Assembly (NCBI RefSeq): GCF_016811235.1
Contig: NZ_JAFBID010000019.1
Span: 1 to 64,000 of the forward strand
Direction: 5' to 3'
DNA from: Microvirga arabica
GTDB taxonomy: Bacteria > Pseudomonadota > Alphaproteobacteria > Rhizobiales > Beijerinckiaceae
Length of the DNA: 64,000 bases
In this document: in pieces, positions 1-64,000 of the stretch
Position numbering within the stretch: the first letter of the stretch is position 1
Layout of the letters: each line of letters begins with the position of its first letter
Notes under the pieces: model-generated
The model's input: only the letters and a program-made list of their open reading frames with translations
The model's database searches: none
What the model was told of the DNA's origin: nothing
Made by a program: the position numbers and the translations under genes

Positions 1-1
1 T

Positions 2-334
2 CTGGCCGCAGCCCGCGAGGGAGACCCTCTGGCGAAGGATGCCCTGGACCTGTTCGCGCGGTTCCTCGGGCGCTTCGGCGGCGACCTCGCGCTCACCTTC
101 GAATCCTCCGGTGGCGTCTTCATCGCCGGCGGCATTGCGCCCCGGATGATCGACATCCTCCAGGCCGGCAGCTTCCGCGAGGCCTTCGACCGCAAGGCGC
201 CCCATGACGAATGGGCTCGGAAGGTACCCGTGTACGCCATCGTCAATCCCGAGCCGGCCCTGCAAGGCCTGGCCGCTATCGTGACGAATCCCGAGCGCTT
301 CGTCTTCCCCTCGCAGGGGTGGAGGGCTACCTGA
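2..334 (+). CDS. glk: glucokinase, C-terminal part (truncated by window edge)
   Basis: Glucokinase phosphorylates glucose to glucose-6-phosphate in the cytoplasm. Only the last 110 residues are inside the window; the reading frame is open from base 2. The visible stretch has the family's C-terminal signature GGVFIAGGIAPRM, preceded by a helix rich in LFARFLGRFGGDLAL, and ends with the usual short tail (VYAIVNPEPALQGLA). This fits the Glk (not ROK) family. The stop TGA at 332-334 is followed by 63 bases before the next gene on the same strand, so the two could be cotranscribed, but no functional link is evident. Confidence 0.85.
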   Translation: MAAAREGDPLAKDALDLFARFLGRFGGDLALTFESSGGVFIAGGIAPRMIDILQAGSFREAFDRKAPHDEWARKVPVYAIVNPEPALQGLAAIVTNPERFVFPSQGWRAT

Positions 335-397
335 AGGGCCTGCCGCAAACGCGCCGGTCGAGCACATGAACCCGACGGCGCTCCAACCCGCTGATGG

Positions 398-1516
398 ATG
401 ATGAGAACAGAACAGATCGCCCTTGCTCCGCTGGCTCCCGGAGCCGACCTCTCCCTGACCGTCCAGCGCTTCGGCCTGGAGGGCGCCCGTCCGCGCATCT
501 ATGTCCAGGCCTCGCTCCATGCGGACGAGATCCCCGGCATGATCGCGGCCCATCACCTGCGCGAGCGCCTCATCGCCCTCGAGAACGATGGCCGGATCAA
601 GGGCGAGATCGTGCTCGTGCCCTCGGCCAATCCCATCGGCCTGGCGCAAAGGGTGCTGGGCGACCATATCGGGCGCTTCAATCTTTCCGACGGCATCAAC
701 TTCAACCGCGGCTATCCCGATCTCATGCCGAAGGTCACTGATCGCATCGACGGCAAGCTCACGGACGATGGCGAAGCGAATGTGCAACTCATCCGCGAGG
801 CGCTGCGGGCGGAGTGTGAGGCCTGGGAGCCGTCCAACCCGGCCGAGGCGATGAAGAAGGCCCTGCTCGGCCTTGCTCAGGAGGCTGACATCGTGCTCGA
901 CATGCATTGCGATGCCGAGGCCGTGGTGCATCTCTACACCCATACCCGCTCTGAGGAGGCCTTCGCGCCGCTTTCCGCGCTGATCGGCGCTCATGCGTAT
1001 CTGCTGGCGGATGTGTCGGGCGACGAGCCTTTTGATGAGGCCTGCAGCCGCCCCTGGGCGGAACTGGCGGACCGCTTTCCGGATCATCCGATCCCCTTCG
1101 GCTGCCACTCCACGACCCTGGAGTTCCGGGGCGAGCGAGACGTGAGCCACGAGACCGGGCAAGCCGATGCGGCGGCAATTGTCGATTACCTGATCCTGCG
1201 CGGTGCCATTGCCGGCGAGGCGCCGCAGGTGCCGGAGCCCCTGTGCCGGGCCACCCCGCTCGCAGCCTCCGAGCCGGTCCAGGCGCCGGCCTATGGCATC
1301 CTGGTCTTCAAGGCCGAGATCGGGGCTCGGGTGAAGGTCGGCGATGTCATTGCCGATGTTATCGATCCGCTGACCGGCGCTCTGGCCCAGGCCAAGGCGC
1401 CCTGCGACGGCGTGATGTTCGCCCGGATCGCCCAGCGCTTCGCCACCAAGGGCATGCGGCTGGCCAAGGTGGCGGGCACCACGGCCAAGCGCACCGGCAA
1501 GCTGCTCAGCGCCTGA
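398..1516 (+). CDS. succinylglutamate desuccinylase/aspartoacylase family zinc hydrolase
   Basis: A 372-residue cytoplasmic metallohydrolase of the AstE/aspartoacylase branch of zinc carboxypeptidases, which split acyl groups from amino acids. The zinc ligands are visible as H41-x-x-E44 (SLHADEIPG) and H170 (VLDMHCDAE). The substrate-arginine motif NFNRGYP lies near residue 101, and a late TLEFRGERD carries the probable catalytic Glu. The last ~80 residues form a lipoyl/biotinyl-like beta barrel (GARVKVGDVIADVIDP), as usual in this subgroup. Two adjacent ATGs (398, 401) compete as start. The substrate cannot be told from the sequence; the neighbours (glk, prfC) give no hint. Confidence 0.8.
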   Translation: MMRTEQIALAPLAPGADLSLTVQRFGLEGARPRIYVQASLHADEIPGMIAAHHLRERLIALENDGRIKGEIVLVPSANPIGLAQRVLGDHIGRFNLSDGINFNRGYPDLMPKVTDRIDGKLTDDGEANVQLIREALRAECEAWEPSNPAEAMKKALLGLAQEADIVLDMHCDAEAVVHLYTHTRSEEAFAPLSALIGAHAYLLADVSGDEPFDEACSRPWAELADRFPDHPIPFGCHSTTLEFRGERDVSHETGQADAAAIVDYLILRGAIAGEAPQVPEPLCRATPLAASEPVQAPAYGILVFKAEIGARVKVGDVIADVIDPLTGALAQAKAPCDGVMFARIAQRFATKGMRLAKVAGTTAKRTGKLLSA

Positions 1517-1522
1517 AAACAA

Positions 1523-1550
1523 GAAAGGCCGCCCCAGGGGGCGGCCTTTC
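1523..1550 (+). terminator. hairpin terminator after the aspartoacylase-family gene
   Basis: A near-perfect inverted repeat: GAAAGGCCGCCCC at 1523-1535 pairs with GGGGCGGCCTTTC at 1538-1550, six bases after the stop codon. The descending arm ends in CTTTCC rather than a long T run, but the A-rich ascending arm and T-rich descending arm suit a Rho-independent terminator. Confidence 0.75.
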
Positions 1551-1669
1551 CATTGTCGGTTCCACGGCCCTTAAGGAGCCGTTCCTTGACGTGCGTTACG
1601 CACCAATCTCGGCAGAGGCCAAGATCCAGGTCACGGCAACCGGGGACCGTAGGGTATGACAATGAGACA

Positions 1670-1686
1670 CTGGATCACCTCCTTTC
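1670..1686 (+). other. 17-base copy of the 16S rRNA 3' end in the prfC leader
   Basis: CTGGATCACCTCCTTTC is identical to the universal 3' end of bacterial 16S rRNA including the anti-Shine-Dalgarno core. A second 16S-like block, CCGTAGGG, sits 15 bases upstream at 1647-1654 (10 bases upstream in real 16S). No other rRNA similarity was seen, so this is not an rRNA gene. In the leader RNA, CTCCTT (1679-1684) could pair with AAGGAG (1573-1578). See findings. Confidence 0.6.
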
Positions 1687-1791
1687 GTTGTTGACGGGAA
1701 ACCCCCATATGGGGTGAGAAGAGCCCAGCGAAAGGGCAGGGCGCTGCGGCGTTCTGTCCCCCATGTCGATCCCAGAGAATTTTTGAAAACC

Positions 1792-3375
1792 ATGACCGAT
1801 CTTCCGGCCCCGGTGGGCCGCCGCCGAACCTTTGCGATCATCTCCCACCCGGACGCGGGCAAGACCACGCTCACCGAGAAGCTGCTGCTGTTCGGGGGCG
1901 CGATCCAGCTTGCCGGCGAGGTGAAGGCGAAGAAGAACCGTGTCTCGACCCGGTCCGACTGGATGGGCATCGAGAAGGAGCGCGGCATCTCGGTGGTGAC
2001 TTCGGTCATGACCTTCGAGTATGGCGATTGCGTCTTCAACCTGCTCGACACGCCGGGCCACGAGGACTTCTCGGAGGACACCTACCGGACGCTCACGGCG
2101 GTCGATTCCGCCATCATGGTGATCGACGCGGCCAAGGGCATCGAGGCGCGCACCCGCAAGCTGTTCGAGGTGTGCCGCATGCGCGACATCCCGATCGTCA
2201 CCTTCATCAACAAGATGGACCGCGAGGCGCGCAGCCCCTTCGACCTGCTCGACGAGATCGAGAAGACGCTGGCGCTCGACACCGCGCCCGTTACCTGGCC
2301 GATCAGCCAGGGCCGGAGCTTTGCCGGCACCTTCGACCTGCGCCGCAACGTGGTTCGCCGCATCGACACGGACGAGGAGCCGACACCCGTCTCCGGTCCT
2401 GACGATCCGAAGCTGATGAGCCTGCTGCCACCGGAAGAGGCGGATGCGTGGCAGGAGGAGGTGATGCTCGCGCAGGAGGCCTGCAAGCCCTTCGATCTGC
2501 AGGCCTTCCGCGAAGGTCATCTCACGCCGGTGTTCTTCGGCTCGGCTTTGCGCAATTTCGGCGTGCGCGACCTTATCGATGCGCTGGCCGCATACGCGCC
2601 GCCGCCGCGCGGCCAGGAGGCCGACAAGCGTCTTGTCGAGGCGAGCGAGCCGAAGATGTCGGGCTTCGTGTTCAAGATCCAGGCCAACATGGATCCGAAC
2701 CACCGCGACCGCATCGCCTTCATGCGCATCTGCTCAGGAAAACTCCAACGCGGCATGAAGGCGAAGCTCGTGCGCACGGGCAAGCCCATGAGCCTGAACT
2801 CGCCGCAGTTCTTCTTCGCGCAGGATCGCGCCATTGCGGACGAGGCCTGGGCCGGTGACGTGGTGGGCATCCCGAACCATGGAACGCTGCGCATTGGCGA
2901 TACGCTGACAGAGGGCGAAGACATCGTCTTCCGCGGCGTGCCGAGCTTCGCACCGGAAATCCTGCGCCGCATCAAGCTGCAGGATGCCATGAAGGCGAAG
3001 AAGCTGCGCGAGGCCCTGCAGCAGATGGCCGAAGAAGGCGTGGTGCAGCTCTTCGTGCCGCAGGACGGTTCCGGGGCCATCGTGGGCGTGGTCGGCGCGC
3101 TGCAGCTCGACGTGCTGAAAGAGCGCTTGGCTGCGGAATACGGCCTGCCGATCGATTACGAGCCGACGCGCTTCTCCATCTGCCGCTGGATCACGGCGGA
3201 CGATCCGCGGGAGCTCGACAAGTTCATCGAGAGCCACCTGTCGTCCATGGCGCGCGATCTCGACGACGCGCCCGTGTTCATGGCGCCGAACCAGTTCAAC
3301 CTTCAATACGAGGTGGATCGCTACAAGGCGATCCAGTTCTCGGACGTGAAGGACTATCAGAAGAAGGCGGCGTAA
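1792..3375 (+). CDS. prfC: peptide chain release factor 3 (RF3)
   Basis: RF3 is a translational GTPase that removes RF1/RF2 from the ribosome after peptide release. The 527-residue product matches the family length. The P-loop is SHPDAGKTT near the N terminus, the switch II motif is DTPGHEDFSEDTYR and the base-recognition motif is NKMD. Domain 2 (KMSGFVFKIQANMDP) and the RF3-specific C-terminal domain follow. The ATG at 1792 is preferred because it puts RRRTFAIISHPDAG at the position usual for RF3; a GTG at 1714 would add 26 basic residues not expected in the family. The ribosome binding site before 1792 is weak. The 275-base leader holds a terminator and a 16S 3'-end-like sequence. Confidence 0.95.
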   Translation: MTDLPAPVGRRRTFAIISHPDAGKTTLTEKLLLFGGAIQLAGEVKAKKNRVSTRSDWMGIEKERGISVVTSVMTFEYGDCVFNLLDTPGHEDFSEDTYRTLTAVDSAIMVIDAAKGIEARTRKLFEVCRMRDIPIVTFINKMDREARSPFDLLDEIEKTLALDTAPVTWPISQGRSFAGTFDLRRNVVRRIDTDEEPTPVSGPDDPKLMSLLPPEEADAWQEEVMLAQEACKPFDLQAFREGHLTPVFFGSALRNFGVRDLIDALAAYAPPPRGQEADKRLVEASEPKMSGFVFKIQANMDPNHRDRIAFMRICSGKLQRGMKAKLVRTGKPMSLNSPQFFFAQDRAIADEAWAGDVVGIPNHGTLRIGDTLTEGEDIVFRGVPSFAPEILRRIKLQDAMKAKKLREALQQMAEEGVVQLFVPQDGSGAIVGVVGALQLDVLKERLAAEYGLPIDYEPTRFSICRWITADDPRELDKFIESHLSSMARDLDDAPVFMAPNQFNLQYEVDRYKAIQFSDVKDYQKKAA

Positions 3376-3385
3376 AGCGCAAGCA

Positions 3386-3485
3386 TCCCGTCATCCCCGG
3401 ACTTGTTCCGGGGATCCACTCACGCGCGCCACGCTATGGATACCCTTCCCCTGCGATGGCTGCGCCATCTCCGGCCGGGAATGAC
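3386..3485. repeat. dispersed palindromic intergenic repeat of rhizobial type
   Basis: The element begins with GTCATCCCCGGACTTGTTCC and ends with GCCGGGAATGAC, so its outer ends (GTCAT/ATGAC) are inverted. An inner hairpin ATCCCCGGA/TCCGGGGAT lies at 3393-3401 and 3407-3415. This sequence style is familiar from REP/RPE-like repeats between genes of Rhizobiales. It sits between the converging 3' ends of prfC and the histidine kinase gene, where it may also act as terminator or mRNA stabiliser. Only one copy is in the window. Confidence 0.7.
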
Positions 3486-3494
3486 ACCTCTAAA

Positions 3495-4961
3495 TTATGC
3501 TTCCAACTGGCTCAGCGGCAGGTCGATGCGCACCTGCAGGCCTTCCGCGCGCCAGTCATAGGCGATGGCGCCGCCGAGCTGGTCCGTCACGCTCCGGCGC
3601 GCGAGCTTCGAGCCGAACCCTTCCGCGCTCGGCACACCGTGGATGGCGGGCCCGTTTTCCTCCTGCCATGTGAGCGTGAGCATCGCGCCGCGCACCCAGG
3701 TGATCCTCAGGCGGCCCTCGGGCACCGAGAGGGCGCCGTATTTCGACGCATTGGTGGCCAACTCGTGCAGCACCAGCGTCAGGATCGTCGCGGCCTTTGG
3801 GCCGACCCGCACCGGCGGCCCTTCGAGGGTCATCGGTGAGGGCGCATCCTGGTTGATGTGCGGCGCCAGGATCGCCTGGGCGATCTCTTCAACCGAGGTT
3901 TCTCCGTCGGTCGGCTCGCTGCCCGTGATGGCTGGTCGGATCAGCTCATGGGCGCGGGCCAGGGCCTCGATGCGCCCGCGCAGGGCGGCCGCCATCTGCT
4001 TCGGCGTCTCCGCCATCCGGGCCGTCAGGGCGATCATGCCGCTCGTCATGGCAAAGAGATTTTTGACCCGATGGTTGAGCTCCTGCACCAGCAGCTGCCG
4101 GATCTCCTCACTCTTCCGACGCTCGGTGATGTCGATGATCGTTCCGAGAACGCGGGCGGGTTTCAATTCGCCGTCGACAATCTCGTAGAGCATGCGGCCG
4201 CGGCTGAGAATCCAGCGGATTTCTCCGTCAGGACGGATGATCCGGTGTTCGACCTGGAGCTGCCCTCCCGAGCGAGGATCGCTTAAAGATCCGACGCTGC
4301 TCACCACGTGCTCGCGGTCCTCCGGGTGAATGGCCGAGTGCCAGAACTCATAGGTTGCGGGCTTGGTCTTGGGCAGGCCGAAGATCTCCTTCTGCCGGTC
4401 CGACCAGAAGGTCTCGCCGGTCTGCGCGTTCCATTCCCACAGACCCATCTCCGTCGCCTCGACGGCAAGCGCCAAGCGCTCATTATGAAGCGCAGCTTCG
4501 CGGGCTTTGAGCTCGGCATCGCCGCGCGCCCTGACCCGCTCGGTCACATGGGCTGCCAGAGCCAGGATGCCGCTGATCTGATCGCCGCCATCGCGAACCG
4601 GTAGAAGCTTGATGTCCCAATAGGTGGTCGTGCCGGGCGTGAGCACGAGGGGATGGTCCTTCAGCTCCTGCGGCTCGCCGGTTTGAAACACCTTCTCCCG
4701 CAAAGCCCAAAGCTCAGGGGTGTATTTTTCACCCATGACCTCGGACACGGTCCGGCCAACAATGTCCTCATCGGGAACAGACAGGGCTGACCGGAACAGG
4801 CGGTTTGCAAAAGCAAATTGCTGGTCGGCCCCAAGGGTCACGGCGATGGCCAGCGGAACGTTCTCCAGAAGCTCGGACAGAGCCTCCCGGCTGAACCCTT
4901 CCACTCCTCCCTGGAGGCGAATTTCATCCAGTCCATAGGCCCAGGGCTGAGAGGGACTCAC
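3495..4961 (-). CDS. PAS-PAS sensor histidine kinase, HWE family
   Basis: A 488-residue soluble sensor kinase. Two PAS domains lie at about residues 30-140 and 165-280; the second ends in the typical GTIIDITERRKSEE linker. The phosphoacceptor box is ELNHRVKNLFA with H297, and the ATP-binding N-box is VLHELATNASKYG. The C-terminal TWQEENGP carries the W-x-E signature that defines HWE kinases. No transmembrane segment is seen, so it probably senses a cytoplasmic cue such as light or redox through a PAS cofactor; no conserved LOV cysteine motif was found. The start is GTG at 4961 (an ATG just upstream runs into a stop). No response regulator is adjacent, as is common for HWE kinases, several of which feed the PhyR/EcfG stress pathway. 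Confidence 0.88.
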   Translation of the reverse strand: MSPSQPWAYGLDEIRLQGGVEGFSREALSELLENVPLAIAVTLGADQQFAFANRLFRSALSVPDEDIVGRTVSEVMGEKYTPELWALREKVFQTGEPQELKDHPLVLTPGTTTYWDIKLLPVRDGGDQISGILALAAHVTERVRARGDAELKAREAALHNERLALAVEATEMGLWEWNAQTGETFWSDRQKEIFGLPKTKPATYEFWHSAIHPEDREHVVSSVGSLSDPRSGGQLQVEHRIIRPDGEIRWILSRGRMLYEIVDGELKPARVLGTIIDITERRKSEEIRQLLVQELNHRVKNLFAMTSGMIALTARMAETPKQMAAALRGRIEALARAHELIRPAITGSEPTDGETSVEEIAQAILAPHINQDAPSPMTLEGPPVRVGPKAATILTLVLHELATNASKYGALSVPEGRLRITWVRGAMLTLTWQEENGPAIHGVPSAEGFGSKLARRSVTDQLGGAIAYDWRAEGLQVRIDLPLSQLEA

Positions 4962-5034
4962 GCAGACATCCTTTACAAAGGCACATCAAGGAGAGGCGCC
5001 AGTACCATGACGATATTGTCGACGTAATTATATT

Positions 5035-5985
5035 CTAAGCCGTCAGCTTGCTTTTTCCAGCCGTATCCGAATCGTCCAGCAAGGTCCTGGATGCCGCTTT
5101 CTCAGGATATTGCGCCTGCACCTGCGCGATGTCGGCGATCGTCGGCAGGCTCGCCTCGTTGCCGAGATGCTGGATGGCATGGGACGAGGCCCCGCGGGCG
5201 AAGATGAAGTGCTCGCGCCAGGGCAGTTCGGGTCGGGCCATGGCGGAATAGACATAGGCGCCATGGAAGATGTCGCCGGCGCCGTTGGTGTCCACCACCT
5301 TGTCGCCCGGAACGTCGAGGGCGGGCAGAATCCCTTCCTGGCCGGTCTCGTCGTACCAGACGAGGCCACGCTCGCCCAAGGTCACGCCGCCGATCTTGCA
5401 GCCGCGGCTCTTGAGATATCCCAGCATGCCGGCCGGGGTCAGATCCATCTGCTCGCACAGGCGCTCGGCCACGATGGCCACATCGATGAATTCCAGAAGC
5501 TCATGGGTGTTGGAGCGCAGGCCCCCGCCATCCAGCGAGGTGAGGATGCCCGCCTCGCGGCACGCCCTGGCGTAGTGCATGGCGGCATCGGCCTGGTGTC
5601 CATCGAGGTGGAGGGCCTTGCAGCCCTGCAGGTTCAGCGGCGGGACGGGGTGTAGGTAATGGTCGTCGCGGCAGCGCACGATGGCGCGCTTGCCGCCGCG
5701 CGGCATGATGAAGGACAGGGACGACTCGTGGACCTTCCGGTGATGGACCGAGATGCCGTATTTCGCCGCCATGTCGATGAACATGCGGCCGAGCCAGTCA
5801 TCGGCAATCGAGGTCAGCAGGTCGGGCGGCAGTCCCAGCTTGGCGCAGGCAAAGGCCGCCGTGACCGCATTGCCGCCGAACGAGATCGCATAATCCCGCG
5901 CCACGGTCTTCTCGTCCCCGGTCGGCAACTCGTCCGCCAGGAAGGTCACGTCGATATAGGTCTGTCCGACAAAGAGAGCATGCAT
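5035..5985 (-). CDS. PfkB/ribokinase family sugar kinase
   Basis: A 316-residue cytoplasmic carbohydrate kinase. The N-terminal glycine-rich PfkB signature is FGGNAVTAAFACAKLG, and the C-terminal signature with the catalytic Asp and anion hole is DTNGAGDIFHGAYV. It is the last gene of a minus-strand run after murQ and the BadF-type kinase, separated by ~100 bases from the latter, so it probably works on a sugar released in amino-sugar catabolism. Possible substrates include fructose, ribose, 2-keto sugars or an aminated sugar; the sequence alone does not decide. It is followed by the 73-base gap to the convergently oriented end of the sensor kinase upstream region. Confidence 0.82.
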   Translation of the reverse strand: MHALFVGQTYIDVTFLADELPTGDEKTVARDYAISFGGNAVTAAFACAKLGLPPDLLTSIADDWLGRMFIDMAAKYGISVHHRKVHESSLSFIMPRGGKRAIVRCRDDHYLHPVPPLNLQGCKALHLDGHQADAAMHYARACREAGILTSLDGGGLRSNTHELLEFIDVAIVAERLCEQMDLTPAGMLGYLKSRGCKIGGVTLGERGLVWYDETGQEGILPALDVPGDKVVDTNGAGDIFHGAYVYSAMARPELPWREHFIFARGASSHAIQHLGNEASLPTIADIAQVQAQYPEKAASRTLLDDSDTAGKSKLTA

Positions 5986-6083
5986 CGTTCGTCATCGTCC
6001 CGCTGGATTCGCCGCCCGAGTCTTGGACGAGCGGGAATGAATAGGCAAGCCGTGCGGGATCCGCCTTTGGGCTTGGCGGTTTC

Positions 6084-6992
6084 TCAGGCCCTGTTGAGGG
6101 TTGCGGCCAGGCGGGCCGCCGTCAGGGCCGCGTCCAGATCGGTCGCGATGAACTCGACGGGAGCGACGAGCCCTTTGCGGAAGGCGCTCGAGACGACCGG
6201 GTGGAGGCGCGCACTGCCGCCCACCAGGGCCACCGGCCGGGGCCCGAGGCGCTTGATGAGGGCATTGGCGAGACGAGCCAGCTCCTCGCCGGCCTCTCTG
6301 AGGATGCGAAGAGCCGTGCCGTCGTCGGCATAGGCCGCCTCACCCACGGCGCGAGCGAGCGACCCGATCTTGCCCCGGTCGCCGCCATAGACGAAGGAGC
6401 GGACCACGTTCCAATCGGTCCCCCCAAGCGCCCGAGCCAGGCAGGTGCCCAGCGTCGAGGCCCAGCCCGCGCCGGGGCTTTCCTCCTCGGTGCGCAGGAT
6501 GGCCTTGAGCGCCTCGCGGGCGATCCAGAAGCCGGAGCCGCCGTCGTCGATGAGGTTGCCGCGCCCGCCGACCCGGATCACCTGCTTGTCCTCGGACAGG
6601 TAGTAGCCGATGGAGCCGGTGCCGCTATAGACCAGGATGCCTTCGCCCAGCTCAAAATAAGCCAGATAGGCAATCCACATGTCCTCCGCGACGAAGACCT
6701 TGTCGGGCGACAGCTCGAAGGTCTCCGCGAACATGGCCCGCATGGTGGCCTCGGCCGGAGTCTCGCGGGTGAGCCCCGTGATGCCCGCGATGATGCCCAG
6801 CGGCTTTCCCACTTTCAGCACCGCCTGCGCCATATCGAGGACGATCTGCCGGGCGCGCTCTTCCGCGGCGGCGGAAAAGAGGTGGCCGGTCAGGGGAGCA
6901 ACGGAGCCCTGCGCGACGCACTGGCCTTGCGTATCCGCCAGCCGCCAGCGCGTGGCGGTTCCGCCCGCATCGATGCCCAGCCCCAGCCCCAT
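6084..6992 (-). CDS. BadF/BadG-type N-acetylglucosamine kinase
   Basis: A 302-residue ASKHA-fold ATPase of the BadF/BadG/BcrA/BcrD family, the group that contains eukaryote-like GlcNAc kinases. The phosphate-1 motif is GIDAGGTATRWRLAD at the N terminus, followed by YSGTGSIGYYL (phosphate 2) and DDGGSGFWIAREALK; the C-terminal adenosine motif is ALVGGSARLHP. It lies 48 bases downstream of murQ on the same strand, so GlcNAc or MurNAc freed in cell-wall recycling is the likely substrate, giving the 6-phosphate used by NagA or MurQ. A second, diverged homologue is at 18122-19003. Confidence 0.85.
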   Translation of the reverse strand: MGLGLGIDAGGTATRWRLADTQGQCVAQGSVAPLTGHLFSAAAEERARQIVLDMAQAVLKVGKPLGIIAGITGLTRETPAEATMRAMFAETFELSPDKVFVAEDMWIAYLAYFELGEGILVYSGTGSIGYYLSEDKQVIRVGGRGNLIDDGGSGFWIAREALKAILRTEEESPGAGWASTLGTCLARALGGTDWNVVRSFVYGGDRGKIGSLARAVGEAAYADDGTALRILREAGEELARLANALIKRLGPRPVALVGGSARLHPVVSSAFRKGLVAPVEFIATDLDAALTAARLAATLNRA

Positions 6993-7040
6993 GCGCCCGC
7001 TGCCTTCTTGTGAGTGCCAGCTTTCAAGTCGACCTTTTTG

Positions 7041-7931
7041 TTAGGACGTCTTGGGGAGATCCGCCAGGGCTTTGCGCAGATTGCCGTCGTGGCGCTCAAG
7101 CGCGCCCTGCGCCTCCGCCGGGCTGGCGCCCATGGCGATGAGCACGGCAGTCTTCAGGTCGCCGCCAGCCTCCAAGATGGCATCCGTTGCCGTGGCTTCG
7201 TCGCAATCGGTGATCTGCATGACCATGATCTCGCTGCGGCGGCGCAGCTTGGCGTTCGTCGCGCGCATGTTGACCATGAGGCCGCGGTAGACCCGGTCCA
7301 TCCGCACCATGATCAGGGTCGAGAGCAGATTGAGAATGACTTTCTGCGCCGTGCCGGCCTTCATGCGGGTCGAGCCGGCCACCACCTCCTCGCCTGTGTC
7401 GGCCAGGATCGGATGGGAGCAGACTTCCAGCAGCGGCGTGTCGGGATTGTTGGAAATGCCGATGGTCTGGGCTCCGCGCGCCGCCGCCTCCTTGAGGGCC
7501 GCGATGGTGAACGGTGTTCGGCCGCTGGCAGCCACGCCGATCACCACATCGTCGGGTCCGATGGTGTTGTCGCGAATGCCCGCGATGCCGTCCTCAACCG
7601 AATCCTCGGCATTCTCAACCGCCTGCATGATGGCGCCTTCACCGCCGGCGATCAGGTAGACGATGCGGTCGTCGGGCCAGTTGAAGGTCGGCGGCAACTC
7701 GGTTCCGTCCTGAACGCCGATGCGGCCCGAGGTTCCGGCGCCCGCATACACCAAACGACCGCCACGGCGTAGACGGGGCACCGCCTCTTCCGCGGCGGAA
7801 GCAATCGCCGGGAGAGCAGGCCTGACGGCGGCGACGGCGGAGAGCTGTCCCTCTAGAAAGGCCGAGAGCACATCGAAGCTCGGCCATGTGTCGAGGTCTT
7901 GGTAGCGGGTACTGAAATGTTCTGTCGCCAT
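7041..7931 (-). CDS. murQ: N-acetylmuramic acid 6-phosphate etherase
   Basis: MurQ cleaves the lactyl ether of MurNAc-6-phosphate to GlcNAc-6-phosphate and D-lactate in the cytoplasm. The 296-residue protein has the family's SIS-domain sugar-phosphate motif YAGAGTSGRIGVQDGTELPP, a second one (GVAASGRTPFT), the block AGSTRMKAGTAQK, and the C-terminal UBA-like segment GASPAEAQGALERHDGNL. The ATG at 7931 is preferred over one at 7982, which would overlap the likely operator. Upstream product is supplied by AnmK (9067-10164), downstream use is by NagA (15162-16295). Confidence 0.95.
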   Translation of the reverse strand: MATEHFSTRYQDLDTWPSFDVLSAFLEGQLSAVAAVRPALPAIASAAEEAVPRLRRGGRLVYAGAGTSGRIGVQDGTELPPTFNWPDDRIVYLIAGGEGAIMQAVENAEDSVEDGIAGIRDNTIGPDDVVIGVAASGRTPFTIAALKEAAARGAQTIGISNNPDTPLLEVCSHPILADTGEEVVAGSTRMKAGTAQKVILNLLSTLIMVRMDRVYRGLMVNMRATNAKLRRRSEIMVMQITDCDEATATDAILEAGGDLKTAVLIAMGASPAEAQGALERHDGNLRKALADLPKTS

Positions 7932-7949
7932 TATGCCAACTTTCTTCCA

Positions 7950-7968
7950 GACCAGTATAGGACCAGTT
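7950..7968. promoter_or_regulatory. putative GntR operator A, upstream of murQ
   Basis: Read on the minus strand: AACTGGTCCTATACTGGTC. Two TGGT units are spaced 11 bases start to start. It lies 18 bases upstream of the murQ start codon. The same pattern occurs at 10222-10240 and 19198-19216, each in front of an amino-sugar operon, which is the basis for calling it an operator of the local GntR regulator. Confidence 0.6.
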
Positions 7969-8039
7969 GTGGCCGGCAACAATTGCCTGCGAGGTTCTGA
8001 AAGAGACCGGTCATCAACTTTCTGTTGGCATCCTTAAAG

Positions 8040-9062
8040 TCATCCGATCTGATCGAACAACGCGATCACCTGCTCACCCGTTGCACGGCGAAGGGCAAGG
8101 ATCCCGCTGTCCTTGTGTCGGCTTGGATGGACCCGGTTGGTGAGGAGCGACCAGGCAAGCCCGCGCTCGAAGTCGATCCACAATCCGGTGCCGGTGAAGC
8201 CCGTGTGGCCGATGGTGTCCGGCGAGCAGGCATCGCCGCCGTGCCAGCCAGGATAGAAGGCCTCCCAGCCCACGGTCCGCTTCTCGGATTCCCGTGTGCG
8301 GATCGCTTTGATGGAGTCGGGCGACAGCCCCGAGCCGTCAAGGAGCGAACGGGCGAAGTCGAGCACGCCGTCGATGGTGCCGAACAGGCCCGCATGGCCT
8401 GAGGCGCCGCCGAGCGCGAAGGCGTTCTCGTCATGCACCTCGCCGCGGATGACGCGCCCGCGCCAAGTGTCCTTCTCGGTTGCGGCGCAGTGTTTCGGAT
8501 CGGGCCGGAACGAGAAGCGTTCAGGAAGCGGCTGTTCGATCAGCGCCTGCCCGGTAATGCGCTCGATGGCGATGCCGAGCAGGATGTAATTGATATCAGA
8601 ATAGACAGGCGGTCCTGGCTGCCAGACGCGCTGCAGGACGAAGGCGCGCAGCGTGTTCGGATCCTGCCCATAGGTGTAGAGCGGCTCCACGGCCGGCAGA
8701 TGCGTCTGGTGCGCCAAGCACTGGCGGAAGGTGAGGCGCCGCTCCGCCGCGTTCATATCGTACTGGCGAAGATCCGGAATGACGTTGACCAACGGATCGT
8801 CGAGGGCGACCCGGCCTTCCTCGACCAATTGCAGAACGCGCGTGGTCGTGAAGATCACTTTGGTGAGTGAGGCGAGATCGAACCATGTTGCACGGGAAAC
8901 ATTTTCGCGAACTGGCTCGATCTGCGCATAGCCTGCCCATCGCACAGCGCGCGCGCCATTTGCGGTCACGAGCCCAAGAACCGCGCCGGGAATGTTGCCG
9001 TTCTCAATCGAGTTGGCGGCGGGTGCGAAGACTTTGTCGATCAGATCAGTCAGAGGCATCAA
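8040..9062 (-). CDS. beta-lactamase-fold serine hydrolase, probable AmiE-like muropeptide amidase
   Basis: A 340-residue class C beta-lactamase/penicillin-binding family (PF00144) hydrolase. The nucleophile motif is S65-L-T-K68 (FDLASLTKVIF), the second motif is Y-S-D-I-N near residue 154, and the third is HTGFTGTG replacing KTG. No clear signal peptide is seen, so it is probably cytoplasmic. In Bacillus subtilis the same family member AmiE, encoded with murQ and nagZ, removes the peptide from MurNAc during muropeptide recycling. Its place here, 4 bases after anmK and next to murQ, suggests the same task. A beta-lactam resistance role is less likely without export signal. Substrate is inferred from context only. 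Confidence 0.78.
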   Translation of the reverse strand: MMPLTDLIDKVFAPAANSIENGNIPGAVLGLVTANGARAVRWAGYAQIEPVRENVSRATWFDLASLTKVIFTTTRVLQLVEEGRVALDDPLVNVIPDLRQYDMNAAERRLTFRQCLAHQTHLPAVEPLYTYGQDPNTLRAFVLQRVWQPGPPVYSDINYILLGIAIERITGQALIEQPLPERFSFRPDPKHCAATEKDTWRGRVIRGEVHDENAFALGGASGHAGLFGTIDGVLDFARSLLDGSGLSPDSIKAIRTRESEKRTVGWEAFYPGWHGGDACSPDTIGHTGFTGTGLWIDFERGLAWSLLTNRVHPSRHKDSGILALRRATGEQVIALFDQIG

Positions 9063-9066
9063 TGTC

Positions 9067-10164
9067 TCACGCCGCCCGGTGCAGTTCGCCGCCAGGCATT
9101 GGGTGCGGCACGCCGGTCGTGGTCGGCAGGCTTAAGGGCAGACCGAGGGTCGACCGCACGGCAAGATAGCCGAAGGCCTGCGCTTCAAGGAAATCGCCGT
9201 CCCAGCCTACGGATTCAACCGGATCGACGGCGACGCCGAGTTCCTCATGCAGGCGCTTCATGAAATGGGCGTTGCGCCGTCCACCGCCGGTGACCAGCCA
9301 GCGCTGCGGCGCGCGCGGTACATGGCGCAAAGCCGCGACAACGGATTGAATCGTGAATTCCGCCAGGGTCGCCGCGCCGTCTTCATCCGAGAGCGCTTCC
9401 ACGCCTTTGGCGCGAGCGTGAAAATCCTGGCGGTCGAGAGATTTCGGCGCTGGGCGATCAAAGAACGGGTTCTGCATGAACGCGGCAACGAGTGCCTCGT
9501 CCACCGTGCCGGAGGCAGCGAGCTGCCCGTTCTCGTCGAAGCTTAAGCCGCGGCGGCGCAGCACGAAATCATCGAGCAGGGCGCTGGCCGGTCCGGTATC
9601 GAAGGCGATCACCACATCACCGTCGATATAGGTGACGTTTCCGACGCCGCCGAGATTGAGGATCATGATCGGCTGCTGGAGGTTGCTGGCGAGCGCGCGG
9701 TGGTAGAGGGGAACGAACGGAGCACCTTCCCCGCCTGACGCGACATCCGCATGGCGGAAGCGATAAACCGTATCGATGCCGAGCGCCTCGGCGACCTTGT
9801 CGCCAAGACCAAGCTGACGCGTGAAGCGGATCTCCGGCCGGTGATAGACTGTCTGGCCATGGAAGCCGATGAGCTTGACCTCTGCGGCCGCAATCCCGGT
9901 CTCCGCCATGAAGCGCCGGATGGCCGCGATATGCGCCTCGGTCACGGCCTGCTCGAGATCCTCCAGTGGCTCGCTCTGGGCCCGTGCCGGCTCGGCAATT
10001 AAAGCCTGAAGGGTTTTCCTCAAATCATTCGGATAGGAGAAGGTCCGGCCCGGCCCCGGCTTCACGACCGTATCGCCATCCGTCTCGACCATGGAGACGT
10101 CAATCCCATCCATCGATGTGCCGCTGATTACCCCGATGGCTTTGACGATGGAACGATCCGACAT
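9067..10164 (-). CDS. anmK: anhydro-N-acetylmuramic acid kinase
   Basis: AnmK opens the 1,6-anhydro ring of anhMurNAc and phosphorylates it, giving MurNAc-6-phosphate for MurQ. The 365-residue protein has the nucleotide-binding motif GVISGTSMDGIDVS near the N terminus, the substrate region GFHGQTVYHRPE, and NLGGVGNVTYIDGD. The start at 10164 is preferred over 10203 because GGAG lies seven bases upstream and the family normally begins just before the GTSMDG motif. It is divergent from the ABC importer gene at 10304, with a putative operator between them, and probably forms a two-gene unit with the downstream hydrolase. Confidence 0.95.
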   Translation of the reverse strand: MSDRSIVKAIGVISGTSMDGIDVSMVETDGDTVVKPGPGRTFSYPNDLRKTLQALIAEPARAQSEPLEDLEQAVTEAHIAAIRRFMAETGIAAAEVKLIGFHGQTVYHRPEIRFTRQLGLGDKVAEALGIDTVYRFRHADVASGGEGAPFVPLYHRALASNLQQPIMILNLGGVGNVTYIDGDVVIAFDTGPASALLDDFVLRRRGLSFDENGQLAASGTVDEALVAAFMQNPFFDRPAPKSLDRQDFHARAKGVEALSDEDGAATLAEFTIQSVVAALRHVPRAPQRWLVTGGGRRNAHFMKRLHEELGVAVDPVESVGWDGDFLEAQAFGYLAVRSTLGLPLSLPTTTGVPHPMPGGELHRAA

Positions 10165-10221
10165 CTGTTTCTCCGGCCTTACTGTCTGTCGCGACCATAG
10201 CACAGCCGAGAAGACGGTCCA

Positions 10222-10240
10222 GAGTGGTATGATATTGGAC
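10222..10240. promoter_or_regulatory. putative GntR operator B, between anmK and the peptide-type importer
   Basis: Reads GAGTGGTATGATATTGGAC on the plus strand, matching operator A and C in the TGGT-like direct repeats with the central ATA. It is 57 bases from the anmK start and 63 bases from the start of the solute-binding protein gene, so one site could control both divergent operons. Confidence 0.6.
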
Positions 10241-10303
10241 CATGACAGGTTCGCGGCGATGGCCTATAAAATGGTCTGCGGCTTCCAAGGGAGGAATAGA
10301 CGT

Positions 10304-11803
10304 ATGGTCAGGTCAGCACTGCGCGGCGCAATCGGCGCAGGTTTCATGGTGGCGGCAATGGCTTCCGCCTCGGCTCAGATTCTGGAAATCGGTGCGGACA
10401 ATGGGCCGACCGGCCTCGACCCGCATCTCATCACCGCGTTCCCGAGCTTCATGGTGGTGAACGGCAATATCTATGAGGGCCTCACGGCCATCGACAAGGA
10501 CCTGAAGACCGTTCCAGGCCTCGCCGAGTCATGGACGGTCGCGCCGGACGGCAAGACCTATACCTTCAAGCTGCGCTCGGGCGTGAAATTCCACGACGGC
10601 TCCGACATGAACGCGGAGGACGTGGTAGCCTCCATCAAGCGCGTGCAGAGCAAGGACATCGCCTCTCCTCTGGCGAGCCGCTTGGCGGCGGTGGAGAGCG
10701 CCAATGCGGTCGATCCCCAGACCGTGGAGCTGAAGCTCAAGGAGCCGTCCGCGGCGCTGCTCTCGTCGCTTGCCACCATCGCCATTGTGCCGAGTGCCAT
10801 GGAAGCCAACAAGGATGCCCTGCAGAAGGCACCGGTCGGCACAGGGCCGTTCAAATTCCAGGAGTGGCAGCCCAACGGCTTCATCCTTCTGACCAAGAAC
10901 GATGCCTATTGGGAGAAGGGCCTGCCGAAGCTCGCCGGGCTCAAGTTCAACATCGTGCCTGAATCGGCCACCCGTCAGGTGGGCTTAAGCAACGGTCAGT
11001 ATGCGCTGCTGCCCAACATCGATGCGGCGACGGCCCTGCAGCTCAAGGGCAAGCCGAACGTGAAGCTCGCCGAAACTATGGATCTCGCCTACACGCTCAT
11101 CGGCATGAATGTGTCGAAGCCGCCCTTCGACAATGCCAAGGTGCGTGAGGCGGTGAACTACGCCATCAATCGCCAGGAGATCGTGGATGCGGCCCTCTTC
11201 GGCGCCGGCGTTCCGGGCGGTCCGCTGTCACCGGCCCTGAGATCCTGGGCGCTCGATGTGAACCAGTTCGCCTGCTACAAGCCCGATCTGGCCAAGGCCC
11301 AGGCGCTCCTGAAGGAGGCGGGCGTCACGACGCCTGTCGCCGTCACCCTGAAGGTTCTGCCGCGTCAGGACGTGAAGGACATCGCCCAGGTGGTGCAGGA
11401 GCAGCTGAACAAGGCGGGCTTCAAGGTTGAACTGGTCAACCAGGAGCAGGGCCAGTTCATCCAGGATTGGCGCAACAGCAACTTCGACATGTTCGCCTCG
11501 ATCAATGCCGGCCAGCCGGATCCGGACGAGTATTTCTACCGCACCTTCCGCACGGGCGGATCGACCAATGTGTTCAAGTATTCGGACGCGGAGATCGACA
11601 GCCTGCTCGACCAGGCACGCAGCCAGCAGGATCAGGCAGCGCGCAAGACGGCGTACGACAAGGTGCAGCAGAAGCTCGCCTGCTCCGGCCCTGCGGCGCA
11701 TCTCACCTACGGTACCCTGTTCTCGGCCATGAACAGCAAGCTGCAAGGCTATGACGTGATGCCGAACCGCTCGCTCATGCTGCTGCGCAACGCCTCCTAT
11801 TAA
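10304..11803 (+). CDS. periplasmic solute-binding protein, peptide/opine (DppA/OppA) type
   Basis: A 499-residue SBP_bac_5 family protein. A signal peptide is clear (GAGFMVAAMASASAQ, cleavage near residue 24). The body shows family landmarks: NGNIYEGLTAIDKDLK, PGLAESWTVAPDGKTYTFKLR, GTGPFKFQEWQPN, REAVNYAINRQEIVDA. Start 10304 has AAGGGAGG ten bases upstream. Two permease genes follow, but no ATPase genes. Divergence from anmK and the shared operator-like site suggest the ligand is a cell-wall fragment such as an anhydro-muropeptide rather than an ordinary peptide; this is inference. A hairpin after the stop may keep this mRNA segment more abundant than the permease part. Confidence 0.85.
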   Translation: MVRSALRGAIGAGFMVAAMASASAQILEIGADNGPTGLDPHLITAFPSFMVVNGNIYEGLTAIDKDLKTVPGLAESWTVAPDGKTYTFKLRSGVKFHDGSDMNAEDVVASIKRVQSKDIASPLASRLAAVESANAVDPQTVELKLKEPSAALLSSLATIAIVPSAMEANKDALQKAPVGTGPFKFQEWQPNGFILLTKNDAYWEKGLPKLAGLKFNIVPESATRQVGLSNGQYALLPNIDAATALQLKGKPNVKLAETMDLAYTLIGMNVSKPPFDNAKVREAVNYAINRQEIVDAALFGAGVPGGPLSPALRSWALDVNQFACYKPDLAKAQALLKEAGVTTPVAVTLKVLPRQDVKDIAQVVQEQLNKAGFKVELVNQEQGQFIQDWRNSNFDMFASINAGQPDPDEYFYRTFRTGGSTNVFKYSDAEIDSLLDQARSQQDQAARKTAYDKVQQKLACSGPAAHLTYGTLFSAMNSKLQGYDVMPNRSLMLLRNASY

Positions 11804-11817
11804 GAGCCGACGATTGT

Positions 11818-11843
11818 CCCGGCGCCACAGATGCGGCGCCGGG
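11818..11843 (+). terminator. attenuator-like hairpin between binding-protein and permease genes
   Basis: CCCGGCGCC (11818-11826) pairs with GGCGCCGGG (11835-11843), loop of eight bases, then GCGTATTTTG. Position between a solute-binding protein gene and its permease genes is the usual place for a partial terminator or mRNA-stabilising stem. Confidence 0.65.
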
Positions 11844-11866
11844 GCGTATTTTGAGAGCCTCTCTGT

Positions 11867-12814
11867 ATGAACCGAGTTCTGCTCGCCCGCCTTATCGATC
11901 TCGTCATCGTCCTGTTCGGCGTGTCGATCATCGTGTTTCTGATGATCCGCCTGATCCCGGGCGACGCGGTGGCGATCATGCTGGGGGCGAACACCGAGAT
12001 CACGCCCGAGCGCATGGCGGAGCTCAACCGCCGCGTCGGTCTCGACCGCCCCATCGTCGAGCAGTACCTGCTCTGGGCGGGCGCTGCGCTGCGTGGCGAC
12101 TTCGGCACATCGTTATGGACGGGCCGGCCCGTTGCCGGTGAGATTCTCCTGCACTTGTGGCCGACGCTGGAGCTCACCTTCCTGGCGCTCCTCATCGGCG
12201 CCGTGCTGGCGGTGCCCGTCGGCTGCCTGATGGCCCAGACCCGCGGCGGTGCAGCCGACGTGGCGATGCGGGTGACGGCCATCGCCGGCCTGACGATCCC
12301 CTCCTTCTGGCTCGGGATCGTGCTGATCCTGCTTCTCGCCGCCTGGGCGCCGGGCTTCGCGTCGCTCGGCTATGTGCCCTTCTCCGAAGATCCCATCGGC
12401 AACCTCCAGCGAATGACGCTGCCGGCCATCGCCCTGGCACTGCCGATCCTCGCCAATCTTTCGCGTCTCGTGCGCTCGGCCATGCTCGATGCGCTGGGGC
12501 AGGACTATGTCCGCACCGCACGCGCCAAGGGCTTGGCCGAGCGCAAGGTCGTCTACAAGCATGCCCTGCGCAACGCGCTGATCCCGTTTCTCACCAGCGT
12601 CGGCATCATGACCGGCTATCTGCTCGGCGGCGCCATCGTGGTCGAGCAGGTCTTCGCCATTCCGGGGCTCGGCCGACTCATTCTCGGAGCCATTGCCGAG
12701 CGCAACTACCCGCTGATCCAGGCCACCATCCTGGTGGTCACGGCAGGCTTTGTGCTCGTGAACTTTCTTGTCGACCTTCTCTACATCGTGGTCGACCCCC
12801 GCGTGAGGGCCTGA
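11867..12814 (+). CDS. ABC transporter permease, DppB type
   Basis: A 315-residue inner-membrane permease of the dipeptide/oligopeptide type. The N terminus has the typical first membrane helix (LARLIDLVIVLFGVSIIVFL) and MIRLIPGDAVAIMLG; the ATPase-docking EAA loop is seen as DYVRTARAKGLAERKVVYKHALRNALIP. About six membrane segments are predicted. It follows the binding-protein gene and is 4 bases before the DppC-type partner. The expected ATPases are not encoded in the window. Confidence 0.9.
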   Translation: MNRVLLARLIDLVIVLFGVSIIVFLMIRLIPGDAVAIMLGANTEITPERMAELNRRVGLDRPIVEQYLLWAGAALRGDFGTSLWTGRPVAGEILLHLWPTLELTFLALLIGAVLAVPVGCLMAQTRGGAADVAMRVTAIAGLTIPSFWLGIVLILLLAAWAPGFASLGYVPFSEDPIGNLQRMTLPAIALALPILANLSRLVRSAMLDALGQDYVRTARAKGLAERKVVYKHALRNALIPFLTSVGIMTGYLLGGAIVVEQVFAIPGLGRLILGAIAERNYPLIQATILVVTAGFVLVNFLVDLLYIVVDPRVRA

Positions 12815-12818
12815 AGCC

Positions 12819-13643
12819 GTGCAGCGCCTAGCCCGAAACAAGCTTCTCGCCTTCGCAGTCGTCCTGGTGGCGATCCAGATCATCCTCGCCCTCGGCGCAC
12901 CTTTATTCGCGCCCTACGATCCTATGGCGCAGAGCGTGGTGCGGCGTCTGCGCGCGCCGACCGAACTGAACTGGTTTGGCACCGACCAGCTGGGTCGCGA
13001 TGTGCTGACCCGCATTCTCTACGGCTACCGCACCTCGCTTATCGCCTGCCTGCTCGCCGTTGGGATCGCACTTCTTATTGGAGGCACCCTCGGGCTCGTG
13101 GCCGCCTACTACCGTGGATGGCTCGACCGCATCATCATGCGCATCATGGACGTGCTCTTCGCCTTCCCGGTCATGCTGCTCGCCATCGGCATCATCGCGG
13201 TGCTCGGGCCGCATACCTATAGCGCCGCCGCCGCCATCGCGGTGGTCTATACGCCGATCTTCGCCCGGCTTTTGCGCGGCCCGGCTTTGGTGCTATGCGA
13301 GAGCGAATACGTGGCCGGCGCGCGCGCCATCGGCGCGTCCGACGCCCGCATCATCTTCCTGCACATCCTGCCGAACCTCGCCTCCGTGATTTTGGTCCAG
13401 ACAAGCCTGCTGCTCTCCGCAGCTATCCTGGTGGAAGCTTCGCTCTCGTTCCTCGGCCTCGGGACACAGCCGCCGACGCCGTCCCTCGGCTTGATGCTGT
13501 CGGAAGGGCGCAACTTCCTCATGCTCTCCCCCTGGAGCGCGATCTTCGCAGGCTTCGCCATCCTGTTCCTGTCCTTCGGCTTCAATCTCCTAGGCGATGC
13601 CCTGCGTGACACCCTTGATCCGCGACTGAGAGGACAACCGTGA
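12819..13643 (+). CDS. ABC transporter permease, DppC type
   Basis: A 274-residue partner permease. The N-terminal DppC domain shows PYDPMAQSVVRRLRAPTELNWFGTDQLGRDVLTR in pieces, with FGTDQLGRDVLTRILYGYRT as the hallmark. The EAA loop reads EYVAGARAIGASDARI. It ends in ALRDTLDPRLRG as usual. Start is GTG at 12819, four bases after the dppB-type stop. Its stop overlaps the start of the GNAT gene (GTGA), so translation of the two is probably coupled. Confidence 0.9.
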   Translation: MQRLARNKLLAFAVVLVAIQIILALGAPLFAPYDPMAQSVVRRLRAPTELNWFGTDQLGRDVLTRILYGYRTSLIACLLAVGIALLIGGTLGLVAAYYRGWLDRIIMRIMDVLFAFPVMLLAIGIIAVLGPHTYSAAAAIAVVYTPIFARLLRGPALVLCESEYVAGARAIGASDARIIFLHILPNLASVILVQTSLLLSAAILVEASLSFLGLGTQPPTPSLGLMLSEGRNFLMLSPWSAIFAGFAILFLSFGFNLLGDALRDTLDPRLRGQP

Positions 13644-14077
13644 TCGTACGGTCTGCCGGAGCCGACGACGTTCAGGCTCTCGCGGCCGTGGCCGAGCGGT
13701 CCTACCGTGCTGCCTTTGCAGAAATCCTGGAAGCGGAGGTGCTCCAGGGCCGGAATGAAACGTTCTTTGCTGAGAGGTTTTCCTCCTCCTGGCAACACAT
13801 GCTGGTGGCCGTCTCGGACGGTAGGTCTGTCGGCTTTCTGCTCATGACGGACGGACATATCGACATGCTGTTCATGGATCCCGTTGCCAGCGGCAGGGGA
13901 GGTGGCGCGCTTCTCCTGAAGGAGGCGGAACGGCGAGGAGGGCGAAGCCTCGAATGCTTCCGAGATAACCATGCGGCCCGTCGCTTCTATAAGCGCCACG
14001 GTTGGCATGTGGAGCGGGAATACGACCGGGAGTTCGCCGGAAAAAGCCGCAGCTTTGTCTTCTACGTGAAGGGCTGA
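13640..14077 (+). CDS. GNAT family N-acetyltransferase
   Basis: A 145-residue acetyl-CoA dependent acetyltransferase. The central beta strand and CoA loop are visible as IDMLFMDPVASGRGGGALLLKEAE, followed by LECFRDNHAARRFYKRHGW, the usual C-terminal part. Start GTG at 13640 overlaps the permease stop by four bases, with GAGAGGA upstream. As last gene of the putative muropeptide importer operon it may acetylate an imported amino sugar or peptide amine; no substrate can be read from the sequence. Confidence 0.85.
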   Translation: MIVRSAGADDVQALAAVAERSYRAAFAEILEAEVLQGRNETFFAERFSSSWQHMLVAVSDGRSVGFLLMTDGHIDMLFMDPVASGRGGGALLLKEAERRGGRSLECFRDNHAARRFYKRHGWHVEREYDREFAGKSRSFVFYVKG

Positions 14078-14081
14078 CGCC

Positions 14082-15149
14082 TCAGAGCGTCACCACTCGG
14101 CCCGTCCGCACCGCCTCGTCGGCCGCGAGCACGATGCGGAGCGACCGGACAGCATCGTTCATATGATCCGTCAGGTCGAGATCCTCCTGGATCGCCCGCA
14201 GAAGATAACGCTGCTCGCGTTCGCAAAGAGCATCGTGATCCGGCTCGTCCGTGGTGCTGATCCGCTCGTCAGTCTTCGCGAAGCTTCCATCGTCCTTGAG
14301 CGCTGCATGGTGAAGCAGGATCTGGTTGGTCTTCGTGTGGGCATTAATGTCGTCGGAGCGGATGTCGCCCACCGTCTCGGCCATGACGATGCTGACGCTG
14401 CCCTTCGGCCCGATCACGTCCTTCACGAAATAGGCCGTCTCGCTCATCATCGGGCCCCAGCCGGCCTCGTACCAGCCGACCGAGCCGTCATCGAAGGTCA
14501 CGTGGAGGTGGCCGTAATTGTACATGCCGGCCGGCATGTCCTCCGTCAGGCGCGTGCCGACGCCGTGAACATGCATGGGCTTTGCCCTGGTGATCTGGCA
14601 CATGACGTCCACATAATGCACGCCGCAATCGACGATGGGTGACAGAGATTGCAGCAGCCGCTTGTGGGCCTCCCAGGCGGCGCCGCTCGATTGCTGATTG
14701 AGGTTCATGCGGAAGACGTGCGGGGTGCCGAGCGTCCGGGCAATCTCGATGAACTTGATCCAGGACGGGTGATGGCGAAGGATGTAGCCGATGACGAGCT
14801 TGCGCCCGGTGCGCATGGCCGTATCGACGACCCGTTGCGCATCCTCAACGGTATCAGCGAGGGGCTTTTCCACGAAAACATGGGCGCCTGCCTCCATGGC
14901 CCGGATGGCGTAGGGCGCATGGGTGACCGACCAGGTGTTGATCGACACCACGTCCGGCTTTGTCGCCGTCAGCGCTTCCTCGAAATCGCTGAACCGTGGA
15001 GCCCCGCGCAGAGCCTCGGGAAGTTCCATAGAATCGATGTTGCGCGTGCAGAGCCCGGCGATCTCGTAGCCGTCGATGCGCGCATAGGCGAGGGCATGGG
15101 ACAGACCCATATTGCCGAGACCGACGACCAGAACCCGCTGCGCGCTCAT
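14082..15149 (-). CDS. Gfo/Idh/MocA family oxidoreductase
   Basis: A 355-residue NAD(P)-dependent sugar dehydrogenase. The Rossmann motif is VVGLGNMGLSHALAYARIDG at the N terminus; the catalytic-Lys motif is VFVEKPLADT (E-K-P), followed by VIGYILRHHPSW and DCGVHYVDVM with the likely catalytic His. It is the last gene of the minus-strand run nagK-gntR-SIS-nagA, 12 bases after nagA. It is therefore probably an amino-sugar or sugar-acid dehydrogenase; lactate-containing or anhydro sugars are possible substrates in this setting, but that is speculation. Confidence 0.85.
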   Translation of the reverse strand: MSAQRVLVVGLGNMGLSHALAYARIDGYEIAGLCTRNIDSMELPEALRGAPRFSDFEEALTATKPDVVSINTWSVTHAPYAIRAMEAGAHVFVEKPLADTVEDAQRVVDTAMRTGRKLVIGYILRHHPSWIKFIEIARTLGTPHVFRMNLNQQSSGAAWEAHKRLLQSLSPIVDCGVHYVDVMCQITRAKPMHVHGVGTRLTEDMPAGMYNYGHLHVTFDDGSVGWYEAGWGPMMSETAYFVKDVIGPKGSVSIVMAETVGDIRSDDINAHTKTNQILLHHAALKDDGSFAKTDERISTTDEPDHDALCEREQRYLLRAIQEDLDLTDHMNDAVRSLRIVLAADEAVRTGRVVTL

Positions 15150-15161
15150 CGAAGATTTCCC

Positions 15162-16295
15162 TTATTCGCTTTGCCCCTCGATCCAAGTCTGCCGCACCTG
15201 CAGGTTTTCGTCGAGAAGAACGAGGTCGGCCCGATAGCCTGGCGCAATGCGGCCGAGTTCGTGATCGAGCCGCAAGAAGCTCGCCGGCACGAGGGATGCC
15301 ATCCGGAGCACGTCCGGCAGGGCAAGCCCTAAGCGCTCGACGCTGTTGCGCACGGCGCTCGCCATGTCGAGGTCGGAGCCTGCGAGCGTTCCGTCCTCCG
15401 TGGTGAGCCGGCCGTCCTTGCGGTAGATCGTGCGGCCATGGAGCTCGAAGCTCGTCAAATCCGTGCCGGTCACCGACATGGCGTCGGTCACGAGCATCAT
15501 CCGCTCCGTGCCCTTGGCGGCAATTGCAACGCGCAAGGCGGCGTCGCTCACATGATGGCCGTCGACAATGAGGCCGCACCAGGTGTCATGGCTGTCGAGC
15601 GCCGCGCCCACGGGGCCTGGATCGCGGCCGGCCAGCGGCGGCATGGCGTTGAAGAGATGCGTGAAACCGCGCAGGCCGTGGCGGGTGGCTTCCATGACGG
15701 TGGCGTAGTCGCTCGCAGTATGCCCGGCGCAGATCAGCACGCCGGCCGAGGCGAGCCGCGCGATGGACTGCATGCTGTTGCGCTCGGGCGCCAGCGTCAC
15801 CAGGGTGCGGCCCTCCTTCAGCGAGGACAGGATCGCAATGTCCTCTTCCTCCATCGGGCGCATGAAGGCAGGATTATGCACGCCCTTGCGCTCGGGGCTG
15901 ATGAAGGGGCCCTCGACATGGATGCCGAGAACGCCGGGAATGCGAGCTGCCAGAGCTTGCCGCATGGCCTCGACCGCTTCCGCCATCGTTTCACGCGTGT
16001 CGGTAATGAAGGTCGGCAGGAGGCCGGTGGTACCGTAGGCCCGGTGAGCCTGCGCAATTTTCTCGATGCCCTCGACAGAGCGCACATCATTGTAGAGAAC
16101 GCCGCCGCCGCCATTGACCTGAACGTCGATGAAGCCGGGAGCAAGCAAGCCGCTCACTGCGCGGCGTTCGATTCCGGCACTGAGATCGCGCTCATGCGGC
16201 ACGCCGACGATGCGGCCGTTCTCGATCGCGACCGCGCGGCCGTCGAGCATGTGCGACCCGTCGAAAATGCGGGCGCCGGTCAGAGCAAGGGCCAT
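15162..16295 (-). CDS. nagA: N-acetylglucosamine-6-phosphate deacetylase
   Basis: NagA removes the acetyl group from GlcNAc-6-phosphate to give glucosamine-6-phosphate. The 377-residue amidohydrolase shows PGFIDVQVNGGGGV, the metal site HVEGPFISPERKGVHN, the metal-binding His in CAGHTASDY and HLFNAM, and the catalytic Asp in LVTDAMSVTGT. The length is normal. Its ATG overlaps the TGA of the SIS gene by one base, so the two are coupled. Substrate comes from the BadF-type kinases and MurQ; product goes to the SIS protein. Confidence 0.95.
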   Translation of the reverse strand: MALALTGARIFDGSHMLDGRAVAIENGRIVGVPHERDLSAGIERRAVSGLLAPGFIDVQVNGGGGVLYNDVRSVEGIEKIAQAHRAYGTTGLLPTFITDTRETMAEAVEAMRQALAARIPGVLGIHVEGPFISPERKGVHNPAFMRPMEEEDIAILSSLKEGRTLVTLAPERNSMQSIARLASAGVLICAGHTASDYATVMEATRHGLRGFTHLFNAMPPLAGRDPGPVGAALDSHDTWCGLIVDGHHVSDAALRVAIAAKGTERMMLVTDAMSVTGTDLTSFELHGRTIYRKDGRLTTEDGTLAGSDLDMASAVRNSVERLGLALPDVLRMASLVPASFLRLDHELGRIAPGYRADLVLLDENLQVRQTWIEGQSE

Positions 16296-17353
16296 CAGAC
16301 GGTCTCCGTCACCTTGCGCAGCCGCGGCGGGCTGTCAGGGTCGCGCCCACGCGCCAGCGCAACGGCGTTTACGAGGGGATAGAAGCTCTGGATGAGGGCG
16401 ATCGGCGCGAGATAGGGATGCACGCCCTCGACGGGCGGCAGCATGACGGCAGAAGGGCCTTCCGCCGCACCCGCAACCACGACAGGAACGCCTTGTTCGT
16501 TCAGCTTCGTCACGAGATCGTTCACGCCGCTCAGGGTCTCGTCCTGCTGGCTGAGCACCAAGATCGGGAAGTGGTCGCCGGCCAAGGTCCAGGGGCCGTG
16601 CATCAGCTCGGCGGCGCTCATGGCTTCCGCATGCACGCCCGATGTCTCCTTGAGCTTGAGGGCCGCTTCCTGAGCGACCGCAAAGCCTACCCCGCGTCCG
16701 ACGACGAAGAGGTTGTCGGCATCCGACAGGAGAGGTAGCGCGGACGACCAGTCGACGGCCGAGGCCTTGGCGAGAACGTCCGGCAGCGTGTCGAGCGCGT
16801 TGAGCAGATCCTGATCCTGCGACCAATGGGCGACGAGCTGCAGGCCAGCTGCCAGTGCGGCGATGAAGGATTTGGTGGCAGCCACGCTCTTCTCGGGTCC
16901 CGCGTGAAGCGGCAGCACCACCTCGCAGGTGGAGGCGAGCGGCGAGGAGGTGTCGTTCACCAGGGCGACCGTCAGCGCGCCGTCATCGCGCCCGGCCTGG
17001 GCGAGATTGAGGATGTCGGGGCTGCGGCCCGATTGCGACACAGCGAGGAACAGCGCATCGCGCATGCGCGGACGCGCCTCGTAGACGGATGTCACCGAGG
17101 GGCCGACGGAGGCGGTCACAAGACCGGAATGAATCTCGAGCAGGTATTTGACGAAGGTCGCCGCATTGTCCGAGCTGCCGCGCGCGCAGGTCACGGCAAA
17201 AGGCGGAGGTGAGGCGCGCAGGCGCTCGCCGAGATCACGGCAGAGGGGCGCATTGGCATCGAGCAGGGATGCGACCACCTGCGGGGCCTCCTGCGCTTCG
17301 CGCAGCATGGCCGTGACGGTGGAAACAGCGCTGTTCGTGTCAGGTGTCATCAT
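16295..17353 (-). CDS. SIS-domain glucosamine-6-phosphate deaminase/isomerase (NagB-II/AgaS-like)
   Basis: A 352-residue protein with two SIS domains: the first carries TCARGSSDNAATFVKYLLE and SQSGRSPDILN (residues about 55-110), the second VVGRGVGFAVAQEAALKLKE and a C-terminal half ending in RLRKVTETV. It resembles the isomerase half of GlmS without the glutaminase domain. Such proteins replace NagB in many proteobacteria, turning glucosamine-6-phosphate into fructose-6-phosphate and ammonia. No classical nagB is in the window, which supports the assignment. It overlaps the gntR 3' end by 14 bases and nagA by one base. Confidence 0.85.
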   Translation of the reverse strand: MMTPDTNSAVSTVTAMLREAQEAPQVVASLLDANAPLCRDLGERLRASPPPFAVTCARGSSDNAATFVKYLLEIHSGLVTASVGPSVTSVYEARPRMRDALFLAVSQSGRSPDILNLAQAGRDDGALTVALVNDTSSPLASTCEVVLPLHAGPEKSVAATKSFIAALAAGLQLVAHWSQDQDLLNALDTLPDVLAKASAVDWSSALPLLSDADNLFVVGRGVGFAVAQEAALKLKETSGVHAEAMSAAELMHGPWTLAGDHFPILVLSQQDETLSGVNDLVTKLNEQGVPVVVAGAAEGPSAVMLPPVEGVHPYLAPIALIQSFYPLVNAVALARGRDPDSPPRLRKVTETV

Positions 17354-18125
17354 TGTGCATCCGGTCGGGCTGGCTGATGGTCAGCTCAGCCACGAAATCA
17401 TAGGCATCGCCCCGGTAGTAGGATGAGGTGAACTCGACCATTTCACCGGTGGCCGTGAAGGAGCGGCGCTCGATATAGAGCGCGGGGCTCTGGGGCGGAA
17501 CGCCGAGGAGCGAGGCCTGTTCCTCGTTCAGGAGCACCGCATGGAGGCGCTGCAGGGCGCGGGCCGGCATGAAACCTTTTTCATGCAGCACAGCATAAAG
17601 GGATTGCTGCACAAGAGACGGATCCGGCAGAACGCGTGACGGGAGGACGGCGTTCTCGATCGCCATGGGAATGCCGTTCGCCAGGCGCAGGCGATTGACG
17701 CGGCTTACCCGATCGCCGGGCGAGAGACCGAGCGCCATCAGCTCGTCCGTCGAGGCTGGCCCGGTCGATTGACTGAGCATCACGGCCGAGGATTTGAGGC
17801 CGCGGGCCAGCATGTCGTCCGTGAAGCTCGACAGGCGGGACAGGGGCTGCTCCAGCCGCATCTGCTGCGCGATGAAGGTGCCCGAGCCCCAGCGCTGGAC
17901 GAGCACGCCCTTCTGCACAAGTCCCGTGATGGCCTTGCGCACGGTCACGCGCGAAATGCCGAGCTGCTTGGCGAGATCCCGCTCTCCCGGCAGCGCGGCA
18001 TCGGCCTTGAGCGCCCCCTTTCGCACCGCCTCCTCGATGGATTGCTGCAGCTGAAGGTACAGGGGCGTCGGATTGGCCTCGTTGAGGGGGAGAAGCGACA
18101 GGGCCTCGCCGGATTGATCGCTCAT
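17340..18125 (-). CDS. GntR/HutC-family transcriptional regulator of amino-sugar genes
   Basis: A 261-residue regulator. The N-terminal winged helix is at residues 20-85 (ERDLAKQLGISRVTVRKAI, then GSGTFIAQQ), followed by a UTRA ligand-binding domain ending in SSYYRGDAYDFVAELTI. HutC-type GntR proteins such as NagR/DasR bind phosphorylated amino sugars. It lies inside the nagK-gntR-SIS-nagA operon with ATGA overlap to the kinase gene, so it is probably autoregulated. The three TGGT-repeat sequences at 7950, 10222 and 19198 are its most likely binding sites. Confidence 0.88.
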   Translation of the reverse strand: MSDQSGEALSLLPLNEANPTPLYLQLQQSIEEAVRKGALKADAALPGERDLAKQLGISRVTVRKAITGLVQKGVLVQRWGSGTFIAQQMRLEQPLSRLSSFTDDMLARGLKSSAVMLSQSTGPASTDELMALGLSPGDRVSRVNRLRLANGIPMAIENAVLPSRVLPDPSLVQQSLYAVLHEKGFMPARALQRLHAVLLNEEQASLLGVPPQSPALYIERRSFTATGEMVEFTSSYYRGDAYDFVAELTISQPDRMHNDDT

Positions 18126-19003
18126 GTGGGCCTCCCCGTCACGGCCATGCGCGCGAGCAGGATGGCGCCGTCGACCGCATCGGCCATGGGAGCCACAATG
18201 GTCCGCTGGACCGGGGGCGGGAGCCAGCGGCGCATAGGCTCGGCCAAGCCGCCGAAGAGGCAGATGGCCGGGGCGCCAAGATCGAGGAGGCGCGTGGCAA
18301 TCAGGCCCAAGCCGGCGGCCGCGTCCGCAACGAGGTCGATGGCGAGGGGGTCCCGCCGTTCGGCATAGTCGAGGACGAGCGGGGCATAGCGTCCGAAATC
18401 GCTCGGCCGGGCCTTACCGACCCAGTCGACCAGGATCTCGAGATCGTTCTTGAACTCGGCCAGCACTACATCCGAGAGCGGGGTCGAAGGCGCGCGACCG
18501 TCATGAGCCCAGATGCAGCGGCGCAGGAGTTCCCGCCCAATGGCGGCCCCGCTGCCCTCGTCCGATACCTCATATCCCCAGCCCCCGACATAATGGCATT
18601 GGCCACTCACGCCGCCGTAGCCGCAGGAGCCGGTGCCGACGATGAGAATCGCCCCATCGCCTCCGTTGAAGGCGCCGAGCCAGGCGGTGTGGGCATCCGT
18701 GTCGATCTCGAAGGATGCGAAGGGATGCGAGCGGGCCAGCAGGCGCTCGACCGCGCTGGTCTGGCCCGCACCTGCGGCACCCATGCCGGCATGAATCCGG
18801 CCGAGGTCGTTCTCCTGAAGCCCTGCCTGGGACAGAGCTTCGCGGCATGCTGTCAGAATTGAGTTCCAGACTAGATCCGGGTCGAGACGGATATTGGATG
18901 GGCCCCCCGTTCCTTCCCCGAGCAGATCGCCCTGCGCATTGCGCAGACGCGCCCGGCACTTGGTGCCGCCGCCATCGATGCCGAGGAACAGGAGGTCGGT
19001 CAT
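18122..19003 (-). CDS. BadF/BadG-type N-acetylglucosamine kinase, second copy
   Basis: A 293-residue ASKHA kinase with LGIDGGGTKCRARL (phosphate 1), ILIVGTGSCGYGG (phosphate 2), SDEGSGAAIGRELLRRC and ICLFGGLAEP near the C terminus. It is related to the gene at 6084-6992 but clearly diverged. It is the first gene of the minus-strand nag operon. The start at 19003 is chosen because family members begin a few residues before GIDGGGT; ATG at 19030 is an alternative. Likely substrate is GlcNAc (or GlcN) imported by the divergent CUT1 transporter. Confidence 0.85.
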   Translation of the reverse strand: MTDLLFLGIDGGGTKCRARLRNAQGDLLGEGTGGPSNIRLDPDLVWNSILTACREALSQAGLQENDLGRIHAGMGAAGAGQTSAVERLLARSHPFASFEIDTDAHTAWLGAFNGGDGAILIVGTGSCGYGGVSGQCHYVGGWGYEVSDEGSGAAIGRELLRRCIWAHDGRAPSTPLSDVVLAEFKNDLEILVDWVGKARPSDFGRYAPLVLDYAERRDPLAIDLVADAAAGLGLIATRLLDLGAPAICLFGGLAEPMRRWLPPPVQRTIVAPMADAVDGAILLARMAVTGRPT

Positions 19004-19358
19004 GCGTGGATGGATCTCAAGATCGGACATTCGGACGGCACCATGCCACTTAATGTCCAGTTCGGGAAGGGGCGGTAGCCGCATTGCCTGGAGCCTTGTG
19101 CACCTGCCCTGCGGATGCGGATCGTTGAGAGCGCGGACGGAAGCCGGCAATTTCCGGAGGATCCAGCCGAAGGGGAGTTGTCTTTGAATTTTGTCGATAC
19201 CAATATGAGGTCACTTGTCCAACGCATCGACCAGTGAAACAGTCATGGCTGCCTGCTGGGACGCACAAGAATGCACATAATGGGCACGGGGCAACAAAAG
19301 GGAACATGCTCGTAAGGCGCGCCTCGGAGCCGCCTTCGGGTTACGGAGGACGAAGACA
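19004..19358. other. divergent intergenic region between nag operon and sugar ABC operon
   Basis: 355 bases without a gene. It holds the putative GntR operator C (19198-19216) and a good ribosome binding site (GGAGGA at 19344-19349) for the downstream binding-protein gene. Convincing sigma-70 boxes could not be fixed by eye. Confidence 0.6.
19198..19216. promoter_or_regulatory. putative GntR operator C, between nag operon and CUT1 transporter
   Basis: Read on the minus strand: AAGTGACCTCATATTGGTA. It shares the central ATA and the right-hand TTGGT with sites A and B; its left unit is TGAC instead of TGGT, so it is the weakest of the three. Its place between two divergent amino-sugar operons fits joint control. 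Confidence 0.55.
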
Positions 19359-20648
19359 ATGAAGAATCTCCATTCGAAGGCTTTCCGGCGCCGTGCGGGA
19401 CAGCTGCTGGCGACGGCATCCGTCGTCGCTGCCGCTCTGGCTTTCGCCAATGCTGCCTCGGCCCAGACCCTCACCATCGAGAGCTGGCGCAACGACGATG
19501 CGGATGTGTGGAACACCAAGATCATTCCGGCCTTCAACAAGAAGCACCCGAACATCAAGGTGCAGTTCAAGGCCGATCCGCCGACCGAGTACAACGCGGC
19601 CCTCAACGCGCGCCTTGCCGGCGGGACGGCCGGAGACCTCATCACCTGCCGGCCTTTCGATGCGTCCCTCGACCTGTTCAAGAAGGGCAACCTCGTTTCC
19701 GTCAACGATGTGAAGGGTCTCGAGAACTTCTCCGACGTAGCGAAGAGCGCCTGGTCCACGGACGACGGCAAGACCACCTTCTGCATGCCGATGGCTTCGG
19801 TGATCCACGGCTTCGTCTACAACAAGGAGATCTTCGACGAGCTGAAGCTCACACCGCCCAAGACGATGGCCGAGTTCCACGCGGTGCTCGACAAGATCAA
19901 GGCCGACGGCAAGTACACGCCCATCGCCATGGGTACGGCCGATCAATGGGAAGCCGCTACCATGGGCTTCCAGAACATCGGCGTGAACTACTGGAAGGGC
20001 GAGGAGGGCCGCAAGGCGCTCATCGAGGGCAAGCAGAAGTTCACCGACAAGCCCTATGTGGATGCGTTCAAGGAGCTGGCGAGCTGGGCGCCCTATATGG
20101 GCGACGGCTACAAGGCGCAGAAATATCCGGATACGCAGAACCTGTTCACCCTGGGCCGTGCGGCCATTTATCCGGCGGGCTCCTGGGACGTGCCGATCTT
20201 CCGCAAGCAGGCCGATTTCGAGTTCGACGCCTTCGCGCCGCCCGTGGTGAATGCCGGCGACAAGTGCTACATCAGCGATCACACGGACATCGCCATCGGC
20301 ATCAACGCCAAGTCTCAGAACATGGAAGCCGCCAAGACCTTCCTGTCCTGGGTGGCATCGCCTGAATTCGCCGAAATCTACGCCAACGAACTGCCGGGCT
20401 TCTTCCCGCTCTCCAAGGCGAAGGTGGACGTGAAGGATCCGGTGGCGGCTAAGTTCGTCGGCTGGCGCGGCACCTGCGAGAGCTCGATCCGCAATTCCTA
20501 CCAGATCCTGTCCCGCGGCACGCCGAATCTCGAGAACGAGCTCTGGAACGTGAGCGCTCAGGTGATGAACGGCAGCATGAAGCCCGAAGAGGCGGCCAAG
20601 AAGGCCCAGGACGGGCTTGCCAGCTGGTATGAGCCGCACAAGAAGTAA
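19359..20648 (+). CDS. sugar ABC transporter solute-binding protein (CUT1)
   Basis: A 429-residue periplasmic binding protein of the extracellular family 1 type. The signal peptide is SVVAAALAFANAASA with cleavage before QTLTIESW. The body has the typical start IIPAFNKKHPNIKVQFK and the later FTLGRAAIYPAGSWDVPIF. GGAGGA lies ten bases before the ATG. Two permeases and one ATPase follow, so the importer is complete. The divergent nag operon suggests GlcNAc, chitobiose or a related amino sugar as ligand, but the ligand is not fixed by sequence. Confidence 0.9.
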   Translation: MKNLHSKAFRRRAGQLLATASVVAAALAFANAASAQTLTIESWRNDDADVWNTKIIPAFNKKHPNIKVQFKADPPTEYNAALNARLAGGTAGDLITCRPFDASLDLFKKGNLVSVNDVKGLENFSDVAKSAWSTDDGKTTFCMPMASVIHGFVYNKEIFDELKLTPPKTMAEFHAVLDKIKADGKYTPIAMGTADQWEAATMGFQNIGVNYWKGEEGRKALIEGKQKFTDKPYVDAFKELASWAPYMGDGYKAQKYPDTQNLFTLGRAAIYPAGSWDVPIFRKQADFEFDAFAPPVVNAGDKCYISDHTDIAIGINAKSQNMEAAKTFLSWVASPEFAEIYANELPGFFPLSKAKVDVKDPVAAKFVGWRGTCESSIRNSYQILSRGTPNLENELWNVSAQVMNGSMKPEEAAKKAQDGLASWYEPHKK

Positions 20649-20660
20649 GTGAAGCACTGA

Positions 20661-20688
20661 AGCGGGCCACTCATCCGGGTGGCCCGCT
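20661..20688 (+). terminator. attenuator hairpin after the CUT1 binding-protein gene
   Basis: AGCGGGCCAC (20661-20670) pairs perfectly with GTGGCCCGCT (20679-20688), followed by CTTATCC and AGTTTTT. It separates the highly needed binding-protein message from the permease genes, as in the other importer operon at 11818. Confidence 0.75.
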
Positions 20689-20715
20689 CTTATCCTACTC
20701 AGTTTTTAGGGCAGC

Positions 20716-21678
20716 ATGACGGATCTCACGGCCTCACACGTGCAGTCGACGGACGTGGTCCCGGCCCGTTCGCGGTTCCCGATCCATATCGTGGTGTTTC
20801 TCGCCCCTGCGCTGGCGATCTACACGCTGTTCTCGATCTATCCGTTGGTCGATACCATCCGACTGAGCCTCTATGCTGGCGATGAGACCGGCGCGCGCAG
20901 CTTCGTCGGCCTCCAGAACTTCTATACGCTTCTGACGGATCCCAACTGGTCGGGCCAGTTCTGGAACGCATTCACCAACAACCTGATTTTCTTCGCCATC
21001 CACATGGTGGTGCAGAACGGGATTGGGCTAGGACTGGCCATGCTGCTCAGCCTGCCACGGCTGACGGGCGGCAGCGTCTACCGCACGTTGATCTTCCTGC
21101 CGACCATGCTGTCCGTGGTCATCATCGGCTTCATCTGGCAGCTCATGCTCAACCCGCTCTGGGGCATTGCGCCGAGCCTGTTGAAGGCCGTCGGGCTCGG
21201 CAGCCTCTTCGGTCCCTGGCTGGGGCAGGAATCGACCGCCCTGTTGACGGTCTCGCTCATTTCGGTGTGGCAGTTCGTCGGCATACCGATGATGCTGATC
21301 TATGCGGCGCTCCTGAACATTCCCGACGACCTCCTCGATGCCGCGACCGTCGACGGGGCAGGGCCGTTCAGCGTGTTCTGGTTCGTGCGTCTGCCGCTCA
21401 TCCTGCCGACGCTCGGCGTCGTGTCGATCCTCACTTTCGTTGCCAACTTCAACGCCTTCGATCTGATCTATGCGATCAAGGGCGCACTGGCCGGCCCGAA
21501 TTTCTCCACCGACATTCTCGGCACCTTCTTCTACCGTACCTTCTTCGGCTTCCAGCTCCAGGTCGGCAGCCCGACCATGGGGGCGGCGGTGGCGACCGCC
21601 ATGCTGGTCATCATCCTGATCGGCGTGCTGATCTACCTCTTCGGCGTGCAGCGGCGGCTGCAGCGGCATACGTTCTGA
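20716..21678 (+). CDS. sugar ABC transporter permease 1 (MalF type, CUT1)
   Basis: A 320-residue inner-membrane permease with about six membrane helices, the first being IHIVVFLAPALAIYTLFSIY. The EAA loop is DDLLDAATVDGAGPFSVFWFVRLPL in pieces (A-A-x-x-D-G-A). It lies 67 bases after the binding-protein gene, past the hairpin, and 13 bases before the second permease gene. It should form a heterodimer with that protein and be energised by the ATPase at 22545. Confidence 0.9.
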   Translation: MTDLTASHVQSTDVVPARSRFPIHIVVFLAPALAIYTLFSIYPLVDTIRLSLYAGDETGARSFVGLQNFYTLLTDPNWSGQFWNAFTNNLIFFAIHMVVQNGIGLGLAMLLSLPRLTGGSVYRTLIFLPTMLSVVIIGFIWQLMLNPLWGIAPSLLKAVGLGSLFGPWLGQESTALLTVSLISVWQFVGIPMMLIYAALLNIPDDLLDAATVDGAGPFSVFWFVRLPLILPTLGVVSILTFVANFNAFDLIYAIKGALAGPNFSTDILGTFFYRTFFGFQLQVGSPTMGAAVATAMLVIILIGVLIYLFGVQRRLQRHTF

Positions 21679-21691
21679 GAGGGCAGGGACC

Positions 21692-22519
21692 ATGACCATC
21701 AGACCTGGCCGCATCGCCGTTCACATCGCCCTGATCCTCTACACGATCCTGGCGCTCGGCCCAATCCTGCTCATCCTGATCAACGCCTTCAAGACGCGCC
21801 GGGCGATCTTTGCCGACCCGCTCGGACTGCCCAACGGACAGACCTTCACCACCATCGGCTTCGACCGGGTTTTCGCCAATTCCGATTTCGGCCTCTACTT
21901 CTTCAACAGCCTGACCGTGACAGTCGTGTCCCTTGTGCTGATTGTGCTCATCGGAGCCATGGCGGCCTGGGCGCTCACGGAATATCGCTTCCGCGGCAAC
22001 ACCCTGCTCAGTCTTTATCTCGCCATCGGCATCATGGTGCCGATCCGTCTCGGCAGCGTCAGCATCCTGCGCATGATGGTGGAGCTCAATCTCGTCAACA
22101 CCCTGACGGCGCTCATCCTCGTCTATGTGGCGCAGGGGCTTCCGCTCGCCATCCTGATCCTCGGGGAGTTCATCCAGCAGATCCCGAAGGACCTGCGCGA
22201 TGCGGCCCGCTGCGATGGGGTTAGTGAGTACCGGATCTTCTTCAGCATCATCCTGCCGCTGATCAGCCCGGCCATCGCGACAGTGGCGGTGTTCACCATG
22301 GTGCCGGTGTGGAACGATCTGTGGTTTCCGCTGATCCTGGCTCCCGGAGACGGCAAGCAGACCATCACGCTGGGCGTGCAGCAGTTCATCGGCCAGTACG
22401 TGACGGACTGGAATGCGGTGCTCGCGTCGCTCACGCTGGCGATTGCGCCGGTTCTTGTCCTTTACCTTCTCTTCTCGCGCTATCTCGTGCGCGGCCTCAC
22501 CGCCGGCGCTGTGAAGTGA
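21692..22519 (+). CDS. sugar ABC transporter permease 2 (MalG type, CUT1)
   Basis: A 275-residue permease with six predicted membrane helices (first: IHIALILYTILALGPILLIL). The EAA loop reads DLRDAARCDGVSEYRIFFSI, with an Arg-Cys replacing the more usual Arg-Ile/Met. It ends with the short C terminus RYLVRGLTAGAVK typical of MalG-like proteins. It pairs with the upstream permease and precedes the ATPase gene by 25 bases. Confidence 0.9.
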   Translation: MTIRPGRIAVHIALILYTILALGPILLILINAFKTRRAIFADPLGLPNGQTFTTIGFDRVFANSDFGLYFFNSLTVTVVSLVLIVLIGAMAAWALTEYRFRGNTLLSLYLAIGIMVPIRLGSVSILRMMVELNLVNTLTALILVYVAQGLPLAILILGEFIQQIPKDLRDAARCDGVSEYRIFFSIILPLISPAIATVAVFTMVPVWNDLWFPLILAPGDGKQTITLGVQQFIGQYVTDWNAVLASLTLAIAPVLVLYLLFSRYLVRGLTAGAVK

Positions 22520-22544
22520 CAGCTTCTTCCAGGAACTGACCGCA

Positions 22545-23636
22545 ATGGCTGACGTTTCCCTCCACGGAGTTGCCAAGTCTTTCGGGGCCACCGAGATCCT
22601 GCGCGACATCAACCTGTCCGTGGATGATGGCGAGTTCGTCGTTTTCGTTGGCCCGTCGGGTTGCGGAAAATCCACGTTGCTGCGCATCATCGCGGGCCTC
22701 GAGACGGTCAGCGGCGGCGAGATCAGGATTGACAAAAAGCGGGTGAACGAGCTGCCGCCGGCGGACCGCAAGATCGCCATGGTGTTCCAGTCCTATGCGC
22801 TCTACCCGCATATGAACGTCTACAAGAACATGGCGTTCGGGCTGAAATTCGCGAAGACCGACAAGGCGGAGGCGGACCGCCGAGTGCGGCAGGCGGCGGA
22901 GATCCTGAAGTTGACGCCGCTTCTCGACCGCAAGCCTCGTGAATTGTCTGGTGGCCAGAGGCAGCGCGTCGCCATTGGTCGCGCCATCGTGCGTAATCCC
23001 AGCGTCTTTCTCTTCGACGAGCCGCTGTCGAACCTCGATGCGGCTTTGCGGGTTAATACGCGCCTTGAGATTGCCAAGCTGCACCGGGATCTTGGCGCCA
23101 CGATGATCTACGTCACGCACGATCAGGTCGAGGCCATGACACTCGCCTCCAAGATCGTGGTGCTGAACCAGGGCCGGATCGAGCAGGTCGGGGCGCCGCT
23201 GGAACTTTATCGCTCTCCGCGCAACCTGTTCGTCGCCGGCTTTATCGGCTCGCCGCGCATGAACTTCATCAAGGGACAAGTTCTTCGAACTGACGGGAAT
23301 AAAGTCACCATCGGCTTCGCCGGCACGGAGGCTACCCTGGATGTGAGACCCGGCAGCGTGAACCCCGGCGACCATGTGACGGTGGGTATCAGGCCCGAGC
23401 ACATGGAAGTGGGAGGAGCGGATTCTACCTCTCTCAGGGGCACCATCGATGCCGTGGAGCAGTTGGGTGAATCGAGCTATGTCTATATGCGGCTGGCCAG
23501 CGGCGATGATGTGATCGTCCGTGCTCCCGGCGAGACCGAGGCGACGCCCGGTGGCACCTATACCGCCCATGTGCCGGCCCGCGCACTTCACGTGTTCGAT
23601 GCAGCGGGCCTGTCGGTTCTGCCTGAGCGCACTTGA
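22545..23636 (+). CDS. sugar ABC transporter ATP-binding protein (UgpC/MsmK type)
   Basis: A 363-residue ATPase. Walker A is GPSGCGKST, the Q-loop is VFQSYALYPHM, the signature is [15 protein letters not shown], and Walker B is VFLFDEPLSNLDAALR. A C-terminal TOBE/OB regulatory domain begins near residue 240 (VGIRPEHMEVGG). It completes the CUT1 importer. MsmK-like ATPases can energise several sugar importers, but they are not expected to serve the peptide-type permeases at 11867-13643. Confidence 0.93.
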   Translation: MADVSLHGVAKSFGATEILRDINLSVDDGEFVVFVGPSGCGKSTLLRIIAGLETVSGGEIRIDKKRVNELPPADRKIAMVFQSYALYPHMNVYKNMAFGLKFAKTDKAEADRRVRQAAEILKLTPLLDRKPRELSGGQRQRVAIGRAIVRNPSVFLFDEPLSNLDAALRVNTRLEIAKLHRDLGATMIYVTHDQVEAMTLASKIVVLNQGRIEQVGAPLELYRSPRNLFVAGFIGSPRMNFIKGQVLRTDGNKVTIGFAGTEATLDVRPGSVNPGDHVTVGIRPEHMEVGGADSTSLRGTIDAVEQLGESSYVYMRLASGDDVIVRAPGETEATPGGTYTAHVPARALHVFDAAGLSVLPERT

Positions 23637-23646
23637 GGCGGCATCT

Positions 23647-24348
23647 CTACGAATTCGATACGGCTGCCGCGATCCTAGGTGCCAGAGCGCTGTTGAGAAT
23701 CTCGGCAGGCTGACCTGAGGCTACGACCTTGCCATCAGCGACGAAGGCCATCTGATCGGCCACGTGGGCGGCATCCTCGGGCGTATGGATCGTCATGAGA
23801 ATGGTGACCGGACGCTTGCGCCGCATCTCGTCGACGAGCAGGATCATGTCGCGGCGCAAGGTCGGGTCGAGGCTGCTGAAGGGTTCATCGAGCAGGATCA
23901 GAGGGCGGCCCGAGACGAGGGCGCGGGCGAGCGCCACGCGCTGGCGCTGGCCGCCAGACATCTCGCCGGGCTTGCGGTTTTCGAACCCTCCAAGGCCGAC
24001 GGCTTGGAGGGTTTCCTCGATGAGCATCTTTTCACCTTCGGTCAGGCGTAGGGAAGGCCGTATTCCAAGGCCGACGTTCTGCGTGACGTTCAAGTGCGGA
24101 AACAGGTTGTGGTCCTGGAACACGATGGCGACAGGCCGCTTGGCCGGTGCGAGCGGCAACAGGTTCTGACCATCGAAGGTCAATGTGCCGCTCTGCGGCG
24201 TCTCAAACCCGGCGATCATGTGGAGCAGGGTGGTCTTGCCGCCTCCGGACGGGCCGATCACGGCGCAGAGATTTCCCGCCTTCACCGACAGCGAGTAATC
24301 GGCCGCGAAGTCGGGCCAGGTCAGGCGGCAGTTCTCAATGACCAGCAT
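23647..24348 (-). CDS. thiQ: thiamine ABC transporter ATP-binding protein
   Basis: A 233-residue ATPase. Walker A is [11 protein letters not shown], the Q-loop is [13 protein letters not shown], the signature is [15 protein letters not shown], and Walker B is [12 protein letters not shown]. Short length without regulatory domain is typical for ThiQ. It is the last gene of thiB-thiP-thiQ, overlapping thiP by 14 bases, behind a TPP riboswitch. Its 3' end faces the CUT1 ATPase gene with only ten bases between. Confidence 0.92.
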
Positions 24349-25912
24349 GGGACAGGCGACCTGAAATGTGAGCGAGCAGGAAGGCGACGAGAACGATGAC
24401 GAGGCCGACGGCTGACGCCTCGTCGAGCCTGTAGGCGCCGAGGCGCTCGTAGAGAAGGTAAGGCAGCGTTACCAGCTCCGTCCCACCGAATAGCGCGATG
24501 ATGCCGAAATCGCCGAACGATAGGGCCATGGCCAGGGCAAAGCCTGCGGCGAGCGGGCGCTTGAGCACTGGCCAATCCATGATCGTCAGCTTCGCCCATC
24601 CGGCGAGGCCCAGCGAGGCTGCCACCCGGCCATAACGCTCCTCGACGGTGAGCAGATGCGGCGCGACGAAGCGATAGGCGAAGGGCACGGCAGCCAACCC
24701 GTTGATGAGCGGCAGGAGAATGAGACCGGCGGAGGATGGATCCCCGGAACGCTGGATCAGCAGGAAAAGGCCCGCCGTGAGGGCAAAAGGAGGAACGGCA
24801 AGCAGCGTGTCGGGCAGGAAGTCATAGAAGGCGGCGATCCGCGGAGAGCGCAGGACGAGACGTTTCCGCCGCGCCGCAGAGGCGAGGGCGAGAGCGAGCA
24901 GGCAGGCGATCACTGCAGCGGCGGCGGCGATGATCATGCTCGTGAAGAAGGCCTGGAGAAGGTCTGCTCCAAGAATATCTGGAATGTTGCGAAGGCCTGT
25001 CAGGACGCTGAGGGCGAGCGGGGCGATGAACAAGGCTGCAATGGCGAGAACGATGCTATCCAGAGCCTTCAGGCGGCGATTCCCCGCATCCGGCCGGCGG
25101 ACGAGGCTGCGGACAGTGTGGCCGACGGGCGGGCGCGTGAAGGCCCAATGCAGCAGCCCCGTCATCGACAGGCAGATCGCGAGCTGGATCAGCGCCAACC
25201 AGGCCACGCGGCCGAAATCGAGATCGATCTTGAGCGCCTCGTAGATGGCCACCTCGAGGGTGGATCGGCTTGGGCCGCCGCCCAGCGCCAGCACGATGGC
25301 GAAGCTCTTGAAGCACATGAGAAAGATGAGGCCGGCAATGCCGGGCAGCTCAGTGCGCAGCACGGGCCAGTCGAGATGGCGGAAGATTTGCGCCGGCGTG
25401 AAGCCAAAGGCAGTGGCGAGCCGCCAATGTTCGGCGGGAATCTGGTTTAGGCCATCCAGCGTGATCCGCGCCACGAATGGGGCATTCAGGAACACATGGG
25501 CGATGAGTATGCCCGGATAGCCGAAGATGGTGATGCCGCCGGGCCAGCCGAAGAAGGCGAGCCCTTCGGACAGCCAGCCGCTGCGGCCGTACACGGCAAA
25601 GACCGCGAAAACCGCCACTATCGTGGGCATCACCATCGTGGTGCTTAAAGCAGCCAGAACGATGCCTCGACCTGGAAAAGAGCGCCGAACGAGGGCAAGC
25701 GCCAGCCCGATGCCGAGAGCAAGAGACAGAACGGTCGAGAGTGTGGCCTGGATGATCGAGAAGGCGAGCACGCGGCCGAGATAGGGGCCGATGGAGAAAA
25801 GCGTCGGTGTTCCTCCATCGAAGGTGGCAAGGGCGATGAAGCCGCCCACAACCAACCCTAAGATGGCGAAAGCCACCAGGGTTCCGGGATGGGGCAGCCT
25901 CAAGGTCAGCAT
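24335..25912 (-). CDS. thiP: thiamine ABC transporter permease
   Basis: A 525-residue fused double permease with about twelve membrane helices, the expected form for ThiP. Two EAA-like loops are present, one near HWRLATAFGFTPAQIFRHLD and one near RVAASLGLAGWAKLTIMDWP. It starts six bases after the thiB stop. It imports thiamine (or its phosphates) delivered by ThiB. Confidence 0.92.
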   Translation of the reverse strand: MLTLRLPHPGTLVAFAILGLVVGGFIALATFDGGTPTLFSIGPYLGRVLAFSIIQATLSTVLSLALGIGLALALVRRSFPGRGIVLAALSTTMVMPTIVAVFAVFAVYGRSGWLSEGLAFFGWPGGITIFGYPGILIAHVFLNAPFVARITLDGLNQIPAEHWRLATAFGFTPAQIFRHLDWPVLRTELPGIAGLIFLMCFKSFAIVLALGGGPSRSTLEVAIYEALKIDLDFGRVAWLALIQLAICLSMTGLLHWAFTRPPVGHTVRSLVRRPDAGNRRLKALDSIVLAIAALFIAPLALSVLTGLRNIPDILGADLLQAFFTSMIIAAAAAVIACLLALALASAARRKRLVLRSPRIAAFYDFLPDTLLAVPPFALTAGLFLLIQRSGDPSSAGLILLPLINGLAAVPFAYRFVAPHLLTVEERYGRVAASLGLAGWAKLTIMDWPVLKRPLAAGFALAMALSFGDFGIIALFGGTELVTLPYLLYERLGAYRLDEASAVGLVIVLVAFLLAHISGRLSHAGH

Positions 25913-25918
25913 GGGCGA

Positions 25919-26923
25919 TCAGCGCGCCGTGGCGTTGAGCCAGACATCGGTGAAGGCGCGGCGGTTCTGCTGCACCTCCTCGGGCGTGAAGAGCAGCGCC
26001 TGGCTCGGCTGGATCATTCCTTTGAGAGCCTCAGGCGTCCCCGACGGAGGGTTCTTCGCCGGATACATCCAGTTGGTCTCGGGGATCGCCGTCTGGAACC
26101 CTTCGCTGAGGATGAAGGCCATGAACTGCTTCGCGAGTTCCGGCTGCTTCGTGGTGCGGGTCATGCCGGCGAGCTCCACATGAAGGTAGTGACCTTCCGT
26201 GAAGGCGGCGGCCTTGTAGTTGTCCTTCTTCTCCGCAACGATGTGGTAGGCGGGCGACGTGGTGTAGGACATCACCATGTCGGCCTCGCCCTTCATGAAA
26301 AGGCCATAGGCCTCCGACCAGCCCTTGGTGAAGGTGACGATGCGGGGCTTGAGCTTGCCCCAGGCCTCGCCAGCCTTTTCGCCATAGACCTTCTGCATCC
26401 AGAGCAGAAGGCCGAGGCCCGGCGCGCTGGTGCGAGGGTCCTGCAGGACAACCTTCGGGCCGTTAGGATTGTCGACGAGCTCCTTCAGGCTCTTCGGCGT
26501 GTTGGGCAGCTTGTTGGCGTCATACACGAAGGCGTAGTAGCCCCAGTCGAAGGGGATGAAGGTGTCGTCCTTCCACTCGATGGGAAGAGACAGGTCCTTC
26601 ACCTCGGTGCCATGAGGCGCGAAGAGGTTGAGGGACTTCGCTTCCGCCACGAGGTTCATGTCGAGACCCACGACCGCGTCGGCCTTGGTGTTCTGGCCTT
26701 CGAGACGCAGACGCCCGAGCAGGCTGCCCGCGTCCTCGGCGGTGACCCAGGTGACGTCGCAGTTGCAGGTCGCCTCGAAGCGTTCCTCGACGGTCTTGGC
26801 AGGACCGTATTTGCTGGCGAACGAGCTGTAGGTGTAGACGGTGAGCGTCGGCTTGGTCTGCGCCTGGGCGATGCCGGTGGCGAGCCCAAGCGAAACGAAG
26901 GTGAGAAGAAGGCGGCGGTACAT
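25919..26923 (-). CDS. thiB: thiamine-binding periplasmic protein
   Basis: A 334-residue binding protein. The signal peptide LLLTFVSLGLATGIAQAQ is cleaved near residue 20; the mature part starts TKPTLTVYTYSSFASKYGPA, the ThiB hallmark, with CNCDVTWVTAEDAGSLLGR following. The ATG at 26923 gives a normal signal peptide and has GGGAG upstream; the ATG at 26983 would put 20 extra residues before it. First gene of the thiBPQ operon, with the TPP riboswitch ending about 80 bases upstream. Confidence 0.93.
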   Translation of the reverse strand: MYRRLLLTFVSLGLATGIAQAQTKPTLTVYTYSSFASKYGPAKTVEERFEATCNCDVTWVTAEDAGSLLGRLRLEGQNTKADAVVGLDMNLVAEAKSLNLFAPHGTEVKDLSLPIEWKDDTFIPFDWGYYAFVYDANKLPNTPKSLKELVDNPNGPKVVLQDPRTSAPGLGLLLWMQKVYGEKAGEAWGKLKPRIVTFTKGWSEAYGLFMKGEADMVMSYTTSPAYHIVAEKKDNYKAAAFTEGHYLHVELAGMTRTTKQPELAKQFMAFILSEGFQTAIPETNWMYPAKNPPSGTPEALKGMIQPSQALLFTPEEVQQNRRAFTDVWLNATAR

Positions 26924-27005
26924 CTTAAGAGCGCTCCCATGCAAAAGGCAGGCCGGACAGGCGGCGCAAATTGCACGAGGCATGGCTTTTATGGCGATGT
27001 CGCAT

Positions 27006-27100
27006 GCTCATTCCCTCCGCCGGCATGACCCGGATCAGGTTCGACGGGTCGGCGGCCTGGCCGCCTCTCAGCCCCGTATGAGGCTCCCCGTGAGACGCTT
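27006..27100 (-). ncRNA. TPP (thi-box) riboswitch
   Basis: On the minus strand the conserved parts appear in order: CACGGGGAGCC, GGGGCTGAGA (CTGAGA at 27066-27071), then GAACCTGATCCGGGTCATGC and CGGCGGAGGGAATGA. This is the classical THI element that binds thiamine pyrophosphate. It lies directly upstream of thiB and should switch off the thiamine importer when TPP is plentiful. The 80-base gap to thiB leaves room for a terminator or a sequestered ribosome binding site; I could not fix which. Confidence 0.95.
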
Positions 27101-27147
27101 CGCTTCTAGAACACTTCAGGGAAGGCCACAAGCCACCCCTGTTGAAG

Positions 27148-29493
27148 TCACTTCCGGCTGCCCTTGTCCTTGCCGTTGGTCATGGCAGCCCGGCGCAGGG
27201 CATCGGCAAGCGCGCCGCCGGAGGAGGGAGCCTGTGCGGCAGGCTTCCGCTCCGCTTGAGCCCGATGCTTCTGGAAGGCTCCCCGGTTGTCGTCCTGCCG
27301 CCCCGAGGGGCGCTTCTCGGCCGGGTCGCTCATGCGCATGGTGAGCGAGATGCGCTTGCGGGGAATGTCGACCTCGAGCACCTTCACTTTCACGATATCG
27401 CCCGGCTTCACCACGGTGCGGGGATCCTTCACGAAGGTATCGGCGAGCGCGGAAATGTGCACGAGGCCATCCTGATGCACGCCCACATCCACGAAGGCGC
27501 CGAAGGCCGCCACGTTGGTGACGACGCCTTCCAGCATCATTCCTGGCTTCAGGTCGCTGATCTTCTCCACGCCCTCCATGAAGGTGGCCGTCTTGAACTC
27601 GGGACGCGGGTCGCGACCGGGCTTCTCCAGCTCGCTCAGAATGTCCTTGACCGTCGGCACACCGAACTTCTCGTCGGTGAAGGTCTGCGGATTGAGCTTC
27701 TTCAGCACCGCGCCGTTGCCGATCACCACCTTGATGTCGCTCTTCGTGGCTTCGAGAATGCGGCGCACGACCGGATAGGCTTCCGGGTGAACGCCGGAGG
27801 CGTCGAGCGGATCGTCCCCGTTCGGGATACGCAGGAAGCCTGCCGCCTGCTCGAAGGTTTTGGGTCCAAGGCCCGAGACCTTGGTCAGCGCCTTGCGGGT
27901 CTTGAACGGGCCGTTGGCATCGCGATGGGAGACGATGTTCTGCGCCACCCAGTCGCCGAGGCCCGACACGCGGGCGAGCAGCGGCGCGGACGCCGTGTTG
28001 AGATCGACCCCGACCGCATTCACGCAATCCTCCACCACCGCGTCGAGGGAGCGGGAGAGCTTGTACTCGGCAAGATCGTGCTGGTACTGCCCGACGCCGA
28101 TGGATTTCGGGTCGATCTTCACCAGTTCCGCGAGCGGATCCTGCAGGCGGCGCGCGATAGAGACGGCGCCGCGCAAGGACACGTCGAGATCCGGCAGTTC
28201 CTGGCTGGCAAAGGCAGAGGCCGAATAGACGGAAGCGCCCGCTTCCGAGACCATGATCTTGGTGAGCGTCAGATCCGGGTGCTTCGACACCAGTTCGGCA
28301 GCGAGCTTGTCGGTCTCGCGCGAGGCAGTGCCGTTGCCGATGGCAACCAGCTCGACCTTGTGCACGCGGCAGAGACGCGCCAGCGTTGCAATGGACTCGT
28401 CCCATTGGCGCTTCGGCTCGTGCGGGTAGATGGTGTCGGTCGCCACCACCTTGCCGGTCGCATCCACAACCGCCACTTTCACGCCGGTGCGGTATCCCGG
28501 ATCGAGACCAAGCGTCGGGCGGGCGCCGGCAGGAGCGGCGAGCAGCAGGTCGCGCAGGTTGCCCGCGAACACCTTTACGGCTTCGTCCTCGGCGAGCTGC
28601 CAGAGCTTCATCTTCATGTCGAGTTCGATGGAGAAGCGCAGCTTCGTGCGCCATGCCCAGCGCACGGTATCGAGCAGCCACTTGTCGCCGGCGCGCCCCT
28701 GATCCGTGATGTTGAAGGCAAGCGCCACACGGCCCTCGTAGCGGCTCACATAGCCCGGCTCGGCCGCGTCCTTGTCCTCCTCCATCCGCAGGTCGAGGAT
28801 CTCCTCCTTCTCGCCGCGGAACAGCGCGAGGATGCGGTGGGAGGGAAGCTTGGTCAGCGGCTCGGCGAAGTCGAAGTAATCGGAAAATTTCGCGCCGTCA
28901 TTCTGCTTGCCGTCACGCACCTTGGAGGTGAGGCTGCCCCGCTCCCAATAGATGTCGCGCAGGGCACCCAGCAGCTCCGCGTTCTCGGCAAAGCGCTCGA
29001 CCAGGATGGAGCGGGCGCCTTCGAGAGCGGCCTCCGGAGTGGCGACCTCCTTCTCCGGGTTCACGAAGGCAGCGGCGGCTTCCTTCGGCTCGCGGGTGGG
29101 GTTGCCCAGGAGCAGATCGGCCAAAGGCTCCAGGCCGGCTTCCCTGGCGATCTGCGCCTTGGTGCGCCGCTTGGGCTTGTAGGGCAGATAGAGGTCTTCG
29201 AGGCGCGCCTTGGTGTCGGCGGTGTTGAGCTGGAGCGCCAGCTCGTCGGTGAGCTTGCCCTGCTCGCGGACGCTGTCGAGGATTGTCTTGCGGCGGCTCT
29301 CCAGCTCGCGCAGGTAGCTCAGGCGTTCCTCGAGGGTGCGCAGCTGGGCGTCGTCCAGGGTGCCGGTGACTTCCTTGCGGTAGCGCGCGATGAACGGTAC
29401 GGTCGAACCGCCGTCGAGGAGCTCGATGGCCGCCTTGACCTGCCATTCCTGAACATTCAGTTCGCTCGCAATGCGCTGACCGATGGATAGCAT
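27148..29493 (-). CDS. tex: Tex family RNA-binding transcription accessory protein
   Basis: A 781-residue cytoplasmic nucleic-acid-binding protein. The N-terminal Tex domain shows [17 protein letters not shown]; a YqgF/RNase H-like domain follows ([20 protein letters not shown] split across residues 330-450), then helix-hairpin-helix motifs ([27 protein letters not shown]) and a C-terminal S1 domain ([18 protein letters not shown]) ending near residue 735 with a basic tail. Length is normal. Monocistronic; not linked to the thiamine genes. Confidence 0.95.
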
Positions 29494-29676
29494 GAAAGTC
29501 TCCGAAAGGTTGAGGCGCGGCTTCTACGGTGCAGGGCGCCCCCGGGTCAACGGCCCGTCCACAGCGCCAGGGTCGCAGTGACCGAACGGAAAGCCCTTTC
29601 TCCGGCGATTTCGCTTGGCTCTCGAAGCCTTGGCGTATAGACCGTCCGGCCCTTCCCGCCCGCTCCCGAGGTCCTC

Positions 29677-30987
29677 ATGCCCCATTCCAACGATTTTTCC
29701 ATCGGCATCGATTTCGGCACCAGCAACACGGTCGTGGCCATTGCGGGGCCGGACGGGCAGGTGGAGGCCCTGACCTTCGAGCATGGAGGTGAGAGCCTGA
29801 AAGTCTATGTGACCGCGCTCTGCTTCTGGGACGAGCGGCACGGAAACGGACTGCGCACCCAGGTCGAGGGTGGCCCCTGGGCCATCGAGCAGTTCCTGGA
29901 AGGGCTCCATGCCCATCGCTTCATCCAGTCCTTCAAGACCTTCGCGGCGAGCGCCACCTTCAAGGAAACGCGCATCTTCCGGGAGCGCTACGGCTTCGAG
30001 GATCTGCTGAGCGCCTTCCTGCGCACCCTCGTGCGCCACGGCGGCTCGCGCCTGGACTGGGGTGCGCGGAACGTCATCATCGGCCGGCCGGTCCAGTTCG
30101 CCGGCTACAATCCGAATGACGATCTCGCCATGCAGCGCTACCGGGCCGCCTTCGGACGGCTTGGGGCGGAGCACGCCCGTTATGTCTATGAGCCCGTGGG
30201 AGCCGCCTTCTTCTATGCGCAGCAGCTCGATCACGATGCCACCGTGCTCGTGGCCGATTTCGGCGGCGGCACCAGCGACTTTTCCGTCATGCGCTTTTCT
30301 AAAGCTGGTGGAGTGCTGCGGGCCGAGCCTCTGGGCCATGCGGGCATCGGAATCGCCGGTGACGCGTTCGACTATCGGATCGTCGACCGGGTGGTCTCGC
30401 CTCGCCTCGGGAAGGGCGGGCTCTACCGCTCCATGGACAAGATCCTGTCGATCCCCAACCATTACTACGCCAACTTCGCCCGCTGGAACCAGCTGGCGAT
30501 GATGAAGGGCAGCGGCGATCTCAAGGAGCTGCGGGAACTCGCCCGTACAGCCCTCGATCCCGAGCCGCTGGAAAAGTTCATCGATATCATCGAGTACGAT
30601 CTGGGTTTCGCCCTCTACCGCGCCGTCTCCTCGGCCAAGGTAGCGCTCTCTAACCGGGAGGAGACGGATTTCCGCTTCGAGGGCGAGGGTGTCGCCATCC
30701 AGGCGCGGATCACCCGCGCCGACTTCGAGGGCTGGATCGCCGAGGATGTCCAGAAGATCGCGGGCACGGTGGACGAGGCGCTTGCCAAGGCCGGCGTGAA
30801 GCCGGAGCAGATCGAACGCGTTTTCCTCACCGGCGGCACGTCCTTCGTGCCCGCCATCCGCCGCCTGTTCGTGGAGCGCTTCGGCGAGAGCTGCCTGACC
30901 TCCGCCGACCAGTTCGAATCGATTGCCTACGGTCTTGCTCTCATTGGCCAGACGGAGGAGCCGGGCCGCTGGGCTGTCGCCAACTAG
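29677..30987 (+). CDS. Hsp70-family protein, YegD-like
   Basis: A 436-residue actin/Hsp70-fold ATPase. Phosphate-1 motif GIDFGTSNTVVAIAGPDG at the N terminus, phosphate-2 motif VLVADFGGGTSDFSVM, and adenosine motif VFLTGGTSFVPAIRRLF. There is no room for a substrate-binding domain, so it is not a DnaK; length and motifs match E. coli YegD. Function in the family is unclear (possible chaperone-like role). It stands alone, 183 bases from tex on the opposite strand. Confidence 0.88.
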   Translation: MPHSNDFSIGIDFGTSNTVVAIAGPDGQVEALTFEHGGESLKVYVTALCFWDERHGNGLRTQVEGGPWAIEQFLEGLHAHRFIQSFKTFAASATFKETRIFRERYGFEDLLSAFLRTLVRHGGSRLDWGARNVIIGRPVQFAGYNPNDDLAMQRYRAAFGRLGAEHARYVYEPVGAAFFYAQQLDHDATVLVADFGGGTSDFSVMRFSKAGGVLRAEPLGHAGIGIAGDAFDYRIVDRVVSPRLGKGGLYRSMDKILSIPNHYYANFARWNQLAMMKGSGDLKELRELARTALDPEPLEKFIDIIEYDLGFALYRAVSSAKVALSNREETDFRFEGEGVAIQARITRADFEGWIAEDVQKIAGTVDEALAKAGVKPEQIERVFLTGGTSFVPAIRRLFVERFGESCLTSADQFESIAYGLALIGQTEEPGRWAVAN

Positions 30988-31036
30988 ATCCGCAATCCGG
31001 CGGGTCTATGCGGTAGCAGCCTGGGAACGGAGTTAC

Positions 31037-31061
31037 GGAACCGTTCTCCGGCAGTTCGGTT
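31037..31061 (+). promoter_or_regulatory. possible EcfG-type promoter upstream of small stress-type protein
   Basis: GGAAC (31037-31041), 16-base spacer, GGTT (31058-31061). EcfG promoters read GGAAC-N16/17-CGTT; one base of the second box differs. The start codon of the small protein follows 52 bases later. Confidence 0.4.
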
Positions 31062-31113
31062 GAGCCTGCGAGAGGTCATCTCATCCGAGCACCGATACGA
31101 TCAGGAGAGCGCC

Positions 31114-31287
31114 ATGTCCCGCGGTGACAAGTCGGCTTATACGGACAAGCAGAAGCGCAAGGCCGAGCATATCGAGGAATCCTACGAGAGCCGTGGCCTT
31201 TCCGAGAAGGAAGCCGAGCGTCGCGCCTGGGCGACCGTCAATAAGCAGGACGGCGGCGGCAAGAAGAGCGGCTCCGGACGCAGCTGA
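31114..31287 (+). CDS. small charged protein (rhizobial 'plasmid stabilization'-type family)
   Basis: A 57-residue very hydrophilic protein with the core KAEHIEESYESRGLSEKEAERRAWATVN and a glycine/lysine tail. Proteins with this core occur widely in Rhizobiales, often annotated as plasmid stabilization protein without experimental support. ATG 31114 has AGGAGAG upstream; a longer reading from 31060 lacks one. The helix-turn-helix-like charged core suggests nucleic-acid or chaperone-like binding, but the role is unknown. A candidate stress promoter lies just upstream. Confidence 0.75.
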   Translation: MSRGDKSAYTDKQKRKAEHIEESYESRGLSEKEAERRAWATVNKQDGGGKKSGSGRS

Positions 31288-31374
31288 AGGCATAGCTGGG
31301 CCGCCTCCCAAGGGTAGTGCACCCGGCGGCAAGCAGGTGTATGAGGGGCGCCTGACCCTTTGCCAAGCTCTGCC

Positions 31375-32298
31375 ATGGAGGAAGCCTTGCTCACGAGTTC
31401 TGCCGCCGGCGTCTATGTCATCTGTCCCACGCCTTTCGAGAGCGATGGGCGGGTGGACGTCGCCTCCACCGATCGGATGGTCGAAGCCTACTTGAAGGCC
31501 GGGGCCACTGGGTTGACAATCCTCGGCATCATGGGCGAGGCCCCTAAGCTGGCGGCCGACGAGGCGCTGGCCTTCGCCCGCCAAGTGATCGCCACGGTGG
31601 CGGGGCGTGTTCCCGTGATCGTCGGCGTGTCCGCCGCCGGTTTCGCCGCCATGTCGGGGCTTTCCTCCAAGGTCATGGATGCGGGCGCCGCCGGCGTTAT
31701 GATCGCCCCGCCTTCGACCCTGAAGACCGACGACCAGATCGTATCCTATTATGCCGATGCGGTGGAAGCCATTGGCGCGGATGTGCCGTGGGTGATCCAG
31801 GACTACCCGCTCACGACGAACGTGGTCATGACCCCAAAGGTGATCATGCGCATCATTGAGCAGAGTCCCTCCTGCGTGATGCTCAAGCACGAGGACTGGC
31901 CAGGTCTCGACAAGATCACGACGTTGCGCCGTGCCAGTGACTCCGGGCAGTCGCGGCGCGTATCGATCCTCTGCGGCAATGGCGGCATGTTCCTGCCCTT
32001 CGAAATGGAACGCGGCGCCGACGGCGCCATGACGGGCTATGCTTATCCTGAGATGCTGGTGGGCGTGGTCAATCTCATCAACCAGGGCAAGCGCAAGGAA
32101 GCGCACGATCTCTTCGATCGTCATCTGCCGCTGGTGCGCTATGAGACCCAGCCGGGCGTCGGGCTGGCCGTGCGCAAATACGTGCTCAAACGGCGCGGCA
32201 TCATCGCAACCGACACGCTGCGCAAGCCCGGGCCGAAGCTGAGCCCGGAAACAATCGCCGACATCGAATGGCTGATGGAGCGCATCGAGCGCTCGTAA
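31375..32298 (+). CDS. dihydrodipicolinate synthase/NAL family lyase
   Basis: A 307-residue class I aldolase-fold enzyme. The Schiff-base Lys is K171 (CVMLKHEDWPG) and the catalytic Tyr is Y144 (VIQDYPLTTN). The usual GTTGE loop is replaced by GIMGEAPKL, so it is not a true DapA; relatives of this type act on keto-deoxy sugar acids or hydroxyproline-derived acids. A TTG at 31387 with GGAGG five bases upstream is an alternative start. It is 17 bases before the SDR gene and probably cotranscribed, suggesting a small sugar-acid catabolic pair. Confidence 0.8.
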   Translation: MEEALLTSSAAGVYVICPTPFESDGRVDVASTDRMVEAYLKAGATGLTILGIMGEAPKLAADEALAFARQVIATVAGRVPVIVGVSAAGFAAMSGLSSKVMDAGAAGVMIAPPSTLKTDDQIVSYYADAVEAIGADVPWVIQDYPLTTNVVMTPKVIMRIIEQSPSCVMLKHEDWPGLDKITTLRRASDSGQSRRVSILCGNGGMFLPFEMERGADGAMTGYAYPEMLVGVVNLINQGKRKEAHDLFDRHLPLVRYETQPGVGLAVRKYVLKRRGIIATDTLRKPGPKLSPETIADIEWLMERIERS

Positions 32299-32315
32299 GA
32301 CAAGGGGACTTTCAG

Positions 32316-33095
32316 ATGAAAACTGGATTGGAAGGAAAGCGCGCGCTCGTTCTCGGCGCGAGCAAGGGCCTGGGCTTCGGCATTGCTCAAGGGTTGGCGG
32401 AGGAGGGCGCCCGCGTCGCCATCGCGAGCCGCACGATGGAGGGCTCGAAAGCCGCCGCGGATAGGATCGGCAAGGATGTTCTGCCGTTCATCTGCGACAC
32501 CGGCAAGGTCGATCAGGTCGATGCCTTGATCAAGGACGTCACGGAGGCGCTCGGCGGTGTCGACATCCTCGTGCTCAACAGCGGCGGCCCGCCGCCCGGT
32601 AAGGCGCAGGGCGTGTCGTCCGATCAGTGGCGGCAATCGTTCGATGCGATGTTCGTCAATCTGGTGCGCATTGCGGATCAACTGCTGCCCGGCATGATCG
32701 AGCGCAAGTTCGGCCGCATCATCTCGGTGATCTCGTCCGGCGTGATCCAGCCGATCCCGAACCTTGCCATCTCCAATGCCATCCGCCCCGCGCTCGTGGG
32801 CTGGGGCAAGACGCTGGCGAGCGAGGTCGCGTCCTTGGGCGTGACGGTGAATGCCATTGCGCCAGGTCGCATCGCAACGGATCGGCTGAAGCAGCTTGAT
32901 GCTGCCAATGCCGAGCGCACGGGCCGCTCCGTGGAGGACGTGGCCGCAGCCGCTCGCGCGGGCATTCCGGCCGGCCGCTATGGCGAGATCGAGGAGTTCG
33001 CGGCGGCGGCTGTGTTCCTCGCCAGCGAGAAGGCCTCGTTCATGACGGGCTCGATCCTGCGCGTCGATGGCGGGCAGATCTCGTCCGTGACCTGA
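32316..33095 (+). CDS. SDR family oxidoreductase
   Basis: A 259-residue short-chain dehydrogenase/reductase. Cofactor motif GASKGLGFGIAQGLAEEG; NSGGPPPG takes the place of the usual NNAG, a feature of the FabG-like 3-oxoacyl-type subgroup. The usual catalytic Y-x-x-x-K is not evident: the segment after the Ser (SSGVIQPIPNLAISNAIRPA) has Asn-Ala where Tyr should be, as in some SDRs that use other residues. The C terminus ASFMTGSILRVDGG is typical. Downstream partner of the DHDPS-like gene. Substrate unknown. Confidence 0.82.
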   Translation: MKTGLEGKRALVLGASKGLGFGIAQGLAEEGARVAIASRTMEGSKAAADRIGKDVLPFICDTGKVDQVDALIKDVTEALGGVDILVLNSGGPPPGKAQGVSSDQWRQSFDAMFVNLVRIADQLLPGMIERKFGRIISVISSGVIQPIPNLAISNAIRPALVGWGKTLASEVASLGVTVNAIAPGRIATDRLKQLDAANAERTGRSVEDVAAAARAGIPAGRYGEIEEFAAAAVFLASEKASFMTGSILRVDGGQISSVT

Positions 33096-33103
33096 TCGAA
33101 GAC

Positions 33104-33129
33104 GGGTGAGGCAATATCTTGCCTCACCC
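33104..33129. terminator. bidirectional terminator between SDR gene and chrA
   Basis: GGGTGAGGCAA (33104-33114) pairs with TTGCCTCACCC (33119-33129) around a TATC loop. It lies between two converging genes and overlaps the chrA stop codon. Confidence 0.65.
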
Positions 33130-34524
33130 CATGGCGCCGGCTGCGTAGAGAGCAATGCCTGCAGCCGACGTCGCAGCCAGGGTTGGCAGCATTCCGACCT
33201 TGAAGCGGAACATGGCGATGATGGCTGCAGCCGACAGCAGCAGCGCCCAGAGATTCACGCTTCCCCACACCGGCGCGTCGAAGCTGAGAATGCCCCATTC
33301 CACGGGCCGAACATCCCTGAAGATCGTGTGAATGCCGAACCAGATCGCAAGGTTCAGGATCACGCCAACGACAGCCGCCGTGATGGCTGTTAAGGCTCCG
33401 CTCAAAGAGCGGTTGCCGCGCAGCACCTCGATGTAGGGGGCACCGAGGAAGATCCACAGGAAGCAGGGCGCGAAGGTCACCCATGTGGCGAGAAGGCCGC
33501 CCAGCGTGCCTGCCACAAGCGGATCGAGCGCGCCTGCATCGCGGAAAGCTGCCATGAATCCCACGAACTGCAGAACCATGATCAGCGGGCCCGGCGTCGT
33601 CTCGGCCATGCCGAGGCCGTCCAGCATCTCGCCGGGCTGGAGCCAGCCATGTGTCTCGACCGCCTGCTGCGCCACATAGGCCAGAACCGCGTAGGCGCCG
33701 CCGAACGTCACCATCGCCATCTTGGAGAAGAAGACTGCGATTTGGCTGAAGACATTGCCGCCGCCGAGAAGCAGCAGGAGGGCGGCAACCGGCACGAGCC
33801 AGAGCGCCAGCCACACAGTGGCGATGCGCAGGCTTCGTCCTGTGTTGGGTCTTGCGTGATCCGGAAGATGTTCGCCCAGCAGGTTGTCGCTTTCCTCTGC
33901 GCTCTGGCTGCCATGCCCGCCGACCTGAAACTGCGGCAGGTTTGCTCTTCCACTAAGAAAGCCGATCAGGCCCGCCGCAAGGATGATTAACGGGAATGGC
34001 GCGTCCAAAAAGAAGATCGCCACGAAGGCAGCCGCCGCGATCCCGACTAGCACCCGGTTCTTGAGCGCCCGCTTGCCGATCCGCATAACCGCTTCGAGCA
34101 CGATGGCGAGCACGGCTGCTTTCAGGCCGAAGAAGAGCGCCGCGACGAAGCCGACCTTCCCATAGAGGGCATAGATCCAGCTCAGGCCCATGATGGCAAT
34201 GATGCCCGGCAGAATGAACAGGCCGCCGGCCATGAGGCCGCCGAGGGTACGGTGCATGAGCCAGCCCACATAAGTGGCCAGCTGCTGCGCCTCGGGTCCC
34301 GGCAGCAGCATGCAGTAATTGAGCGCATGAAGAAACCGGCTCTCCGAGATCCAGCGCTTCTCCTCAACGAGGATGCGGTGCATCACGGCGATCTGGCCTG
34401 CAGGCCCACCGAAGCTCAGGGCAGCAACCCGCAGCCAGACGCGAAAGGCTTCGCCTAAAGATACGCCATGGCTCGGAGGGGGGTGAGACGTCGATCCCTG
34501 TGCGGCCTGTACTGTCTCACTCAT
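33124..34524 (-). CDS. chrA: chromate efflux transporter, long-chain CHR family
   Basis: A 466-residue inner-membrane protein made of two homologous CHR domains. Each half has the family's signature around a P-G-P motif: the first LLPGPEAQQLATYVGW, the second MAETTPGPLIMVLQFVGFMAA. About ten membrane helices. It expels chromate from the cytoplasm. The start at 34524 has AGGAGC upstream and leaves one base to the chrB stop, so both form one operon. Confidence 0.92.
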   Translation of the reverse strand: MSETVQAAQGSTSHPPPSHGVSLGEAFRVWLRVAALSFGGPAGQIAVMHRILVEEKRWISESRFLHALNYCMLLPGPEAQQLATYVGWLMHRTLGGLMAGGLFILPGIIAIMGLSWIYALYGKVGFVAALFFGLKAAVLAIVLEAVMRIGKRALKNRVLVGIAAAAFVAIFFLDAPFPLIILAAGLIGFLSGRANLPQFQVGGHGSQSAEESDNLLGEHLPDHARPNTGRSLRIATVWLALWLVPVAALLLLLGGGNVFSQIAVFFSKMAMVTFGGAYAVLAYVAQQAVETHGWLQPGEMLDGLGMAETTPGPLIMVLQFVGFMAAFRDAGALDPLVAGTLGGLLATWVTFAPCFLWIFLGAPYIEVLRGNRSLSGALTAITAAVVGVILNLAIWFGIHTIFRDVRPVEWGILSFDAPVWGSVNLWALLLSAAAIIAMFRFKVGMLPTLAATSAAGIALYAAGAMG

Positions 34525-34525
34525 A

Positions 34526-35350
34526 TCAAGCTCCTGGCTTCGTCGAAGGCCAGTTGTGGGTCTCGTCCGTGGCATCCCGGCACCAGCGGTAAAAGGCATC
34601 ATAGAGGAAAAGCCCGGCCTCAAGCTGAGCGAGATCATCCGAATACATGCGGGACAGTCCCAGAGATGCGGCCAGCAGGCCGGGCGCTTCAGGGGCTAAG
34701 TCCAGCCGCGCTGTGTCGGCGCCTCTTACGATCGTCGCGAGGTGTCTCAAAGGCTTGGTGCCAAGCCCGAACTCCTCGACCATCACGTCGAAAGTGCAAA
34801 GCTCGCCGCGGTGGCTCCAGAAGACATCGTCGCCGTCGATGTCAAAGGGCGTCGCCTCAAATCGCTCTACGACGCCAAGAACTTCCGAGGTTGGAACGAA
34901 CAAGAACACTGCGTTTGGATCTACGAAGCGGCGGATCAGCCACGGACAGGCGATCCGATCGATCTTGGGACGCGAGCGTGTCACCCAGATCGTTCGCCCC
35001 TGCCGATCGCGGAATGGAATTGTTGCGCTAGGCACCATGGGCAAGCCAGCCTGAGCCCAGGCCAAAGTCCCTCCTTCAAGGCTATCGGCCGGTATGCCTG
35101 CATGGCGGAGCCACGCCGCGACGCCATGGCTGAGCTTCCGCCCCTTTTGGCAGATCACGATAGTAGATCTGCCTGTGAAGTCATGAGCCCAATCTGAGAC
35201 TGTCTCGAATGGACGTCTGACGGAACCAGGAACAAGGCGTGGATCACTCTCAAAATCTTCATCAGTGCGAACATCGATGAGGACCGGGCACTTGGGGGTG
35301 CCGACAAGGCGAGCAAGCTTTTCAGTGGAAATGGTGTTGAATGACGACAT
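34526..35350 (-). CDS. rhodanese-ChrB fusion protein (chromate resistance)
   Basis: A 274-residue two-domain protein. Residues 1-110 form a rhodanese domain (VLIDVRTDEDFESD; active-site loop VICQKGRKLSHG, with the persulfide Cys). Residues 125-270 form the ChrB C-terminal domain (WVTRSRPKIDRIACPWLIRRF, TFDVMVEEFGLG, DAFYRWCRD). In the known chr systems ChrB is a chromate-responsive regulator with a different N terminus; here the DNA-binding part is replaced by rhodanese. It lies directly upstream of chrA. Role may be sulfur/chromate handling rather than regulation. Confidence 0.88.
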   Translation of the reverse strand: MSSFNTISTEKLARLVGTPKCPVLIDVRTDEDFESDPRLVPGSVRRPFETVSDWAHDFTGRSTIVICQKGRKLSHGVAAWLRHAGIPADSLEGGTLAWAQAGLPMVPSATIPFRDRQGRTIWVTRSRPKIDRIACPWLIRRFVDPNAVFLFVPTSEVLGVVERFEATPFDIDGDDVFWSHRGELCTFDVMVEEFGLGTKPLRHLATIVRGADTARLDLAPEAPGLLAASLGLSRMYSDDLAQLEAGLFLYDAFYRWCRDATDETHNWPSTKPGA

Positions 35351-35487
35351 GATGCATCCGTGAACGTTCTGGTGCGGATGCGATGCTTGGGCATGTCGCC
35401 TCGTGGGGAGATCGCTATCCCCATGAAAGTCATGAAAGTTCAGCCCCGCGATTTTGTCAAATCAATTCGACCGTCTCCGACCCAGCC

Positions 35488-36276
35488 TCAGAAATCCTGC
35501 TCCGAGCCTCTCTCGAGTGTCTGAACCACAAGACCATTTTCAATCAATGTGCTCCACACGTCTTCTGCGGTATCGGCAAAATGGGCCAGTTCGCGATCTC
35601 TCTCACTGACCATGCCGTGTTCGAGGAGAGCGTCGAACTTAATGACGGATTGCCAATAGGCCTTGTCGAAAAGAACGATAGGCAGGGGTGGCGCCTTGCC
35701 GGTCTGACGAAGGGTAAGGATCTCGAACAGTTCATCCAGAGTACCAAAGCCTCCGGGAAACACCACCAGCGCATTGGCGCGCATGGCCAGATGCATTTTG
35801 CGCATGGCGAAGTAGTGGAAGCGGAAGGTCAGGTCCGGGGTCGAATAGGCATTGGGCTCCTGCTCATGCGGAAGGGTGATGTTGAAGCCGATGGAGGGCG
35901 CTCCCACGTCGGAGGCTCCCCGGTTGGCAGCCTCCATAATGCCGGGCCCACCACCCGTGGCGATGACGTTGTCGCGTGTTCCGCTGGTGACCGTCATCGC
36001 GCCGCCGCGTTGTGACGCGATAGCGCCGAAGGACCGCGCCTCCTGGTACCAGAAGGGGTGCCGCCCCGGCCCATTCTCCCTGATGCGCGCGCTGCCGAAT
36101 ACGACGATGGTCGAGCGGACGCCCCAGGTGCGAAGATGCTCCTCGGCCTTGGCATATTCCAGCATGAACCGCACGCCCCGCGTGGAGTCGCCGAGCAGGA
36201 AATCCTGATCGAGCGCCGCCAGACGGTAGGAGGGCGAGGCCATGTTGGCCGCGGTCGAACGCTTGCTGTCATCCAT
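35488..36276 (-). CDS. LOG/TIGR00730-like Rossmann protein (cytokinin-type nucleotide hydrolase)
   Basis: A 262-residue protein of the lysine-decarboxylase-like LOG family. Motifs VVFGSARI, TGGGPGIMEAANRGA and the catalytic PGGFGTLDELFEILTLRQTG are all present. LOG enzymes split AMP-type nucleotides to free base and ribose-5-phosphate. ATG 36276 has AGGAG nine bases upstream. The N-terminal 45 residues before the Rossmann fold are longer than in plant LOGs, as in the class II bacterial members. Its substrate is not fixed. Confidence 0.87.
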   Translation of the reverse strand: MDDSKRSTAANMASPSYRLAALDQDFLLGDSTRGVRFMLEYAKAEEHLRTWGVRSTIVVFGSARIRENGPGRHPFWYQEARSFGAIASQRGGAMTVTSGTRDNVIATGGGPGIMEAANRGASDVGAPSIGFNITLPHEQEPNAYSTPDLTFRFHYFAMRKMHLAMRANALVVFPGGFGTLDELFEILTLRQTGKAPPLPIVLFDKAYWQSVIKFDALLEHGMVSERDRELAHFADTAEDVWSTLIENGLVVQTLERGSEQDF

Positions 36277-36329
36277 GGATTGGGGCTCCTTTGACCCGGC
36301 CACGCACAAAGCACAGTTTCGACGCGGCG

Positions 36330-36533
36330 TTAATTCCCCATCGGGCCGATGGGGAGTTCCTGAGGCCCCGAGGGAGGAATGCCTACCGGCTCGCCAGGGC
36401 TAGGGACATCGCTGGGCGTGACGGGCGGGACGCCGACCGGCTCATCAGGAGCCGGAATGCCCGCAGGTCCCGGATCGGGATGTACCGGATTGGGCACGTC
36501 GGGCTGCGGATTCGGGGATGGTGTATCGGACAT
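36330..36533 (-). CDS. small proline-rich protein of unknown function
   Basis: A 67-residue protein, over a third proline, built of loosely repeated units such as PDVPNPVHPDPGP, DEPVGVPPV and GEPVGIPP. No signal peptide, no membrane segment; it should be disordered. It stands alone between the LOG gene and the xylX gene. A perfect EcfG-type promoter match (36605-36630) reads toward it 72 bases upstream, which suggests a general-stress protein. No function is known to me. Confidence 0.65.
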   Translation of the reverse strand: MSDTPSPNPQPDVPNPVHPDPGPAGIPAPDEPVGVPPVTPSDVPSPGEPVGIPPSGPQELPIGPMGN

Positions 36534-36604
36534 GTCTCGCGTCTTTCTTGTGTCGGTGCCTGCCGGCACATGCATGGCATCGCAATGGCATAACTTAAGC
36601 TGCG

Positions 36605-36630
36605 AACGGGGGATGAACCGGGTTTGTTCC
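36605..36630 (-). promoter_or_regulatory. EcfG-type general stress promoter for the proline-rich protein
   Basis: On the minus strand: GGAAC (36630-36626), 17-base spacer, CGTT (36608-36605). This is the full consensus of the PhyR/EcfG regulon in Alphaproteobacteria. Confidence 0.6.
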
Positions 36631-36756
36631 GAGCCCCCCATACAGGGCAAGGCTGCAATGAATTTTCCCTATAGCCCCTTGCGGCCTCCTCGCTATATCA
36701 AGGGCCAACAAGGGAAGAGGGCGAAGCACACCCTCAAGGAAAGCGAGCGCCGGCCG

Positions 36757-37953
36757 ATGGACCACCTGTCTTCAACGAATATTGCCCGCATCCTGCCCGA
36801 AGATGGGTTCCAGGGGGCGCTCGTCGGGCGTGTCTGGCGTCCCGGCTTGGGACCGTCGGTGGTTGCCGTGAGGGCGGATGGCCTCTTCGACATCTCCTCC
36901 ACATGCTCCACGGTCAGCGATCTTGCCGCCATGGACGATCCGGCGCGTGTGGTGAAGGCCGCACAAGGCGAGAGGATCGGCTCGCTGGAGGACATTGCTG
37001 CAAATACGGCACCCGACAGCCGTGATTCCTCCAAGCCCTGGCTCCTGGCGCCGATCGACCTTCAGGTTGTCAAGGCGGCCGGCGTCACGTTTGCGGTCTC
37101 CATGCTGGAGCGTGTCATCGAGGAGCGGGCGCGGGGCGATGCCAGCGCAGCGGCGGCGATCCGGGCCGAAGTCCTTCGTCTCGTGGGCGACGATCTCAGC
37201 CGTCTGAAGCCGGGATCTGCCGAGGCCATGGCGCTGAAAGAGGTTCTTATGGCTCAAGGAGCCTGGAGCCAGTATCTCGAGGTGGGAATCGGGCCGGACG
37301 CGGAGGTCTTCACCAAGGCGCCGACCCTGTCTGCCGTCGGTGCCTTCATGGATGCCGGCCTGCATCCCAAGTCCACCTGGAACAATCCCGAGCCGGAAGT
37401 GGTGGTGATCGTCACCGCTCAAGGAAAGATCGTGGGCGCAACCCTCGGCAACGACGTGAACCTGCGCGATTTCGAAGGGCGCTCGGCTCTGCTGCTCTCG
37501 AAGGCGAAGGACAACAATGCTTCTTGCTCGGTTGGTCCCTTCATCCGGTTCTTTGACGAGACCTTCTCCCTCGATGATGTGCGCCAGACCACGGTGACGC
37601 TCACCGTCGAAGGGGAGGATGGGTTCCGGCTCGAAGGCTCGTCGTCGATCACGAAGATCAGCCGCGATCCCGAGGATCTGGTCGCCCAGACCGTCGGGCC
37701 GCACCATCAATACCCGGACGGTTTTGCACTGTTTTTAGGAACGATGTTCGCTCCCACGCAGGATCGCGGCGAGCCCGGCATGGGCTTCACCCACAAGCAT
37801 GGCGACATCGTCACCATTGCGGCGCCCAAGCTCGGGGCACTCATGAACCGCATGAAGCCCAGCTCCGAATGCGAGCCCTGGACCTTCGGGCTGCGCGCAC
37901 TCATGTCCAACTTGGCCCAGCGGGGCCTCATCAACACCAGACAGGCAGGTTAA
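36757..37953 (+). CDS. xylX: fumarylacetoacetate hydrolase family protein, probable 2-keto-3-deoxy-D-xylonate dehydratase
   Basis: A 398-residue FAH-fold enzyme. Metal-ligand and active-site stretches are EVFTKAPTLS, NNPEPEVVVIV and LGNDVNLRDFEGRSALLLSKAKDN, followed by QYPDGFALFLGTMFAP. The length and these blocks match XylX of the Caulobacter Weimberg pathway, which dehydrates 2-keto-3-deoxy-xylonate to 2-ketoglutarate semialdehyde. The gene two bases downstream encodes the matching semialdehyde dehydrogenase. The start at 36757 is set by AAGGAAAG upstream. Xylose dehydrogenase and xylonate dehydratase are not in the window. Confidence 0.8.
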   Translation: MDHLSSTNIARILPEDGFQGALVGRVWRPGLGPSVVAVRADGLFDISSTCSTVSDLAAMDDPARVVKAAQGERIGSLEDIAANTAPDSRDSSKPWLLAPIDLQVVKAAGVTFAVSMLERVIEERARGDASAAAAIRAEVLRLVGDDLSRLKPGSAEAMALKEVLMAQGAWSQYLEVGIGPDAEVFTKAPTLSAVGAFMDAGLHPKSTWNNPEPEVVVIVTAQGKIVGATLGNDVNLRDFEGRSALLLSKAKDNNASCSVGPFIRFFDETFSLDDVRQTTVTLTVEGEDGFRLEGSSSITKISRDPEDLVAQTVGPHHQYPDGFALFLGTMFAPTQDRGEPGMGFTHKHGDIVTIAAPKLGALMNRMKPSSECEPWTFGLRALMSNLAQRGLINTRQAG

Positions 37954-37955
37954 CG

Positions 37956-39431
37956 ATGACGAAGAACTATATTGCGGGCGAGTGGCTTGCCGCGTCGGAG
38001 GCTTCGCCGAACATCAACCCGTCGAACACGCAGGACGTGGTGGGCGAGTTCGCCCGTGCCTCGGCGGCAGAAGCCGAGCGCGCGATTGCTGCAGCCTATG
38101 ACGCCTTCCCGGCCTGGTCGCGCTCCTCGATCCAGCAGCGCCACGATATCCTGAAAAGCGTCGGCGACGAGATCCTGGCCCGCAAGGAGGAACTCGGACG
38201 CCTCCTCTCCCGCGAAGAGGGCAAGACCCTGCCCGAGGGCATCGGAGAGGTCACCCGCGCGGCCCAGATCTTCCACTTCTTCGCCGGCGAGTGCCTGCGG
38301 CTGGCTGGTGAGAAGGTGCCGTCCGTGCGGCCGCTCATCGACGTGGAGATCACCCGCGAGCCGGTGGGCGTGATCGGCCTGATCACCCCCTGGAACTTCC
38401 CCATCGCCATCCCGGCCTGGAAGATTGCGCCTGCGCTGGCCTACGGCAACACCGTGGTGTTCAAGCCTGCCGAGCTGGTGCCGGGCTCCGCCCACGCGCT
38501 GTCCGAGATCATCATCCGGGCCGGCGTGCCGGCCGGCGTGTTCAACCTGGTGATGGGCAAGGGCTCGGTGGTCGGCGAGGCCATGCTGCAGAGCCCCAAG
38601 GTCTCGGCCATCTCGTTTACCGGCTCGGTGCCCACCGGACGCCGCGTGGCCCAGACCTGCATCACGGCCGATCCCATGAAGAAGCTGCAGCTGGAGATGG
38701 GCGGCAAGAACCCGATGGTCGTGCTCGACGACGCCGATCTCAAGGTGGCGGTGGAGTGCGCCGTCAACTCGGCGTTCTTCTCCACGGGCCAGCGCTGCAC
38801 CGCCTCCTCGCGGCTGATCGTGACCGAGGGCATTCACGACCGCTTCGTGGCCGCCATGCAGGAGCGCATGGCCGGCCTGGTGGTAGACGATGCCTTGAAG
38901 GCCGGCACGCATATCGGCCCGGTGGTGGATCAGGGCCAGCTCGACCAGGATCTGAAGTACATCCGCATCGGTCAGGAGGAGGGCGCCAAGCTGGTGGCCG
39001 GCGGCGACCTCCTGAAGCGCGACGCGCCCGGCTTCTACCTGGCGCCGGCCCTGTTCACGGAGGTGGACAACCGGATGCGGGTGGCGCGCGAGGAGATCTT
39101 CGGGCCTGTGGCCACGGTGATCCGAGCCAAGGATTATGACGAGGCGCTGGAGATTGCCAACGACACGCCGTTTGGGCTCTCATCCGGCATCTGCACCACG
39201 AGCCTGAAATATGCCTCGCACTTCAAGCGCAATGCGGAAGCCGGCATGGTGATGGTGAACCTGCCGACCGCCGGTGTGGACTACCACGTGCCGTTTGGCG
39301 GGCGCAAAGGCTCGTCCTATGGTCCGCGCGAGCAGGGCCGCTATGCTGCGGAGTTCTATACTACGGTGAAAACCGCCTATACCTTCGACGGAAACTCACC
39401 CTACGTGCCGAAGACCACCGCAAGCGAGTAA
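37956..39431 (+). CDS. aldehyde dehydrogenase, 2-ketoglutarate semialdehyde type
   Basis: A 491-residue NAD(P)-dependent aldehyde dehydrogenase. Landmarks: TPWNFPIAIPAWKIAPALA, the catalytic Glu in QLEMGGKNPMVV, and the catalytic Cys in TGQRCTASSRL. The C terminus YHVPFGGRKGSSYGPREQG is typical of the ketoglutarate semialdehyde dehydrogenase branch. The ATG is two bases after the xylX stop, so both are translated together; they would carry out the last two steps of the Weimberg pathway, ending in 2-ketoglutarate. Confidence 0.88.
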   Translation: MTKNYIAGEWLAASEASPNINPSNTQDVVGEFARASAAEAERAIAAAYDAFPAWSRSSIQQRHDILKSVGDEILARKEELGRLLSREEGKTLPEGIGEVTRAAQIFHFFAGECLRLAGEKVPSVRPLIDVEITREPVGVIGLITPWNFPIAIPAWKIAPALAYGNTVVFKPAELVPGSAHALSEIIIRAGVPAGVFNLVMGKGSVVGEAMLQSPKVSAISFTGSVPTGRRVAQTCITADPMKKLQLEMGGKNPMVVLDDADLKVAVECAVNSAFFSTGQRCTASSRLIVTEGIHDRFVAAMQERMAGLVVDDALKAGTHIGPVVDQGQLDQDLKYIRIGQEEGAKLVAGGDLLKRDAPGFYLAPALFTEVDNRMRVAREEIFGPVATVIRAKDYDEALEIANDTPFGLSSGICTTSLKYASHFKRNAEAGMVMVNLPTAGVDYHVPFGGRKGSSYGPREQGRYAAEFYTTVKTAYTFDGNSPYVPKTTASE

Positions 39432-39460
39432 CCTCGTTCCTTCGAAGCGCGAAGCATTCC

Positions 39461-39494
39461 AGCCCCGGCATCTTCTTCATGAGAAGCCGGGGCT
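39461..39494 (+). terminator. terminator after the aldehyde dehydrogenase gene
   Basis: AGCCCCGGC (39461-39469) pairs with GCCGGGGCT (39486-39494); inner CTTCT/AGAAG extends the stem. CTTAACTT follows. Confidence 0.7.
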
Positions 39495-39838
39495 CTTAAC
39501 TTATGTAATTGGCTGGTGCTTGGGACCTTGGATTTTTCCGGATCAACAGGCGTCCCGGATGGCATTGGAGCCCATGAATCGGGCTCTCATTAACACTATC
39601 GACAAAACTCTGGCAGCTTTTTGCCATATCCATTGAACTTTGCCACGCGAACGCCATCATAGGCTTTCAAGAGAATTTCGCTTACACGCTCGAACTTCCA
39701 CAGTGTCAAACGTTGTTGCATGTCGAATCCAGACGAGTTGCCTCTGGAGTGTGAATTGTAACTTCATTGTTTTGGTTCAGGATGCTGTAAGTTCTTCGAG
39801 CTGATACGCGACACTCGGTTAATAGTAGAGAACTTAAT
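39495..39838. other. AT-richer intergenic region, no gene recognised
   Basis: About 344 bases with visibly lower GC than the surroundings and no plausible reading frame or RNA gene. It should hold the promoter of the downstream gene; CGAAC-N15-CGTT at 39691-39714 is a poor EcfG-like match. A weak TAGAGAAC precedes the ATG at 39839. Confidence 0.5.
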
Positions 39839-40636
39839 ATGGTTACTTCCAGGCGTTACCTCATTGCCTCTTCCCTTGCGCGGCTCATCCGCAAGGAGCG
39901 GGGTGGCAATCGTGTGACGGAAGGCCACTTCCCCAACCAGGCCGACCGCAGCTCGTTCGTGGTCGTCGAGGGTGACAAGGGCAGCCTCGTTCTGGTTCAC
40001 GCGAGCGCCAGCGGGCCCATCGAGGAGCGCACCGAGGTTCCGCGGGCTCATGCCGAGGCGCTTCTCGACGTCACGCCGGGCAAGCTCGACTACCTGCTTA
40101 CGCATCTGACGGTCGGCACCCGGGACATCCAGATCCTCCGCTTCGTGACGCCAGGTCCCCTCGACCTGATCTCCGTGTCCTTCGAGAGCGAGGATGAGGC
40201 CCGGGATTTCCGGCCGTTGTCCTGGTTCGGTGCGGATGTCACGACGGAGGTTCCTTATCAGAACCGCTCCATCGCACTGGAAGGCGCCCCTCAAGCGCCG
40301 GATGTGCCGATGTCGAATGCCGCTCTCAACAGCCTGCTCGATGCCCTGGAAAATCGCTATGTGGCGCCTCGGGGCTATACGGCACACCACGCACCTACCC
40401 GCAATCAGGCGGAGCAGGGCGGCGGTCAGCGCAACGCACCCCCTCCGCCGCCACCCGCGGCTCAGGCCAATGAGAGGCCTGCGGCCCCGCAGCGTGGTGT
40501 TCTGTCCAGGCCCGCTGCTCCGGCGGAAACTGACATGCATGAAGACGACAACAACGATGACAACGATCTGAACCTCAACATCGAGGATAACGTCATCCGC
40601 GAACTGGCCCGATCGCTCCGGCCTCAGCGCCGCTGA
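39839..40636 (+). CDS. CYTH-fold-like protein with degenerate active site
   Basis: A 265-residue protein. Residues 1-155 follow the CYTH (adenylate cyclase/triphosphatase tunnel) pattern: RRYLIASSLARLIR where EIERKFLV is normal, EGHFPNQADRSS for the QGYL strand, GPIEERTEVPRAHAEALL for the acidic strand, and DLISVSFESEDEARDF with WFGADVTTEVPYQN as the typical end. The EXEXK triphosphate-binding motif is gone and the basic residues of the tunnel are mostly replaced. Residues 170-265 are disordered: polyproline, then an acidic DDNNDDNDLNLN run. Probably a binding or scaffolding protein. Fold assignment is by pattern only. Confidence 0.6.
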   Translation: MVTSRRYLIASSLARLIRKERGGNRVTEGHFPNQADRSSFVVVEGDKGSLVLVHASASGPIEERTEVPRAHAEALLDVTPGKLDYLLTHLTVGTRDIQILRFVTPGPLDLISVSFESEDEARDFRPLSWFGADVTTEVPYQNRSIALEGAPQAPDVPMSNAALNSLLDALENRYVAPRGYTAHHAPTRNQAEQGGGQRNAPPPPPPAAQANERPAAPQRGVLSRPAAPAETDMHEDDNNDDNDLNLNIEDNVIRELARSLRPQRR

Positions 40637-40652
40637 TCCGGCTCATCCAGGA

Positions 40653-40680
40653 AAGCCCCCGATGACAGCATCGGGGGCTT
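40653..40680. terminator. strong bidirectional terminator
   Basis: AAGCCCCCGATG (40653-40664) pairs perfectly with CATCGGGGGCTT (40669-40680) around ACAG, followed by TTTCTTT. It lies between the converging CYTH-like gene and the lytic transglycosylase gene. Confidence 0.9.
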
Positions 40681-40685
40681 TTTCT

Positions 40686-41531
40686 TTAGCTCGGCAGCAC
40701 GATGCAGCTTCCTCCGGCCGAGCGGATATCCCGGCACATCTGCTCCGCCGCCTGGCGTGTGTCGGCAGGTGCGCGCACGCGATAGAAGGTTCTGGTTCCG
40801 CGGTAGCGCAGGCGCGTGCCGATGATCATCGGCCGCGTGTCCTTGATCAGGGACGCATAGGCCCCGCTCGCACGCCTGAAGCTTGCCAGCGCTTTGTCCT
40901 TCGAGAAGTTACCGGCAAGCTGAACGCCCCAGGGAGCGAAGGGAGCCTCGATGGTGTCGCCACGGCCGGGCACCCGCAGGGTGGCGACGATCTGCAGGCA
41001 TGTCTGTGGTTCGGTGCCGGATGCCTCCTGGCCTGCGTCCTTCCTGTCCCTTGCATCGGAAGCCCATTCCTCCGCCGAGCGGCCCGTGACGGCGACAACG
41101 TAATTCTGAGTCTCCGCCGGTAATCCCCCTCGACCGGCCAGCCATGAGGCGACACGCGCAGGGCCGCCGTTATAGGCAGCGGCCGCCAAGCCCAGATTGC
41201 CGAACTGCCCTGCAAGGTGCGCGATGAACTCCGCAGCCTTCGGAATGGCTTGCTCGGGATCGAAGGGATCGATCAACCCGCGCTCCTTGGCTGTGCCCGG
41301 CATGAACTGCGCGATGCCCTGCGCTCCCGCCGGGCTGACGACGTTCAGACGGAAGGAGCTTTCCTGCCAGATCAGCTTGGTGAGCAGGTCGCGCGGGATT
41401 TTTTGAGCCCGTGCGGAACCTTCGATCAGGCGGCATAGCGCCTGTTCGACCGTTTCGCCGGACGATTGAGCATTGGCGGAAACTGCGCTGCAGCAAAGAA
41501 GGATTCCGCAAAGCGCCAGCTGCAAGCGCAT
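40686..41531 (-). CDS. lytic transglycosylase (SLT family)
   Basis: A 281-residue exported murein lyase. Signal peptide LALCGILLCCSAVSANA at the N terminus, then the SLT domain with the catalytic Glu in IWQESSFRLNVVSPAGAQG, followed by GIAQFMPGTA and AAAYNGGPARV. A C-terminal segment of ~100 residues after the SLT domain (containing TCLQIVATL and YRVRAPAD) looks like a SPOR-type domain. It cleaves peptidoglycan to anhydro-muropeptides, the substrates of the recycling genes at 5-14 kb, but it is not linked to them. Start at 41531 gives the normal signal peptide. Confidence 0.88.
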   Translation of the reverse strand: MRLQLALCGILLCCSAVSANAQSSGETVEQALCRLIEGSARAQKIPRDLLTKLIWQESSFRLNVVSPAGAQGIAQFMPGTAKERGLIDPFDPEQAIPKAAEFIAHLAGQFGNLGLAAAAYNGGPARVASWLAGRGGLPAETQNYVVAVTGRSAEEWASDARDRKDAGQEASGTEPQTCLQIVATLRVPGRGDTIEAPFAPWGVQLAGNFSKDKALASFRRASGAYASLIKDTRPMIIGTRLRYRGTRTFYRVRAPADTRQAAEQMCRDIRSAGGSCIVLPS

Positions 41532-41577
41532 GAATACCTCGGTTGAACGGGGACGTGTGACAACAGATTGCGCCAAG

Positions 41578-42045
41578 CTACAGATAGGCAATCATGCGCC
41601 CTGCCAAGAGCGTGACGATCCAGGCGAGGAGCGACACGAGAGCATAGGCACGGGCTTCCGGGAGGAGGAAACCGGCACGCAGGGCCGCTCCGAAGCGGGC
41701 ATGAAACAGCGCGACATTGATGAGGCCCAGAGCAATGAAGGCGAGCTTCACATAGAAGGCGGGGTTGGTTCCAAGCGCCCGGGCCTCCACGGCAAGGAGA
41801 AGCAGGCCTGTCGGGATCTGCAGAGCGAGACCCGCAGCCGCGAGGGGTATGGCGTAGCGTCCCACCTGCCAGGCATGCTTGCCACGTTCCGCCAGCACCT
41901 TCAGGTCGAAGATGGCGATGCCGCCGACCACGAAGGCGGCACCGAGCACATGCAGCAGGTTCGCGGCCGTATAAAGCCACGCGGAATGGCGCCCCGTATG
42001 GCCGAGCCAGGAGCCTTCCAAAGCTGCGAGCAGGTCGAGATACAT
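41578..42045 (-). CDS. conserved membrane protein (DUF6644-type)
   Basis: A 155-residue protein with four to five membrane helices (YTAANLLHVLGAAFVVGGIAI, YAIPLAAAGLALQIPTGLLLL and others). A His in LLHVLGAA and a conserved E/R pattern resemble small copper- or heme-linked membrane proteins. It lies six bases after the DUF6152 gene on the same strand; these two families are regularly neighbours. Function unknown. Confidence 0.75.
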   Translation of the reverse strand: MYLDLLAALEGSWLGHTGRHSAWLYTAANLLHVLGAAFVVGGIAIFDLKVLAERGKHAWQVGRYAIPLAAAGLALQIPTGLLLLAVEARALGTNPAFYVKLAFIALGLINVALFHARFGAALRAGFLLPEARAYALVSLLAWIVTLLAGRMIAYL

Positions 42046-42051
42046 CAGGCG

Positions 42052-42405
42052 CTAGCGCAGTTCGTAGGTTTTGCCGTCGACGACGATACGCTCGGCCCTC
42101 ATTTCGGTTTCCGTGCGGGTGGAGGGGTAGCCCTCAACCCGGACTGACGTCCCAGGTTTGAGCATATCCGGATTCAGGCCTCGGGCGCTCATCCGGAAGG
42201 GCGGCGCCAGCACCGCGTCCCAGTTCTTGTTCTCGTGAGACACGACCACCGTCACGTGGGGGTTTTCCCAATTGGCCCGTTGGATATTGCTCGTGACCGA
42301 AACGAGCCGGCCCGCGTCGTAGCTCCCCCAGCCATGGTGCGCGACGGCGATGCCGCCTGTCAGAAGAGCGCCGGAGAAGAACAATCCGAACAGAGGATAT
42401 TTCAT
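42052..42405 (-). CDS. DUF6152 family exported protein
   Basis: A 117-residue secreted protein with signal peptide (LFGLFFSGALLTGGIAVA) and the family motif AHHGWGSYDAGR directly at the mature N terminus, a likely metal-binding HH. The rest is a small beta domain (NWENPHVTVVVSHENKNW, VRVEGYPSTRTETEMRAERI). Start at 42405 has GGAG nine bases upstream; 42420 is the alternative. Forms a pair with the downstream membrane protein; probably periplasmic metal or redox related. Function unproven. Confidence 0.8.
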   Translation of the reverse strand: MKYPLFGLFFSGALLTGGIAVAHHGWGSYDAGRLVSVTSNIQRANWENPHVTVVVSHENKNWDAVLAPPFRMSARGLNPDMLKPGTSVRVEGYPSTRTETEMRAERIVVDGKTYELR

Positions 42406-42595
42406 GATCGTAGGCTCCATGATCCCGCAGACCGCTTATTCACGGCAGAGTTGGCTGCAGCATAGGCGCCGTCAAGACGCTGACGCGGAAAGGCCAAGCC
42501 TGATCATGGGATCGTGATGGGACGGGTGAGAGTCGCACCTCTGCCGATGCCGGATTATGCTTCAGCCTTACGAATCATCCCAGCTTGAGTGTGCC

Positions 42596-42895
42596 ATGCC
42601 GTCGATCCTGAAAGACCTCTGGAACCGCTTTGCAGGCGGAGGCGGTGCAACCGGCCGCGAGGAGCCTGCTGCCGAGGCCGTTGAGTACAAGGGCTTCCGC
42701 ATCCGTCCAGCGCCGTACTCGGCCAAAGGCGGCTTCCAAACGGCAGGGATCATAGAGAAGGAATCCGAGGCTGGGATGAAGGAGCACCGGTTCGTGCGGG
42801 CCGAAACGCATCCGAGCAAGGATGATGCTGCCGCCTTCGCGATCGCAAAGGGCAAGCAGATCATCGACGAGCAGGGCGACCGGATCTTCGGCTGA
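42596..42895 (+). CDS. HlyU family protein
   Basis: A 99-residue cytoplasmic protein. After a flexible glycine-rich start (WNRFAGGGGATG) it has the HlyU-like core EYKGFRIRPAPYSAKGGFQTAGII and AETHPSKDDAAAFAIAKGKQIIDEQGDRIF. The family is named after a Vibrio haemolysin activator but the rhizobial members (PF10115) have no known DNA-binding helix and unknown role. It stands alone upstream of the catalase gene. Confidence 0.78.
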   Translation: MPSILKDLWNRFAGGGGATGREEPAAEAVEYKGFRIRPAPYSAKGGFQTAGIIEKESEAGMKEHRFVRAETHPSKDDAAAFAIAKGKQIIDEQGDRIFG

Positions 42896-43122
42896 GCCAA
42901 AAGAATCGGCGGGCTCCGAACTTTTCCGGCGCTATCTGCGCTTGTGGAGAAACCAATGCCAATTCCGGATGTTGCCTTCGCGAACATGCGGCAGCCTGCT
43001 GGACAGCCAATTAGATAATCTGATCGGGACTTATAGAAATATCGATTGGTATTGATCGCCACCCGCCATTTAAGGTCTCCAGGGGGCGCATCGCAATCAG
43101 CCATTCCTCAAGGGAGAGAGCC

Positions 43123-44838
<1,716 letters not shown>

Positions 44839-44867
44839 CCCCTGCGGATAATCCAAGGATGAGGTGG

Positions 44868-44892
44868 AACGGGTCAGGCCTCCTGGCCCGTT
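44868..44892 (+). terminator. terminator of the catalase gene
   Basis: AACGGGTCAGG (44868-44878) pairs with CCTGGCCCGTT (44882-44892, one G-U), then CTTGTTTG. The descending arm runs into the 3' end of the converging YihY gene. Confidence 0.7.
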
Positions 44893-45764
44893 CTTGTTTG
44901 TGGCTCTGCCGTCCTGCGGCGTCCCCTTCGGCTCCCTCGGCTTTCCGCATAGGCCTTCGTGAACTCCGCGCCGAAGAGCAGGATCAGGGATGAATAATAG
45001 ATCCAGAGCAGGATCGTGATGATGGAGGCGGCGGCTCCGTAACTTGAGGCCACGTTGCTCTTGCCCAGATAGTAACCAATCAGGAACTTGCCGAGGGTGA
45101 ACAGGAGCGCGGTCACGAGGGATCCGGTCCAGACGTCGCTCCATTGAAGATCGACGGACGGCAGCAGCTTGAAGATCATCGCGAACAGCAGTGTGGCGAC
45201 CGCAAAGGCGACAAGACTGTTAAGGAACCGGAGGATGACAGTTGCGCCTGAGAAATTCGCCTCAAGATACGACCCGACGGCCGTGAGGCCCGTATCGATG
45301 ATTAAGGAAACGAGAAGCAGGAAACCGATGCCCAGCACCAGCGCGAGACTGATCAACCTGGTGCGGATGAAACTCATGACCCCATAGCTGGCAGGCGGTT
45401 TCGCCTTCCAGATGATGTTCAGGTCGTCCTGAAGCTCGACCACGGCTCCGGTCACCAGGAGCAGAAAGGTGATGATCCCGATCGTCATGCCGACGATGCC
45501 GGATCCGACATTGCTGGCGCTGGCAATCATCGCCTCAAGGGCCGAGGCTTCGTTGTTGCCGATCATGCCGCCGAGTTCCGCCACGATGGCGCCCTGTGCC
45601 GCATCCCGGCCGAAGGCAAGGCCGGCGACCGCAATGGCGGCGAGCAGCATCGGGGCCAGCGAAAAGACGGTGAAGAACGCAATGGAAGCGCCAAGGCTCA
45701 TGGCACGGTCGTTCCACCACCCTGCGAATGCCACCTTCAAGAGCTGCCATGTTTCGGAAAGCAT
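44874..45764 (-). CDS. YihY/BrkB family inner-membrane protein
   Basis: A 296-residue protein with six predicted membrane helices. Family landmarks are DRAMSLGASIAFFTVFSLAPMLL, FLNSLVAFAVATLLFAMIFKLLP and GAEFTKAYAE near the C terminus. Once called ribonuclease BN by mistake; its role is unknown, possibly lipid or solute transport. ATG 45764 gives the standard start; no clear ribosome binding site is seen. Confidence 0.88.
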   Translation of the reverse strand: MLSETWQLLKVAFAGWWNDRAMSLGASIAFFTVFSLAPMLLAAIAVAGLAFGRDAAQGAIVAELGGMIGNNEASALEAMIASASNVGSGIVGMTIGIITFLLLVTGAVVELQDDLNIIWKAKPPASYGVMSFIRTRLISLALVLGIGFLLLVSLIIDTGLTAVGSYLEANFSGATVILRFLNSLVAFAVATLLFAMIFKLLPSVDLQWSDVWTGSLVTALLFTLGKFLIGYYLGKSNVASSYGAAASIITILLWIYYSSLILLFGAEFTKAYAESRGSRRGRRRTAEPQTRTGQEA

Positions 45765-45823
45765 GCAAGAACCGATCCTGCCGGACGGATCGGTCCGGCC
45801 CCGCAAGTGTGTTGCCTTGGCGG

Positions 45824-47623
45824 TTAACTGGCCGGCGCTTCCTCTTGTTCCTGCAAAGGTTCAGAGCCTCCTCTGCGAGGCAATCGATTGTGGAGGAGAC
45901 CTTCATACCGATCGGCAGCCTGGCGCAGGCGGGTGACCTCCGGCCCTTCTCCCAATGCGCCTGCCGCCATCAAGTGGGCACCCAGCTGGAAGGCGAGATA
46001 GCAGGGAAGCATGAAGGCGAGCAGGGCCTGATCGACCGGACGACCGCTCTCCTGCTGCACGATATCGCACAGCCACGAGGCTTCGTCTTCGGAGAGGTTC
46101 AGCTCGACCATTGCGCCTGCAACGTCCCAGCTCACGTCCTGATGGCCGACAAGGTCATGAGCAGCGCTATGATCGAGCGCATCCGTCTTGATCAGCCTGT
46201 CGCCTGAAACGAGCCATTCCCAGGCATGCAGGCGATTGTCGGTACAGACCCGGTGCACCTTGCCCGTGAGGCTGCTCGGATCCGCCAGCGACTGTTCCAG
46301 GGCCGCGGCCACGGTGTCCCCGAGAGCTTGACCCATGTTGTAGACCGCCATCCGGCGCAGCTCACCGAGGGAGGCTCCCTGATGCTCGACTGCTGGGAAG
46401 AGCCGGGCGCGGAAGCCCAGATAGGCTCCGACCTGCTCGACCAAGCTCTTGCGGCTGACGGGAGCCTGATCGAGGCTATCCAGCTCCTCGTGCCAGCGCT
46501 CAATAAGGAAACCATGGCGGCAGCCGGCCGGCTCCGGCGTGAAACCCGCCTGGTGAAGCTGGCGGGCTATCTGGAGCTTCCGTGCGCCGATCTCGCCTAA
46601 GCCCACAAACTTGACCAGCCATGCCGTGCCGTTCGCCCGCGCCAGGAACTTGCGCCGTTCCTGCTGAATGTTAGCCGGCGGCCACGAGCCTTCGTCCTGG
46701 TAGCGCCGTGATCGCCAGGCTCCTCCCGAGATCTCCTCCAGAGGTCGATCCAATGGACCGAGGAGGTATTCCAGCCAGCTCTCAAGGCAGTGTGCAGGCG
46801 ACCCGCGCAGCAGGAGGTCGTCCATGCTGACGAAGTGGCGTGGAGCGGAGCTCCACCGTGCTCGGTGCCTGTCGCTGGCCTGTGGGCCGAGCGCATTGCC
46901 GTGGCTTGGGAAGAAGTGGATCCGCTCCCGCGAGATTCCGGCCGCCTCCAGCCAGTCGGCGACCGCACCAAACGAGCTGCCGGACAGGCCCGGGCCCTCG
47001 TCAACGATTGCGAAGGTTTTTCGGCTCTCAGATGTAAGGCTCCTCGTCAGGTCCGGATCCACCCTCACTTCTCGCCCGAAAGGGTGGCCGACGGGGCGCA
47101 GGGTGATGGGAGCATGAGCGCCGAGTTCTGCCGCCACGAGGGCGCTCAGGCCGGTTCCAATGCTGCGGATGCCGACGACCTGGGTGTCCGAACCCAGGCC
47201 TGAAGCCTTGGCTGCTTCAAGGTAGCTTTCCGGATAGAGCGCATAGAAGGCATAGCCTTCCGCCTGCTTGGTCCGAATGGTTTGCGACGGATCGAACCCG
47301 TGCAGCGTCTCGAAGAAGGTCGGGGGCAAAGGAGTAGGCTGCCCGAAGCCGCTGCGCCAGGACTCTCTGATCGCGCGGGCGAGGACGGAAAGGCATTCCA
47401 TCCCTGCTGCATGATCCTTGGTCCAGGCATCGAAGCCGCGCTCGTGGAATTCCGCGTCGATCATGCCTTGGACAAGTTCGCTTGTGCTGATGAAGGCCGT
47501 GACGAGAGCCCCATGCCGCTCGATGCCGGGTGGCATTGAGGAGGCCTGAGACAGGAGGCTCGTGACGGCGGCCTGCTTGGCTTCAACCGTCTCGTCTCGT
47601 TCAATGTCGCCGTAGACCAGCAT
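45824..47623 (-). CDS. phosphoribosyltransferase-like/kinase-like fusion protein of unknown function
   Basis: A 599-residue protein. Residues 125-245 look like a PRTase: GIRSIGTGLSALVAAELGA, then RPVGHPFGREV, and a PRPP-loop-like FAIVDEGPGLSGSSF (204-218). Residues 325-520 resemble an APH/protein-kinase fold: KFLARANGTAWLVKFVG with a candidate Lys, GFLIERWHEE as hinge, and DNRLHAWEWLV plus VGHQDVSWDVAG where the catalytic and metal Asp are expected. The gene starts 16 bases after the zinc alcohol dehydrogenase stop on the same strand. Substrates unknown; both domain calls are from motif patterns, not from a search. Confidence 0.5.
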   Translation of the reverse strand: MLVYGDIERDETVEAKQAAVTSLLSQASSMPPGIERHGALVTAFISTSELVQGMIDAEFHERGFDAWTKDHAAGMECLSVLARAIRESWRSGFGQPTPLPPTFFETLHGFDPSQTIRTKQAEGYAFYALYPESYLEAAKASGLGSDTQVVGIRSIGTGLSALVAAELGAHAPITLRPVGHPFGREVRVDPDLTRSLTSESRKTFAIVDEGPGLSGSSFGAVADWLEAAGISRERIHFFPSHGNALGPQASDRHRARWSSAPRHFVSMDDLLLRGSPAHCLESWLEYLLGPLDRPLEEISGGAWRSRRYQDEGSWPPANIQQERRKFLARANGTAWLVKFVGLGEIGARKLQIARQLHQAGFTPEPAGCRHGFLIERWHEELDSLDQAPVSRKSLVEQVGAYLGFRARLFPAVEHQGASLGELRRMAVYNMGQALGDTVAAALEQSLADPSSLTGKVHRVCTDNRLHAWEWLVSGDRLIKTDALDHSAAHDLVGHQDVSWDVAGAMVELNLSEDEASWLCDIVQQESGRPVDQALLAFMLPCYLAFQLGAHLMAAGALGEGPEVTRLRQAADRYEGLLHNRLPRRGGSEPLQEQEEAPAS

Positions 47624-47638
47624 CGAGGCTGCCGGGCT

Positions 47639-48703
47639 TTAAGCAGCAGCCTTCTGCTTCAGCGAGGCCATGTCGATCACGAAGCGGTACTTCACATCGC
47701 TCTTGAGCATCCGCTCATAGGCCTCGTTGATCTGCTGGATCGGGATGATCTCGATCTCGGCGGTGATCCCGTGCTGGGCGCAGAAGTCGAGCATTTCCTG
47801 CGTCTCAGCGATGCCGCCGATGAGGGAGCCGGCGAGCTGGCGACGCTTCATGATCAGGTTGAACACGGTGGTGGCCGGATGCGGTTCGGCGGGCGCGCCC
47901 ACGAGCACCATGGCGCCGTCGCGGGCGAGCAGCACGAGGTAGCTGTCGAGGTCGTGCGGGGCGGCGACCGTATCGAGGATGAAGTCGAAGCTGTTGCGGT
48001 GCGCCTTCATGGCGTCCCGGTCCTTGGACACGACCACTTCGTGGGCGCCCAGCTTCAAGGCATCCTCACGCTTGTTGGGAGAGGTCGTGAAGAGGACAAC
48101 ATGCGCGCCCATGGCGCGGGCGAGCTTCACGGCCATGTGACCGAGGCCGCCGAGGCCCACGACGCCCACTTTCTGCCCGGCCTGAACGCGCCAGCGGCGC
48201 AGGGGCGAGAAGGTGGTGATGCCGGCGCACAGGAGAGGCGCGGCCGCGGCCGGATCGAGCCCGTCCGGCACCCGCAGGACAAAGCTCTCATCGACCACGA
48301 TGGTGTCGGAATAGCCGCCATAGGTGTTGGCGCCCGTGCCTTGCTCCGGGCCGTTATAGGTGCCCGTGAATCCTACCTCGCAGTATTGCTCCAGCCCCTC
48401 GCGGCACGAGCGGCAGGTGCGGCAGGAATCGACCATGCAGCCGACCCCGACGACATCGCCGGCTTTGAACTTCTGCACCCCTGAGCCGACGCGGGTGACG
48501 CGGCCGACGATCTCATGGCCCGGCAGGCAAGGGTAAAGGGTGCCGCCCCATTCTTCCCGGACCGTATGCAGGTCGGAATGGCAGACGCCGCAATAGAGGA
48601 TGTCGATCTGAACGTCGCGCTCACCCGGCTCCCGGCGCTCGAAGCTAAAGGGCGAAAGTGGCGTGGATGCATCCTGGGCAGCGTAGCCGAAAGCTTTGAT
48701 CAC
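47639..48703 (-). CDS. zinc-dependent alcohol dehydrogenase (YahK/cinnamyl-alcohol type)
   Basis: A 354-residue NADP-type medium-chain dehydrogenase. Catalytic zinc motif YCGVCHSDLHTVR and GHEIVGRV; structural zinc Cys cluster in CRTCRSCREGLEQYC; cofactor motif GVVGLGGLGHMAVKLA. It reduces aldehydes to alcohols with broad range. Start is GTG at 48703. Together with the downstream PRTase/kinase-like gene it forms a probable two-gene operon, with no evident common pathway. Confidence 0.9.
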   Translation of the reverse strand: MIKAFGYAAQDASTPLSPFSFERREPGERDVQIDILYCGVCHSDLHTVREEWGGTLYPCLPGHEIVGRVTRVGSGVQKFKAGDVVGVGCMVDSCRTCRSCREGLEQYCEVGFTGTYNGPEQGTGANTYGGYSDTIVVDESFVLRVPDGLDPAAAAPLLCAGITTFSPLRRWRVQAGQKVGVVGLGGLGHMAVKLARAMGAHVVLFTTSPNKREDALKLGAHEVVVSKDRDAMKAHRNSFDFILDTVAAPHDLDSYLVLLARDGAMVLVGAPAEPHPATTVFNLIMKRRQLAGSLIGGIAETQEMLDFCAQHGITAEIEIIPIQQINEAYERMLKSDVKYRFVIDMASLKQKAAA

Positions 48704-49249
48704 AGGAAAGTTCTCCGGATAGAGCGAGCTGAAGGGGTAAGCCCCGATGAGTATTCAGGCGCTACAGACGATAGGCTCCATCGACCCATCGTCAACGGAT
48801 GCGGAGTGTGTTTGTTCATGAGAGGGGCAAGCCCTTGCTGCATTGCAGCAGGTAGCGGCTTTTCCACATGGTCACGCGCAATTGAATCGCCGGAGTCTAG
48901 CTTCCGTGCCGGCCCTTCCCACATCATAGGTAAGGGTTTGTGCTCGCTTGAGGAAAAGCCGTTTCATGAGTGTACGGGCGGCAATGCGGCACACCGAAAT
49001 GGGCTGCTGGCGAGAAACTTTAACTTGCCGTTGCGCCCGCAATCCGCGACGCTGTTTGTCAGGGCGGGCAAACTTCCAAGTCGCACAGACGGACCCGAGA
49101 TAAGCCCGATCTGCTGCGACCTGTTCATCAGCCGCCACAACGAAAGGGCTATGCCGCACCATTTGGCCGCATCACAGTATCGCATGGTCTGGGCAACCTT
49201 AGCGGTGCACAATCGTTGTCTCTGAGAGGGATTGGATTTCGGTGGCGCC
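48704..49249. other. 546-base intergenic region upstream of prkA
   Basis: No reading frame with coding character, no RNA gene recognised. A short inverted repeat TGCTGCA/TGCAGCA lies at 48836-48850. No GGAAC-N16/17-CGTT match was found. It must hold the divergent promoters of the alcohol dehydrogenase gene and prkA. Confidence 0.5.
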
Positions 49250-51196
49250 ATGCTTCATTCCGACGACCTGTTCTCGAGTTTCCTGAAGGCCTATGAGACC
49301 CGCCGCGAGGCGGAGATGTCCCTGGCGGAATACCTGGAAGGGTGCCGCACCGATCCCATGATGTATGCAAGCGCTCCGGAGCGCATCCTGGCGGCGATCG
49401 GCGAGCCTCAGCTCGTCGATACCTCGAAGGATGCGCGGCTCGGCCGCATCTTCATGAACCGCACCATCCGGGTCTATCCGGCCTTTTCCGAATTCTACGG
49501 TATGGAAGAGACGATCGAGATGATCGTCAGCTTCTTCCGTCACGCAGCCCAGGGCCTTGAGGAGCGCAAGCAGATCCTCTACCTGCTGGGCCCTGTCGGC
49601 GGCGGCAAGTCCTCCCTGGCCGAGCGTCTGAAGGCCCTGATGGAGGTCAACCCCATCTATGTTCTGAAGGCCGGCGACGAGATCAGCCCGGTCTTCGAGA
49701 GCCCGCTCGCGCTGTTCGACCCGGAGCAGATTGGCTCCGCGCTGGAGGAGCGCTACGGCATTCCCCGGCGGCGTCTGACCAACCTGCTCAGCCCATGGGC
49801 GATCAAGCGCCTCGATGAATTCAAGGGCGACATTTCCAAGTTCCGGGTGGTCAAGATCAACCCGTCCCGGATGCGGCAGATCGGCGTCGCCAAGACCGAG
49901 CCGGGCGATGAGAACAACCAGGATATCTCGTCCCTCGTCGGCAAGGTCGACATCCGCAAGCTTGAGACGCTCTCCCAGAACGATCCCGACGCTTACAGCT
50001 ATTCCGGCGGCCTCAACCGGGCGAACCAGGGCATCCTGGAATTCGTCGAGATGTTCAAGGCGCCGATTAAGATGCTCCATCCCCTGCTCACGGCTACGCA
50101 GGAGGGCAACTATGTCGGCACGGAGAACATCGGCTCCATTCCGTTCACCGGCATCATCCTGGCCCACTCCAACGAGGCGGAGTGGCAAACCTTCCGCACC
50201 AACAAGAATAACGAGGCGTTCATCGACCGCATCTACGTGATCAAGGTGCCTTATTGCCTGCGGGTCACGGAGGAGCAGAAGATCTACGAGAAGCTGATCC
50301 GCGGGTCGGAACTGGCAGGCGCCCCCTGCGCTCCGGCGACCCTGGAGATGCTGGCCCGGTTCTCGGTCCTGTCCCGCCTGCGGGCGCACGAGAACTCCAA
50401 CTTCTATTCGAAGATGCGGGTTTATGACGGCGAGAGCCTGCGCGAGGTCGATCCGCGTGCCCGCAGTCTGCAGGAGTACAAGGACTCAGCCGGTGTCGAC
50501 GAGGGCATGGACGGAATCTCGACCCGTTTCGCCTTCAAGGTCCTGTCCGCCACCTTCAACCATGACACCATCGAGGTGGCGGCGGATCCCGTGCACCTCA
50601 TGTACGTGCTCGAACAGTCGCTCCGGCGGGAGCAACTGCCGCAGGACGTGGAGCGGCGCTATCTGGAGTTCATCAAGGCAGAGCTTGCGCCGCGCTATGC
50701 TGACTTCATCGGCCACGAGATCCAGAAGGCCTATCTCGAATCCTACCACGATTACGGTCAGAACCTGTTCGACCGCTACGTGTCCTATGCGGATGCATGG
50801 ATCGAGGACCAGGACTTCAAGGATCCCGATACCGGCCAGCTTCTCAACCGGGAGCTCCTGAACCAGGAGCTGACCAAGGTCGAGAAACCGGCGGGTATCG
50901 CCAACCCGAAGGACTTCCGCAACGAGGTCGTGAAGTTCTCGCTCCGTGCGCGGGCCGGAAACAATGGCCGTAATCCATCTTGGACGAGTTACGAGAAGAT
51001 CCGTGACGTCATCGAACGGCGGATGTTCTCCCAGGTGGAGGAACTCCTGCCGGTAATCAGCTTCGGCTCCAAGAAGGACGGCGAGACCGAGAAGAAGCAC
51101 GGGGAGTTCGTGCAGCGGATGATGGAGCGTGGCTACACCGAGCGCCAGGTTCGGCGTCTCGTGGAGTGGTACATGCGGGTGAAGCAGGCGGGCTGA
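49250..51196 (+). CDS. prkA: PrkA family serine protein kinase (YeaG)
   Basis: A 648-residue AAA+ type kinase. Walker A is LGPVGGGKSSLAERL near residue 115, the AAA core continues through PFTGIILAHSNEAEW, and the C-terminal PrkA domain follows (HDYGQNLFDRYVSYADAW). E. coli YeaG has nearly the same length (644). It phosphorylates proteins under stress and starvation. ATG 49250 is chosen; TTG at 49232 with GAGAGGG upstream is an alternative adding six residues. First gene of prkA-yeaH-spoVR. Confidence 0.93.
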   Translation: MLHSDDLFSSFLKAYETRREAEMSLAEYLEGCRTDPMMYASAPERILAAIGEPQLVDTSKDARLGRIFMNRTIRVYPAFSEFYGMEETIEMIVSFFRHAAQGLEERKQILYLLGPVGGGKSSLAERLKALMEVNPIYVLKAGDEISPVFESPLALFDPEQIGSALEERYGIPRRRLTNLLSPWAIKRLDEFKGDISKFRVVKINPSRMRQIGVAKTEPGDENNQDISSLVGKVDIRKLETLSQNDPDAYSYSGGLNRANQGILEFVEMFKAPIKMLHPLLTATQEGNYVGTENIGSIPFTGIILAHSNEAEWQTFRTNKNNEAFIDRIYVIKVPYCLRVTEEQKIYEKLIRGSELAGAPCAPATLEMLARFSVLSRLRAHENSNFYSKMRVYDGESLREVDPRARSLQEYKDSAGVDEGMDGISTRFAFKVLSATFNHDTIEVAADPVHLMYVLEQSLRREQLPQDVERRYLEFIKAELAPRYADFIGHEIQKAYLESYHDYGQNLFDRYVSYADAWIEDQDFKDPDTGQLLNRELLNQELTKVEKPAGIANPKDFRNEVVKFSLRARAGNNGRNPSWTSYEKIRDVIERRMFSQVEELLPVISFGSKKDGETEKKHGEFVQRMMERGYTERQVRRLVEWYMRVKQAG

Positions 51197-51225
51197 CAGA
51201 AAACGGAGGCAGATCAGGCGTTCCT

Positions 51226-52533
51226 ATGTACATCATCGACCGGCGCCTCAACCCAGGGGGCAAGAGTCTGGCGAACCGCCAACGCTTCCTTCGCCGCGCG
51301 AAAGCGCAGATCCAGAGGGCGGTGCGCCAGACCGCAGGAGACCGGGACATCACCGATCTCGAACGGGGAGGGGAAATCACGATCCCCGCCGATGGTGTGC
51401 GCGAGCCCAGCTTCCGGCGCTCGGGCGAAGGCGGTGTGAATGACCACATCCTGCCCGGCAACAAGCGCTTTGTCGAAGGCGATACGATCAATCGCCCGCC
51501 CGGAGGCGGCGGTGGCGGTTCGGCCGGCGGTGACAATGGCGAGGGTGAGGACGATTTCCGCTTTGCCCTGACGCGCGATGAGTTTCTCGACCTGTTTCTC
51601 GACGATCTCGAACTGCCTGACCTCGCCAAGCGGCGGGTGGCAACGGTGGAGACGCAAGGGTTTCGGCGGGCAGGCTACACGGTCACGGGCTCCCCGGTGA
51701 ACCTGGCCCTGCTGCGCTCCATGCGGAACGCCCTGTCGCGCCGCATTGCCATGCGACGCCCCAAGCCAGAGGAACTGTTGCGCCTTGAGGAAGAGATTGA
51801 CCGGCTTGAGAAGCAGGAAGGTTCGTCCGAGCAGCTCACCGCACTGCGGCAGGAGCTTGAGCAGCTGAAGCTGCGTACCAAGCGCTTCCCTTATATCGAC
51901 CCGCTCGATCTGCGCTATCGCCGCTTCGAGCCGGTCTCCCGCCCGGTCGCGCAAGCGGTCATGTTCTGCCTGATGGATGTGTCAGGCTCCATGACGGAGC
52001 ACATGAAGGATCTCGCCAAGCGGTTCTATATGCTGCTCTACATCTTCCTGACGCGCCGCTACAAGCATGTGGAGATCGTCTTCATTCGGCATACGCACGA
52101 GGCGAAGGAGGTGGACGAGGAGACATTCTTCAACAGCCCGGAGACGGGCGGCACGGTGGTATCCTCGGCTTTGCGCGAGATGCAGCGGATCGTGGAGGAG
52201 CGCTACTCGCCGGACAGCTGGAACATCTACGCGGCTCAAGCCTCAGACGGCGACAACTCCCCCAATGACGGCAGCACCAGCGCGGCGCTGCTCAGGGACG
52301 TGATCCTGCCCGTCTGCCAGTACTACGCTTATCTGGAGGTCGGCAGCGACAGCGACCGGATGCAGACCGGCTTCATCAACCACAAGACGTCTCTGTGGCA
52401 GACCTATGAGACGCTGCAGGAGCAGGGCGCGAACCTTGCCATGCGCAAGGTCAACCACCGCCGCGAGATCTATCCCGTTTTCCGCGAACTCTTCCGTCGA
52501 CGTGACGCGGAGGCAGGAGCCAGGGTGCCATGA
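51226..52533 (+). CDS. yeaH: YeaH/YhbH family protein with VWA domain (UPF0229)
   Basis: A 435-residue protein. N-terminal conserved MYIIDRRLNPGGKSLANRQR, a flexible GGGGGSAGG stretch near residue 95, and a C-terminal von Willebrand A domain with the MIDAS motif CLMDVSGSMTEH. It works with PrkA (YeaG) in stress and nitrogen-starvation responses of enterobacteria. It starts 29 bases after prkA and overlaps spoVR by four bases (ATGA). Confidence 0.92.
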   Translation: MYIIDRRLNPGGKSLANRQRFLRRAKAQIQRAVRQTAGDRDITDLERGGEITIPADGVREPSFRRSGEGGVNDHILPGNKRFVEGDTINRPPGGGGGGSAGGDNGEGEDDFRFALTRDEFLDLFLDDLELPDLAKRRVATVETQGFRRAGYTVTGSPVNLALLRSMRNALSRRIAMRRPKPEELLRLEEEIDRLEKQEGSSEQLTALRQELEQLKLRTKRFPYIDPLDLRYRRFEPVSRPVAQAVMFCLMDVSGSMTEHMKDLAKRFYMLLYIFLTRRYKHVEIVFIRHTHEAKEVDEETFFNSPETGGTVVSSALREMQRIVEERYSPDSWNIYAAQASDGDNSPNDGSTSAALLRDVILPVCQYYAYLEVGSDSDRMQTGFINHKTSLWQTYETLQEQGANLAMRKVNHRREIYPVFRELFRRRDAEAGARVP

Positions 52534-54074
52534 GCCTGTTGGAGCACGACAACCTTCTGTTCCAGGGCGCCGACTGGGATTTCAGCCTGATCCAGCGCAT
52601 CCATGACGCCGTTGAGAAGATCGGCGTCGGGGAAATGGGGCTCAATGTCTACCCGAATCAGATCGAGGTCATCACCGCCGAGCAGATGCTCGACGCCTAT
52701 GCCTCCATCGGCATGCCCCTGTTCTACAAGCACTGGTCCTTCGGCAAGCGCTTCGCACTCCATGAGGCGAGCTACCGCCAGGGCTTCATGGGCTTGGCCT
52801 ATGAGATCGTGATCAACTCGAACCCGTGCATCTCCTACATCATGGAGGAGAATTCGGCCACGATGCAGACGCTCGTGATCGCCCACGCGGCCTTCGGGCA
52901 CAACCATTTCTTCAAGAACAACTATCTCTTCCAGGAATGGACGGACGCCGACGGGATCCTGGACTACCTCGAATTCGCGAAGGGCTACATCACCCGCTGC
53001 GAGGAGCGTTACGGCCATGCCGCCGTGGAGCGGGTGCTCGATGCCGCCCATGCCCTGATGTCCCACGGGGTCCACCGCTATCCGCGCAAGAAGCGCCCCA
53101 ATCTGCGCTCCGAGGAGCGGCGGGAGAAGGAGCGGCATCTCCATCTGGAGCAGACCTTCAACGACCTTTGGCGCACGGTGCCCACCAAGGGCGCTGCCTC
53201 AAAGCCGCAACTGAGCGACGAGCGCCGCCGCGCCCTCCTGGAGCTGCCGCAGGAAAACCTTCTGTACTTCCTCGAAAAGTCCGCCCCGCGCCTTCAGCCC
53301 TGGCAGCGGGAGATCCTGCGCATTGTTCGCCAGATCGCGCAGTATTTCTATCCGCAGCGACAGACCAAGGTGATGAACGAAGGCTGCGCCACCTATTGCC
53401 ATTACCGCATCATGACCCGCCTGCACGAGACGGGGCAGATCACCGATGGCGCCTTCCTCGAATTCCTGCAGTCGCACACGAACGTCACGCGCCAGCCGGA
53501 ATATGACGACCCGCATTACGGTGGCATCAATCCCTATGCCCTCGGCTTCGGCATGATGCAGGACATTGAGCGCATCTGCACCAAGCCCACGGCCGAGGAC
53601 CGGGAGTGGTTCCCCGAGATCGCCGGCAGCGGCAACACCATGGCGGTCCTGCGCGACGTGTGGGCCAACTACCGGGACGAGAGCTTCATCTCACAGTACC
53701 TGAGCCCGCACCTGATGCGCCAGTGGCGCATGTTCCATCTCGTGGACGACCCCGACCAACCTGAACTCAGGATCGAAGCCATCCACGACGAGCGCGGCTA
53801 TCGCCGGCTGCGGCGCTCCCTGTCGCGCCACTACGACGTTGGCTGGAGCGATCCCGACATTCAGGTGATCGACGTCGATCTCGCCGGCGACCGGCGCCTG
53901 ATCCTCCACCACCACGTCTTGAACCGGACGCTCCTGCACAAGGATGATGCACAGAGGGTCTTGCAGATGGTGGCCAATCTCTGGGGCTATGCGGTTGTGC
54001 TCAAGGAGGTCGAGCCCGCCACCGGGGCGATCTTCCAGGAACATGTGGCGCATCCGCACGAAACTCTCTTCTGA
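52530..54074 (+). CDS. spoVR: SpoVR family protein (YcgB-like)
   Basis: A 514-residue cytoplasmic protein of the SpoVR/YcgB family. Typical blocks are GLNVYPNQIEVITAEQML, GMPLFYKHWSFGKRF, HAAFGHNHFFKNNYLF and NEGCATYCHYRIM. In Bacillus it is needed for spore cortex formation; in non-sporing bacteria it belongs to a stress module with PrkA and YeaH, exactly as here. Translation is coupled to yeaH by ATGA overlap. Confidence 0.93.
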   Translation: MSLLEHDNLLFQGADWDFSLIQRIHDAVEKIGVGEMGLNVYPNQIEVITAEQMLDAYASIGMPLFYKHWSFGKRFALHEASYRQGFMGLAYEIVINSNPCISYIMEENSATMQTLVIAHAAFGHNHFFKNNYLFQEWTDADGILDYLEFAKGYITRCEERYGHAAVERVLDAAHALMSHGVHRYPRKKRPNLRSEERREKERHLHLEQTFNDLWRTVPTKGAASKPQLSDERRRALLELPQENLLYFLEKSAPRLQPWQREILRIVRQIAQYFYPQRQTKVMNEGCATYCHYRIMTRLHETGQITDGAFLEFLQSHTNVTRQPEYDDPHYGGINPYALGFGMMQDIERICTKPTAEDREWFPEIAGSGNTMAVLRDVWANYRDESFISQYLSPHLMRQWRMFHLVDDPDQPELRIEAIHDERGYRRLRRSLSRHYDVGWSDPDIQVIDVDLAGDRRLILHHHVLNRTLLHKDDAQRVLQMVANLWGYAVVLKEVEPATGAIFQEHVAHPHETLF

Positions 54075-54097
54075 CCAGCCTGATGCTCCGCTTTTTG

Positions 54098-54151
54098 CGA
54101 GCGCATTGTCCTTGCGGAAAACCGGGGCCACTTTTCCGCACGAAGCGCTCG
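54098..54151. repeat. dispersed palindromic repeat of rhizobial type
   Basis: Outer arms CGAGCGC (54098-54104) and GCGCTCG (54145-54151), inner arms TGCGGAAAA (54113-54121) and TTTTCCGCA (54132-54140). Elements with the core TGCGGAAAACCGG are common between genes in Methylobacterium, Microvirga and mesorhizobia. It lies 23 bases after the spoVR stop and may stabilise that message. Confidence 0.7.
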
Positions 54152-54242
54152 TTTGACGCAAAAAAGCCTGGGACTCGCGGGATCATAGGTTTCCCTGGGC
54201 TCGGCCCGGATCGCGGGTCGGCTCCCTTGCAGGAGAATACCT

Positions 54243-54704
54243 ATGGAACACAAGCCTGTAGAGAAGCTGCGTAGCGTCGCTGAAGTGCATGAGTTCAACC
54301 AAGGTTTCCTGTCTCGTCGCGAACGCCTCGAGCGCTGGGCCGAGGTGCTGGAGCGCCAGCCGAAGCGGCGCCTGAGGTCTCTGGGAGAGATCGAGTTCGT
54401 CCCGAAAGACAAGCGGCCGCAATTGCGGTCGGACGAGTCGCCGATCACGGTTGCCTTCGAGGACCCGATCCTGCGTGCCGCAGGCCTGAAGGGCGATACG
54501 CTCGGAGATGCCATGGAGTTCTTCGAACTCTCCGAGGGAGCCTCTCACCGCCTTCTCTGCTCCTGCATGAACGGCTGGAGCATGGAGGCCGGAACCACCG
54601 CCCGGAAAGTTCATCGCATCGCGAACCCTGATCATCGGCTCACGTTATTGACGGCAGCCGGGTTGCTCACTGCGGCACCCGCTGTGCTCTATCTGCTGAG
54701 CTGA
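54243..54704 (+). CDS. hypothetical protein with C-terminal hydrophobic helix
   Basis: A 153-residue protein I do not recognise. Residues 1-60 are strongly helical and charged (FLSRRERLERWAEVLERQPKRRL), the middle part (FEDPILRAAGLKGDTLGDAM, SHRLLCSCMNGWSMEAGTTA) looks compact with two close Cys, and the end LTAAGLLTAAPAVLYLLS is a membrane-type helix. AGGAG lies just upstream of the ATG. Codon use fits its neighbours. Confidence 0.65.
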   Translation: MEHKPVEKLRSVAEVHEFNQGFLSRRERLERWAEVLERQPKRRLRSLGEIEFVPKDKRPQLRSDESPITVAFEDPILRAAGLKGDTLGDAMEFFELSEGASHRLLCSCMNGWSMEAGTTARKVHRIANPDHRLTLLTAAGLLTAAPAVLYLLS

Positions 54705-54775
54705 GGAAGTTTGCAGCTTCGAGCCCTCCCGGAACGAGAGGGCTCGATGGCTGATCCATGTTGGGGGCAACGAGA

Positions 54776-55066
54776 ATGACGAATGAGCCGGCGCGTCGGA
54801 TCGGGCTGCCATGGTATCGGCGTGAGGATTACCCCCGCATCCGCGAGATGATGGCCGACCGGCACAATCTGGCACCCACCTATGAAAGCTGGCTCGCGGC
54901 TGCCGAAAACAATGAAGAAGTGGGCAGACAGGCCGGTCTTCACGTCAGTCGCATCCTGATCGAGCCCGAGGCTTTCGCCCGCTGGTGCGCTAAGAAAAAC
55001 GTGGAGCCCGACAGCGCAGCGCGCAGGGATTACGTCGCGGAGAAGAGTTCCGAGAACGCTCCTTGA
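54776..55066 (+). CDS. hypothetical protein
   Basis: A 96-residue cytoplasmic protein without recognised domain. It begins MTNEPARRIGLPWYRREDYP and contains HNLAPTYESWLAAAENNE and LIEPEAFARWCAKKN, a pattern seen in small unannotated proteins of Rhizobiales. ATG at 54758 is an alternative start. Follows the other hypothetical gene by ~70 bases. Confidence 0.6.
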   Translation: MTNEPARRIGLPWYRREDYPRIREMMADRHNLAPTYESWLAAAENNEEVGRQAGLHVSRILIEPEAFARWCAKKNVEPDSAARRDYVAEKSSENAP

Positions 55067-55220
55067 GTTCGGTCATACAGCCAAGCCTTGAAGTCTCCTC
55101 CCCGGTTCCTAGTTGCTCGGGCATCATGGTGGAGGGCCACACTTGCTGAACGAAAACGGCACGAGCAGCGAAATTTCCACACTTGGGCATAAGACCAATG
55201 CAGCCGGAGCGGCTCAGGCC

Positions 55221-56174
55221 ATGCGAGCTGCTGTTCTCACAGGACCTGGGCAGATCGAGGTCCGCCAGGTGGCGCGACCGGAGCCCGGCCCCGGTCAGGT
55301 GCGCCTGCGTCTGGAGGGGTGCGGCGTCTGCGCTTCGAACCTCACCCCTTGGGCAGGTCCGGAATGGATGCAGTATCCCACCGAGCCGGGTGCGCTCGGG
55401 CACGAAGCCTGGGGATTCGTGGATGCCGTCGGCGAGGGCGTCGAGTGTGTGTCGGTCGGCGACCGCGTTGCGGCGCTCTCCTACAAGTCCTATGCCGAGT
55501 ACGACATCGCCGATGCCGAGGCAGTCGTGCCGCTGCCGGAAGCGCTTGCAGGACAGCCTTTTCCCGGTGAGCCGCTCGGCTGCGCCATGAACATCTTCCG
55601 CCGCAGCGAGATCGAGGCGGGTCAGACCGTTGCGATCATCGGTATCGGCTTCCTCGGCGCCATCCTGACGAAACTGGCAACAGAAGCTGGCGCACGTGTG
55701 ATCGCGATTTCGCGCCGCCCCTTCTCGCTCGACCTCGCCCGCCGCATGGGTGCGGCCGAGACGATCCCGATGGAAGATCACCAAGCGATCATCGAGAGGG
55801 TGAAGGACCTGACGGGCGGGGTATTCTGCGATCGCGTGATCGAGGCGGTCGGCAAGCAATGGCCGTTGGATTTGGCCGGGGAACTCACCCGTGAGCGCGG
55901 CAAGCTGATCGTGGCCGGATATCATCAAGACGGCCCGCGACAGGTCAACATGTGGCTGTGGAACTGGCGTGGCATCGACGTGATCAATGCCCATGAGCGC
56001 GATCCCAAGATTTACATGCAGGGTCTCCGCGAAGCGGTGGAGGCCATTGCATCGGGCAGGCTCGATCCAAGTTTCCTCTACACCCATACTTACCCATTGG
56101 ACCGGCTGGACGAGGCGCTCGACGCCACACGTGACCGACCGGATGGATTTCTCAAAGCTCTGGTAACCTACTGA
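55221..56174 (+). CDS. zinc-type (MDR) dehydrogenase, sugar/polyol-like
   Basis: A 317-residue medium-chain dehydrogenase. GCGVCASNLTPW gives the catalytic zinc Cys with Asn instead of the usual Asp/His neighbour, GALGHEAWGFVD follows, and the Rossmann motif is IIGIGFLGAILTKLA. The structural zinc cluster is missing. The ATG at 55221 is conservative; in-frame TTG codons at 55143 and 55113 would extend it. Its stop overlaps the start of the Gfo/Idh/MocA gene (TGATG). Likely oxidises a cyclitol or sugar for the neighbouring cluster. Confidence 0.8.
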   Translation: MRAAVLTGPGQIEVRQVARPEPGPGQVRLRLEGCGVCASNLTPWAGPEWMQYPTEPGALGHEAWGFVDAVGEGVECVSVGDRVAALSYKSYAEYDIADAEAVVPLPEALAGQPFPGEPLGCAMNIFRRSEIEAGQTVAIIGIGFLGAILTKLATEAGARVIAISRRPFSLDLARRMGAAETIPMEDHQAIIERVKDLTGGVFCDRVIEAVGKQWPLDLAGELTRERGKLIVAGYHQDGPRQVNMWLWNWRGIDVINAHERDPKIYMQGLREAVEAIASGRLDPSFLYTHTYPLDRLDEALDATRDRPDGFLKALVTY

Positions 56175-57202
56175 TGGCGCAGCAGGCTCTTCGCAAGGAA
56201 CAGTTCGAAATCTCTCTTGCCCGTCCCCGCCTCGGTTTTCTCGGTGTCGGCTGGATCGGTCGACACCGCATGCAGGCGATCCTCGGCACGGGAGCGGTCG
56301 ATGTGGCTGCCATTGCCGATCCGTCGCCGGAAATGGCCTCGGAAGCAGGCAAGCTGGCGCCCGACGCAAAGCTGGTTTCGACGCTCGAGGAGATTCTCAG
56401 TACGGGTGTCGATGGTGTGGTGATCGCAACGCCAAGCGCCATGCATGCAGATCAGTCGATCCGCGCGCTGGAGCGCGGTGTTGCGGTGTTCTGCCAGAAG
56501 CCGCTTGGGCGTAACGTGGCGGAGGTGCAGGCGGTGGTGGATGCCGCGCGCAAGGCCGACCGGCTGCTCTGCGTCGATCTCTCCTACCGCTTCACGGAAG
56601 GCATGCGGCGCATTCGCGAGATCATCGACTCAGGCGAACTGGGGCATATCTATGCCGTAGACTTGGTGTTCCACAACGCCTATGGCCCGGACAAGCCCTG
56701 GTTCTACGATCCGGCTCTCTCCGGCGGCGGCTGCGTGATGGACCTCGGCGTTCACCTGGTGGATCTGGCGTTGTGGAGCCTGAACAATCCCGGCATCGCC
56801 AGCGTCACGGGCAAGCTCTTTGCAGACGGCGTGCCGCTGAGGGACTCGACCGCTCAAGTCGAAGATTATGCGGTTGCGACCGTGGAGCTGGAAACCGGCG
56901 CCGTGGTGCAGCTCGCCTGCTCCTGGCGCTTGCAGGCCGGGTGCGATGCGATGATTTCTGCGACTTTCTATGGCACGCAAGGCGGCGTATCGTTGCGCAA
57001 CGTGAACGGATCCTTCTACGATTTCACCGCGGAGCGCTATCGCGGCACGTCCCGTGAGACATTGACCTCGCCTCCCGACGAGTGGGGCGGGCGGGCGGCA
57101 GCCGACTGGGCCTCACGGTTGGCGGCGGGCGAGCGGTTCGACCCTGCTGCAAATCACCTCGTCGATGTCGCTCGTGTGCTGGACCGGATCTACGGGCGAT
57201 AG
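56174..57202 (+). CDS. Gfo/Idh/MocA family oxidoreductase (inositol-dehydrogenase-like)
   Basis: A 342-residue NAD-dependent dehydrogenase. Rossmann motif GFLGVGWIGRHRMQAIL, catalytic Lys in VFCQKPLGRN (K-P), and DLGVHLVDLALW with the likely catalytic His. The family includes myo- and scyllo-inositol dehydrogenases. It is coupled to the preceding MDR gene and converges on the glycosidase/ino1 operon, so an inositol- or NDP-sugar-derived substrate is reasonable. Ends at a strong terminator. Confidence 0.85.
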   Translation: MAQQALRKEQFEISLARPRLGFLGVGWIGRHRMQAILGTGAVDVAAIADPSPEMASEAGKLAPDAKLVSTLEEILSTGVDGVVIATPSAMHADQSIRALERGVAVFCQKPLGRNVAEVQAVVDAARKADRLLCVDLSYRFTEGMRRIREIIDSGELGHIYAVDLVFHNAYGPDKPWFYDPALSGGGCVMDLGVHLVDLALWSLNNPGIASVTGKLFADGVPLRDSTAQVEDYAVATVELETGAVVQLACSWRLQAGCDAMISATFYGTQGGVSLRNVNGSFYDFTAERYRGTSRETLTSPPDEWGGRAAADWASRLAAGERFDPAANHLVDVARVLDRIYGR

Positions 57203-57232
57203 GGCGACTTCTACAGAGCTGAAAATGAGGGA

Positions 57233-57257
57233 GGCGGCTGAACCCGGTTCAGCCGCC
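57233..57257. terminator. strong terminator between converging operons
   Basis: GGCGGCTGAAC (57233-57243) and GTTCAGCCGCC (57247-57257) form an 11-bp perfect stem with a CCG loop, followed by TTTTCG on the plus strand. Confidence 0.85.
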
Positions 57258-57282
57258 TTTTCGTCGACCGTTCAACGCTCCG

Positions 57283-58212
57283 TCAGAGCACTTCCAGAAC
57301 CTTGCTGGCCGGTGCCGACTGGCTGGCTGGGGCATAGCGCCGGATCATGGTGGCGCAGAACTCAGCGAACTCTTCCTTCACCTGCGGGGCGCTGGTGTGA
57401 TGCGGCGCGATTCCGCGATGCTCCGGCGTGAAGCAGAAGGTCACCGTCACATCGAAGTCGGCGAGAGCCTCCATCTGGCGGTCGAACCAGTCCATCGCAT
57501 TGGGGCGGAAGCTATCGGCCCACGACAGGCCTGTGCGCAGATACTTTACGCCCAGCCGCTTCATCCAGGTCACCGCATCATCGAGACGATGATCCTCAAA
57601 GTGGAACCACTGGCACAGGCCCATTTGGGATGCGTATTTCGCATATTCCTCGAGAGCGGGCTTCGGCGTGCCGTCCTCGCGCAGAAGGCCCATGTAGAAG
57701 TGGCGGTAATAGGAGGAGCCTTCCGCCTCCCGGTGCCGCGTGGTGGCCTCCCAGGCGCGGGGCAGGTCGTAAAGGCTGTACCAGTGGATCTTTGGCACCT
57801 TGCCGATTAGAAGCTCCGCGGTTCTGTTCAGGCCCCAGACCTGCACTTCCTCGGCCCCGAAGGTGGAGATGCCGACCTCGCTGACCCAAATCGGTTTATC
57901 CGTCACCGCCCGGATCTCATCGATCTTCGCCGGCCATTCGTGGATCTGCCATAGGTTCCAGTCGAGCGGGAAGCCGTGAACGGCCACGACGTCGAGATGC
58001 TCCATGGCACCGTGACTTTCCAGCTTCTTGATGAAGCCGGGATCGATGGGCGAGATGCCGCCGAGCACCCGGGGCAGGTTGGGGTTCTCGCCCTTGATCG
58101 CCTGACCAGCGGCAATCACCATGTCGGAGAAGAGCTTCCAATCCGGATCGATCTCCGGATCCCAGTGGGATTTGTTGTTCGGCTCGTTCCAGATCATTGC
58201 AGCTTCGATCAT
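57283..58212 (-). CDS. clan GH-A glycosidase-like protein, apparently circularly permuted
   Basis: A 309-residue protein. The acid/base motif IWNEPNN is at residues 7-13 (E10), normally found near the middle of a GH-A/GH39-type TIM barrel. The nucleophile motif IWVSEVGIST has E112. A typical barrel end (YRHFYMGLLREDGTPKP) comes at 169-184. After residue 196 a typical barrel beginning appears: RLDDAVTWMKRLGVKYLRTG, then VTFCFTPEHRG and FAEFCATMIRRYA. So the two halves are in swapped order. The ATG at 58212 overlaps the methyltransferase stop (ATGA). No signal peptide, so it acts in the cytoplasm. See findings. Confidence 0.75.
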   Translation of the reverse strand: MIEAAMIWNEPNNKSHWDPEIDPDWKLFSDMVIAAGQAIKGENPNLPRVLGGISPIDPGFIKKLESHGAMEHLDVVAVHGFPLDWNLWQIHEWPAKIDEIRAVTDKPIWVSEVGISTFGAEEVQVWGLNRTAELLIGKVPKIHWYSLYDLPRAWEATTRHREAEGSSYYRHFYMGLLREDGTPKPALEEYAKYASQMGLCQWFHFEDHRLDDAVTWMKRLGVKYLRTGLSWADSFRPNAMDWFDRQMEALADFDVTVTFCFTPEHRGIAPHHTSAPQVKEEFAEFCATMIRRYAPASQSAPASKVLEVL

Positions 58213-58982
58213 GCGGTTCTCCCTTGGGCCGGGTAGACGGCGCCCGCGCCGGGCGGGGCATCGACACGGCGGCAGATGTAAACTTCGGCTTCCGGGTGCT
58301 GGACGATCTCGAACCCGGTGCTGCGGAGCATGGCTTCCACGCAAGCCGCATTCGGCGCCCACCAGTTGGTCGGATCGTCGGCATAGCGATGCTCGATGAA
58401 GTGCATCTTCGGGTAGCGCGGATCCTCGAAATGCTCCGTCTGCCAGAAGGTGTAGTTCTCATCGACCGGCATGATCTCCGCCGAGCCGCGCTGCATCGAC
58501 TGGAACACGAGGAGGTCCTTGGCCACGTGCTCGTGAATAAGATCAAGGGCGAGAAGTGGATGGCGCAGGTGGTAGAGGACGCCCATGAAGAGCACCACGT
58601 CGAATGTCTCGCCAAGCTGCCCGAGGTCGTAGACGGAGAGCTTGCGGAACTCGATGTCGTGGCCCATCGTCTGGGCGGCAAAACGGGCCTGGGCAAGATA
58701 CGAATCGTCGAAGTCGACACCCAGCACGCGCTCCGCTCCGCGCTTCTTCATCTCCATGGAGTAGAAGCCGCCGTTGCAGCCGATGTCGAGCACGCTCTTG
58801 CCTGTGAGGTCTTCCGGGATCGCACTGGCGAATTGCTGCCACTTCACGGCAGGGTAGTTGCCGAGAAAGTGGTCGGGCGCGGTCCAGACGCCGCCTTTCA
58901 GCTCGATGTTGTGGAACCAAGGGCCAAGCGCTTCGGCCTTGCGGCGGATTTCTTCCGGGGGCATTGGGTCGATTGCGTTCAT
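58209..58982 (-). CDS. SAM-dependent methyltransferase, CmoB-like (TIGR04290-type)
   Basis: A 257-residue class I methyltransferase. SAM motif VLDIGCNGGFYSMEM near residue 80, then GVDFDDSYLAQARF and FMGVLYHLRHPLLALD, which resembles the tRNA-modifying CmoB. Relatives in proteobacterial sugar clusters (as I recall, TIGR04290) are regarded as natural-product or glycan methyltransferases. It is between the nucleotidyltransferase (8 bases upstream) and the glycosidase-like gene (overlap). Likely methylates a sugar or cyclitol hydroxyl or carboxyl group. Confidence 0.82.
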   Translation of the reverse strand: MNAIDPMPPEEIRRKAEALGPWFHNIELKGGVWTAPDHFLGNYPAVKWQQFASAIPEDLTGKSVLDIGCNGGFYSMEMKKRGAERVLGVDFDDSYLAQARFAAQTMGHDIEFRKLSVYDLGQLGETFDVVLFMGVLYHLRHPLLALDLIHEHVAKDLLVFQSMQRGSAEIMPVDENYTFWQTEHFEDPRYPKMHFIEHRYADDPTNWWAPNAACVEAMLRSTGFEIVQHPEAEVYICRRVDAPPGAGAVYPAQGRTA

Positions 58983-58990
58983 CGTGGAGT

Positions 58991-59809
58991 CTACTCCCTG
59001 TTCAAATCATGGAGGCCGCGCGGCAGCCGGCCGGCCGGCCAGCCCAGGGCCACCCGCGCGCCTGTGACGTTCTCCTGCTGAGCCGCTTCGCTCAACAAAC
59101 CAATGGCGGATCGATAGCCATGGAGCGTCCCAACATCGACATAGGACACGCCGGCCTTGACTCCGATGGCCTCGCCGCCTTGGGCCAGATAGGCGTTCAC
59201 CAGAGTGCCGAAATATTCATCCTCGCGATTGCGCGCGAGCCAGAGCTGGCGCAGCGCTTCGAGGACGTGGCCCGGCATTTTAAAGGCTCCCCAGATCCAA
59301 CGGGAGGATGCGTCCTCCCGCTTCACTTGGATCTCCTGCACGCGCATCGTCTCATCCAGAACGACAGCGTCAAAAACCTGCGGGTTATCAACCGGGAAGA
59401 GCAGGAACGAGAGCATTTCTTCCGGAAGTTCCGCAAGCGCCGTCTCGGGAAACCAGACCGTGTCGGGCAGGCCGACGATCACGCTCTCGTCCGCCGGGAT
59501 CAGGGGAGCGGCCTGGAAGATGGCGTCGCACAAGCCGCTCGCCTGCGGCTGCACCACATAGGCAATCGAGGCGCTGCCGTAGCTTGCGCCGTAATACTCC
59601 ATGATGTCGGATTTGCCGGGGGAGATCACGAAGCAGATCTTGTCGGCGCCGCCATGGATCATGCGCTCGACGAGGTACTCGCTCACCGCGCAGGGCCGCT
59701 CGATCCCGTTGTCGAGGCGGCTGCCCACCGGGAGAAGCTCCTTCGAGAAAGCCAGCGGCTGAATGCGGCTGCCGATCCCTGCCGCGGGTATGATGCCCCA
59801 CATGGTCAT
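58991..59809 (-). CDS. sugar-1-phosphate nucleotidyltransferase
   Basis: A 272-residue GT-A-fold nucleotidyltransferase. Nucleotide motif IPAAGIGSRIQPLAFSKELL with G-x-G-x-R and the K-E-L-L-P-V element, then VQPQASGLCDAI and VGLPDTVWFP with the metal Asp. The C terminus SYVDVGTLHGYRSAI is typical of glucose-1-phosphate thymidylyl- or uridylyltransferases. It should supply the NDP-sugar donor for the glycosyltransferase, with whose gene it overlaps by four bases. Confidence 0.88.
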   Translation of the reverse strand: MTMWGIIPAAGIGSRIQPLAFSKELLPVGSRLDNGIERPCAVSEYLVERMIHGGADKICFVISPGKSDIMEYYGASYGSASIAYVVQPQASGLCDAIFQAAPLIPADESVIVGLPDTVWFPETALAELPEEMLSFLLFPVDNPQVFDAVVLDETMRVQEIQVKREDASSRWIWGAFKMPGHVLEALRQLWLARNREDEYFGTLVNAYLAQGGEAIGVKAGVSYVDVGTLHGYRSAIGLLSEAAQQENVTGARVALGWPAGRLPRGLHDLNRE

Positions 59810-60915
59810 GCCTCCATCATGGCGGCGGAGCCGCCGGTCGAGGATGGGATGGAACTGGCGCTCTCCAGCAGGAACTCAAGCTCACGGGCCCGGTGCTCCG
59901 AGGTGTGCTCGGCGAGAACCCGCTCGCGGCCGGCGCCGGCGATGCGCTTCAGCTCCGCATCCGTCAGGTCGAGGGCGCTGACGGTATCTTCGCTTGCTGT
60001 GGCAATAAGAATTTCCCGATCGGGTGTGAGGAAGCTGTCGAGTCCTTCCCAGGTGTCGGACAGAATCGGCGCGCCGCAGGCTGCCGCCTCGAACAGGCGG
60101 CCCGAGGGGCACCACCCCATGTCCGCCATGGTCTGACGGGTGATGTTGAGCGTCAGGCGCGAGGACGAGAAGAAGGCAGGATGCTCGGACGGCGGCAGAT
60201 GGCGGACGAAAGAGATGTTGGGCTGCCAGGGGAAATCGGCAGGATACTGCGCGCCGCCAATCAGGAAACGCCGCTTCGGGCGCAGGCCCGCGGGATCGAT
60301 GAACAGGCGCTGCAGGGCCGCCTGACGATCCGCCGCATAGGTGCCGAGATAGGAGAGATCCGACCTGTAATGATCGGCCGGATGCACCGGGTGGTGGACG
60401 TCGGGATCCACGTGCCCGTAAAGGGGCGCAACGCGGCAGGCTCCGAGCTCCGATCGAAGCCTGTCGAGAGCGCGACCGCCGGTATAGCTGAGCGCGAGGT
60501 CGAAATCGCGCAGGCCGCGTGGTCCGATATAGGTGATGGGCTCTCCGGCCTCCAGGCGTGAGAAGGTGACCGGCGTGTCGAGATCGTAGAACACATGGAG
60601 CGGGCGAGGCGCAGCGAGCAGGAGCTCGCTCGCCGCGATGCCGTCCGGGCAATAGGAGGTTGCCATGGCCACATCCGCGTCGACCAGCTCTGCCGCGGCC
60701 CGTTGACGGATATCGTCCCAATCCTGGTAGAGGACGAGATCGCCGCCCGGGATCTCGAAGAGATCCCGGTTCGCGGCATAATAGGGCACATCCTTTTCGA
60801 AGAACACCACCCTGTGTCCACGCTTCGCAAGGGCGCGGATGAGACCTCGCCAGAGCGTCGCGTGGCCATTGCCCCAGGATGAGGAGATGGTGAGCCCGAA
60901 AATGACGATCTTCAT
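59806..60915 (-). CDS. CgeB-like glycosyltransferase (GT-B fold)
   Basis: A 369-residue glycosyltransferase. N-terminal Rossmann half begins MKIVIFGLTISSSWGNGHAT; the donor half has LTLNITRQTMADMGWCPSGR and LFEAAACGAPILSDTWEGL, the glycosyl transferase family 1_2 motif known from spore-coat CgeB. No membrane helices. The ATG at 60915 overlaps the phosphatase stop (ATGA). It is the only glycosyltransferase in the cluster, so one glycosidic bond is probably made, possibly to inositol or inositol phosphate. Confidence 0.87.
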   Translation of the reverse strand: MKIVIFGLTISSSWGNGHATLWRGLIRALAKRGHRVVFFEKDVPYYAANRDLFEIPGGDLVLYQDWDDIRQRAAAELVDADVAMATSYCPDGIAASELLLAAPRPLHVFYDLDTPVTFSRLEAGEPITYIGPRGLRDFDLALSYTGGRALDRLRSELGACRVAPLYGHVDPDVHHPVHPADHYRSDLSYLGTYAADRQAALQRLFIDPAGLRPKRRFLIGGAQYPADFPWQPNISFVRHLPPSEHPAFFSSSRLTLNITRQTMADMGWCPSGRLFEAAACGAPILSDTWEGLDSFLTPDREILIATASEDTVSALDLTDAELKRIAGAGRERVLAEHTSEHRARELEFLLESASSIPSSTGGSAAMMEA

Positions 60916-61511
60916 GCGGCCACCACCTCGTTCAGACGCAATACCTTGGAACCCCAATCGCCGACCACGAGGGTGCTGATGGAGGCAGGCTCGATATCGA
61001 AGCGCGCATAGGCGTCAATCGGCAGACCGAGATGGTAGAGCAGGGCGGCCTTGATCACGTCGCTGTGGCTGACGAGGATGATGGACCGATCCGCGTAGCG
61101 CTGGTGCAAACGCTCGATGGCGCCCACGATGCGTGCCTGAGCCTCAAGCATCGTCTCCCCATAGGGCGGACGGCTGTTGCTGCGGGCCTTGTTCCATGCC
61201 GACCAGCGGGGATCCTGCGCCAGAGCCTCGAAGCTTGTGCCGGACCATGCCCCGAAGTCGATCTCAGCGATGTCCTCGCAAATTTCAAGCGGCTGCTCGA
61301 GGCGAGCCGCGATCGGTTCGGCAGTCTCCACGGCCCGCTCAAGAGGGCTTGTGTGAATGCCGGCAATGGTCTCGTTGGCGAAGCGTTCCGCCAGCCGCTC
61401 GGCCTGAGCTTTCCCAACATCCCCAAGGTGAACGCCGGGAATGCGTCCGCACAGGATCGTGCCGACCCTGTCATGGGCCGCATGACGCACAAGATGGAAC
61501 GTGGCGGTCAC
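60912..61511 (-). CDS. histidine phosphatase family protein
   Basis: A 199-residue phosphatase of the phosphoglycerate-mutase-like superfamily. Catalytic motif is LVRHAAHDR (R-H-A instead of R-H-G), second block HTSPLERAVETAEPIA, the Glu-loop is EIDFGAWSG, and the second His is in ILVSHSDVIKAAL. Members include glucosylglycerate and alpha-ribazole phosphatases. It lies 12 bases after ino1 and could dephosphorylate inositol-3-phosphate or a glycosyl-inositol phosphate. Confidence 0.87.
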   Translation of the reverse strand: MTATFHLVRHAAHDRVGTILCGRIPGVHLGDVGKAQAERLAERFANETIAGIHTSPLERAVETAEPIAARLEQPLEICEDIAEIDFGAWSGTSFEALAQDPRWSAWNKARSNSRPPYGETMLEAQARIVGAIERLHQRYADRSIILVSHSDVIKAALLYHLGLPIDAYARFDIEPASISTLVVGDWGSKVLRLNEVVAA

Positions 61512-61523
61512 CTCCTGGTGCCT

Positions 61524-62606
61524 CTACTCTTCATCACCGTCGATGAAGCGAATGGTTCTCTCGCGGGCCTCGTTGTCGGTGAACTGCTGCGGCGGCGACT
61601 TCATGAAATAGCTGGAGGGGCCAGTCAGAGCGCCACCGATCTTGCGGTCCAGGGCAAGCTTCGCGCAGCGCACCGCATCGATCACGATGCCGGCGGAATT
61701 GGGCGAATCCCAGACTTCGAGCTTTACCTCCATGTTCAGCGGCACGCCGCCGAAGGTGGTGCCTTCCAGGCGGATATAGGCCCATTTGCGGTCCGTGAGC
61801 CACGGCACGTGATCGCTCGGCCCCACATGGATGTCGCCGGCGGGCAGGGGGATATCGAGCTGGCTGGAGACGGCCTGAGTCTTGGAGATCTTCTTGGATT
61901 CCAGGCGCTCCCGCTCCAGCATGTTCTGGAAGTCGGTGTTGCCGCCGAAATTGAGCTGGTAGGTTCGGTCGAGCCGCACGCCGCGCTCGCGGAAAAGGTT
62001 GGCGAGCACGCGATGCACGATGGTGGCGCCGACCTGGCTCTTGATGTCGTCACCCACTATGGGAAGCCCGCGCTCTTCGAAGCGCTTGCGCCATTCCGGA
62101 TTGGACGCGATGAAGACCGGAACGCAGTTGACGAAGGCGCAGCCCGCGTCCAGCGCCCGCTCGGCATACCATTCCGTTGCCTTCTGGGATCCTACGGGCA
62201 GATAGGAGACCAAGACATCCGTCTTGGACTGGCGCAATATCTCCGTGACGTCGGCCTCATCCTGCTCCGATTCCGCGATTTCCTCGCGCAGATACTTGCC
62301 GAGACCGTCGAGGGTCCTGCCGCGATGAACGATGATCCCGCTCTCCGCAACGGCCGCGAAGCGCTGTGTATTGTTTGGCTCGGCGAAAATCGCCTCCGAG
62401 ATGTCGCGGCCGACCTTCGAGGCGTTGATGTCGAAAGCTGCGGACACTTCGACATCGCTAATATGATATCCGCCAATGTCCACATTCATGAGTCCGGGCA
62501 CGGGCTCGTTGCCCTTGGCGTCCTTGTAGTAGGAAAGGCCCTGCACGAAGGACGAGGCACAATTGCCGACGCCCACGATCCCGACGCGGACCTTTCTCGA
62601 AATCAT
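61524..62606 (-). CDS. ino1: inositol-3-phosphate synthase, prokaryotic type
   Basis: Converts glucose-6-phosphate to 1D-myo-inositol-3-phosphate with NAD. The 360-residue length is that of the short bacterial/archaeal type. NAD motif [19 protein letters not shown]; core blocks [29 protein letters not shown] and [11 protein letters not shown] carry the catalytic Lys residues; [10 protein letters not shown] is the conserved end. First gene of the six-gene minus-strand operon. A perfect EcfG-type promoter lies 105 bases upstream. Inositol synthesis is uncommon in Proteobacteria and points to a dedicated product. Confidence 0.95.
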
Positions 62607-62710
62607 GACGATTCTCCCTTGTGCGGTCAGCCGATTGCCTGCATTCTTGAGGCGCGCCCATAGACGGCAGCAGGCAAGTACCGGGCGGCATCATCCCAAG
62701 CTTGGCCGTC

Positions 62711-62736
62711 AACGTTCGAGAAAGGTATGTAGTTCC
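62711..62736 (-). promoter_or_regulatory. EcfG-type general stress promoter of the ino1 operon
   Basis: On the minus strand: GGAAC (62736-62732), 17-base spacer, CGTT (62714-62711), full consensus. Leader of about 100 bases to the ino1 ATG. Confidence 0.65.
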
Positions 62737-62803
62737 CTCTCTCGATTCCTGGCTTGGGTCTCTTGTCTTAGCGCGCCGGCGCCCAAACTACTCAGCAGGT
62801 GCA

Positions 62804-62828
62804 GGAACAAAGATGAAGCTTTGGCGTT
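62804..62828 (+). promoter_or_regulatory. EcfG-type general stress promoter of the epimerase gene
   Basis: GGAAC (62804-62808), 16-base spacer, CGTT (62825-62828), full consensus on the plus strand. It is back to back with the ino1 promoter, 67 bases away, within the 406-base divergent region (62607-63012) that otherwise shows no gene. Confidence 0.65.
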
Positions 62829-63012
62829 TCCAATGCGAAAGGCCAAGCTTGCTAGGGGCACGTGGTGTGACCGACGCCTGATGCGGTCCGCCAATGCCTC
62901 ATCCTGTCTGGAATCTGCGAAGGTCTCGTGTCGCTCTTTCCAGCCAAGGAGCGGGATTTCTCCCGTTTTGCTCATTGGCTCGATGAATCGACAACAGATC
63001 CGGAGTCATGTC

Positions 63013-64000
63013 GTGACGGATACCATCCTCATTACCGGCGGTGCGGGCTTTATCGGACGTTACGTTGCTCGGGCCTGCCTGGAGCGCGGCCACCGGGTTC
63101 GCGTGCTCGACAGCCTCATCGAGCAGGTTCACGGCGACAAGACGCAGGCCGACGGGCTCGATCCCGAGGTCGAGGTGGTCGTGGGGGATGTTCGTGACGA
63201 GACGGCGGTTCTGAGGGCCCTGAAAGGCACCACCAAGGTGGTCCACCTCGCGGCGGAGGTCGGCGTCGGTCAGAGCATGTACGCCGTCGACCGCTATGTC
63301 TCCGTGAACGATTACGGCACCGCGGTGCTGTTCCAGCAGCTCATCGATAATCCGGTCAAGCGCGTGGTCGTCGCCTCGTCCATGAGCATCTATGGCGAAG
63401 GCCTCTACAAGGATGCGGACGGACGGGTGCGCGAAGATGTCGTGCGCACGCCTCGCGCGACCGAGAACGACCCTTGGGATCCCCTCGACGAGCAGGGGCG
63501 CCCCCTCGTTCCCGTGCCGACGCCGGAATGGAAAAAGCCGGCGCTCGCCTCCGTCTATGCCTTGTCGAAATATGTTCAGGAGCGACTGACGCTGACTCTC
63601 TGCCCGGCTTATGGCATGGAGGGTGTCGCGCTCAGGCTCTGGAACGCCTATGGCCCTGGGCAGGCCCTGTCCAATCCCTATACCGGTGTTCTCGCAATCT
63701 TTGCATCCCGGCTCCACAACGGTCAGCCGCCGATGATTTTTGAGGACGGCCAGCAGCGCCGCGATTTCGTGCACGTCGAAGACGTGGCGCAAGCCTTCGT
63801 CCTGGCGCTCGAGCACGAGAAGGCGCCGGGCAACGTCTACAACGTCGGCAGCGGTCAGGATCGCACCGTCTCCGAAGTCGCGGAGCTTCTGTCTCAGGCC
63901 ATGGACCGGCCCATGGCGCCGGAGATTGCCGGCAAGGCCCGCATCGGCGACATCCGTCACTGCATCGCCGACATCACGAGGATCCGGCAGGAGTTGGGCT
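63013..64000 (+). CDS. NAD-dependent epimerase/dehydratase (extended SDR), 3' end cut by window
   Basis: At least 329 residues of a nucleotide-sugar epimerase/dehydratase. NAD motif ITGGAGFIGRYVARACLERG, then VVHLAAEVGVGQSMY, the active-site Y-x-x-x-K in SVYALSKYVQERL, LWNAYGPGQALSNPYTGV and DGQQRRDFVHVEDVA. The GTG at 63013 has GGAG seven bases upstream; an in-frame ATG at 62983 would add ten residues. An insert around DPWDPLDEQGRPLVPVP is longer than in GalE. It probably modifies the NDP-sugar used by the divergent operon. The gene runs past the window end. Confidence 0.88.
   Translation, partial: MTDTILITGGAGFIGRYVARACLERGHRVRVLDSLIEQVHGDKTQADGLDPEVEVVVGDVRDETAVLRALKGTTKVVHLAAEVGVGQSMYAVDRYVSVNDYGTAVLFQQLIDNPVKRVVVASSMSIYGEGLYKDADGRVREDVVRTPRATENDPWDPLDEQGRPLVPVPTPEWKKPALASVYALSKYVQERLTLTLCPAYGMEGVALRLWNAYGPGQALSNPYTGVLAIFASRLHNGQPPMIFEDGQQRRDFVHVEDVAQAFVLALEHEKAPGNVYNVGSGQDRTVSEVAELLSQAMDRPMAPEIAGKARIGDIRHCIADITRIRQELG

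Follow-up and report, generated by a model that had tools for sequence, protein, structure and literature searches.

A conserved gene cluster in Microvirga arabica encodes a predicted circularly permuted PslG/GH39-like glycosidase and is a candidate for stress-controlled glycan synthesis

Which product is made by a gene cluster that combines inositol-phosphate synthesis with glycosyltransferases, a methyltransferase and a glycosidase-like protein? This question is raised by the end of a 64,000-nucleotide stretch of the Microvirga arabica genome (contig NZ_JAFBID010000019.1, positions 1 to 64,000), hereafter the window. Six minus-strand genes at 57283-62606 overlap or nearly touch their neighbours. 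Counted from ino1, the spacings are 12 nt, a 4-nt overlap, a 4-nt overlap, 8 nt and a 4-nt overlap, as given by the start codons picked in this analysis. A pair of MDR and Gfo/Idh/MocA genes converges on this operon, and an epimerase gene (from 63013), the first gene of a plus-strand core operon, diverges from it. The first-pass annotation had described this arrangement, and all of it was present; Pfam/NCBIfam matches back the gene identities except that of the glycosidase-like protein. The cluster had been taken to span 55221..64000, but 64000 is only the window edge. On the same contig it continues for about 7 kb, to approximately 70854, with a CDP-tyvelose-2-epimerase-like SDR, a UDP-glucuronate-decarboxylase-like (UXS-like) SDR and four more glycosyltransferases (GTs). 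The whole cluster holds five GTs and three SDRs, and comprises the following features.

55221..56174, plus strand: MDR (zinc-binding dehydrogenase), core (PF00107/PF08240; likely ATG at 55221)
56174..57202, plus strand: Gfo/Idh/MocA oxidoreductase, core (PF01408/PF22725)
57283..58212, minus strand: pGH, predicted permuted PslG/GH39-like clan GH-A glycosidase, 309 aa
58209..58982, minus strand: SAM methyltransferase, CmoB-like (TIGR04290)
58991..59809, minus strand: RmlA/GalU-like sugar-1-phosphate nucleotidyltransferase (PF00483)
59806..60915, minus strand: CgeB1, CgeB-type glycosyltransferase (PF13524, 2.6e-39)
60912..61511, minus strand: histidine phosphatase (branch 1), GTG start (PF00300, 1.8e-47)
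61524..62606, minus strand: Ino1, 1D-myo-inositol-3-phosphate synthase (TIGR03450; 1gr0)
62711..62736, minus strand: EcfG-type promoter motif GGAAC-N17-CGTT, ino1 operon
62804..62828, plus strand: EcfG-type promoter motif GGAAC-N16-CGTT, epimerase/GT operon
63013..64000 in the window (end at contig position 64125), plus strand: SDR1, NAD-dependent epimerase/dehydratase
past the window, ends 65237: SDR2 (CDP-tyvelose-2-epimerase-like)
past the window, 65280-66410: GT4
past the window, 66407-67519: CgeB2
past the window, 67516-68610: CgeB3
past the window, ends 69716: CgeB4
past the window, 69826-70854: UXS-like SDR

The MDR reading frame is already open from 55113.

The glycosidase-like protein showed no Pfam or NCBIfam match at E 0.001, and in native order only Pfam matches short of the cut-off were listed (Glyco_hydro_cc, E 0.011; GH53, E 0.025). 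The chain is predicted to begin at strand beta-4 and to end after helix alpha-3, placing strands beta-4 to beta-8 before beta-1 to beta-3, instead of the canonical order from beta-1 to beta-8. The match to PslG, the closest solved relative, spans the whole barrel unbroken only once the protein is rotated (9-292 of 297, E 1.3e-8). The protein is predicted to be a circularly permuted PslG/GH39-like barrel of clan GH-A. The earlier reading had rightly placed a glycosidase-like gene in the operon and overlooked its permutation. Glyco_hydro_cc barely tells the rotation (E 0.011 in native and 0.0029 in rotated order for the window protein), and Pfam GH39 is weak (best E 0.034 rotated, unlisted in native order). 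VIA-align and Foldseek both align in chain order, and barrels of many different types came up as matches to the permuted one. With Foldseek only five matches reached E 0.001, with TM-scores to the query of at most 0.40. These structure searches speak neither for nor against the permutation. Residues E10 (NEPNN) and E112 (VSEVG) are invariant and align with the NEPN and TEWG motifs of PslG. We propose them as the catalytic pair, presumably serving as acid/base and nucleophile. Some database records call the protein a beta-xylosidase.

Of 80 loci, 79 share the position of the glycosidase start codon (ATG in 68, GTG in 11); in the remaining locus, L100, a GTG is found shortly before the match. 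In five loci (L072, L077, L092, L116 and L123) the start is preceded, at a distance of one to four codons, by an in-frame stop. A truncated or mis-started gene is excluded by the conserved start together with these stops. One of the 42 relatives with the permuted gene (G099) carries a stop codon within the glycosidase match, and another genome (G038) has two further weak matches of 31-33% identity, in ORFs of 587 and 850 aa. Among the papers listed by a limited search of openly accessible literature, none dealt with the cluster or with a natural circular permutant of clan GH-A, though one could have been missed. As far as this search shows, a natural circular permutation of a clan GH-A-like barrel, as predicted for this glycosidase, has not been reported before.

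Of 150 genomes, 44, the Microvirga genome itself included, had matches to the glycosidase (E 1e-6), and these same 44 had matches to CgeB3 (E 1e-60), which is more than chance co-occurrence. In four genomes (G022, G060, G067 and G143) CgeB3 and the glycosidase gene are on separate contigs or far apart. The first-pass annotation had proposed one biosynthetic gene set, to be refuted if the homologues proved scattered without co-occurrence, and this shared distribution bears the proposal out. The cluster is carried on pSymB of S. meliloti (approximately 243-260 kb in strain 2011), and is also present in relatives among Azospirillum, Methylobacterium and Roseomonas.

Ino1 scored 551.2 bits against TIGR03450, below the curated cut-off of 638, and is closer to 1gr0 (490 bits) than to the five-membered-cyclitol-phosphate synthase 6k96 (209 bits). 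With M. tuberculosis Ino1 it shares about 63% identity (approximately 223 of 354 aligned residues, against 1gr0), and the single ino1 match in the Microvirga genome sits within the cluster. The first-pass annotation had drawn a parallel to the first steps of mycothiol synthesis, and the similarity to solved structures supports Ino1. The methyltransferase passes TIGR04290 (384.6 bits, curated cut-off 300). The nucleotidyltransferase matches RmlA structures (E 7e-7) and is an optional partner of CgeB1: the two occur jointly in 44 of 80 loci, where neither was ever found alone.

The cluster exists in two versions with a common core of methyltransferase, UXS-like SDR, CgeB2-4, GT4, SDR1 and SDR2, to which MDR and Gfo are usually added. 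Version A, to which the Microvirga cluster belongs, adds ino1, the histidine phosphatase and the permuted glycosidase, with CgeB1 and the nucleotidyltransferase as optional members. Version B adds a glycosidase of canonical order fused to SDR2. S. meliloti has version A, and R. etli CFN42 has version B. In the 15-29 kb seen of each of six canonical loci, none contained ino1, the phosphatase, CgeB1, its nucleotidyltransferase or the permuted gene. Of the genomes searched, all 49 that carry the permuted form had ino1 (42 of 42 relatives and 7 of 7 Methylobacterium), against none of the four that carry the canonical form. All six inositol-free loci keep the methyltransferase, and five keep both MDR and Gfo (L033, L042, L157, L158 and L167); neither was seen in the sixth, L168. 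Since these genes are retained without the inositol genes, their enzymes need not act on inositol, and an inositol-specific role of MDR and Gfo is not required. Our best guess is that two building blocks are interchangeable here, inositol being one of them.

EcfG-type motifs face divergently between ino1 and SDR1, assigned by the motif GGAAC-N16/17-CGTT upstream of the genes. Among Microvirga loci, the strict motif precedes ino1 in 20 of 22 and SDR1 in 14 of 21; outside Microvirga it was found in 2 of 49 loci. A loose motif was detected in two of ten Roseomonas loci, and in none of those of Azospirillum (0/5), Belnapia (0/3), Alsobacter (0/2) and Pararoseomonas (0/2). The stress control proposed earlier has support at the level of sequence from these promoter motifs, which make the cluster a candidate for general stress control.

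We consider it about an even chance (probability near 0.5) that the cluster directs the cytosolic synthesis of a soluble O-methylated hetero-oligosaccharide, under general stress control, with inositol as one exchangeable unit. Gene content suggests that the product contains inositol. Ino1 and the histidine phosphatase would supply myo-inositol, or the phosphatase may act on a glycosyl-inositol phosphate. The SDRs, together with MDR and Gfo, would shape NDP-sugars, the CgeB and GT4 enzymes would assemble the chain, and the methyltransferase would decorate or cap it. The permuted glycosidase, expected to be retaining and intracellular, may transfer a glycan block onto the end unit, or may cut mature chains into primers, the role that MmpH has in making mycobacterial methylmannose polysaccharide. 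The first-pass annotation had proposed a methylated sugar-inositol conjugate. Such a product underestimates a cluster with five GTs and three SDRs, and methylation need not concern inositol.

A cell-surface or secreted polysaccharide, a lipopolysaccharide decoration or a glycolipid is possible with clearly lower probability, the glycosidase then editing or releasing chains as PslG does for Psl. The kinship with PslG favours this, as does SDR2, which is closest to CDP-tyvelose 2-epimerases, enzymes of O-antigen synthesis; a pyruvyl transferase gene adjoining the cluster in S. meliloti, L098, L115 and L123 is a further hint. However, with beta-4 at its very start the permuted glycosidase has no room for a signal peptide, and the genes examined included no recognisable initiating phosphoglycosyl transferase, flippase or polymerase. 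The cluster contig has no PF01943 flippase match; such matches lie on contigs C60 and C22 of the genome, and export genes can lie elsewhere. No transporter was recognised among the recurring neighbours, which were inspected in part.

A small galactinol-like glycosyl-inositol, serving as compatible solute under osmotic or desiccation stress, would fit a gene set in which stress-type promoter motifs precede ino1, a phosphatase and a GT. It is nonetheless unlikely: a disaccharide would hardly call for five GTs, three SDRs, a methyltransferase and a glycosidase, and inositol-free versions also bear stress-type motifs. Catabolism or salvage of plant or microbial methylated glycosides and inositol is very improbable. 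In its favour, MDR and Gfo show a weak similarity to inositol dehydrogenases (best NCBIfam matches keto_inos_dh_IolM, 92 bits, far under the cut-off of 450, and IolG, 108 bits, cut-off 355) and the beta-xylosidase name would suit it, but Ino1 and nucleotide-sugar enzymes are biosynthetic and the cluster genes include no recognised sugar transporter.

Within the reading as a cytosolic methylated oligosaccharide, a more speculative and rather doubtful extension is that glycosidase type sets two chemotypes. The cluster would make an undescribed alphaproteobacterial stress glycan, which the permuted enzyme, as an intracellular transglycosidase, would place on inositol; the canonical SDR-fused enzyme would serve another end unit, and permutation would have accompanied the change of acceptor. 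The gene set is conserved among soil and plant-associated bacteria, model rhizobia included. If correct, the oligosaccharide reading would account for inositol synthesis in many of them and provide a stress metabolite open to testing.

Among known systems, mycothiol biosynthesis is similar in a same-type Ino1, a phosphatase and a GT. Nevertheless, MshC (237 of 485 bits), MshA (83 of 462.5) and MshB (22.5 of 224) all fall below their cut-offs in this genome, each cut-off being exceeded by one of 14 controls; mycothiol was rejected as the product, in line with the earlier view. PslG, a GH39 enzyme of the Pseudomonas Psl polysaccharide encoded with glycan-synthesis genes, resembles the cluster glycosidase over the full barrel after rotation and in both proposed catalytic glutamates. 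The cluster enzyme differs in being permuted, without signal peptide, and in a methyltransferase and ino1 context. For mycobacterial methylmannose polysaccharide, an O-methylated glycan, PMC9883506 describes a gene cluster (MeT1, pMeT3, ManT, MmpH) that encodes a GT, methyltransferases and a dedicated hydrolase. The likeness concerns gene content, and the present cluster is larger, includes inositol genes and belongs to Alphaproteobacteria. Finally, GH70 and MalS belong to the alpha-amylase clan. GH70 glucansucrases and MalS (GH13_19) are natural circularly permuted glycosidases, according to PMC10223318. In contrast, the permutant described here is predicted to be clan GH-A-like and its canonical, unpermuted relative sits in sister clusters, where it is available for comparing structure and reaction directly.

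The six closely packed minus-strand genes named in the first-pass annotation were confirmed in the Microvirga arabica cluster. Domain searches backed its Ino1, histidine phosphatase and CgeB-type glycosyltransferase (CgeB1, PF13524), classified the nucleotidyltransferase as RmlA-like, and placed the methyltransferase above the NCBIfam TIGR04290 cut-off. The glycosidase-like protein in native order gave no domain match at E 0.001, with only weak sub-cut-off Pfam matches (E ≥0.011), and its nearest named relatives among the best 80 of 475 matches belong to Microvirga. The window covers bases 1-64000 of a 93.7-kb contig, and a plus-strand operon that runs past its end encodes SDR1, SDR2, GT4, CgeB2, CgeB3 and CgeB4, followed by a further SDR. 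The nearest solved relatives of SDR2 are CDP-tyvelose 2-epimerases (E 1.6e-80), and the S. meliloti counterpart of the last SDR is annotated as UDP-glucuronic acid decarboxylase. The surroundings include:

window 44874-45806 (-), membrane protein gene, YihY-like by eye
window 49232-54074 (+), operon upstream of the zinc-binding dehydrogenase (MDR) gene, presumably PrkA/YeaH/SpoVR
contig 71116-72324 (-), second membrane protein gene, YihY-like by eye

One YihY-like gene lies directly after the core operon. The PrkA/YeaH/SpoVR operon adjoins the cluster in 16/80 loci, every one from Microvirga. Elsewhere in the same genome, G000:C55:89970-91169 matches MshC at 237 of 485 bits, under the cut-off, and we take it to be, probably, the housekeeping cysteinyl-tRNA synthetase.

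Scanning genome contigs for the glycosidase gave 475 matching stretches, and the best 80 were used as loci; since these span at most about 21 kb, the counts around them are lower bounds. Around these best 80 of 475 matches we found the phosphatase in at least 74/80, the methyltransferase in at least 73/80 and ino1 in at least 71/80 loci. CgeB3 (at least 65/80), CgeB2 (at least 63/80), GT4 (at least 59/80), SDR1 (at least 54/80), SDR2 (at least 53/80) and CgeB4 (at least 45/80) follow, then CgeB1 and the nucleotidyltransferase (each at least 44/80, in the identical 44 loci), MDR and the Gfo/Idh/MocA oxidoreductase Gfo (each at least 33/80) and a UDP-glucuronate-decarboxylase-like SDR, UXS (at least 21/80). 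Gene content was kept across these loci; gene order was variable.

The expected co-occurrence was borne out in 150 whole genomes, the host and its relatives, where glycosidase and CgeB3 matches are present in the identical 44; these genomes are kin and not independent, so the P values make the co-occurrence look stronger than it is. The methyltransferase is above cut-off in 44/150 genomes, 43 of them shared with that set; in G084 it is a fragment at a contig edge, and the additional genome, G093, carries the gene on an 8-kb contig. In G022, G060, G067 and G143, CgeB3 is either separated from the glycosidase by about 78 kb to about 3 Mb or located on another contig. A phylum-wide draw of 398 genomes contained 14 with a glycosidase match, including the host, and none outside the class.

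The cluster of S. meliloti is located on pSymB. F420-hydrogenase-like and polysaccharide pyruvyl transferase genes come after it (L141:14876-17351), and this pair is also present in three other loci (L098, L115, L123; 54-63% identity). A 582-aa protein within the S. meliloti cluster (L141:10330-12078) has no Pfam match; its matches at E 1e-8 in 38/80 loci are possibly a low-complexity artefact. On Roseomonas and Azospirillum plasmids the glycosidase adjoins the methyltransferase, the only pair seen there.

At the level of sequence, four lines of evidence show the glycosidase to be a circular permutant. Its N-terminus is MIEAAMIWNEPNN, which we take to be the acid/base motif found on strand beta-4 in clan GH-A; VSEVG, presumably the beta-7 nucleophile motif, follows, and apparent beta-1 to beta-3 come last. 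Residues E10 and E112 are invariant. An ATG or GTG start codon occupies the identical position in 79/80 loci, and the remaining one (L100) has a GTG shortly upstream of the match; in five loci, in-frame stops lie 1-4 codons upstream of the start. Homologues in G018 and G031 carry the query 192-294 / 197-294 segment upstream of the query 2-184 segment. A profile of 51 sequences was run against six canonical-order proteins. In native order it matched 6/6 as two main segments whose positions were exchanged; rotated at residue 191, it matched 6/6 as one main domain (positions 3-6 to 290, 118-141 bits). Rotations at 40, 80, 120, 150 and 240 gave best-domain scores below that at 191, the one at 150 by only 3 to 9 bits. 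The solved PslG matched the native order in two swapped pieces (23.0 bits, and 5.6 bits for a piece that is weak by itself) and the rotated order in one stretch (9-292, 37 bits, E 1.3e-8), the latter with a four-member profile whose scores are not strictly comparable with native-order ones. The AlphaFold2 model is a barrel (mean pLDDT 80.4, pTM 0.83) in which the succession of the eight predicted strands fits beta4-8 followed by beta1-3; residues 150-172 are strongly conserved and poorly modelled. Structure searches that preserve chain order say nothing on the permutation.

Two versions of the cluster exist. The six canonical-order glycosidases (L033, L042, L157, L158, L167 and L168, with L157 and L158 from two R. 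etli strains) are located in ORFs of 693-784 aa with an SDR2-like domain downstream in the same ORF, Pfam having been run on one of the six. Their loci contain the methyltransferase, a UXS-like SDR, CgeB2-4, GT4, SDR1 and SDR2, and five of the six also MDR and Gfo. In the 15-29 kb seen of each of the six we found no ino1, no phosphatase, no permuted gene and neither CgeB1 nor its nucleotidyltransferase, and a genome-wide search of four canonical-form genomes (G018, G031, G402, G452) gave no ino1 match. Both R. etli loci possess a different nucleotidyltransferase-type gene and a phosphoesterase, which together with alcohol dehydrogenase and SDR genes adjoin MDR/Gfo (L157:22311-26355); these genes might make an alternative building block.

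Of the relatives that carry the permuted gene, 42/42 possess ino1, one of them (G099) with a stop codon inside the glycosidase match, and ino1 was found in 7/7 Methylobacterium genomes lacking it at the glycosidase locus. Within the host genus (48 genomes), 29 carry the permuted gene and ino1, with a second ino1 match in one of them, G032, an assembly with 9% contamination; two have the canonical form without ino1, and 17 neither. An ino1 match without a glycosidase match occurs in 13/150 genomes, G093 among them; two of these matches are weak. In the two of the 13 that were viewed, G069 and G108, no further cluster gene was detected within 20 kb around ino1. Another GT4-type glycosyltransferase gene (L112:5754-6902) is present in 20/80 loci under nine genus labels, including 2/22 Microvirga, and starts 40-106 nt past the permuted glycosidase match in 12 of the 19 loci measured.

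The window contains eight copies of the motif GGAAC-N15-18-CGTT, where 1.44 would be expected; 0/100 shuffles reached eight. Two copies are divergent, inside the 406-bp ino1-SDR1 gap. The other six EcfG-type matches are at window 7713, 17499, 22532, 36605, 44866 and 59406, the last within the nucleotidyltransferase gene. The strict form (N16-17) is found upstream of ino1 in 20/22 Microvirga loci and only 2/49 others, and upstream of SDR1 in 14/21 Microvirga loci. A loose form, GGAAC-N15-18-NTT, precedes ino1 in 49/71 loci, with about 4.2 expected from simple shuffles: 22/22 in Microvirga, 12/12 in Mesorhizobium, 2/10 in Roseomonas, and none in Azospirillum (0/5), Belnapia (0/3), Alsobacter (0/2) or Pararoseomonas (0/2). 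The S. meliloti cluster and the two R. etli clusters have it as well, in a count made without a control. As sequences, the cluster motifs agree with the EcfG-type motifs published as GGAAC-N17-20-GTT (PMC6599016) and, for R. etli, ggAAC-N16-cgTT (PMC4167512).

The methyltransferase family is already modelled as a hypothetical equivalog (TIGR04290), and the cluster was therefore glimpsed earlier. A limited literature search returned no report on the cluster, its product or a natural clan GH-A circular permutant; permuted GH70 and GH13_19 enzymes are already known (PMC10223318).

The predicted enzymes would fit a pathway that builds an O-methylated hetero-oligosaccharide out of NDP-sugars inside the cell. 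Because the form of the glycosidase tracks the presence of ino1, this enzyme may act at the inositol-bearing end, through transfer or cleavage. The main alternative is that the product is a surface glycan. For the intracellular oligosaccharide, the nearest working precedent is the mycobacterial methylmannose polysaccharide, in which a dedicated hydrolase turns mature chains into primers (PMC9883506).
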